Below are positions 1-26,495 of a stretch of 26,495 bases of DNA, piece by piece. The notes under the pieces were generated by a model. It had not been told where the DNA came from. It saw only the letters and a list, made by a program, of their open reading frames with translations, and searched no databases. Each line of letters begins with the position of its first letter. The first letter of the stretch is position 1. The position numbers and the translations under genes were made by a program. The stretch is from IMG/VR virus record IMGVR_UViG_3300025818_000152, positions 1 to 26,495 of that record, one strand, 5' to 3'. The stretch comes from a virus.

Positions 1-318
1 ACAGGTGAGATCGCCGACGTTTGTGTTTGGGATAGGGTCTTAAATATAGCCGAGCAGAGCTTAATTTGTTATCAGGGTTTCTCTGGATTATATATCCGCA
101 AAGGGTTAAGGTTCGCTGTTCCTTTCGTGGGGAGTTCTATTATAGATTACAAAGGTTCAGCGATTGCTGAGTTTGCCGGAATCCCAACCAATCATCCTCC
201 TATTAAGTACCCATTTAACCGTCTTGAGAATCCAGCTTACAATATTTTATCAGCACCAACAGGGGGTTCTACTTTAGGCATAATGACAACACGTACAGGA
301 TGGTGGGGGGATTTATGA
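1..318 (+). CDS. C-terminal part of a LamG-domain phage protein (5' end outside window)
   Basis: The frame is open from the first base and ends at the TGA at 316-318, so only the last 105 residues are visible. The opening segment (GEIADVCVWDRVL, then an IAEQS helix) looks like the last strands of a LamG/concanavalin A-like domain, a fold that usually binds carbohydrate or decorates phage surface proteins. The following tail is not recognised. The stop overlaps the next gene's start as ATGA. Its position just before the nozzle genes and the presence of other LamG domains nearby suggest a virion surface protein. The full architecture and function are unknown because the N-terminus is missing. 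Confidence 0.6.
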   Translation, partial: TGEIADVCVWDRVLNIAEQSLICYQGFSGLYIRKGLRFAVPFVGSSIIDYKGSAIAEFAGIPTNHPPIKYPFNRLENPAYNILSAPTGGSTLGIMTTRTGWWGDL

Positions 319-551
319 TGCAAGAGAGGAGAAATGATCTTGGGATGAAAATCGTAATTAGTGTTTTCTCAGGAATTATTATGTTGCTTATTAGCTTATT
401 CGTCAACGCTGTGTGGGTGACGGCGAATGAGGGGAAGAATAAAGCGTTTGAAATAGGAGAGAGGGTGACGGCGATAGAAGCTAAGTTTTCGTCTATCTCT
501 CAGGATTTAACAGAAATAAAAGACCTTCTAAGACGGAAGGTTCCAAATTAA
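315..551 (+). CDS. small membrane protein with C-terminal coiled coil
   Basis: This 78-residue protein has a short charged N-terminus, one strongly hydrophobic helix at about residues 12-38, and then a charged heptad-like stretch (GERVTAIEAKF to IKDLLRRK) likely to form a coiled coil. I chose the ATG at 315 because it overlaps the upstream stop and lies 4 bases after a G-rich SD (gggggg); an in-frame ATG at 300 lacks such a site. A single membrane helix followed by a coiled coil resembles phage inner-membrane spanins and XhlA-type lysis accessories, and two more tiny membrane proteins follow. No family-specific motif is visible, so a lysis role is only inferred. Confidence 0.6.
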   Translation: MMQERRNDLGMKIVISVFSGIIMLLISLFVNAVWVTANEGKNKAFEIGERVTAIEAKFSSISQDLTEIKDLLRRKVPN

Positions 552-559
552 GGAGAAAT

Positions 560-652
560 ATGGTTAACTTTCTAGTGGGGATCGCATTAGGCGGGGCGTT
601 GGCAGTCGTTTATTTTACCTTAACCGGATCAACTCTTAAATTCAGAAAATAA
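560..652 (+). CDS. 30-residue single-helix membrane protein
   Basis: ATG at 560 follows the SD AGGAG (551-555) at good spacing. The product is essentially one membrane helix, MVNFLVGIALGGALAVVYF, followed by a short polar tail ending in KFRK. It sits between two other small membrane-protein genes, and its TAA abuts the next ATG (TAAATG), so translation is probably coupled. The good SD and tight packing support a real gene despite the size. The function is unknown; a holin- or lysis-related role is possible from context only. Confidence 0.5.
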   Translation: MVNFLVGIALGGALAVVYFTLTGSTLKFRK

Positions 653-916
653 ATGCCGATTTGGCTGGTTCCTATCATTAGCTTTTTAGGGAAGCGTGGG
701 ATTCACTTCATAGTCTACGCCGTTTTCGCTTTGATAGGTGTAGGGTTATGGCAGAAGTTTTTTCCGAGTAATTCAAGTAATATCGAAAAGATAGAGAAAC
801 AAGTCAACGTCTACGGGGCAGACAGCCAGCGTGAGCCGTTGTTCGGGTGCGCGGCGTGGCGGTTACAGACAGAAGTGTACTGGAAAAGAAATGAAAGTCG
901 ACCACCAACAGAGTAA
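653..916 (+). CDS. small membrane protein, lysis-type candidate
   Basis: The start codon directly follows the preceding stop (TAAATG) and there is no strong SD, so reinitiation is likely. The 87 residues hold one hydrophobic segment (about 10-36, containing FIVYAVFALIGVGLW), then a soluble part with an EKIEKQVNVYG stretch and a small Cys/Trp-rich patch (FGCAAWRLQ). The 3' end overlaps the start of the next gene at 891. It is the third consecutive small membrane protein, so a role in lysis or in membrane passage of DNA can be suggested but not shown. Confidence 0.55.
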   Translation: MPIWLVPIISFLGKRGIHFIVYAVFALIGVGLWQKFFPSNSSNIEKIEKQVNVYGADSQREPLFGCAAWRLQTEVYWKRNESRPPTE

Positions 917-1877
917 CTTTACCGCGGGCGAGCTTGCTCCGACGTTGTTTGGAAGAACGGATATAGCGCAGTATGTAAATGCCTGTGCTATTGTTGAGAA
1001 TTTCTTAGTAAGGCCGCATAGTTCTTTGATAAGTTGTCCCGGGACAGAGTTTATTAATGATGCTAAGTACACAAGTGGGGCATCGACGGCTAATACGTTG
1101 GCGTTGTATGTGCCGTTCTCAACTGATTTTTCAGATGAGTCTCCATATAATCACATTCCATCTTCTTCTGTTGTGACTCTTAGCACAGCGACATTTGCGA
1201 CATCACCGGCAAGCGGGCATTTCCCGAACACTTCTAGCTCAATTCTTATTTATTCATATCATTCCATATTTGAATTAGACGATAACAATTTCGAGATAGG
1301 TGTCCGATTTCGTATCAGCAATCAATTAGTACATGGGGATAGTAGAACAATAATAAGCAAGGGTCGTCCTCATGTTGGGGCATCTGATTTCGGTGGATTC
1401 AGTATATTTATTGGAACGGAGAATTTTGGCGAAAATGATAGGCTTCAGGCTGTTGTAGGTGGCTTTGGGAACTACTATGGGTGTGATTACACAATGCCTG
1501 CCAGTACAAAGTTTCAAGCAAATACTTGGTATAAAGTAATGACAAATAGAATTAGCAACACAATGTATTTGTATTTAGACGATGTTCTTGTTGCTACAGC
1601 CGATCTGACGGGTGTTATAGTTCCTGAAGACAATGTTCCTGTTGTGATTGGCGGGCAAATAAATTCGTCAGAGTCTGGTTATGAGGCGAGAATAAATGGG
1701 TATGTTGATGAAGCATATATTATTAATGGGATTTCTCCAGCGGAATATCCAACAACAAGGGTTTACGGCCGTTCCCGCCTGATTCCCTTCGTGTTCAGCC
1801 GGGATGACGCTTACGCGATCGAGTGCGGGGAGAGTTACTTTAGGTTCTACACCAACGGAGGGGTAGTCAACGCGTGA
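891..1877 (+). CDS. nozzle N-terminal module, copy 1, with LamG insertion
   Basis: This 328-residue protein has three parts. Residues 1-60 (SNFTAGELAPTLFGRTDIAQY to GTEFINDAKY) match the N-terminal signature of podovirus nozzle/tail proteins, which typically read as SF..GE.SP.L.GR.D...Y, then NF.V...G, then PGT.F. Residues of about 61-291 are a beta-rich LamG/concanavalin-like domain (NTWYKVMTNRISNTMYLYLDD, then IGG and GYVDEAYI). The last 37 residues (SRLIPFVFSRDDAYAIE to YFRFYTNGGVVNA) resume the nozzle module. In most relatives this module continues into the nozzle body; here the gene stops. ATG 891 aligns with the start of copy 2, whereas the longer frame from 831 adds an unrelated 20 residues. 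The LamG part would project from the tail and could bind glycans (inference). Confidence 0.75.
   Translation: MKVDHQQSNFTAGELAPTLFGRTDIAQYVNACAIVENFLVRPHSSLISCPGTEFINDAKYTSGASTANTLALYVPFSTDFSDESPYNHIPSSSVVTLSTATFATSPASGHFPNTSSSILIYSYHSIFELDDNNFEIGVRFRISNQLVHGDSRTIISKGRPHVGASDFGGFSIFIGTENFGENDRLQAVVGGFGNYYGCDYTMPASTKFQANTWYKVMTNRISNTMYLYLDDVLVATADLTGVIVPEDNVPVVIGGQINSSESGYEARINGYVDEAYIINGISPAEYPTTRVYGRSRLIPFVFSRDDAYAIECGESYFRFYTNGGVVNA
1041..1069 (+). repeat. 29-bp direct repeat, left copy (LamG insertion boundary, copy 1)
   Basis: The 29 bases beginning gggacagagtttattaatga are identical to 2841-2869 in module copy 3. They encode GTEFINDAKY, the last nozzle residues before the LamG insertion. 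Such identity between otherwise diverged copies marks a recent duplication or recombination joint. Confidence 0.85.
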
Positions 1878-2182
1878 AAACCGATTTCCAACAGACCAGC
1901 TTTGTGGGAGGGGAGATCGCCCCGGCTTTATTTGGTAGGTCGGACATCGCCCAATATGAATACGCGTGTGAGAAATTGGAGAATGTGTTAGTTACCCCTT
2001 TCGGGAGTTTGATTAGCTGTCCGGGGACTGAGTACATCGGAGGGACTAAGCACTCGGCACAGAGTACGAATAACACGTCTAGGCTTTTACCTTTTGTCTT
2101 TTCTAGGGACGATTCGTTTGCGATAGAGATGGGGCATAACTATTTCAGATTCTTTACTAACGGGGGAGCCGTAACGCAATGA
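1874..2182 (+). CDS. nozzle N-terminal module, copy 2, without LamG
   Basis: The GTG start overlaps the stop of copy 1 (GTGA), with a G-rich SD (ggagggg) about a dozen bases upstream. The 102 residues align without gaps to the first 60 residues of copies 1 and 3 (MKTDFQQTSFVGGEIAPALF, GRSDIAQY, SLISCPGTEY). After a roughly 10-residue linker they run straight into SRLLPFVFSRDDSFAIE and YFRFFTNGGAV. This is the module as it appears in ordinary nozzle proteins, so the LamG domains of the neighbours are insertions. The 3' 43 bases are overlapped on the other strand by the HNH gene. It probably assembles with the body protein encoded at 3695, but this is inferred. Confidence 0.75.
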   Translation: MKTDFQQTSFVGGEIAPALFGRSDIAQYEYACEKLENVLVTPFGSLISCPGTEYIGGTKHSAQSTNNTSRLLPFVFSRDDSFAIEMGHNYFRFFTNGGAVTQ

Positions 2183-2676
2183 AGGTCAAATCTACTATGG
2201 CATTTAGGACACAATCTTTGCCAATCTTCAATTTTTCTTCGGTATTTGTGATCTATATTAGACCAATGATATATTTTTGCTTTAGTCGTACCGCATTGCC
2301 AACAAACTCTAGGCTTTCCAGCTATATTCTCAACCCAAATGTGGGTAGCTCTATAGCCAGATTTTTCTCCTTTCCAAGTAGGGCTTTTCTCACCGAGGAA
2401 TATTCCAATATGGGAAATACTAAGTTTCTTTCTAGTTTCTCGACTTACAAATCTCCCGCGGTTAGCAATACCGTAACATTCTCTAGAGCAATATTTTCTT
2501 TTGTTTTCATAAGCAGAAAACGCCTTACAGCAATTATGACAAAAATATCTTTTTATTCTAATTTTCTTTCTAATCGATACAGCGCAGAGTATGGAGCAAA
2601 ATTTCCCATGTCCACGCTTCACATGGTATGGTCTAGGATTAAATTCTTTATTGCAAACAATGCAGTTTTTTATCAT
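2140..2676 (-). CDS. HNH homing endonuclease with NUMOD3-like motif
   Basis: This 178-residue protein is a site-specific DNA endonuclease of the phage HNH type. It has two Cys4 zinc-finger-like pairs (C5/C8/C27/C31 and C46/C49/C63/C67) and a NUMOD3-like DNA-binding motif near 78-91 (SRETRKKLSISHIG). Next comes the common linker EKSPTWKGEKSGYRA, and then the HNH core: CWQC at 125-128, N140-I-D-H143, and CPKCH at 156-160. The last 12 residues (CVTAPPLVKNLK) are simply the antisense reading of copy 2, which supplies the stop codon, as expected of an inserted gene. The region is visibly more AT-rich than its flanks. Its insertion lies precisely at the start of module copy 3. A free-standing element is likely, since there is no room for an intron core around it. 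Confidence 0.85.
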   Translation of the reverse strand: MIKNCIVCNKEFNPRPYHVKRGHGKFCSILCAVSIRKKIRIKRYFCHNCCKAFSAYENKRKYCSRECYGIANRGRFVSRETRKKLSISHIGIFLGEKSPTWKGEKSGYRATHIWVENIAGKPRVCWQCGTTKAKIYHWSNIDHKYRRKIEDWQRLCPKCHSRFDLHCVTAPPLVKNLK

Positions 2677-2682
2677 ATAAGG

Positions 2683-2711
2683 ATTATACCATTAAAACAG
2701 ATATAATTCAA
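2683..2711 (-). promoter_or_regulatory. sigma70-type promoter of the HNH gene, leaderless geometry
   Basis: On the minus strand TTGAAT (2711-2706), a 17-bp spacer and a perfect TATAAT (2688-2683) precede the HNH start codon by only six bases. The expected transcription start therefore falls at or next to the ATG at 2676, with no room for an SD. The -35 matches consensus at four of six positions. The promoter lies inside the coding start of module copy 3. Confidence 0.55.
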
Positions 2712-3686
2712 ACCACATTTACAGGGGGAGAGTTTTCTCCGAGGTTATTCGGCAGGACGGATATTGCTCAGTACACAACAGCCTGCGCGGTGGTGGAGAA
2801 TATGCTTGTAAGGCCTTATGGGACGATTATCTCTACACCGGGGACAGAGTTTATTAATGATGCTAAGTATGACACATCTGGATTATCTGATGATGATATC
2901 GACGAAGATGTGATTTTATATCTTGAGATGGAAGGAACAAATGGATCAACCACATTCACCGATTCATCTTCATATAATCATTCGATAAGTGCTACAGGGG
3001 GGAATGTTGCAATCAGTACGGCACAATACAAGTTTGGCGGTTCATCGGCTTTATATCAATATGTAGCGGTAGAGGATGAGCAGGAGAGAATATATGTAGC
3101 AGATAATGACGTATTTGATATTCATATTGCACAAGATCGCACTTATGAGTTGTGGATGAGATGGACAGATTTAGCCCCGGCGGGGAATGGGAATAATAAT
3201 TTTTATTACCAAGTTGGCCCTAATTCCGATCTGATTAGATGCGATGCCGATGAATTTGTTGTTGGTTCGGTGCGTTTTGGATTCAATATGACAGACTCAG
3301 GTTCCGGTAGTGGGGTGGCCCAATCTTCCGATCTAACCCCAAGCCTGAATGAATGGCACCATATTGCTTATGTAAAGAGTTCAAGCACATTGAATATATA
3401 TCTCGATGGTTCCAATATTGCTTCCGCGACTTTCTCAGCTGGTTTTGTTTTTGCTGCGCCAAACTCTGCGGTTGTTATAGGGCAAAGAACAGACGGTTAT
3501 ATGGACAGCTTTATTATTACAAACCGAGCAAAGTATACGTCTAATTTTACTCCACCCACGGGTGGAAGAAATTACGGCCGTTCTCGCCTGATCCCCTTCG
3601 TGTTCAGCCGTAACGACGCTTATGCTATCGAAGCCGGAGAAACATATTTCAGATTTTATACTAATGGTGGAGTAGTAAACGCTTAG
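2691..3686 (+). CDS. nozzle N-terminal module, copy 3, with LamG; probable AUU start
   Basis: The protein has the same layout as copy 1. Residues 1-60 (IKTDIIQTTFTGGEFSPRLF to GTEFINDAKY) align without gaps to copies 1 and 2. A different LamG domain fills about 61-294 (LNEWHHIAYVKSSSTLNIYLDG, then VVIGQRTDGYMDSFII), and the last 37 residues are almost identical to the end of copy 1. No ATG, GTG or TTG occurs between the stop at 2640-2642 and GTG 2790, which would delete the first half of the module. The codon matching Met1 of the other copies is ATT at 2691, eight bases after AGGA (2679-2682). The ATG that once began this gene probably remains at 2179, separated by the HNH insertion. An AUU start is therefore inferred; loss of function is the alternative. 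Confidence 0.65.
   Translation: MKTDIIQTTFTGGEFSPRLFGRTDIAQYTTACAVVENMLVRPYGTIISTPGTEFINDAKYDTSGLSDDDIDEDVILYLEMEGTNGSTTFTDSSSYNHSISATGGNVAISTAQYKFGGSSALYQYVAVEDEQERIYVADNDVFDIHIAQDRTYELWMRWTDLAPAGNGNNNFYYQVGPNSDLIRCDADEFVVGSVRFGFNMTDSGSGSGVAQSSDLTPSLNEWHHIAYVKSSSTLNIYLDGSNIASATFSAGFVFAAPNSAVVIGQRTDGYMDSFIITNRAKYTSNFTPPTGGRNYGRSRLIPFVFSRNDAYAIEAGETYFRFYTNGGVVNA
2841..2869 (+). repeat. 29-bp direct repeat, right copy (LamG insertion boundary, copy 3)
   Basis: Identical to 1041-1069. At the other boundary both copies also share near-identical DNA (ttacggccgtt, then cgcctgat and ccttcgtgttcagcc), at 1763 onward and 3572 onward. The LamG cassettes are thus flanked by recombinogenic sequence. Confidence 0.85.
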
Positions 3687-3694
3687 GAGATCAA

Positions 3695-5704
3695 ATGGCA
3701 GCTTATGAATTAACACACACTTACACAGCAAGTCAAATCTACGACATACAGTACGCGCAGATAAACGACGTTATTTATCTCGCCCACCCCGACCACCCAC
3801 CGAGGAAACTGACAAGAATCGCCTCGAATAACTGGACTTTAACGGATGTGCCTTTTATTGGAGGCCCGTTCTTTACCGATAACGGAATCCTCTCTGGTTC
3901 TTCCATCTTACTCTTAACTTCGGCTACGATCACCGCGAGTGCCACGGCTGGAACGGTTACTCTCTCAGCGAGTGCGAACATCTTTACAGCTTCTGGTTCG
4001 ACATTAGGTCACGTTAATACTTTTTGGAAAGTCGGGTCGACTGTAACGAGTGCCACGACCGGCTTAGATGAACAGGGGTATGTGAAGATCACAGCAGTCA
4101 CTAATCCGTCCACAGCGACGGCAACGGTAATGAAAACTCTTTCCACGGCTTCGGCTACGACTAACTGGGCGCAGGGGGCTTGGTCTTATGTGTTAGGGTT
4201 TCCTGCTCGGACAACCTTTTACCAGCAAAGACTTGTATTCGCTCGCACAGATTATCAACCACAGAACGTCTGGTTGTCTAAATCTTTCGAGTTTGAAAAC
4301 TTCGCTCTTGATGGGGGAGAGGACGACGACGCGATAGACATACAGCTTGCCTCTAACGAATCGAACGAAATCAAGTGGATCGTTCCTGGGACTAATTTAA
4401 TCGCCGGTACGTACGGAGGGGAGTTTGTTATCAAGTCTGGTGATGGTTCTCCTTTAACGCCAGCCAACACGAACGTCGGGAAGGAAACATCTTGGGGGTC
4501 TGAGGCGGTTGTGCCTAAGAAGATAGGAAACTTCTTTTATTACATTCAAAGATTCAGCCGTAAGGTACGGGAGCTTTTCTTTAACTTCGACCTAGACGCT
4601 TATAAATCGGTAGATAAGACTATCCTTTCCCCACACATAGCAGGGGATGGGTTTATAGATATGGCTTACCAACAAAACCCTGACTCTATTCTTTGGTGTG
4701 TTACGTCACAAGGGACGATCTCGACAATGACTAGAGAGGTCGATCAAGAGGTGCAGGGGTGGGCTAGACAAACAACTATCGGAAACTATGAGTCTATCGT
4801 TTCAATTCCATCTCAGAGCGAGCCGCACGACGAGGTTTGGGTGGTTGTTAAGAGGACGTTAGGAAGTGGAGCCGAGAGAAGGTATATCGAAAGATTTAAA
4901 AGCCCTATCGTGCCGGATAGAAAAGATGACTGTTTCTACGTCCACTCAGGTTTGACTTACAACGCCTACGATGAAACAGCTTCTCCCACGTCATACACGA
5001 TCAGTCTATCAGCGACAGCCGGGACGACTGTTGTGGTGACTTCTTCCGGGGCGTACTTCGCTATCGGGGATATAGGGCAGAGAATAAGAGCGATAGACGC
5101 AGACGGTGACACAGTAGGGGAGTTAGAGGTCACAGCTTTCACTTCTTCGACGGTGGTTGTTGGAGAGGTAAAGACGAATTTCGACGCTACTTCATACACA
5201 GGTGGAGAGTGGGGGCTTTCTGTTTCGACTGTGTCAGGGTTAGACCATCTTGAGGGGTTGGAGGTGGTTGTCTTAGCTGACGGAGGGTTAGATAAACCGA
5301 ATAAGACAGTTTCCGGAGGGGCGATCAGTTTAGAGTACAACTATTTCAAAGTCCACGCGGGGCTTCCGTACACTCAAAAGATTCAGACTTTACCCATCGA
5401 AGCCGGTAGTCAAAGAGGGACTTCTCAATGCAAAATCCAAAAGATTAACGAATTAGGATTTAAAGTGAACAACTCTCACACCGGGTTTTATGTAGGAGGA
5501 ACAGAGTCCACTTTAGACAGGGTGCAGTTTAGAAATTCAGCGACAGAAATGGGGACACCTGAGGCCCTATACACAGGGGTAATTCCAAAGATACCTTTTG
5601 GTGATGGGTACAGGTACGGCGCGCAGGTGTGGATTCAGAACCCCGACCCACTTCCCGTCGAGCTTTTATCAGTTGTATACACGGTCGATACCAATGACAA
5701 GTAG
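3695..5704 (+). CDS. nozzle (tail tubular B-like) body protein
   Basis: This 669-residue protein forms the main part of the short-tail nozzle through which DNA leaves the virion. It opens with YELTHTYTASQIYDIQYAQ, then NDVIYLAHPDHPPRKLTR and NWTLTDVPFIGGPF. In other podoviruses these motifs lie directly downstream of the SRLIPF.FS...YFRFY.NGG module on the same polypeptide. Later parts (FPARTTFYQQRLVFARTDYQ and WLSKSFEFENF, then IKWIVPGTNLIAGTYGGEF) are also typical. The body is beta-rich with Thr/Ser/Ala-rich inserts near residues 70-140 and 430-500. The SD GGAG (3686-3689) precedes ATG 3695, so the split is a true gene boundary. It is expected to pair with the three upstream modules. Confidence 0.75.
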   Translation: MAAYELTHTYTASQIYDIQYAQINDVIYLAHPDHPPRKLTRIASNNWTLTDVPFIGGPFFTDNGILSGSSILLLTSATITASATAGTVTLSASANIFTASGSTLGHVNTFWKVGSTVTSATTGLDEQGYVKITAVTNPSTATATVMKTLSTASATTNWAQGAWSYVLGFPARTTFYQQRLVFARTDYQPQNVWLSKSFEFENFALDGGEDDDAIDIQLASNESNEIKWIVPGTNLIAGTYGGEFVIKSGDGSPLTPANTNVGKETSWGSEAVVPKKIGNFFYYIQRFSRKVRELFFNFDLDAYKSVDKTILSPHIAGDGFIDMAYQQNPDSILWCVTSQGTISTMTREVDQEVQGWARQTTIGNYESIVSIPSQSEPHDEVWVVVKRTLGSGAERRYIERFKSPIVPDRKDDCFYVHSGLTYNAYDETASPTSYTISLSATAGTTVVVTSSGAYFAIGDIGQRIRAIDADGDTVGELEVTAFTSSTVVVGEVKTNFDATSYTGGEWGLSVSTVSGLDHLEGLEVVVLADGGLDKPNKTVSGGAISLEYNYFKVHAGLPYTQKIQTLPIEAGSQRGTSQCKIQKINELGFKVNNSHTGFYVGGTESTLDRVQFRNSATEMGTPEALYTGVIPKIPFGDGYRYGAQVWIQNPDPLPVELLSVVYTVDTNDK

Positions 5705-5715
5705 AGGAGATTAAA

Positions 5716-6270
5716 ATGTCTTTCGGTGGATTAATACTTGCTATGAACGCTGTCCAAGCTATCGCCCAAATCGGGCAGGGAAAGGTAGCGAAAGCGGAAG
5801 CTAACTACAACGCCACTCTTGTTGAAGGCGAAGCGAATATGATCGGCGCGCAACAGGAGATCGAGTATGGACAGTATGAAAGATTGAAAGGTAGGACGCT
5901 CAGTCAATCTGTCAATGCTGTGGCCGGGCAGGGAGTAGGGTTAGGCGGTTCAGCTATGGCGGTAATGTTAAAGACTCAAAAGGAAATAGGAATCGACCAA
6001 GCTATCGGACAGTTTAACCTTGAGCAACAGAAACAATATAAGTTAAATGAAGCAGGTCAGATTAGAAGGTATGGGGCACAGGCGGCGAGGACAGGGTATA
6101 CAAACGCTTTTAGTACAATTTTGACTGGCGTTTCTAATTACGGGATGTATAAGGGATGGGGTCAAGATATGGGCGGTGGGGGAATAAGCAACAAAGGGAA
6201 TATCTATGGAAGTGGAACGCCCAAAGGAACAATCGACACAGGGTCTTGGAGTAAGTTTTATCATCAATAA
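5716..6270 (+). CDS. internal virion protein, gp14-like
   Basis: This 184-residue protein starts after a clear SD (gaggagatt). Residues 1-20 are hydrophobic (GGLILAMNAVQAIAQIG). A long alanine-, glutamine- and glutamate-rich helix follows (KVAKAEANYNATLVEGEA, GQYERLKGRTLSQSV), then a Gly-rich segment AVAGQGVGLGGSAMAVM and a glycine-rich tail. This layout, and the place directly after the nozzle and before two larger helical proteins, match the small internal/ejection protein (gp14) of T7-like phages, which inserts in the outer membrane during DNA ejection. Sequence identity to T7 itself is not evident, so the call leans on synteny. Confidence 0.6.
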   Translation: MSFGGLILAMNAVQAIAQIGQGKVAKAEANYNATLVEGEANMIGAQQEIEYGQYERLKGRTLSQSVNAVAGQGVGLGGSAMAVMLKTQKEIGIDQAIGQFNLEQQKQYKLNEAGQIRRYGAQAARTGYTNAFSTILTGVSNYGMYKGWGQDMGGGGISNKGNIYGSGTPKGTIDTGSWSKFYHQ

Positions 6271-6278
6271 GGAGTAAT

Positions 6279-7733
6279 ATGCCGACTTTGCCAGTTTATA
6301 ATCAGCGCAATAATATACAGCCAATGCAATCTGCTCCTTTCCGTCAAGAGGCAGGGCAGAACGCCGCTAACCAGAATCAGGTTTTGAATACTGTGACGCA
6401 GATCGCCCAAAAGTGGAGTGATGCTAACGACGTAATGCAAGCGACGGAAGCTAAGACTAAATATGAAATAGCCTCGGCAGAGATACAGTCTAGGGCCGCG
6501 GCAGACCCGGACTTTAATAACTCGCCTAAGTATTTTAAAGAATTGGAGAAAGTAAAGGTCGAGAGTTTAAAAGGTGTTTCTAATCAAATGATCGCCGGTC
6601 AGTTAAGGATGGACTTTGAGCGAGGGAACGTTGTTACAGGAATGAAGATCGGGGCAGATTTTCAGGCTAAGCAAATGCAGGCGAATAAAATCAATATCGC
6701 TCAGAGCTTAGATATAATGCAACAGAAAAGACTTAATGCTGTCACGGATGTAGAGAGGAAACAGATTGACGGAGAGATGCAGGGATTGATTAACGCTAAC
6801 CTAGCGGCCGGGGTGTTGGATTATAAAGAAGCTGACAGTATGATTAAGAACGCTCAGAAAACAGGGGTGCAGTACGAGATTTATGCCGACACAGCGACAC
6901 AGGAGAAGGATTCGGTTGTTTTAAAAGAGTTAAAAAAGCATAACGGGAAGTATTCCTTTTTACCGCCGGATGAGAGATTGGATTTGATTGAGGAAAGCCA
7001 GCGACGGATATTCCAGAATAACCAGACTTTCAAAAGGGCTGATGAGTCTGGAAAGGATGAAAGGTTTAATAATATATTTCAAAAAGCCAATGAGGGAACT
7101 CTTACCTTAGCCGATTTAGACGCGGAGCAAGCGGCGGCTGAGAGTGGAGTGGTGGGTGCTTTAGACCAGAAACAAATCCTTGATATTCGCAAAGGGGTTC
7201 AGTCTAGGATTAAGTCCGACTTGGAGTTGATAGTAGAAAGTAACTCGAAAGCTGAAAGTTACTTAAATTTTGTTGATACCTTTATCGACGACGAAACCGA
7301 CAGGCAGAAGGGGCGGGAGCTTATCGTTAAGTCTTTCAAGGACGGTATTCTCTCGACCAAAGAAGCTACTATGCTTAACAGCTTGAAAAGGGAAGCGGAG
7401 AATATCCAATGGGCGAGGAAGAAAGCGGATATGTCACAGAATAATCTTATTCCTTTCAAGAACGCCATCTTTGCCATTAAAGAAGCGATGATGATGAGGA
7501 AATCCGCTACCGAACAGGACTCAGCGTTGGCTATTAAGAAACTATTATCTAGTTACGATCCGAGTAAGATACCGACAACGGTTCAGCAAGTCTTAGATGA
7601 GGACGCGGTAAACAGAAATCCAAGCATTATGACTATCCCCGAAGAAGGGCAGCTTTTTATTGACGAGGACGGGTCTGTCAAGATGATTAAACGCGGAGAG
7701 AACGGGTTAGAGATAACGGAGCCTGGAGAATGA
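6279..7733 (+). CDS. internal virion protein, gp15-like
   Basis: This 484-residue protein is predicted to be nearly all helical and charged, with no membrane segment. The N-terminus is Gln/Asn/Pro-rich (VYNQRNNIQPMQSAPFRQEA), followed by long helices (QIAQKWSDANDVMQATEAKT, QLRMDFERGNVVTGMKIG). The SD AAGGAG precedes ATG 6279 and the 3' end overlaps the next start as ATGA. Its size is smaller than T7 gp15 (747 residues), but its position between gp14-like and gp16-like genes and its helical makeup suggest the middle ejection protein. No enzymatic motif is seen. Confidence 0.55.
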   Translation: MPTLPVYNQRNNIQPMQSAPFRQEAGQNAANQNQVLNTVTQIAQKWSDANDVMQATEAKTKYEIASAEIQSRAAADPDFNNSPKYFKELEKVKVESLKGVSNQMIAGQLRMDFERGNVVTGMKIGADFQAKQMQANKINIAQSLDIMQQKRLNAVTDVERKQIDGEMQGLINANLAAGVLDYKEADSMIKNAQKTGVQYEIYADTATQEKDSVVLKELKKHNGKYSFLPPDERLDLIEESQRRIFQNNQTFKRADESGKDERFNNIFQKANEGTLTLADLDAEQAAAESGVVGALDQKQILDIRKGVQSRIKSDLELIVESNSKAESYLNFVDTFIDDETDRQKGRELIVKSFKDGILSTKEATMLNSLKREAENIQWARKKADMSQNNLIPFKNAIFAIKEAMMMRKSATEQDSALAIKKLLSSYDPSKIPTTVQQVLDEDAVNRNPSIMTIPEEGQLFIDEDGSVKMIKRGENGLEITEPGE

Positions 7734-10700
7734 TATTTGATTTTGAATCAGCCGTGAAGGTTAGAAAACGCGATGATGGGTTCTATGAAAAGGACACTTT
7801 CGACGTATCTACGGCTATGCCTATTCCGGGGCCTGTTGGTACTGTTTTGGAAGCGATGAAAAAACCGCCGGAACAGTTGGAGGCTGAGCGAGAGAAAAAG
7901 ACAGAGGAAGCCGTCACGGATTGGGTCTTAACCCACGAAAAGGAATTGGCTGTTGCTAAGGCAGGGTTAATGACTGCCGCGACGGGTGGGGCTTATCCTG
8001 TTATTCAGGGGGCAACGGGGGCGATCACCGGCGACGATGATTTGATGATGGACAGAGTGACGAGAGGAATTTTATATCCTGAGAAAACAAAGGGTCTTTA
8101 TACCAAGTTACCTGGTGGAGAGAACGTCACGGGTGGGTGGGCTATTCTTGCAGGGGTGTCGGAGGATATTGTCAAGTATGGCGTGGCAGGGATTGTCCAG
8201 GGTGGGTTAAAGACTAAGTTGTTAGCTAAGAGCTTGGCGAAGGACGTTGATCGGGCGGCGACAATGCAAGCGGAGGAAATGCTTGGTTCGATGACTAAGG
8301 GGGAAGGTGTTTTGGCAGGGGATAAGGCAGGGTTCGCGCGCAAGCTAGAAGGTTTAAAGGAAAAGTTTGTCAATGCCTATATGGAAAAATTGGGAGCGAT
8401 TGACGTTGATACGCGGATGACCGGGTGGCAACAGTTGGCGGCGAGAAAAACAATAACAAGAATGTTATTAGATGAGATAGACGCTTCTGGTTTGTCTATT
8501 GGTTTATCTATCAAGCCGGTTGTTGGGAATACGGTTACTGTAATGTCTAAAGGCAAACCTATCCTGGGGAAAGTTACGGAGATATTGGGGAACAGAGTAA
8601 CGGTCGAGGCAGAGGGGCGGCAGATAATAGCTATGATGTCGCAGTTTAGATTACCTCCATTGGCTGAAAAAGAAGATACGCTATTCCCTAGCGGAGCTAC
8701 GGAGGAAGTAAAGCTCTTGGAATTTAAAGCCGCTATTCAAGGGGAAGGGTTTGTTGGATATTCACCAAAACAAAGCAGAGAGCTCTTGAAATTTGTTAAT
8801 AGTTTACCTGAGAATGTATCTAAAAAGGAAGCATTAAAGAAATTTGAGGAAACAGAAAAAACGCTTAGTCAAGAACTACCGGCTTCTAAAATAAAGAAAA
8901 TTGTCAGGGAAGAAACTGGTCAGATTAAAGACACCGGTGGGGTTGTTTCTGAGAGGGTAGCTTTTATTCAATCCCTGCGTGATCGTGTTAAGGCAGCTAA
9001 ACAGGCTGAGAACTTCACGAAGGAAGAAATTTTTGACACTCAGAAAGATTTAACCGAATTGATTGATAAGTCAGAATTAGAACCGGCAGATAAAGCTAAG
9101 TTTCTAAAGACTATTAAAAACATACAAACCCCGGAGGATTTACAAAAAGCATTAGCTCCAAAGATTAATAAGAAGGGAGAGGTGGTCGGTGTCGGGTTAG
9201 AAGAGAAAATAAACATTCTACTTGATAAGATGGAGAGGAGGAATATCGCCTCAGACATTAATAATGTTAAAACAGAAGGGCTGGCCGTCGAATACAAGAA
9301 AGCTATAGAGAATATCCAAGAAAGATTCGATTTAAAAAATAGGTCAGGAAAGACTTTGGCTAAACGAGAGCAAATGAGGGACTTCATTAACCGCCTAAAG
9401 TCAGAAGGCAAGGACATCCCTATACCAGAAAAGACTATTGCGATGTTAGATCGCCCCTCTTTACAAGAAATAGATATTGAGGAATTAAAAAAGGTTCGCG
9501 CTGAGGTAGAACATCTTGCGCGGCTTGGTAAGACAAAACAAAGAGCAAGAGAGATTACTTACGAAGCAAAGAAAGAGAAGATTAAGCAAAAACTTATTCA
9601 AGATGTCCACGCTATTAACTCTGTATCTAAACCAAACGTTCCTCTTGGGGAATCTACAAATAAGATGGTTGATAGGTACATCAATCTAAGAAATTACTTC
9701 ACTAAAACCAGAGTGGGGTTGACTCCTATGGAGGGGTTGGCGGATGTAACTGGTATGCAGAGCATGAAGAAAGAGTTAGATAAGAATTTTGGAGAATACT
9801 TATCTTTTAATGATGATAATTTCCGCAAGTGGTATGAACTCACAAAAGATTTTGACGAGGGGAATTTTGATAGGATTGGGGCATACGCTATCTCTCAACA
9901 AGAGGGAGGGATTGAGCGTCTTTTAAACTCCGGAATAACAGACGCGACTAAGATTGAATTAAGTGCGGAAGAAGAAAAAGCGTATAATTTTGCGCGAGAA
10001 ACTTTTGATAAGTATTTCGATCAGGTTGCTCAATATTCAAAAGAGGTTTATAACGAGTCTGTTGGGAAAGTCGAAAACTATGTTTCATTCATGTCTGATT
10101 TTGAGAATATGAATGATTTAGAAATGTACGACCGCTTCGGACAACGCCCGCAAGAAGCTATTAATAAGAGAACTAAGACAGTTGAGCAGGGGTTCACAAA
10201 GAGCCGCGCCGCAACGAGCAATGTTCAAATAGAAACAAATATAGACAAGATATTTAGACGGCATCTTGACGATGTTGCATACCTGTTAACAATGGGCCGA
10301 GATATTAAGATGTATTATGAAGTTGTTAATTCTCCTGAAATGAGAGAATCCCTCGGTGATGTAGGGGCTATGGCTTGGTTACAATGGTTAGACTTGATGG
10401 CAAGAAAGGGAGGAGTTGACTCAGCTAAAAGGATAGCGGCCCTGGATATTCTTAGAAGAAATGTAGGGGCAGGGGTTTTAGCTTATCGTTTATCTTCGGC
10501 TTTGGTGCAGATTTCTTCTTTTGGTGACACAATGGCAACGATGGGCGAGAAATACGCCACCAAAGGGGCAACGAATATTGCCACTTCTCAAGAATGGCGT
10601 AATTTCATTATGGATCATTTCCCTGAAATCAAAAAAGCCGTTGGGGACGATGTTGCTTTTCGAGAGTTTGGAGATAGTTATTTTGATAAAGCTGTACGAC

Positions 10701-11434
10701 TTGGGATGGCTCCATTACAGTTTATGGATGGCGTTATGCGTTCTGTTGCGGCTTCCGGGGCTTATGAAAAGATTGCCGCAGAGAGAGGCGTAGCCGTTGA
10801 CCTTGCTAATCCGGATAAAGATATAATCCAAGAAGCGACAAAGCTCATGCGTCAAAGCCAAGGTTCATCATTTTTTAAGGATCAGCCACTTGCTATTACC
10901 ACAGGGTATGGACTTGCAGAAAACCAATCTGTAAATAAGACTATCCTTCAATTCCAAAGTTTCATGCTTGGGCGTTGGGATAATATTAATCGACAAATAT
11001 ACAGATTAGGGATAAAAGACAGAAACTATAAAAAAGCAATTATGTCCTTGCTGTGGTTAGTAACATTCGGATTGGCTGGTAGTATTGGAACAAGAAAAAT
11101 GAGTAATGCTATCACCGGTAAACCAAAGAGGAAAGACGAGCCAACTTTCACAGAAGAAATGGTTAAGGAGGCCATCGGTACTGTTCCTCTTGTTGGAAGT
11201 TTATCTTCATCTATCGCTTATTCTTCAAATCCTGTGCCTATTATCAAAACCATGAATGATGTATTTGATGGAGCATCTACGGTTGCTAAAGGGGAAAAGT
11301 CAAAGACAAAACTAAAAGGGGCTGTAAAAGTTTTAGGTGCTGGAGGGGCTTTAGCCGGGGTGCCTGGATCAACGACAATAGCAGAATCAGTGAATAATAA
11401 GCTAAAAGATAATAAAAGAAGGGTGCGTGACTAG
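7730..11434 (+). CDS. giant internal virion / DNA ejection protein, gp16-like
   Basis: This 1234-residue protein starts with ATG overlapping the upstream stop. The N-terminal 300 residues carry a PGPVGTVLEAMKK segment, small hydrophobic patches (AGLMTAATGGAYPVIQGATG) and DIVKYGVAGIVQGGLK. The middle (about 340-650) is a Lys/Glu-rich coiled coil. The C-terminal third contains ARNETFDKYF-like helices, then RNVGAGVLAYRLSSALVQIS, TILQFQSFMLGRWDNI and a hydrophobic SLLWLVTFGLAGSIG. This resembles the C-terminal region of phage 'large polyvalent' and T7 gp16-type proteins. A lysozyme/transglycosylase active site is not apparent near the N-terminus, unlike T7 gp16. The role inferred is forming the channel that carries DNA across the envelope. 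Its stop overlaps that of the convergent gene (shared CTAG). Confidence 0.6.
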   Translation: MIFDFESAVKVRKRDDGFYEKDTFDVSTAMPIPGPVGTVLEAMKKPPEQLEAEREKKTEEAVTDWVLTHEKELAVAKAGLMTAATGGAYPVIQGATGAITGDDDLMMDRVTRGILYPEKTKGLYTKLPGGENVTGGWAILAGVSEDIVKYGVAGIVQGGLKTKLLAKSLAKDVDRAATMQAEEMLGSMTKGEGVLAGDKAGFARKLEGLKEKFVNAYMEKLGAIDVDTRMTGWQQLAARKTITRMLLDEIDASGLSIGLSIKPVVGNTVTVMSKGKPILGKVTEILGNRVTVEAEGRQIIAMMSQFRLPPLAEKEDTLFPSGATEEVKLLEFKAAIQGEGFVGYSPKQSRELLKFVNSLPENVSKKEALKKFEETEKTLSQELPASKIKKIVREETGQIKDTGGVVSERVAFIQSLRDRVKAAKQAENFTKEEIFDTQKDLTELIDKSELEPADKAKFLKTIKNIQTPEDLQKALAPKINKKGEVVGVGLEEKINILLDKMERRNIASDINNVKTEGLAVEYKKAIENIQERFDLKNRSGKTLAKREQMRDFINRLKSEGKDIPIPEKTIAMLDRPSLQEIDIEELKKVRAEVEHLARLGKTKQRAREITYEAKKEKIKQKLIQDVHAINSVSKPNVPLGESTNKMVDRYINLRNYFTKTRVGLTPMEGLADVTGMQSMKKELDKNFGEYLSFNDDNFRKWYELTKDFDEGNFDRIGAYAISQQEGGIERLLNSGITDATKIELSAEEEKAYNFARETFDKYFDQVAQYSKEVYNESVGKVENYVSFMSDFENMNDLEMYDRFGQRPQEAINKRTKTVEQGFTKSRAATSNVQIETNIDKIFRRHLDDVAYLLTMGRDIKMYYEVVNSPEMRESLGDVGAMAWLQWLDLMARKGGVDSAKRIAALDILRRNVGAGVLAYRLSSALVQISSFGDTMATMGEKYATKGATNIATSQEWRNFIMDHFPEIKKAVGDDVAFREFGDSYFDKAVRLGMAPLQFMDGVMRSVAASGAYEKIAAERGVAVDLANPDKDIIQEATKLMRQSQGSSFFKDQPLAITTGYGLAENQSVNKTILQFQSFMLGRWDNINRQIYRLGIKDRNYKKAIMSLLWLVTFGLAGSIGTRKMSNAITGKPKRKDEPTFTEEMVKEAIGTVPLVGSLSSSIAYSSNPVPIIKTMNDVFDGASTVAKGEKSKTKLKGAVKVLGAGGALAGVPGSTTIAESVNNKLKDNKRRVRD

Positions 11435-11673
11435 CGTTGAGTATTTTTTAGTATATCATCCAAGCTATCTAGAGCGCGCGGCCCCATTCGTATCAGTTTA
11501 TTAAATAAGAAAGCATGGACATAAAAGTAAGCTAAGGAGAAAAAAAGAGCAAAATCCGAGTCAATATATTTGTTAACCATAAAATAATAAAGAGCCATGG
11601 CTGGCCCAATAATAGATGAGAAGAACGTAACCCAAAATATAAACCTAACCATCTTTTCTTTATTAACTTTCAC
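11431..11673 (-). CDS. small polytopic membrane protein on opposite strand (moron-like)
   Basis: This 80-residue protein has two or three hydrophobic segments (MVRFIFWVTFFSSIIGPAMA, LYYFMV and FALFFSLAYFYVHAFLF) and a basic C-terminus. It is the only minus-strand gene apart from the HNH gene and sits between the ejection gene and the fibre gene with its own promoter-like sequence. That is the usual setting of a moron, an accessory gene inserted in a late operon. The GTG at 11673 is chosen because it lies just after the promoter; ATG at residue 8, preceded by aaagaaaag, is a real alternative. Superinfection exclusion is one possible job for such a protein, but nothing in the sequence proves it. 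Confidence 0.6.
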   Translation of the reverse strand: MKVNKEKMVRFIFWVTFFSSIIGPAMALYYFMVNKYIDSDFALFFSLAYFYVHAFLFNKLIRMGPRALDSLDDILKNTQR

Positions 11674-11679
11674 GCGCTC

Positions 11680-11708
11680 ACTATACCACTAAGGCATATA
11701 TAAAGCAA
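11680..11708 (-). promoter_or_regulatory. putative promoter of the leftward membrane-protein gene
   Basis: On the minus strand TTGCTT (11708-11703), a 17-bp spacer and TATAGT (11685-11680) lie six bases before the GTG start at 11673. The -10 is five of six and the -35 three of six. The geometry is the same as at the HNH gene and again predicts a leaderless or nearly leaderless transcript. Confidence 0.4.
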
Positions 11709-11726
11709 CAATAATCAGGAGGCACC

Positions 11727-12413
11727 ATGACAGTATCAACAACCAATTCAACGCAACTTTTCTCCGGTGGACAGCAGAATTTAACCTTTACCTTCCGCGC
11801 GGTTCCCGGATATGAGTCAGACATCAAGCTAATCGAGAGGGTAACGGCTACTGGTCAGGAAACCCGATTAGTCTATAACACAGACTACACGGTAACGATC
11901 AATACCAGTGGGATAGGTGGGACTGTCCGAGTAAACCCTACTTATGCGACCACTTATACACAGGTGGTTAAAAGGGAGTCTAGCTTAACACAGTCCTCGG
12001 ATTATGACGATTACTCTCAATTCCCGGCTAATACCTTAGAAACGGATATTGACCGGTTAACTTTAATGGCCCAGGAACAGGCAGACGATATAGCAGACGT
12101 ATCTAATAAGGTAACGGCTTGGGTTACTTTTGACGGGACGGGCTCAAACCCGATCACTCCAACGGCGGTTTATGCCACATCTTCCTCGGTTATCAAGAAC
12201 GGGACAGGGGATTATACGGTGTTTTTCGTGCCTACGTTCTCAAACACGAACTATGCGGTTATTATTTCCGGGGGAGGGACGACTAACTTTCTAGGGGGGA
12301 AGATTAAAGATGGTACGACGACCTCGACGCAGAAAATCACGATCAGCACCATCAACACTTCGTTCGCGGCGGTTGACACGAAATACATCACTGTGGCAAT
12401 ACTTAAAAATTAA
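11727..12413 (+). CDS. short tail fibre / fibre adaptor, T7 gp17 N-terminal type
   Basis: The gene has a strong SD (aggagg, 11717-11722). Residues 1-130 match the N-terminal virion-attachment domain of T7-like fibres: LFSGGQQNLTFTFRAVPGYE, then LVYNTDYTVTI, GGTVRVNPTY, VKRESSLTQSSDY and FPANTLETDIDRLTLMAQEQ. A short helix (ADDIADVSNKV) leads into a small C-terminal beta domain of roughly 95 residues (AWVTFDGTGSN, SSVIKNGTGDYTVFFVPTFS, NYAVIISGG) of a kind found at fibre tips. At 228 residues it lacks the long shaft and is far shorter than T7 gp17 (553). It could be an adaptor for another fibre or a minimal fibre in itself. No second fibre gene is visible in the window. Confidence 0.75.
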   Translation: MTVSTTNSTQLFSGGQQNLTFTFRAVPGYESDIKLIERVTATGQETRLVYNTDYTVTINTSGIGGTVRVNPTYATTYTQVVKRESSLTQSSDYDDYSQFPANTLETDIDRLTLMAQEQADDIADVSNKVTAWVTFDGTGSNPITPTAVYATSSSVIKNGTGDYTVFFVPTFSNTNYAVIISGGGTTNFLGGKIKDGTTTSTQKITISTINTSFAAVDTKYITVAILKN

Positions 12414-12426
12414 TTTAAAAAAACTA

Positions 12427-12455
12427 TTGACAAGTTTATTTATGTGAATTAAGAT
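12427..12455 (+). promoter_or_regulatory. strong sigma70-type promoter driving the rightward early-type operon
   Basis: TTGACA (12427-12432), a spacer of exactly 17 bp, and TAAGAT (12450-12455) lie in the gap after the fibre gene. The -35 is a perfect consensus and the -10 is four of six. Initiation is expected near 12462. All genes from here to the end of the window run rightward and mostly overlap, so this may serve a very long operon. Confidence 0.6.
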
Positions 12456-12497
12456 TGTTTTGTGATTCTCGATAACTCACAAAATCTTAACAATCTT
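12451..12497 (+). promoter_or_regulatory. inverted repeat over the -10/start region, operator or leader hairpin
   Basis: AAGATTGTT (12451-12459) is mirrored by AACAATCTT (12489-12497), and inside these TTTTGTGA is mirrored by TCACAAAA (12477-12484). The left arm begins within the -10 box. This fits a repressor operator; folding of the RNA 5' end is the alternative. No repressor that would bind it can be identified. Confidence 0.4.
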
Positions 12498-12517
12498 CGT
12501 CGATGAATACTTTTACT

Positions 12518-12696
12518 CTGGAGGGAGAAATGGTTAACACAAAAAAATCTAAGGTAGGGGAAGGTAAAATCACACCAAAAGCCAAAAGCCACGGCGTGTC
12601 CTCCCTCCAGGGGCCTTTCCCTGCCTTTACTTATGGATGGGGGCCTGCCCGACATCAAGCGACCTTACCTCTCACCCCCTCCATACAAATTGGAGG
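12518..12696 (+). ncRNA. structured leader RNA upstream of the first small genes
   Basis: Several perfect stems line up. CTGGAGGGAG (12518-12527), which contains an SD, is the exact reverse complement of CTCCCTCCAG (12601-12610). CAGGG/CCCTG (12608-12612/12619-12623) closes a 6-base loop. GATGGGG pairs with CCC and CATC (12636-12656). CCTCCA/TGGAGG (12678-12683/12691-12696) closes a 7-base loop and buries the SD of the ATG at 12701. An ATG at 12530 opens a frame that runs in phase into the gene at 12701, giving 95 residues. Its first 57 residues are basic and low in recognisable character, and the stems argue for RNA structure. Both readings are possible. Confidence 0.4.
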
Positions 12697-12700
12697 AAGT

Positions 12701-12817
12701 ATGAAACTCGTAGAAACAGAAGATCAGGAGTGGAGTGCTTTAGTGGTAGCTGTTTGTTTGGGGATGGTTCTAGTAGTCATCATGGGAGCTATCTTAGGGG
12801 GGATTATTCATGCGTAG
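12701..12817 (+). CDS. 38-residue membrane protein
   Basis: ATG 12701 follows GGAGG (12692-12696). The product has an acidic head (MKLVETEDQEWS) and one membrane helix (ALVVAVCLGMVLVVIMGAIL), ending GGIIHA. Its SD lies in the right arm of a 6-bp hairpin, so translation may be controlled by folding. A longer in-frame version from 12530, also with an SD (gagggag), would add 57 residues. I prefer the short form because the extension region is heavily self-complementary. The 3' end overlaps the next gene by 8 bases. The function is unknown. Confidence 0.5.
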   Translation: MKLVETEDQEWSALVVAVCLGMVLVVIMGAILGGIIHA

Positions 12818-13040
12818 AGAAATTATCTATTTACTGTTGTATCTCGGGCCTATTTGGATTCTTTTAGGACTTCTTCTTTTGTCCTTACCGGCTCATTCGG
12901 CAGAGTGTAGCGATCCTTCCGAGCTAGATAAGGATATGAAGAAAGCCTATTACCAGCTTAAAGAGATGGAGAAGAAGTTTCCTGGAATGAAGGTAGAGAT
13001 TCAGTGTGTGGAGAAACCCATCAAAAAGGGAGGTGAATAA
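12810..13040 (+). CDS. small exported protein with signal peptide
   Basis: ATG 12810 has the SD GGGGGG just upstream. The 76-residue product begins with a basic MRRE, a hydrophobic core (IIYLLLYLGPIWILLGLLLL) and a signal-peptidase-I-like AHSA site near residues 28-31. That leaves a mature domain of about 45 residues with two cysteines (EC and IQC) that could pair, plus a charged helix (DKDMKKAYYQLKEMEKKF). Cys is not in a lipobox, so it is not a clear lipoprotein. An uncleaved N-terminal anchor is the alternative. It could act in the periplasm or membrane, but the role is unknown. Confidence 0.6.
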   Translation: MRREIIYLLLYLGPIWILLGLLLLSLPAHSAECSDPSELDKDMKKAYYQLKEMEKKFPGMKVEIQCVEKPIKKGGE

Positions 13041-13168
13041 TGCCTCCCCTAGAAAATTTACAATCGTACGACGAACCCTGGAGCGAACCAAAGGAGGACA
13101 CTTATGACGATTTACAAGAATTACAAGACGAAGAACGACGAAATGAGCGAAAAGGAACTGATCTCTAA
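13040..13168 (+). CDS. 42-residue acidic protein overlapping the next gene
   Basis: ATG 13040 overlaps the previous stop (TAATG) and has a near-ideal SD, GGAGGTGA (13029-13036). The product begins MPPLENLQSYDEPWSEPKED and ends in a charged helix (QDEERRNERKGTDL). Its last 65 bases overlap the next gene in another frame, which is much more than the 1-8 base overlaps elsewhere. The good SD supports translation; the long overlap is the reason for caution. It may act as a coupling leader for the next gene. Confidence 0.4.
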   Translation: MPPLENLQSYDEPWSEPKEDTYDDLQELQDEERRNERKGTDL

Positions 13169-13310
13169 GATCAAGTCCGACATCGCCCGAATGGAAGCAT
13201 TGAAAGAAGAACTAGCAGTAGAGATTGATTACTTAGAAAACGTCCGAACTATCAACCGGGCATGGGCCGCGGCGATAGACAAGTTTATGAACCCTGGAGG
13301 TGGCAAATGA
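13104..13310 (+). CDS. small coiled-coil protein
   Basis: ATG 13104 follows AAAGGAGG (13091-13098). The 68-residue product has a basic N-terminus and a long amphipathic helix (ELISKIKSDIARMEALKEEL, AVEIDYLENVRTINRAWAA) likely to dimerise. A start at residue 14 (MSEKEL, 13143) would shorten the overlap with the upstream gene but has no SD as good. The stop overlaps the next ATG. No family is recognised. Confidence 0.55.
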   Translation: MTIYKNYKTKNDEMSEKELISKIKSDIARMEALKEELAVEIDYLENVRTINRAWAAAIDKFMNPGGGK

Positions 13311-13480
13311 TTATCCCCGAAAAATACACGAAGTTTAAGTCAAGAGAGTTTTTAGAAGGTTTTAAGGCTGGGTTGGAGTTTGTCAATGAGTATAACTTTG
13401 ATGCTCAGCGAGAAGCCCACGATGAGATTATGAAGCAAATTGACAGAGAGTTTCAAGACTACCTTGGAGGTAAAAAATGA
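13307..13480 (+). CDS. small charged protein of unknown function
   Basis: ATG 13307 overlaps the upstream TGA (ATGA) and has GGAGGTGG upstream. The frame is also open from 13262, but that start has no SD and lies inside the previous gene. The 57-residue product is helical and charged (EFLEGFKAGLEFVNEYN, DEIMKQIDREFQDYLGG). It precedes a nuclease gene, with another ATGA overlap. The function is unknown. Confidence 0.5.
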   Translation: MIIPEKYTKFKSREFLEGFKAGLEFVNEYNFDAQREAHDEIMKQIDREFQDYLGGKK

Positions 13481-14139
13481 CCGTCCAAGAATTAGTCGAT
13501 AATCATATCGCTTCACGTCGTGACCCGAACCGAGTCCGTTCCGGTAAATACTCCCCATCTATGTTAGGGCGTTGTTACCGCGCGCAGTATTGGAACCGTA
13601 AGAACGAACCGCAAACGAACCCGCCGGATAAAAGAAGTTTAAGAGTCTTTGAAGCCGGTCACTTATTCCACGATCTAGTGCAGAACCTTTTAAAACCTGA
13701 ACAGGTCGAGGTTAAAGTCGAAACGGAACACTTCTGCGGCTACGCGGACTTCGTAACCGAGGAATATGTAGGTGATATTAAGAGCCAACATTCAAAGGGC
13801 TTTTGGTACATGAAAAAAGACTCCTACGACGTTAATGAGAAAAAGAAAAATAACATTCTCCAAGTTATGTTTTACGCCAAGCACCTAGGCAAGAAGTGGG
13901 GAAGGTTAATCTTTATCTCAAAAGACGACTTATGTATCGAGGAGTACGGATTTCCTCTTGAGCAGTGGACCGAGGAAGTCGCCAAAGAAGAAGGAATCCT
14001 GATTGATATTTGGCAAAAACAAGAAGTCCCTGACGCTATCCCACGCGCCTATGAAGGAAAAGAATGTTCCTATTGCTCTTGGAAAGACAAGTGCAAGGAA
14101 TTTGGGGGAAGTGTTTGGACAAAAAACGGAGGTAACTGA
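13477..14139 (+). CDS. Cas4/RecB-like PD-(D/E)XK nuclease with Fe-S cysteines
   Basis: This 220-residue protein has the core of a RecB-family exonuclease. H65 lies in GHLFHDLV, D91 in GYADFV, D100-I-K102 in VGDIKS and Q129/Y133 in LQVMFYA. Four cysteines bracket the domain as in Cas4 and AddB: C33 (MLGRCYRAQYW) near the N-terminus and C197, C200 and C206 (CSYCSWKDKC) at the C-terminus, so a 4Fe-4S cluster is expected. Such phage enzymes act in DNA replication, recombination or breakdown of host DNA. Here it sits among small early-type genes beside a zinc-ribbon protein. No cas1 or CRISPR array is visible, so a CRISPR role is not indicated. The SD is GGAGG and the start is an ATGA overlap. Confidence 0.8.
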   Translation: MTVQELVDNHIASRRDPNRVRSGKYSPSMLGRCYRAQYWNRKNEPQTNPPDKRSLRVFEAGHLFHDLVQNLLKPEQVEVKVETEHFCGYADFVTEEYVGDIKSQHSKGFWYMKKDSYDVNEKKKNNILQVMFYAKHLGKKWGRLIFISKDDLCIEEYGFPLEQWTEEVAKEEGILIDIWQKQEVPDAIPRAYEGKECSYCSWKDKCKEFGGSVWTKNGGN

Positions 14140-14456
14140 TGAGATTGACTATTCAAAAAAAGATCGGAACTAACACTTACAGCTTCTCTTTCGAGGGGAA
14201 AGACCTGTGGGAAGTCCTGGTAGAGAGCCAGAAGATCAGCTTTCACGACCTTTCCGCTTGCGGCCTATGCGAGTCTAACCGGCTGGCCCTTTTCGCCTAC
14301 GAAACCAAAGAGAAGAAGTTTAAGTATATCAAAGTGTCTTGCAAGGCGTGTAATGCAGGTTTAACCCTGGGTAAGTCCACCACGGGTGACGCTTATTACT
14401 TCCGCAAGAATGAGGATACAAAGGCCCTAGATTGGCAGAGAGCAGAGAAAGAATGA
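14139..14456 (+). CDS. zinc-ribbon protein, possible DNA-binding partner of the nuclease
   Basis: This 105-residue protein overlaps the nuclease stop by one base (TGATG). It starts with a beta-type segment (RLTIQKKIGTNTYSFSFEG) and has two CXXC knuckles, CGLC at 41-44 and CKAC near 68-71, which would bind one zinc ion. The C-terminus has a GDAYYFRKNED strand. Similar small phage proteins are often placed with recombination or single-strand-binding functions, but I cannot assign a family with certainty. Confidence 0.6.
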   Translation: MRLTIQKKIGTNTYSFSFEGKDLWEVLVESQKISFHDLSACGLCESNRLALFAYETKEKKFKYIKVSCKACNAGLTLGKSTTGDAYYFRKNEDTKALDWQRAEKE

Positions 14457-14653
14457 GTGGTGACTATCTTCGAGAGTTAATTAGTAAGCTAGAGGCCCAA
14501 AAGAAATTGCTTAACCAGGCAATAGACGAAGAAACTACGGCGAGCCATCAGCACAAGCTCGCCGAAAACGAAGTTAAGAAACAACAAAACAACCTAAAGA
14601 CCATTCAAGAAGCCCTGATGGTCGAGAAGAAGTTAATCGACGCGGCCCGATGA
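14453..14653 (+). CDS. small coiled-coil protein
   Basis: I take ATG 14453, which overlaps the upstream stop, over the TTG at 14432 that lies within the previous gene. The 66-residue product is one long amphipathic helix (LRELISKLEAQKKLLNQAID, HKLAENEVKKQQNNLKTIQE), so a coiled-coil dimer is likely. The stop overlaps the next ATG. No function can be assigned; it may be a scaffold or partner of the neighbouring DNA-processing proteins. Confidence 0.5.
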   Translation: MSGDYLRELISKLEAQKKLLNQAIDEETTASHQHKLAENEVKKQQNNLKTIQEALMVEKKLIDAAR

Positions 14654-14886
14654 CGCAAAGACAACGCCTAAAAACGATGTTTGAAAGCTGTGCTAACCAA
14701 TGGATTCCTCTTTACCGGATATTGGATATGCACATCGCCCAATACGGGGCGCGCGTTAAAGAGTTACGAGATTCAGGAATGACTATCGAGAACCGAACAG
14801 AGTGGGTAAACGGAGTCCAACACTCCTGGTTCCGATATGTAAAGCAGGAAGTAGAAGCTAACGGACAACTTTTGTTTCAAACCTAG
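14650..14886 (+). CDS. helix-turn-helix protein of a common phage type
   Basis: This 78-residue protein reads as a winged helix: QRQRLKTMFESCANQWIPLY, then RILDMHIAQYGARVKELRDS, GMTIENRTEWVNG and HSWFRYV. The pattern of an 'AQYGARVKELRD.G' recognition helix and a beta wing matches the small helix-turn-helix domain (PF14090-like) common in phage genomes. It probably binds DNA, as a regulator or replication accessory. Its gene ends just before a 128-base non-coding stretch with strong stems, which interrupts the tight operon. Confidence 0.65.
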   Translation: MTQRQRLKTMFESCANQWIPLYRILDMHIAQYGARVKELRDSGMTIENRTEWVNGVQHSWFRYVKQEVEANGQLLFQT

Positions 14887-15014
14887 CGACTCTGTTGAGA
14901 ACGCTACCGATACGGCTCGGATCAGAGGGGAAGCATGGACGCGATAAACCCGACTACAACCTGTCCACCCCGACTTTGGATAAAGTGAAGTGCTGAGGGC
15001 TGGTAACGCCCAAG
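14887..15014 (+). ncRNA. structured non-coding block, candidate RNA or leader
   Basis: This is one of only two sizeable gaps after 12800. Stems seen are: CTCTG/CAGAG (14890-14894/14923-14927) enclosing CCGA/TCGG (14907-14910/14917-14920); GGG plus TGGAC (14928-14930, 14936-14940) with GTCCA plus CCC (14963-14970); the perfect hairpin ACTTT-ggat-AAAGT (14973-14986); and GGGC/GCCC (14997-15000/15008-15011), which ends just before the GTG at 15015. No good reading frame covers it. It may be a separate RNA or a translational control element of the next gene. Confidence 0.45.
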
Positions 15015-15431
15015 GTGAAAAGCCAAAAGGTTATCCCGATAAACGTAGTTACCCCTTTCCCAAAGATAAATACATATCCAAAGGAAAGAGCGTTTAAGTC
15101 GGGCTATATAAAAATGGATAAAGACACACTCAACAAGGTTTTATTCCACTACTGCGATGTCAAGGGGTTCCCTATTAAAGAGATCCGGTCTAGGGACTAT
15201 GGTCGGTTCTATAAGAGGATCAACGAGCTTTTAGAGAGGACAGACGGGAACGCCGAAGAAGTAAATCGGGGGATTGACTGGATGGATAAGAAGTTTGGGG
15301 ATGAGCTTAGCTGGACACTAGAAACCCTAGATAAGTATTGGTTAGAGTACCGGGCCGTTAAGAAGAAAAAGGTCAATAACGACGCAGACGCGACAGACGA
15401 GTTACTCCGGAAGATGGGGGCGATCAAGTGA
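15015..15431 (+). CDS. unknown helical protein, possibly replication-related
   Basis: This 138-residue product starts at GTG 15015, right after a GGGC/GCCC hairpin and without a clear SD. ATG 15114 (residue 34) is an alternative but also lacks one. The part from about residue 35 is helical (DKDTLNKVLFHYCDV, DYGRFYKRINELLERTDGN, DELSWTLETLDKYW). It has the general look of the C-terminal domain of phage replication or helicase-loader proteins, but no diagnostic motif is present. The C-terminus is Lys/Asp-rich. The stop overlaps the next GTG. The function is unknown. Confidence 0.5.
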   Translation: MKSQKVIPINVVTPFPKINTYPKERAFKSGYIKMDKDTLNKVLFHYCDVKGFPIKEIRSRDYGRFYKRINELLERTDGNAEEVNRGIDWMDKKFGDELSWTLETLDKYWLEYRAVKKKKVNNDADATDELLRKMGAIK

Positions 15432-15778
15432 AACCCACTAAGAAAAGCCTAACCCATAAGCTAGACCGCGAGTGTTCGCGCATAATCAGGAGTCAGGGAT
15501 CGTGTCTGCGGTGTGGGAATACAACTTATTCGTTGCTTCAATGCTGTCACATTTTCTCAAGGGCGAATCGGGCTGTGCGGTGGGATTTAAAGAACCTGCT
15601 TTGTTTGTGTGCTGGATGTCACTTTTGGGCGCATCAGAACCCAACATTATTCGGGGACTTTGTGAAGGAGTGGTTGGGGGCAGACTATACGCCGCTAAAG
15701 AATAGGGCCGGGTCTATAAAGAAATGGACGATAGAAGAAATGCAAGAGTTACTTAAAAATCTGGAGGGGATAAGATGA
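15428..15778 (+). CDS. NinG-like HNH nuclease / recombination protein
   Basis: GTG 15428 overlaps the upstream stop (GTGA). The 116 residues match the lambda NinG (Rap) style of HNH/zinc protein: LDRECSRIIRSQGSCLRC with C26/C29, LQCCHIFSRANRAVRWD with H41, N56 in LKNLLCLC, CAGCHFWAH with C61/C64/H65/H69, then NPTLFGDFVKEW. In lambda, NinG is a structure-specific endonuclease for recombination intermediates. The neighbouring genes are all plus-strand and overlapping, which suits a resident recombination gene more than a homing element. Confidence 0.75.
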   Translation: MKPTKKSLTHKLDRECSRIIRSQGSCLRCGNTTYSLLQCCHIFSRANRAVRWDLKNLLCLCAGCHFWAHQNPTLFGDFVKEWLGADYTPLKNRAGSIKKWTIEEMQELLKNLEGIR

Positions 15779-16077
15779 GTCTACAACACGCTAAGGAGTC
15801 GGTAAAAGAAAGATTAAAAAACGAGAAACAGGTATTCGCTGTTTCAATGGAGGTGGTTGATTGTATACACGCCATTATTAGCTCAAGGTTGTTAAGATTT
15901 GTCGAAGAACTCGAGAAGCCTGTGGAGGGGGAGGTCAAGCCAGATGTTTTTCGTGATATAAAAATTGCTATGCACACCCAATCCGAACTCGACGAAGCCG
16001 TGAGAAAAGCGAAGTGTGAAGTTTGGGATGAAGTTAGGCGATGGTGTAATGAAACTAAGGTAATCTTGGGGAAATAG
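15775..16077 (+). CDS. unknown helical protein
   Basis: ATG 15775 overlaps the upstream stop and has GGAGGGG as SD. The 100-residue product is helical and acidic/basic mixed, with cysteines at VDCIHAI, AKCEVWDE and RRWCNET. No family is recognised. It is the last gene before the 388-base structured gap. Confidence 0.5.
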   Translation: MSLQHAKESVKERLKNEKQVFAVSMEVVDCIHAIISSRLLRFVEELEKPVEGEVKPDVFRDIKIAMHTQSELDEAVRKAKCEVWDEVRRWCNETKVILGK

Positions 16078-16080
16078 ATA

Positions 16081-16172
16081 TTCGGGTTAGTTCAAGTGTC
16101 AAAGAAAGTTTGGCAGTTTGAGATTACTCACCAAACCTAATGACGATTGCGGGAAGCAATACCTAACCCGAA
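16081..16172 (+). ncRNA. structured RNA module 1, three-way junction
   Basis: A perfect 10-bp closing stem, TTCGGGTTAG (16081-16090) with CTAACCCGAA (16163-16172), encloses two hairpins. The first is GTTTGG/CCAAAC (16108-16113/16131-16136), topped by TGAG-atta-CTCA (16119-16130). The second is ATTGC-gggaa-GCAAT (16146-16160). Together they predict a compact 92-nt three-way junction. It does not fold as a tRNA and has no T-arm consensus. The sequence attgcgggaa recalls group I intron element P, but no intact split gene surrounds it. Confidence 0.5.
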
Positions 16173-16178
16173 GTGATA

Positions 16179-16290
16179 TGGCTGTTGTGGGATATGGTGT
16201 CCCGTTAGGTGACCTGTAACAGACTTGAGGGTTAAGTAACGTTCTTAACTTAAAATAGCCGACCTAGTCGCATACCAATGCCAACAGCCA
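16179..16290 (+). ncRNA. structured RNA module 2, multibranch
   Basis: The perfect 9-bp closing stem is TGGCTGTTG (16179-16187) with CAACAGCCA (16282-16290). Inside come GGGA/TCCC (16189-16192/16200-16203), GTTAGG-tga-CC with TAAC (16204-16220), GTTAAG-7-CTTAAC (16231-16236/16244-16249), CGAC-cta-GTCG (16260-16270), and GCAT-acca-ATGC (16270-16281, sharing G16270 with the previous one). This makes up to five hairpins in 112 nt. It starts six bases after module 1 ends. Confidence 0.5.
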
Positions 16291-16299
16291 ATAAATTGA
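16285..16299 (+). repeat. 15-bp direct repeat, first copy (end of RNA module 2)
   Basis: CAGCCAATAAATTGA here is identical to 16443-16457. Its first bases complete the closing stem of module 2, and the AT-rich rest would be single-stranded linker. The same arrangement follows module 3. Confidence 0.85.
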
Positions 16300-16444
16300 T
16301 GGGATGGTTCGCTACCGAGGGTTGAAAGCCCCTTACCGATTTAACAGTCGGGAGCTAGTTGAAGTTTGGCGTTAGCGGATAAGGACAACAGGTTGATATC
16401 TAGAGTCCAACGCACAAATAAGAGCCTAATCAGCCACCATCCCA
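16300..16444 (+). ncRNA. structured RNA module 3, multibranch
   Basis: The perfect 9-bp closing stem is TGGGATGGT (16300-16308) with ACCATCCCA (16436-16444). Internal stems are GGGTT-gaa-AGCCC (16319-16331), CCGA/TCGG (16336-16339/16348-16351), and the long arm TTTGGCGTT (16365-16373) with AACGC-a-CAAA (16409-16418). The last contains GGAC/GTCC (16383-16386/16405-16408) or the alternative GATA/TATC. It is 145 nt long and ends 21 bases before the next ATG. It could be free RNA or part of a long leader for the gene at 16466. Confidence 0.5.
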
Positions 16445-16457
16445 GCCAATAAATTGA
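16443..16457 (+). repeat. 15-bp direct repeat, second copy (end of RNA module 3)
   Basis: Identical to 16285-16299. Here the repeat runs into the SD (gaggtgag) of the gene at 16466, so it is part of that gene's ribosome-binding region. Confidence 0.85.
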
Positions 16458-16465
16458 GGTGAGAG

Positions 16466-16600
16466 ATGAAGTTAGGGGAATATGATGTTTGTGATTGCGC
16501 CAAAGAATATGCAGATAAGCATTTGTTTTGTTCTGGGCACTTGATTGTTGCGATGTGTGCCTGTTTTCTAATAGGGCTTTTAATTGGGATACTTTTGTAG
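16466..16600 (+). CDS. 44-residue cysteine-rich membrane protein
   Basis: ATG 16466 follows GAGGTGAG (16457-16464). The product has an N-terminal polar part with three cysteines (EYDVCDCAKEYADKHLFC) and a C-terminal membrane helix (LIVAMCACFLIGLLIGILL). It is the first gene after the three RNA modules, and its good SD supports it despite the size. A small metal-binding or disulphide-bonded head on a membrane anchor is plausible. The function is unknown. Confidence 0.55.
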   Translation: MKLGEYDVCDCAKEYADKHLFCSGHLIVAMCACFLIGLLIGILL

Positions 16601-16634
16601 CACCCACCGGCATAGCCGAGAAAGGAAGTGAGGG

Positions 16635-16868
16635 ATGAGCCATTTAACAGAGGCTTTGATGATTAAGAAGCAGAGGGCGTTAATCCTTGAAGAAGCCGAT
16701 AGGTTTTTAGGCTCCGATGAGGGGAAGAAGCTGATTAAAAATGCCGTAAGACAGGAAATTAGAGCGTTTATTAATGACGGTGATTTAGATTATTTTCTTC
16801 GTGCGGATAGCAAAAAGAAATTTTATGACAGGCTCGAAAAGGGCATTATGGGCTGCTTAAAACCATGA
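16635..16868 (+). CDS. unknown small helical protein
   Basis: ATG 16635 has GGAAGTGAGGG upstream. The 77-residue product is charged and helical (TEALMIKKQRALILEEADRF, KKLIKNAVRQEIRAFI), with no cysteine pairs or membrane segment. The stop overlaps the next ATG. No family is recognised. Confidence 0.5.
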   Translation: MSHLTEALMIKKQRALILEEADRFLGSDEGKKLIKNAVRQEIRAFINDGDLDYFLRADSKKKFYDRLEKGIMGCLKP

Positions 16869-17005
16869 TCAAGCCGAGGCTCCCAATGAAGGGTAGGGTT
16901 TTTATATGGGTTGATGAAGCAACAAAGGTTAAGAAATCGGTATGGGAGAAATTGCAAAAAATGAAGTTTAAGAGAACGAACCCCAAGACAAAAGGAACCA
17001 AATGA
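16865..17005 (+). CDS. 46-residue basic protein
   Basis: ATG 16865 overlaps the upstream TGA and its own TGA overlaps the next ATG, so it fits the operon exactly. The product is strongly basic (MIKPRLPMKGRVFIWVDEAT, then KVKKSVWEKLQKMKFKRTNP). It has no good SD and is probably translated by coupling. Nucleic-acid binding is conceivable from charge alone. Confidence 0.45.
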   Translation: MIKPRLPMKGRVFIWVDEATKVKKSVWEKLQKMKFKRTNPKTKGTK

Positions 17006-17379
17006 AGGAGCCTAGAGAGTTGAATGAATTGGTAGAAACAATTCACGAATTTTATAGAAAGTTAGCGAATGGGCACACGGGAAATGATTTTAATTGTATG
17101 TGCGAAGAATTTTGCCCAAACAAAACAAAAGAGAAGGTAAAAATACACCTCCACGCCCACCTAGCCTCTCTGAACAGGGGGGAAGCCAAGCCCACCGACC
17201 TAGAGCCGTTGAGTGAGGAGGTGGTTTATAAGTTACTTAGCAGTTTTCATTATGTAGACTTTAGCTATGATGATGGCTCTATGAAAGAAAAAATGCAAGA
17301 TGGTATTGACAATCCTAGAGATTTAGCCAAAGCCATCTGTTCCAAATTCGGAGCCAAGCAGGTGAGGGAAAATGTATAA
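17002..17379 (+). CDS. unknown 125-residue protein with His/Cys-rich part
   Basis: ATG 17002 overlaps the preceding stop. The N-terminal half is helical (LNELVETIHEFYRKLANGHT) and includes CMCEEFC and HLHAHLASL, a set of Cys and His residues that could bind metal. The C-terminal half has LSEEVVYKLLSSFHYVDF and DNPRDLAKAICSKFG. No known family is recognised. The gene overlaps the next by 8 bases. Confidence 0.5.
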   Translation: MKEPRELNELVETIHEFYRKLANGHTGNDFNCMCEEFCPNKTKEKVKIHLHAHLASLNRGEAKPTDLEPLSEEVVYKLLSSFHYVDFSYDDGSMKEKMQDGIDNPRDLAKAICSKFGAKQVRENV

Positions 17380-17557
17380 AGCCATAGAAATCTTAGAAAA
17401 AGCCGAACGCGAGGCCCTAAAGAAGATAAACGGTAGGAAGTATTCCAGCCTAAGCGAGTGTGGGGATTTTGAAAAGACTAAGAAGCATTGTGAGGCCGCG
17501 ATCATCTTGTTAGAAAACCATCAACGTCAAAAAGCAGCTGAGAATTTGTTACATTGA
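17372..17557 (+). CDS. unknown 61-residue helical protein
   Basis: ATG 17372 has gaggga as a weak SD. The helical product (KAIEILEKAEREALKKINGR, KTKKHCEAAIILLENHQRQK) lacks recognisable motifs. Its stop lies within the SD region of the phosphoesterase gene, suggesting coupled translation. Confidence 0.45.
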   Translation: MYKAIEILEKAEREALKKINGRKYSSLSECGDFEKTKKHCEAAIILLENHQRQKAAENLLH

Positions 17558-17567
17558 GGAGAAGTAG

Positions 17568-18479
17568 ATTAAGACGACAGGATTTTTTAAGGTTCACGAG
17601 TACGAAATACCTTTTAAGCACTACGGGGATAAGTTTAAGATTGTCCCTTTCAGCGATATTCACCGATTTGCCCCTCTCCACGCCGAGAAGGTCTGGCATA
17701 AATTTATTGATAGGTACAAGAATGATAAGTCCGCTTACTTTATAGGTGGTGGGGATTACATGGACGAATTAAGTACGTCCGAAAGACACGCCTTTTATGC
17801 AGCCCATCGGCACGACAGCACCGAAGCAAACTTAAATGATTTCTATATTCAAAGAGCTATGAGATTCGCTAAAGAGATTTCTTTTATGAAAGGTCGGCTG
17901 ATCGGTCTTTGCGAGGGGAACCATTACTTTCAGGCTATGCACTCAGGGATTACTACAACACAAATGATGTGTAAGGAGCTTAATACAACTTATTTAGGTG
18001 TTAAGTGTTTCGTAATTATTCGTTTTAGATACGACAAGCATCACGCTCATCAGATGGTGCTTTGTTATCACCACGGGGAAGGTGGGGGGAGAAGGTCAAG
18101 CTCGAGTGTTTCAAAGTTAGAGAATATGGCTCATACGACAAACGCAGACATAATATTACAGGGCCACGATCACCGCATAAACCATATCCAAGTGACAGAG
18201 TTAGGGGTAACAGACGCGAGGAAAGGAAGTCCCACAGTTTTACAGAGAGTCAAGCATTGTGCTAGGACTGGTGGTTTTCTAAAAGGGTATGTTAATGAGC
18301 AAAGGTCTTATGTGGCAGATTCTAACCTTCCTCCAAACGCTTTAGGGAATATTGAGTTTCACATCACACCGAGAAAAGAAACGCACTTAATAACACCAGA
18401 AATAGGCAGGAAATACCATCGTGAAGAAAAAAGATGGTTACACATAGAGTTTCACGCCTGTAATTATTCGGAGCATTAA
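17568..18479 (+). CDS. calcineurin-like metallophosphoesterase, probable AUU start
   Basis: This 303-residue protein contains all metal-binding blocks of the family: D30-I-H32 (PFSDIHRF), GGGDYMD with D63, CEGNHYF with N118-H119, a His pair in LCYHHGEGGG (168-169) and QGHDHR with H200 and H202. The enzyme cleaves phosphoester bonds in nucleotides or nucleic acids. The first ATG in frame is 17760 (residue 65), which would delete D30 and H32. The frame opens just after a TAG at 17565-17567, and its first codon is ATT at 17568, six bases after GGAG of a strong SD (GAGGAGAAG, 17556-17564). There is no ATG, GTG or TTG before 17760, so AUU initiation is the best reading. The substrate is unknown. 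Confidence 0.75.
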   Translation: MKTTGFFKVHEYEIPFKHYGDKFKIVPFSDIHRFAPLHAEKVWHKFIDRYKNDKSAYFIGGGDYMDELSTSERHAFYAAHRHDSTEANLNDFYIQRAMRFAKEISFMKGRLIGLCEGNHYFQAMHSGITTTQMMCKELNTTYLGVKCFVIIRFRYDKHHAHQMVLCYHHGEGGGRRSSSSVSKLENMAHTTNADIILQGHDHRINHIQVTELGVTDARKGSPTVLQRVKHCARTGGFLKGYVNEQRSYVADSNLPPNALGNIEFHITPRKETHLITPEIGRKYHREEKRWLHIEFHACNYSEH

Positions 18480-19604
18480 ATGAAAACTATTATTCTAGGA
18501 GCAGGTTTTACAGGGTTGGCGGCAGGTTACGGAACAGACATCCCTATCTACGAGGCCACAGAACACGCCGGGGGGATTTGCCGGTCTTATAAGAAATACG
18601 GGTTCGACTTTTCAACAGGCGGGGGGCATTGGATATTTGAGAATGAAAAGACTCAGAAAGCGATGGAGTTTATCCGGGGGTTGGTCGAGCTTAATTCTTA
18701 CGATCGAAAGGCGGGAATTTACTATAACAAAATCTTCCCTTACCCTATCCAGACCTTCACGCAGAAAGAGTCGGTTTCCACTCCTGGGTACTTTAAAGAC
18801 TGGCTCTCAAAGAAGTTTAGTCAAGCTGAATGTAATATGTTTTTCTATCCTTTCAACGAGAGATACACAGCAGGCTTGTACGACAGTATCGTTCAGTTTG
18901 ACTCTTATAAGACTCCCCCGGCCGGTGGGGTAGGTTTTGTTTCAAGATTCCACGATCCAGTGAATGGTTTAACCGAGTTGGTTAATAAGATGGCTGAGAA
19001 GTGCATGATTAATTATAAGAAGCGAGCGATTAAGGTCGCCCTAGATGAAAAGATGGTAGTCTTTGCCGATGGGGAAGTGGTTAAGTACGACAAGCTGATC
19101 TCCACTATCCCACTCGATCAGTTGCTCAAGCTATGCGGGCAGAATAAGTATGAATTACCCTATTCCTCGGTTTTGGTTATCAACATCGGCGCGGAAAGAG
19201 GGGTTAATTACCCGGATGAACATTGGTTATACGTTCCTTTTTCTCAATCAGGTTTTTACCGATTAGGGTTTTACACGAACGTCAATAAGAAGAAAGCTCC
19301 AGAAGGGATGGTTTCTGTGTCCGCAGAGATAGCAATTAGGAATTTAGAGTATGCCGATCTCCCCATTGACTCTATGTGTGCAGAGGTTGTTTCCGAGTTA
19401 CAGTCTTGGAGATTTATTGATGAGGTTAGAGTGGTAGACCCGACCTGGGTTCGTTGCGCGTACACTTGGAACAGAACGCCGGAGGAGAGAGAAGTTTATC
19501 TGCAGTCTTTGGCTACGCAGGGAGTTATCTCGACAGGGAGATATGGTAAATGGAAATTTCAGGGAATGTCCGAATCAATAATGGATGGGTTCAATGCTTG
19601 TTAG
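18480..19604 (+). CDS. FAD-dependent oxidoreductase, UDP-galactopyranose mutase/protoporphyrinogen oxidase type
   Basis: This 374-residue protein begins with the FAD-binding GXGXXG motif (IILGAGFTGLAAGY), then the ribose-binding acid and second glycine motif (YEATEHAGGICRS). FDFSTGGGHWIF and FPYPIQTF follow, as in UDP-galactopyranose-mutase-related proteins of polysaccharide clusters. The end has the FAD pyrophosphate-like STGRYGKWKFQGMSESIMDG. The start codon follows the upstream TAA directly. Membership in a sugar cluster favours action on a sugar nucleotide or glycan. A true mutase cannot be claimed, since known UGM residues beyond the FAD site were not verified. Confidence 0.75.
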   Translation: MKTIILGAGFTGLAAGYGTDIPIYEATEHAGGICRSYKKYGFDFSTGGGHWIFENEKTQKAMEFIRGLVELNSYDRKAGIYYNKIFPYPIQTFTQKESVSTPGYFKDWLSKKFSQAECNMFFYPFNERYTAGLYDSIVQFDSYKTPPAGGVGFVSRFHDPVNGLTELVNKMAEKCMINYKKRAIKVALDEKMVVFADGEVVKYDKLISTIPLDQLLKLCGQNKYELPYSSVLVINIGAERGVNYPDEHWLYVPFSQSGFYRLGFYTNVNKKKAPEGMVSVSAEIAIRNLEYADLPIDSMCAEVVSELQSWRFIDEVRVVDPTWVRCAYTWNRTPEEREVYLQSLATQGVISTGRYGKWKFQGMSESIMDGFNAC

Positions 19605-20292
19605 CGTAATCGTACCTAATCACGGAAGAATCATAACGACCTTAGTGGAGTCAATTAGAAACTCCACATATAAGGACGTGGAGCTTTTGGTAATCGACCG
19701 CGGGTATGAAAGAAGCGAACAGAGGAACATGGGGATCGCCGAAGCAAAAGGGGAATTGTTTTTAATCCTAGACTCCGACCAGAGCGTTCATCCCAAGTTA
19801 ATCGAGGAATGTGTTTCTCTTTGTCAGATGGGTTATGGTTCGGTTTATATACCTGAGATTATTGTCGCCAAGAGTTTCTTCGGGAAAGTTCGGGCGTATG
19901 AGAGGGAGTTCTATACAGGTACAGCGGTGGACGTGCCGAGGTTCGTTAAGAAAAGGTTATGCCCCAAGTTTGATACTAATCTTCGAGGCCCCGAGGATTC
20001 GGATTGGGGTAATAGGATTTTAGGGCCAAGAGTAACTTCAAGTTATCCTTTATATCACCACGACGACATAGGTTTCATTGAATACTTCCGTAAAAAGGCC
20101 TACTACTCTAAGAGTATGAAAAGGTATGTGCAGAGAAACCCGACAGACAAGATTTTAGATTGGAAGTGGCGGTGTTTTGGAGTGTTCTTGGAAAAGGGAA
20201 AGTGGAGAAAAATTTTACAACATCCTATCCTATTCGCGTGTGTGATGGGGATTATCTTTTTAAGGGGGATCATTTATATATGCAACCGCTAG
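19594..20292 (+). CDS. GT2 family glycosyltransferase with C-terminal anchor, 1
   Basis: This 232-residue protein starts MLVSVIVPNHGRIITTLVES, a standard GT-A opening, and has the nucleotide-sugar DXD motif (ILDSDQSVHP, D60/D62). The usual DDGSTD loop is replaced by VIDRGYERSEQRNMGI. A C-terminal hydrophobic stretch (HPILFACVMGIIFLRGIIYI) would hold it at the membrane. ATG 19585 gives three more residues; neither start has a strong SD and both overlap the upstream gene. It is likely an inverting transferase adding a sugar to a lipid-linked glycan. The donor and acceptor are unknown. Confidence 0.75.
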   Translation: MLVSVIVPNHGRIITTLVESIRNSTYKDVELLVIDRGYERSEQRNMGIAEAKGELFLILDSDQSVHPKLIEECVSLCQMGYGSVYIPEIIVAKSFFGKVRAYEREFYTGTAVDVPRFVKKRLCPKFDTNLRGPEDSDWGNRILGPRVTSSYPLYHHDDIGFIEYFRKKAYYSKSMKRYVQRNPTDKILDWKWRCFGVFLEKGKWRKILQHPILFACVMGIIFLRGIIYICNR

Positions 20293-21206
20293 TTTCCGTG
20301 TGTATTCCGTGTTTCAATCAGTCTCAATTTGCGATAGACGCAATCACCACATCATTGTTACAGACGTATCAGAACGTAGAAGTAATTTTCTTAGACGATG
20401 CTTCCACAGACGAAACGCCGAAGTATAAGAACCTAACTTGGTATGGGGAGAAAGAGCCAAAGTTTAAATATTACCGAAGCGAAACTCCATCAGGAACAGG
20501 GGGGTCATTCAACAAGGCGATCAGCTATGCGAAGGGGGAGATTATTATTCTCCTCTGCGCGGACGACTACTTTTTAGACCGAAACGTAATCCAAGACATT
20601 GTTGATTTATTTAATCACGTTCCTTCTTTGGGGCATATATCAAGATACTACCATCAGTTTATCGACGGGGATAAGCGTCCGGTAAGAGCGTGGAGAGGGG
20701 ATGATGTTATGGAGCTTGCTAATAACCCTTCGGGTCTAGCGTTTCGCCGGGAAGCAATCTATGGGAAAGAATTAACCAATCGTATGTTTGTGGAAGTTTC
20801 TAGTTTGGTAAGCGAGGTTTGCTTGGAATGGGGTTACGATATTCTAAGATACGACACCGTGGCTGTTCGTATACACCAGAGCATTTCCCGCAGTAAAGAT
20901 TACTACCTAAAGAGATGGACTTCTTCGCCGGTAGAGGAATGGTCTAAGGTTGGAGGGTATGCCTTACTCAAAGACTACACATCCATTTTACAAATAAAAA
21001 ACTACTTCACGATGGAAGCGGTTTTAAAAGAGGTGTGGAATTTTATCCGCTTACGTCCTTTAAACTTAATCAATCCGGCTTTTATATTTTTTGCTTTACT
21101 CGCCATTTTAACACCGCGAAGGATATTAAGGAATATCCCCGATATTTACCGCAAGACGTGGGGCCGATGGACGACTAGAGAAGTGAAAAGAAAATGCCAA
21201 AACTAA
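20280..21206 (+). CDS. GT2 family glycosyltransferase with C-terminal anchor, 2
   Basis: This 308-residue protein starts at ATG 20280, inside the end of the previous gene. A longer frame from 20160 adds 40 residues of unrelated overlap. Motifs are VSVCIPCFNQSQFAIDA, FLDDASTDE (D39/D40), LLCADDYFLD (D95/D96), NPSGLAFRREA and, near the end, the hydrophobic INPAFIFFALLAIL. It resembles the next gene throughout (PSG.AFR, F.VE, VA.R.H), so the two are paralogues from a tandem duplication. It probably transfers a sugar to a membrane-bound acceptor. Confidence 0.8.
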   Translation: MQPLVSVCIPCFNQSQFAIDAITTSLLQTYQNVEVIFLDDASTDETPKYKNLTWYGEKEPKFKYYRSETPSGTGGSFNKAISYAKGEIIILLCADDYFLDRNVIQDIVDLFNHVPSLGHISRYYHQFIDGDKRPVRAWRGDDVMELANNPSGLAFRREAIYGKELTNRMFVEVSSLVSEVCLEWGYDILRYDTVAVRIHQSISRSKDYYLKRWTSSPVEEWSKVGGYALLKDYTSILQIKNYFTMEAVLKEVWNFIRLRPLNLINPAFIFFALLAILTPRRILRNIPDIYRKTWGRWTTREVKRKCQN

Positions 21207-22075
21207 CCATCTGCATACCAGCCTATAACTCCGAGCGTACTCTCGCCGAAAGCATAGAGTCCGCGCTAGAACAAAATTATCCAGACAAAGAGGTTCTGGT
21301 CATAGACGACGGATCAACAGACGCTACTGCACAGGTGGCAAGGTTGTACGATGTCCGACTGATACTCAACGAGAAGAATGAGGGAATAGGTCTTACCCTC
21401 GCCAAGTTGATGAAAGAAGCTCAAGGCAAGTATGTAATCTATCTCTGCGCTGACGATGTTTTCACAGACAAACGCTTCGCCGGGGACGTGGTGCATCAGT
21501 TTGATACAGGTGACTCTGATATAGGTGTACTCGGTAGATACTTTTACTTCTTCCGCGACGGCTATCCCGGAGCTATCGGAGTGAGTCGCGATGAGAATAT
21601 CTTAACTCAGTCCTGCTGTCCTTCGGGGATGGCTTTCCGCAAGATGGAAGTGGAAGGTACAAACAAAATCTTTGTAGAAATGCCTTACATCGTATCTCAA
21701 TACCTAAAAATGTGGCGGTGGTCAATGTTCAAGTGGGACGTGGTGGCGGCAAGGTTCCACCCAGGAGGAAACACCGGAACAAAGAAGTCTTATTACACAG
21801 AGTCACCTTTTATGAATTGGCTTGAGCTTTTAGGGCAACCTTTAAGGTTCAACGAAGGTTTCATCCAACTAAAAAACCGCGCTCCTCATTTACTTTGGCA
21901 AGAGATAAGGCTGACAGTTAAGCACGATCCAGACGTATTAAAAATTATAAACTTTTGGTTGTATGCTCTAGTGGCTTTGTTAGTACCTAGTTTTATATTA
22001 AGACATTTAACATCATTTTACAGGCACAGAATAAACCGCAACTTGGTTAAAATCATCATGAGAGAGGAAAAATGA
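21194..22075 (+). CDS. GT2 family glycosyltransferase with C-terminal anchor, 3
   Basis: This 293-residue protein has ITICIPAYNSERTL-like GT-A opening residues (LTICIPAYNSERTLAESIES), VIDDGSTDATA (D38/D39), YLCADDVFTD (D87/D88) and CPSGMAFRKME. The C-terminal segment WLYALVALLVPSFIL forms a membrane anchor and is followed by a basic tail. ATG 21194 overlaps the previous gene by 13 bases. It is a paralogue of the upstream gene, with a better conserved nucleotide-binding loop. Confidence 0.8.
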   Translation: MPKLTICIPAYNSERTLAESIESALEQNYPDKEVLVIDDGSTDATAQVARLYDVRLILNEKNEGIGLTLAKLMKEAQGKYVIYLCADDVFTDKRFAGDVVHQFDTGDSDIGVLGRYFYFFRDGYPGAIGVSRDENILTQSCCPSGMAFRKMEVEGTNKIFVEMPYIVSQYLKMWRWSMFKWDVVAARFHPGGNTGTKKSYYTESPFMNWLELLGQPLRFNEGFIQLKNRAPHLLWQEIRLTVKHDPDVLKIINFWLYALVALLVPSFILRHLTSFYRHRINRNLVKIIMREEK

Positions 22076-22076
22076 A

Positions 22077-23090
22077 ATGTCAAGTAAGAGAATACTCCTG
22101 ACTGGTATTGGGGGCTTCATAGGTTCACATTGTTTGTCGCATCTATTAGTCAACACAGATTGGGAGATTGTCGGGATAGATAGCTGGCGGCATAAAGGAA
22201 TTTCGGAGAGATTAACTCACAATGAACATTTTTTAAAACATATCAAGAGAGTCAATATTTACACACACGACTTGATTGCTCCTATATCTAGCGTCCTAAA
22301 GAGCAAGATTGGGAAGGTGGATTATATAATAAATTTCGCTTCAGAATCCCACGTTGACAGGTCAATCACAAACCCAGTTCCTTTTGTTAAGAATAACGTA
22401 GATATTGCTTTGAATATGCTTGAGTATGCGCGGGAGATAAACCCTGAAAAGTTTGTTCAAATCTCCACCGACGAGGTTTATGGTGCTACTGATGGAAAAT
22501 ATACTCATCCGGAATGGAGTGCTATTCTTCCTTCTAACCCGTATTCAGCTAGTAAGGCTTGTCAAGAAGCTATCGCTATAAGTTATTGGAGGACTTACGG
22601 GGTTCCGGTAATGATTACTAACATTATGAACACCGCCGGGGAGTATCAATCAAGCGAGAAGTATGTACCGATGGTTATTAAGAAGATTTTAAATGGGGAA
22701 AAAGTGCAAGTCCACGCCGATCCGAAAAGCGGAGAGCCAGGATCAAGATTTTGGCTTCACGCCCGGAATACGTCAGACGCGATATTGTTTATCTTAAAAA
22801 ATGTAGATGTAAAGAAGTTTCCAGAGGTAGACAGGCCGGAGAGATTTAACATTGTAGGGGAGAAACAAATTTCTAATTTAGAAATCGCAAAGATGATCGC
22901 CGATGTTATGGGAAAAGATTTAGATTACGAGCTTGTTGACGCACACTCAAGCCGTCCGGGGCATGATCCTCACTATGGGCTGTGTGGTAAAAAGTTAGAG
23001 TCTTATGGTTATAAATTCCCCGTTAACCTTCATTCGTCGCTTGAGAAGATGGTCAAGTGGACGTTAAACAATAAGGAGTGGCTAGAATGA
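22077..23090 (+). CDS. RmlB-like NDP-sugar 4,6-dehydratase (extended SDR)
   Basis: This 337-residue protein has the NAD-binding TGIGGFIGSH at 9-18, FASESHVDRSI near 87-97, the dehydratase signature STDEVYG with T131-D132-E133, and the Y156-XXX-K160 pair (NPYSASKA). The RPGHDPHYGL segment near the C-terminus is also typical of dTDP-glucose 4,6-dehydratases. The reaction is removal of water from an NDP-hexose to give a 4-keto-6-deoxy sugar, the first step to many deoxy and amino sugars. RmlC and RmlD partners are not in the window. It supplies a donor for the neighbouring transferases (inference). The exact nucleotide specificity cannot be read by eye. Confidence 0.8.
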   Translation: MSSKRILLTGIGGFIGSHCLSHLLVNTDWEIVGIDSWRHKGISERLTHNEHFLKHIKRVNIYTHDLIAPISSVLKSKIGKVDYIINFASESHVDRSITNPVPFVKNNVDIALNMLEYAREINPEKFVQISTDEVYGATDGKYTHPEWSAILPSNPYSASKACQEAIAISYWRTYGVPVMITNIMNTAGEYQSSEKYVPMVIKKILNGEKVQVHADPKSGEPGSRFWLHARNTSDAILFILKNVDVKKFPEVDRPERFNIVGEKQISNLEIAKMIADVMGKDLDYELVDAHSSRPGHDPHYGLCGKKLESYGYKFPVNLHSSLEKMVKWTLNNKEWLE

Positions 23091-23233
23091 AAAGTCTAAT
23101 GAAAGAAGCTAAGAGAATAGCTAAGCATTACGCTAAGCATTTCCGATGGGCTAGGGAAACACGAGAGGAAATAGACTATAAGGACGTTTTGTATAACGGC
23201 GCGCGCCGGGGAAGAAGAAAGAAGTTAGTATGA
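23087..23233 (+). CDS. 48-residue basic protein
   Basis: ATG 23087 overlaps the upstream TGA and has AAGGAG upstream; its own TGA overlaps the next ATG. The product is strongly basic, with a helix (MKSLMKEAKRIAKHYAKHF) and an Arg/Lys tail (NGARRGRRKKLV). It might bind nucleic acid or phosphate. It looks out of place inside a sugar cluster, as does the next small gene. Confidence 0.5.
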   Translation: MKSLMKEAKRIAKHYAKHFRWARETREEIDYKDVLYNGARRGRRKKLV

Positions 23234-23484
23234 GATACGAGTTATCAGTCACCATCCCTGAAAAGCAGTGGAGGAAGATATTCGAAAAAAACTTCCCTGA
23301 TAGGGCAAAGATAATCGCTGAATATTTTTTTATTCTTACCGACACTTACGGGGTATCAGAGAGGGCGGCGAAAGAAAAGATGGCAGAGATATTCAAACTA
23401 ATGGAAGAAGGACACGATGTCATTCTAAGGTGTCCTAAAGGGTGGAAGTGGCCGGAGGAAGTTCCGAGGGAGGTGGTTCAATAG
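23230..23484 (+). CDS. unknown 84-residue protein
   Basis: ATG 23230 overlaps the preceding stop. The product has a beta start (RYELSVTIPEKQW), a helical middle (AAKEKMAEIFKLMEEGHDVI) and ends with PKGWKWPEEVPREV. No family is recognised. It ends directly before the HNH gene. Confidence 0.5.
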   Translation: MRYELSVTIPEKQWRKIFEKNFPDRAKIIAEYFFILTDTYGVSERAAKEKMAEIFKLMEEGHDVILRCPKGWKWPEEVPREVVQ

Positions 23485-23949
23485 ATGCCATATAAAGATA
23501 AAGAAGTACAAAGAGAATATTTTAGATTAAGGAACAAACGTAGATATAATAATAAATGTTTAGATTGTGGGGATGTTTGCCATGAAACATCTTCTAGATG
23601 TAAGCCGTGTTCAAAGTTAAAGAAATATAGAAATCCAAGTGTTAGGCAAAAGGGTTGGGCGAAGAAGATTAATGGTGTTTATCTTCAACGCATCGCTACT
23701 CGAATTAGGGATTTGGTTGAGTATTCCGAATGGCGTTTAAAAGTATTTCGCAGAGACAGGTTTGTTTGTCAGATGTGTTTGGAGTCTGGAAAAGTATTAA
23801 ATGCACATCATGTTGTAAGAATGAAAAGGATTTTAGTTGATGAAGGGATTGATACTATTGCTAAAGCGATTTCTTGTTCTTTGCTTTGGGATATTAATAA
23901 TGGAGTTACTTTGTGTCATTCGTGCCATAAGAAAGTTCATAAATTATGA
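23485..23949 (+). CDS. HNH endonuclease, probable homing gene
   Basis: This 154-residue protein has an N-terminal zinc finger (C25/C28 and C39/C42 in KCLDCGD and RCKPCSK) and a C-terminal HNH core: FVCQMC (C95/C98), AHHVVRM (H108/H109), NNGVTLCHSCHKKVH (N138, C144, C147, H148, H152). The DNA is clearly more AT-rich than the genes before it, and the role is unrelated to the sugar cluster it sits in, both signs of a mobile endonuclease gene. It overlaps the radical SAM gene by four bases and so has been fitted into the operon. The SD is weak. Confidence 0.8.
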   Translation: MPYKDKEVQREYFRLRNKRRYNNKCLDCGDVCHETSSRCKPCSKLKKYRNPSVRQKGWAKKINGVYLQRIATRIRDLVEYSEWRLKVFRRDRFVCQMCLESGKVLNAHHVVRMKRILVDEGIDTIAKAISCSLLWDINNGVTLCHSCHKKVHKL

Positions 23950-24998
23950 GAATATTATTTAAAGACAGCCCTTATCATTCTCAGCGTCAATATGAGAAGC
24001 CGGTTTGGATTTATCCGGCTCATCTTGCGATGTTTGCGACGCTCCTTAGAGATAAAGGGAATGAAGTTGTTTGGTTTGGTGAAGATGATGGTAAGTTTGA
24101 TAGGATTATTAAATCTGATCGAGAGATAGATGTTGATTTTGATAAACTGCCGATACCTGACAGGAAATTTACTAATTCAATGAATCCTAAATATCTTTCT
24201 TATGGAAATTATAAATATTTTCCAGGTAGTCATCTTTTATCCTCTAACCTTTGCTGGTGGGCCGGGGCAAAGGGGTGTACCTTTTGTGTGGATTCTTTGA
24301 GGATCATTGAAAATGAGAAACGAGGGCTTAGGACAGTAGATCATGTTTTAACTGAGATTGAAGATTGCGTTAAGTTAGGGCATAAGGAGTTGTTTGATGA
24401 TGCTGGAACAATACCGATAAATGAGTGGTTGAATGAATTATGCAGAAAAATGATAGATACCGGACTAAATAAAAAGATTGTATTGGGGTGTAATCTTAAA
24501 CCGATTAAACAGGATTTCAAATTAATGAGAGAAGCTGGATTTAGGTTCATATTGGTAGGCATTGAATCTGCCAATCAAAATACTATTAACAAGATTCAGA
24601 AAGGGCAACGAGCAGATAAAGTTATTGAGAACATAAAGGCGATGTCAGATGCAGGACTGGATCCTCACGGAACCTTCATGTGTGGCTACCCTTGGGAGAC
24701 GCCGGAAGAAGAAAAGAACACGATAGAGCTTTGCCACTACCTTCTTAAAAAAGGGTATCTCAAAACAGCGCAGGCAAGCGTATATTCCCCACCCAGGACA
24801 CAGCCAGATCCAAATTCCCCAGGCCATAAGTACGTTCCTAGGTTTTTCGACGCATACAGAAGTCCTGAGTTTTGGTTTCATAAAGTAAAAGACATTAAAC
24901 GATGGGAAGATTTTACCTACCTTCTTCGCGGGGGTAGGCTAGTACTGGAGGAGAAAGTGAGAAAGTTTTGTTTGAAAAAGTCTGTATCATCCTGTTAG
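23946..24998 (+). CDS. radical SAM enzyme with CX7CX2C cluster motif
   Basis: This 350-residue protein has an N-terminal region like B12-binding radical SAM proteins (LAMFATLLRDKGNEVVWFGE, then LPIPDRKF), but no DXHXXG cobalamin motif. The Fe-S motif is C103-X7-C111-X2-C114 (LCWWAGAKGCTFC), the spacing seen in 'CWWG....CTFC' enzymes that modify peptides, rather than the usual CX3CX2C. Other core pieces are ELFDDAGT and LVGIESANQNTINKIQKGQ with GTFMCGYPWET. A C-terminal extension follows. The substrate is unknown; a sugar, lipid or peptide are all possible. The 5' two thirds appears more AT-rich than the rest. Confidence 0.75.
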   Translation: MRILFKDSPYHSQRQYEKPVWIYPAHLAMFATLLRDKGNEVVWFGEDDGKFDRIIKSDREIDVDFDKLPIPDRKFTNSMNPKYLSYGNYKYFPGSHLLSSNLCWWAGAKGCTFCVDSLRIIENEKRGLRTVDHVLTEIEDCVKLGHKELFDDAGTIPINEWLNELCRKMIDTGLNKKIVLGCNLKPIKQDFKLMREAGFRFILVGIESANQNTINKIQKGQRADKVIENIKAMSDAGLDPHGTFMCGYPWETPEEEKNTIELCHYLLKKGYLKTAQASVYSPPRTQPDPNSPGHKYVPRFFDAYRSPEFWFHKVKDIKRWEDFTYLLRGGRLVLEEKVRKFCLKKSVSSC

Positions 24999-26278
24999 TA
25001 AACTTATGTTTCTACTTAAAATGTCTCGGATTTAAATACGTATCAGACGACATTCCTTCCGCAAACCGCAAAGAAACTCACCCTAAGTGGAAGTATTGGC
25101 TTCTAGTCCTAGAAGGCCATTTAAAAAGCAATCCTGTAATTGATCACGCCATCACCATAGTTTTACACTCCTTAGTTTGTGCTTTTATTTATATAGGATT
25201 CGGGGCTAACGACGTGTCTTTTCTAGCTGCCTTACTTTTCTCTTTCAATCCTATCAACAATCAAGGTTCGGTTTGGATTTCAGGGAGAGGGTACGTTTTG
25301 TCCACATTAGGAATGGTGGGGGCGATGAGTATGCCTTTGCTGGCTCCGGCTTGGATCTTGCTAGCCTGTTACTCAAACGCCGGGTTCCTGGCTCCGCTTG
25401 TATTCCTAGGATCAGACTATTCCTGGTTCCTTCTGTTTATGCCTCTCATTTGGGGGTTTTATTGGAAAAGATTTAAAAATAATGTACAGAACAAAATCAG
25501 CCAGGAGATGTATACCGAGGACAGGAAGATTCACATATCAAAACTTATCCTCTTTATTAAGACCGCTTCGTTCTACTTCATCCACTCGATCATCCCGATC
25601 AAGACGACCTTTTATCACTCGTATATGCAGAGTATGGCCGGCGCGGGAAAAGAAAAAGCCTATTCACTTAGAGACAGATTCTTTTGGTTAGGTCTTGTGA
25701 TCTTCGGGTGGATGATCTGGTATTGGACTACACAACCTTGGACTATGGCTTCATTCGGACTTTTGTGGTGGCTTATCACTCTGGCTCCGTTTTGTAATCT
25801 GTTCAGGCTACAACAGGAGATTGCTGAAAGATACTGCTACCTTCCAAATGCTGGGTTAATGGTAGCCTTAGCGACCTTTCTGTTGGCTTCGCCAATATGG
25901 TCGGCTGTATTTATCACAATGTACGCAACTAAGATGTGGTTCTGGATGGACGCTTTTCAGGACGATTACTACACTGTCGAGGCATCTTGTATAGCCTCTC
26001 CAAACTCTTGGTTTGTCTGGCACGTCCGCGCGATGAAAAGATGGGGGAATCAGTCTTATCAAGAAGCTCTTATCCTGTGGACTATGGCCCGGTTAATCAG
26101 CCCTAAAGAGTTTAAGATACTATTTAACATCGCCTCAGCTTTAAAACTAGGCAAACACGACAAGGAAGCCGAACAGTTTATCAAACAAGCCGAGGAGAAC
26201 ATCCCGGCCGGACAAGAAAAACAAGCCAACGAGTTAATCGAAGGTTGGAAGAAAGGAAACCTAGCTGTCCTCTTATGA
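24968..26278 (+). CDS. GT-C-like membrane glycosyltransferase with TPR-like tail
   Basis: This 436-residue protein is polytopic, with about eight or nine hydrophobic segments up to residue 320. It has D27-D28 in YVSDDIPSA near the end of the first helix, the usual site of the GT-C acidic motif. FSFNPINNQGSVWISGRGYV (93-110) and IAERYCYLPNAG (285-296) follow; both recall the TMTC/DUF1736 family of protein O-mannosyltransferases and their bacterial relatives. Residues of about 355-430 form TPR-like helices (YQEALILWTMARLISPKEFK, LGKHDKEAEQFIKQAEE). The start is TTG 24968, since the frame closes at 24959-24961 and no ATG follows soon. It probably moves a sugar from a lipid-phosphate carrier to a periplasmic acceptor. 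Confidence 0.65.
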   Translation: MFEKVCIILLVNLCFYLKCLGFKYVSDDIPSANRKETHPKWKYWLLVLEGHLKSNPVIDHAITIVLHSLVCAFIYIGFGANDVSFLAALLFSFNPINNQGSVWISGRGYVLSTLGMVGAMSMPLLAPAWILLACYSNAGFLAPLVFLGSDYSWFLLFMPLIWGFYWKRFKNNVQNKISQEMYTEDRKIHISKLILFIKTASFYFIHSIIPIKTTFYHSYMQSMAGAGKEKAYSLRDRFFWLGLVIFGWMIWYWTTQPWTMASFGLLWWLITLAPFCNLFRLQQEIAERYCYLPNAGLMVALATFLLASPIWSAVFITMYATKMWFWMDAFQDDYYTVEASCIASPNSWFVWHVRAMKRWGNQSYQEALILWTMARLISPKEFKILFNIASALKLGKHDKEAEQFIKQAEENIPAGQEKQANELIEGWKKGNLAVLL

Positions 26279-26495
26279 AACTATCTATCCTAATCCCTAG
26301 CCGTGATGAACCCAAGATACACGAAATGGTCAAGGAGGTTGAGAGAGAGTTCCCCGAAGCACACCAGATCATAGTCTGTAACGATTCACTTGGTAAGGGT
26401 AAGGGTTGGGCGGTAAGAGAGGCTTTAAGCCAATGCACAGGCGACACGATCTGCTTTATAGATGGGGACTTAGACATCCATCCGCGGATGATACA
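26275..26495 (+). CDS. GT2 glycosyltransferase, polyprenyl-phosphate type (partial, 3' end outside window)
   Basis: ATG 26275 overlaps the upstream TGA. The 73 visible residues show a GT-A start (MKLSILIPSRDEPKIHEMVK), the GKGKGWAVREAL segment and the metal-binding FIDGDLDIHP. This set is typical of dolichyl/undecaprenyl-phosphate sugar transferases (DPM1-like). Such an enzyme would charge the lipid carrier used by a GT-C enzyme, and the GT-C-like gene is directly upstream, so the two fit as a pair. The gene runs off the window. Confidence 0.7.
   Translation, partial: MKLSILIPSRDEPKIHEMVKEVEREFPEAHQIIVCNDSLGKGKGWAVREALSQCTGDTICFIDGDLDIHPRMI

Follow-up and report, generated by a model that had tools for sequence, protein, structure and literature searches.

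A tail nozzle split from its N-terminal module, which is encoded by three tandem genes, in an uncultured short-tailed phage

Gene content of the nozzle locus

The window analyzed here spans an entire IMG/VR record (26,495 bases) from an uncultured short-tailed phage. Three paralogous genes for an N-terminal nozzle module (copies 1 to 3) lie within positions 891-3686 and are followed by a separate gene for the nozzle body (Table 1). The shared starts of the three modules, of about 60 residues, are 58-68% identical to each other, and the shared ends, of about 37 residues, are 62-92% identical. Profiles built from the module sequences themselves and their relatives match these segments at ~1e-36 to 1e-37 (start) and 1e-24 to 1e-25 (end); since the independent PHROG 376 profile agrees with these scores, the likeness of the modules is far beyond chance. 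In copies 1 and 3, one loop contains a LamG (concanavalin A-like) domain of ~230 residues, with PF13385 scores of 33.7 and 48.1 bits against a gathering cut-off of 27.6, and copy 2 is compact. The original prediction of three tandem genes with the same start and end, ahead of a separate body gene, is borne out by the coordinates, identities and profile matches; its description was right in layout and left out both the LamG domains and the HNH gene between copies 2 and 3.

Table 1. Features of the nozzle locus, in window coordinates.
Feature	Position	Strand	Basis
N-module copy 1 with LamG insert, 328 aa	891..1877	+	PHROG 376 positions 2-64 plus C-half; Laminin_G_3 5e-8, above cut-off
LamG-containing insert of copy 1, between module residue 60 and C-half	1071..1763	+	Gap between N60 and C37 matches; Pfam PF13385
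N-module copy 2, compact, 102 aa	1874..2182	+	PHROG 376 positions 2-98, E=2e-29
Probable original start of copy 3, ATGAAGGTC	2179..2187	+	MK start and 4-base overlap as in other modules, window and L007
HNH-type endonuclease ORF (178 aa), probable homing gene separating copies 2 and 3	2140..2676	-	PHROG 8446 HNH endonuclease, E=0.0037
N-module copy 3 with LamG insert, 331 aa, probable ATT start	2691..3686	+	PHROG 376 and LamG matches
LamG-containing insert of copy 3	2871..3572	+	Laminin_G_3 1.7e-12
Split junction: copy 3 stop and body ribosome-binding site, TAGGAGATCAA	3684..3694	+	Near-identical in L007, TAGGAGAGAAAC
Nozzle body without N-module, 669 aa	3695..5704	+	PHROG 376 positions 104-711, E=9e-144; PDB 8ck1 Tail Nozzle, E=2e-83

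Homology of the two parts and their relatives

Together, the modules and the body match the profile of the podovirus nozzle family PHROG 376 (tail protein, 712 positions) over its whole length. Copy 2 and the body divide it between them at positions 98 and 104, and copies 1 and 3 match the module region in two stretches with the LamG domain between them. The nozzles of this family are normally single chains; in the window, modules and body are separate ORFs, and the starts of copy 3 (2691) and of the body (3695) fall in different frames. Therefore, the window nozzle is a split variant rather than an ordinary member of the family. In a PDB search, copy 2 corresponded to residues 12-103 and the body to residues 288-824 of the Carin 1 'Tail Nozzle' (8ck1), two stretches that sit on one chain in both 8ck1 and 9efk; a single-chain relative, L008, was aligned along 8ck1 residues 13 to 821. 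Compared with L008 and a further relative, L009, the window body begins exactly at 'PYE', and the preceding linker 'VVS[LP]GTT' is absent. The locus thus encodes a split nozzle with its N-module in separate genes, and the predicted homology holds on both sides: aligned with the nozzle family, the body product lacks its N-terminus, and the modules match that N-terminal part and not elsewhere.

The position of the cut was located on an AlphaFold model of L008; a model of copy 3 alone was unusable (pLDDT 35.5). The L008 model (pLDDT 86.3) has the T7 gp12-type nozzle fold; its best PDB match was 8ck1 (TM 0.89), followed by the LME-1, P-SCSP1u and T7 nozzles, with E=1e-21 for T7 gp12. Strands were placed at residues 52-57, 68-73, 79-85, 88-93 and 107-109. 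The LamG insertion point corresponds to a low-confidence loop at 58-66, with pLDDT<50 at 61-63, and the split point, at about 101-106, falls after strand 88-93 and before strand 107-109. In T7, the N-terminal 45 residues form three platform strands, the first strand of the propeller comes next, and the platform binds the adaptor, contacting two adaptor subunits (PMC6702177). A body deprived of this part should therefore be incomplete. By the same comparison, the first half of the module would correspond to the platform and the second half to the first propeller strands.

Such an arrangement is rare among relatives. Scans of viral contig collections yielded 36 body relatives and 80 module relatives. 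All 104 other distinct records hold exactly one module, which in 99 of them shares one ORF with the start of the body; in three of the remaining five no body start was seen, and the other two (L040 and L071) look like frameshifts. A phage collection contributed 145 records with one module place each. Repeated scans of the viral contigs, including one with the split body start as query, returned L006 and L007 as the only further members of the split clade, and no relative was found in the genome contig collection. The nozzle is annotated as two genes in two database phages, Xanthomonas phage 10KY502B and Pseudomonas phage UFJF_PfDIW6. The latter (L128) was not counted as another split nozzle, because the pair of 'tail tubular B' genes there reflects a local duplication with a change of frame at about 1800-2000, possibly a sequence error. 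Thus, the expectation that podovirus module and body form one polypeptide holds for nearly all relatives and fails for the Xanthomonas phage, whose nozzle is split at another place. A split nozzle is by itself not new; the duplicated, differently decorated N-module is new within the collections searched.

The only other virus with this arrangement is represented by L007, a 39,724-base contig, and by L006, which differs from it by one base over 13 kb. Its body is 80% identical to that of the window and follows two modules in ORFs of their own, one compact and one with LamG (PF13385, 55.2 bits). The junction letters are nearly alike (CTTAGGAGATCAAATGGCA in the window, CTTAGGAGAGAAACATGGCA in L007), and in each phage a GGAG site and a body ATG have been retained there. 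As the same split recurs with a near-identical junction, it was inherited and is not an assembly error. With the profile positions, the structural homologues and the rarity among relatives, this second phage upholds the prediction of a split nozzle with its N-module in three tandem genes. No other nozzle match was found in the window or in the 39.7 kb of L007; both records may be incomplete, so that an intact nozzle might lie beyond the recovered sequence. The LamG inserts of copies 1 and 3 and of L007 have common flanks, INDAKY before and YGR[SA]RLIPFVF after; the LamG-type module therefore most likely existed before the two phages diverged, and so, most likely, did the compact module. L007 also encodes a free-standing LamG protein upstream of the nozzle (4297-5004), ~30% identical to the insert of copy 3. 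The start of the window falls inside an ORF (1-318) in a similar place, a fragment with no Pfam match.

Translation signals and divergence of the modules

The 3' ends of the modules hold a GGAG-like site, and the stop codon overlaps the next start (GTGA, ATGA), with copy 3 as the exception; a duplicated module could thus be translated at once. For copy 2, the GTG start overlaps the stop of copy 1 (GTGA), and a Shine-Dalgarno-like site lies within the 3' end of copy 1 (duplex -10.0 kcal/mol). The old start of copy 3 persists at 2179, with an ATGA overlap with the copy 2 stop and a similar site of -8.6 kcal/mol. The HNH ORF, the 3' end of which is antisense to copy 2, lies where the gene should begin. 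It is 41-44% identical to HNH endonucleases of Gordonia phages over about 70 aa, and its family matches are all weak. The ORF is probably a homing gene inserted at the copy 3 start, and the displaced start suggests that this insertion cut off the original one. A group I or II intron at the boundary of copies 2 and 3 was considered and rejected, as Rfam gave no match and the HNH ORF accounts for almost the entire insert. In L007, an HNH-like ORF unlike that of the window lies 3' of the nozzle body (9031-9606); each of the two phages thus seems to have an endonuclease gene at its nozzle locus.

No in-frame ATG, GTG or TTG is available to copy 3 before position 2790, i.e., before residue 34, so it must use a non-standard start codon. 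Translation most likely begins at the ATT at 2691, which is preceded by AAGGA. The duplex energy there is modest (-6.0, against -5.6 at the 25% point of random positions), and copy 3, its start displaced by the probable HNH insertion, may be poorly translated.

In the module cores, synonymous sites are near saturated (pS 0.65-1.1) and pN is 0.05-0.30, both between copies and between phages, with pN of 0.18-0.30 for the N halves and 0.05-0.29 for the C halves. The body is also near saturation between the window and L007 (pS 0.82). Given the low pN at near-saturated pS, and LamG inserts that are 29-33% identical among themselves, the module proteins are constrained and the inserts change faster. 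A history of two clean orthologous lineages, plain and LamG, was rejected because the N and C halves of the modules give conflicting trees, a sign of recombination or of too little signal; common ancestry of the LamG type rests on the shared insert flanks and not on the trees.

Probable trans-assembly of the nozzle and comparison with known systems

Nozzles gate the DNA and hold the fibres, and they are normally built from six copies of one chain. The explanation favoured here for the window phage, to which a probability of about 0.6 is given as a whole, combines a split nozzle, modules binding in trans and six shared sites. The nozzle, of T7 gp12 type (PHROG 376), is interrupted at the linker after the first ~100 residues, and the N-terminal piece, by analogy with T7, would contribute to the platform that faces the adaptor and provide the first strands of the propeller. 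The separate small module protein would bind the body in trans and thereby complete the platform and propeller of each of the six nozzle subunits; this trans-assembly of the split nozzle is strongly indicated and very probable. The module gene was duplicated, with one version compact and others carrying a LamG lectin-type domain in a flexible loop.

Equivalence of the six sites would put plain and LamG modules in competition, leaving a nozzle with LamG at fewer than six positions near the tail fibres, or with modules of mixed kinds there. How many LamG domains a virion carries, and of which kind, would be decided by this competition; these domains would probably serve as auxiliary host-surface adhesins, and whether they bind glycans is an even bet. 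The balance tips slightly towards plain and LamG modules being mixed in one virion. A bolder proposal, that the hexamer draws on three interchangeable N-modules, that a clonal burst varies in LamG number and kind, and that modules diversify by duplication and recombination with the DNA-gating body untouched, is tentative and rather unlikely. Mixed or switchable surfaces, as first proposed, are plausible and have gained from the finding of two LamG copies and one plain copy. A genetic switch, however, was considered and rejected: the module ends share only the expected 63-78% direct repeats and no useful inverted ones, and no near-identical tracts or inverted repeats that would support a genetic switch were found. 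Elsewhere in the window, a sugar-related cluster (18480-26278) encodes an amine-oxidase-type flavoprotein, three family-2 glycosyltransferases, a GDP-mannose dehydratase/epimerase-type enzyme, a radical SAM protein and a large membrane protein, and its products may alter glycans on the host surface.

Genes duplicated in tandem frequently prove short-lived, and copy 3 no longer has a normal start codon, probably because of the HNH insertion. Virions might therefore incorporate a single module, such as copy 3 beside the body or compact copy 2, with the others as surplus duplicates heading for loss. However, all three frames are open, the cores are conserved with pN well below near-saturated pS, and the plain and LamG pair is present in both phages despite the divergence of their bodies, which leaves this alternative about one chance in four. 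A single chain might still be made by stop-codon readthrough or frameshifting from the last module into the body, as the LamG module and body of L007 are in frame with a single TAG between them; but the frame differs in the window, so that readthrough is not conserved, and the GGAG site and body ATG are kept at both junctions, making this quite improbable. Although metagenome contigs carry frameshift errors, as L040 and L071 appear to, an ordinary single-chain gene broken by sequencing or assembly error is refuted for practical purposes, because one mis-assembled gene cannot yield three diverged copies and L007/L006 have the same junction with its ribosome-binding site and start codon.

With two of the three modules carrying LamG, one and the same tail could take on different surfaces. 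A platform end made as a small, duplicated, domain-carrying subunit would separate the evolution of the outer surface of the tail from that of the channel. Mixed occupancy of a phage tail could be tested in this naturally occurring system, which also supplies a natural split site that already tolerates foreign domains.

The single-chain nozzles of Carin 1 (8ck1) and LME-1 (orf18, 9efk) belong to the same sequence family as the window nozzle, and T7 gp12 shares the fold only. The parts in the window cover the whole chain of these nozzles in the same order; whereas each of them is one polypeptide, the window has an N-module gene three times over and a body gene. Many single-chain relatives carry one LamG domain, or one LamG nested in another, between the module end and the body, which is the split point in the window; the N-terminal region of the nozzle family thus repeatedly accepts lectin-type domains. 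In L051 (5289-6596), L063 and L077, both the outer and the nested LamG lie inside the nozzle protein. These three, together with L066, L068, L081 and L100, resemble the window in having LamG in the N-terminal region. However, being one chain, such a nozzle would carry LamG on all six subunits, and its insert lies at the junction, unlike that of the split clade, which occupies the loop at residue 60-65. Xanthomonas phage 10KY502B (L129, 1489-4592) likewise has its nozzle in two adjacent genes, with a TAATG junction, but the split comes much later (between residues ~190 and 246 of L008), and there is one copy of each part.

A further parallel comes from the lactococcal 936 phages (TpeX) and SPP1, in which tails are partially decorated by frameshifted major tail proteins with carbohydrate-binding extensions, an adhesin in SPP1 (PMC6669499). 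There, a structural ring combines plain and adhesin-bearing versions of one subunit, with a role in host binding (PMC6669499). The 936 and SPP1 systems rely on a programmed frameshift in the tail tube, whereas in the window a split-off nozzle module was duplicated, the decorated forms are separate genes, and mixing would follow from competition; the two would at most work alike.

Follow-up and report, generated by a model that had tools for sequence, protein, structure and literature searches.

A putative HNH homing-type gene inserted antisense at the start codon of a phage tail-nozzle module gene

Introduction

How can a phage gene survive the insertion of another gene, backwards, at its start codon? 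Most descriptions of homing genes place them in introns, inteins, or intergenic DNA. The homing-type gene treated here lies in reverse orientation on the first codon of a tail gene, and the sequence hints at how the arrangement is survived: the stop codon of the preceding gene is kept, the interrupted gene has gained another ribosome-binding site, possibly with AUU as its start codon, and the sense strand of the insert is open.

The window analyzed, 26,495 bases long, comprises an entire virus record. A first-pass annotation had pointed to an HNH gene inserted at the start codon of the third of three tail-nozzle modules (copies 1–3). That observation is confirmed here, and the reading of it as an insertion at the start of copy 3 is supported by the comparisons below. 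We consider it probable that a free-standing gene of the HNH homing type entered in antisense orientation right after the start codon of copy 3, that copy 3 was restarted, and that ribosomes are perhaps carried across the insert.

The tail-nozzle cluster

The cluster covers positions 891–5704 of the window and contains the following genes:

891–1877, plus strand: nozzle module copy 1, with a LamG-type domain within the module
1874–2182, plus strand: nozzle module copy 2
2691–3686 (start at about 2691), plus strand: nozzle module copy 3, with a LamG-type domain within the module, interrupted at its start
3695–5704, plus strand: body of the tail nozzle protein, matched by PHROG 376 from position 104 onward

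Relatives of the nozzle body are annotated as tail tube B, tail tubular protein B, or stabilization protein, and the N-terminal part missing from the body is found as three separate genes, copies 1, 2, and 3. More than one copy of the module occurs in 9 of the 120 module-bearing loci, these nine being the window, its own sub-loci (L004–L006), and fetches of two contigs of a single relative (L007, L008, L027, L028, L063). In the other module loci one copy was found, which in most cases forms the beginning of a long nozzle ORF. Separate, LamG-bearing nozzle modules are unusual in themselves: the N-terminal module is found as two or three separate genes in the window (891–3686) and in L007 (4634–5991), and in some of the separate modules the LamG-type domain is inserted at the same place. 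No DNA-level match to window positions 900–5700 was found among 50,697 phage records, and a nozzle scan of bacterial genome contigs, which matched 538 patterns, yielded no relative. Further along (18480–23090 and 23946–24998), the window has genes that we take, by eye from their translations, to be sugar-enzyme-like (galactopyranose-mutase-like, glycosyltransferases, nucleotide-sugar dehydratase), together with what is presumably, again from the translation, a radical-SAM-like protein.

The insert and its borders

The features around the junction of copies 2 and 3 are:

2140–2676, minus strand: HNH endonuclease-type gene, 178 amino acids, assigned from PHROG, identity to phage HNH proteins, conserved columns, and a structural model
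2140–2178, minus strand: last 12 HNH codons and stop codon TAG, antisense to copy 2
2179–2182, plus strand: ATGA, the old copy 3 start codon overlapping the copy 2 stop (insertion target)
2185–2693, no strand assigned: AT-rich insert of about 510 bp, delimited by empty-site comparison, GC content, and the end of the conserved part of HNH

Copy 2 (1874–2182) ends in GCAATGA, with the ATG at 2179–2181 at the expected start of copy 3. The codons expected next, AAA ACA GAT, resume at 2694, so that the displacement of the first codons of copy 3 proposed in the first-pass annotation is borne out by the sequence. A start-like codon stands at both borders, ATG on the left and ATT on the right. Between them, the GC content is 35%, lower than in copy 2 (48%) and copy 3 (43%), and the insert is almost filled by the minus-strand HNH ORF, in line with the AT-rich stretch of about 510 bp coding for HNH on the other strand that had been described. 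The HNH stop codon does come from antisense copy 2, as proposed: residues 167–178 and the stop are read there. In the family alignment, the conserved part of HNH ends at CHxxxD and the sequences are variable beyond; in the window, the D of this motif is codon 2185–2187, directly beside an ATG-AAG that the relative L007 shares. The HNH protein of another relative, L011, ends one residue past the conserved CHxxYDL. The borders are uncertain by a few bases, and the left ATGAAG also matches the empty site of L007.

That empty site had been anticipated as an HNH-free relative with an uninterrupted overlap of the copy 2 stop and the copy 3 ATG. One such phage was found, L007/L008, in which the stop of the corresponding copy A and the ATG of copy B overlap as ATGA (4933–4936). 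L007 and L008 are separate contigs that show no difference in the 12,377 bases compared and are therefore counted as one phage; its main nozzle protein is 80% identical to that of the window. When the window flanks are joined at the ATG and compared to L007 without gaps, 58 of 90 bases agree before the ATG and 99 of 150 after it. Shifting the right flank through 18 registers (−9 to +9) gives 28–47 matches in 150, and the unjoined sequence gives 40 in 150. The comparison argues for a precise insertion relative to a homologous site that is empty in one phage; the window phage is likewise known from one record, since nothing closer than 80% was found.

A second empty site was sought through the two other phages with a backwards HNH gene discussed below: the interrupted gene of L011 matched only its own phage in IMG/VR and nothing in the set "phages", and the fibre gene of L153 gave distant matches only. 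A phmmer search with the window HNH (E 0.01, 139 loci) hit no nozzle locus other than the window's own, the rest being loci fetched for HNH. The presence of HNH at the copy 2/copy 3 site appears sporadic among relatives. A group I intron carrying an HNH gene was considered and rejected, as was any other known RNA, because Rfam returned no match at E values up to 10 in positions 1700–3200, hence no intron core, and the HNH ORF, which takes up nearly the whole insert, leaves no room for one.

The encoded HNH protein

The protein is matched by PHROG 8446 (E 0.0037), with two PHROGs of unknown function scoring slightly better, and its residues 95–164 have 44% identity to an annotated HNH protein of a Gordonia phage. 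Ten columns, including H, C, N, and W, are invariant in 53 aligned HNH sequences. A model built from these 53 sequences reaches pLDDT 88 and pTM 0.51; it replaces an earlier one from two sequences (pLDDT 39). Among the 50 fold neighbors listed in BFVD, 22 have an HNH or homing name, 18 no name, two are NinG, and eight others. Pfam yields nothing above its cut-off, and no fold in PDB matches at E 0.001; a sequence search against PDB gave two hits (E 0.26 and 0.31), treated as chance. From family profile, conserved residues, and predicted-fold neighbors, the protein is predicted to be a nuclease of the HNH type, and the inserted gene is very probably of the homing kind. Two further HNH-type genes, of other families, occur in the window at 15428–15778 and 23485–23949 (best PHROGs 5034, NinG-like, and 119).

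A candidate promoter precedes the gene:

2683–2711, minus strand: TTGAAT-17-TATAAT, 10/12, with TG before the second hexamer

It would yield a nearly leaderless mRNA; promoter-like sites number six in the region, with 2.9 expected from shuffles. The first-pass annotation had located the HNH promoter within copy 3. This is correct for the −35 hexamer (2711–2706) but not for the −10 hexamer (2688–2683), which is in the insert.

HNH genes in related phages

The HNH loci are the best 80 of 140 matched in a scan of viral sequences; bacterial genome contigs gave five HNH loci. By simple gene calling, 60 of the 80 have plus-strand neighbors on both sides. Two phages besides the window fall in the inverted class, L153 and L217/L218; L217/L218 is the phage of L011. 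This class leaves out 22 further loci with a minus-strand ORF on at least one side, as well as L192, which has a minus-strand signal and plus-strand neighbors on both sides. Close inspection of minus-strand neighbors covered L155, L174, L200, L203, L208, and L223. In L200 and L203, the downstream minus-strand neighbors look like real genes and the upstream neighbor is on the plus strand (a convergent edge); in L208 and L223, the minus-strand ORFs on both sides were taken as spurious by their look.

The window, L153, and L011 have in common a backwards HNH gene, head to head with the next gene, and a short spacer of 14, 28, and 26 nt, respectively, each with a Shine-Dalgarno sequence of at least five bases. 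In L153, HNH starts at 1024 and a tail-fibre-like gene at 995 on the other strand, with AAGGA in the spacer; in L011, the spacer carries TAAGG. The first ten bases of the interrupted gene of L011, ATGTCTATAA, are present on either side of the insert, and the far copy contains the HNH stop; at this locus (L011, 2974–3591), the start region looks as if rebuilt or duplicated. The HNH tree leaves the window and L153 unjoined, with 4 of its 50 inner branches well supported.

Restart of copy 3

Two elements are found at the right border:

2678–2683, plus strand: Shine-Dalgarno sequence TAAGGA, 7 nt before the ATT
2691–2693, plus strand: ATT, candidate AUU start codon of copy 3, in the exact Met column of the module alignment

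In the copy 3 frame, the stretch from the upstream stop to GTG 2790 is free of ATG, GTG, and TTG codons, and a start at that GTG would remove 33 residues of the conserved module. The Shine-Dalgarno sequence before the ATT is the strongest of the cluster; a six-base match of this kind occurs in 0.3% of composition-matched random 20-mers (chance 0.003). In L007, copy B keeps the ATGA overlap and has no Shine-Dalgarno match at its start, so that the insert seems to have put its own site in the place of coupling.

AUU is a weak start codon, and the ATT at 2691 may be a functional start, a mutated ATG, or a sequencing error. This AUU, or a former AUG there, is the rather likely, if putative, start of copy 3, and a restart at the Shine-Dalgarno–AUU site is likely. 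The possible RNA hairpin hiding this site has a z-score of −1.07 for 47 nt, with 28 of 200 shuffles folding at least as well; the signal is weak and is not used as an argument. The count of the start-region pattern in the window is at chance level.

The open sense strand

The strand opposite to HNH, which is the sense strand of the tail genes, contains the following frame:

2179–2706, plus strand: bridge frame, stop-free for 175 codons over the insert and terminating 16 nt into copy 3

It runs from ATG 2179 to TAA 2704–2706 and is off frame with copy 3. Since its codons are in register with those of HNH, the bridge is open on condition that HNH uses no TTA, CTA, or TCA in the insert. The chance of this in the window is 0.0037 with the codon use of the window and 0.0017 with that of the family; these values fit the insert better than one of 0.0005 computed over the full 178 HNH codons, among them the flank-coded end with one TTA. 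For L153, the chance is 0.0003 with family codon use. There, the open stretch of the sense strand is 166 codons long, beginning at ATG 1482 and closed by a TAA that lies 14 nt into the fibre gene; the bridge ATG is without Shine-Dalgarno sequence, 10 nt past the upstream stop.

As a rough control, taken from mechanical ORFs, an antisense-open stretch of 165 codons was counted in the fetched loci: it occurs in 0 of 92 other ORFs at GC 0.32–0.39 (two more in this range are the insert itself, read on its two strands), in 0 of 180 at 0.39–0.45, and in 46 of 219 at 0.45–0.6. Antisense stops were also counted within HNH genes. The 81 genes (80 loci and the window) were reduced to 70 by dropping four without a clear CH motif and collapsing repeats; 49 of these have at least 125 codons, and 43 of the 49 are below 42% GC. 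Counted over the last 140 HNH codons, antisense stops are absent from just two of these 43, the window and L153. L217, the phage of L011, has eight, and the 40 sequences not classed as inverted have at least one each. The Fisher test of open strand versus inversion gives p = 0.003 with the window and p = 0.048 without it, the latter calculated because the window had prompted the comparison.

Whether the open strand is selected, instead of being due to chance, is close to evenly poised, a shade on the doubtful side. The other reading, a sizeable possibility though short of even, keeps the same insertion but has the sense strand open by chance and copy 3 initiated de novo at the Shine-Dalgarno–AUU site. 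That site alone would suffice for copy 3, and L011, with the same layout and eight antisense stops, indicates that an open sense strand is not needed; yet the strand is open in two of the three inverted cases and in none of the 40 not classed as inverted, and the probability for the window is 0.0037 to 0.0017. Ribosomes crossing the insert on the bridge frame are suggested by the original ATGA coupling and by two of the three inverted cases, L011 being contrary. Strict coupling is reported for 13 of 14 tested overlapping gene pairs in the abstract of one study (PMC6728339), and, according to a 2025 review (PMC12548453), coupling declines with overlap length over the range of 4–25 nt, with none left at 25. 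With overlaps of 14–16 nt, this would leave partial coupling at best.

Other readings of the locus

With its ATG and its coupling lost, copy 3 could instead be silenced, or nearly so, with the LamG-bearing copy 1 taking over. The missing ATG, GTG, or TTG near the N-terminus would fit, as would the likeness of copies 1 and 3 at both ends (70% over the first 60 residues and 92% over the last 36). Silencing is nevertheless unlikely, given that the copy 3 frame is intact over 331 codons and that the strongest Shine-Dalgarno sequence of the cluster stands in front of the ATT.

The HNH gene could also be an ordinary phage gene (for packaging, for example), brought in by illegitimate recombination and not homing. 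HNH proteins do have other roles in phages, as noted in PMC11855218, and homing is so far read from sequence, with cleavage a prediction. In three phages (the window, L011, and L153), the borders fall at a start codon, and the neighbors within the HNH family are scattered, which makes this reading quite improbable.

A fusion in frame, as in the ShiLan element, would require a −1 frameshift at TTAAAAC or one A lost in the sequence. One extra base near the right border would indeed join the frames, and the ShiLan inserts are open in the host frame (PMC11855218). The open frame of L153, however, also misses its downstream frame, by a different offset, and the next gene there has its own ATG and Shine-Dalgarno sequence. 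Because both open-bridge cases miss the downstream frame with differing offsets, fusion is rejected as the main reading and is given very little weight. An assembly chimera bringing an HNH gene foreign to the locus is hardly credible: this phage is known from one record, with nothing closer than 80%, but its flanks rejoin codon-exactly against the empty site, and L011 and L153 have the same type of junction.

A possible course of events

A homing-type HNH insertion at a start codon is well supported by these comparisons, and the following steps would account for the locus. The HNH gene would have entered antisense at the ATGA overlap of copies 2 and 3, presumably after cleavage of the empty site by the HNH protein. 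The left border would retain the copy 2 stop and the old copy 3 ATG, with the HNH frame leaving the insert and stopping in antisense copy 2. The right border would provide copy 3 with a new start region, in which TAAGGA is followed after 7 nt by an AUU in the Met position, putatively used as start. Ribosomes leaving copy 2 at the ATGA could translate the 175-codon bridge; they would stop 16 nt past the copy 3 AUU, stay on the mRNA, and possibly re-initiate at copy 3.

Tentatively, some backwards homing genes of phages could be two-sided, with an endonuclease on one strand and the other strand kept free of stops; ribosomes coming from the upstream structural gene would then traverse the insert and terminate shortly beyond the start of the next gene, preserving coupled translation of the interrupted operon. 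If the open strand is selected, a selfish gene would be shaped on both of its strands, with the host operon still translated across it, and the count of antisense stops against orientation would be a simple sequence test for any collection of homing genes.

Comparison with known systems

Among the titles and abstract openings listed, from a library lacking most subscription papers, none reports a homing gene that lies antisense over a start codon and leaves the sense strand open; the passages searched of PMC10448857 gave no relevant result. In the available text on the ShiLan element (PMC11855218), a hidden, out-of-frame HNH lies in a phage DNA methylase gene, and the terms antisense, opposite strand, reverse strand, and reverse complement are absent. 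As in the window, that insert is neither an intron nor an intein and is also open in a second frame, which in ShiLan is the frame of the host gene. There, HNH is read in a different frame of the insert, and the host frame continues across it into the methylase; in the window, by contrast, HNH lies on the antisense strand, and the sense frame terminates within the next gene at TAA 2704–2706, off the copy 3 frame. A hidden HNH of the ShiLan type is rejected for the window, the insert not being open through the frame of the interrupted gene and HNH being on the opposite strand.

Ranked by E-value over the HNH core, the nearest annotated phage proteins are those of the Gordonia phages Gudmit (44%) and Lton (41%). 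Unlike the window gene, they are on the same strand as their neighbors, directly before a DNA methylase gene (L141, 1198–1758, for Gudmit; L151, 1312–1755, for Lton), with end overlaps of 4 nt and 1 nt, respectively. The HNH inserts of ShiLan and Pacc40 are also in or near methylase genes (PMC11855218).

In PMC2988022, segD is named as the one homing gene of T4 opposite to its neighbors, the structural genes 23 and 24, an orientation similar to that in the window. It is, however, of the GIY-YIG family, lies between genes 23 and 24 without overlap, and has nine antisense stops in 223 codons. Another parallel from the same source is mobE in nrdA of phage Aeh1, like the window gene an HNH homing gene inside a coding sequence; there, the gene is split into two polypeptides, whereas here the first codon is hit and the gene restarted.
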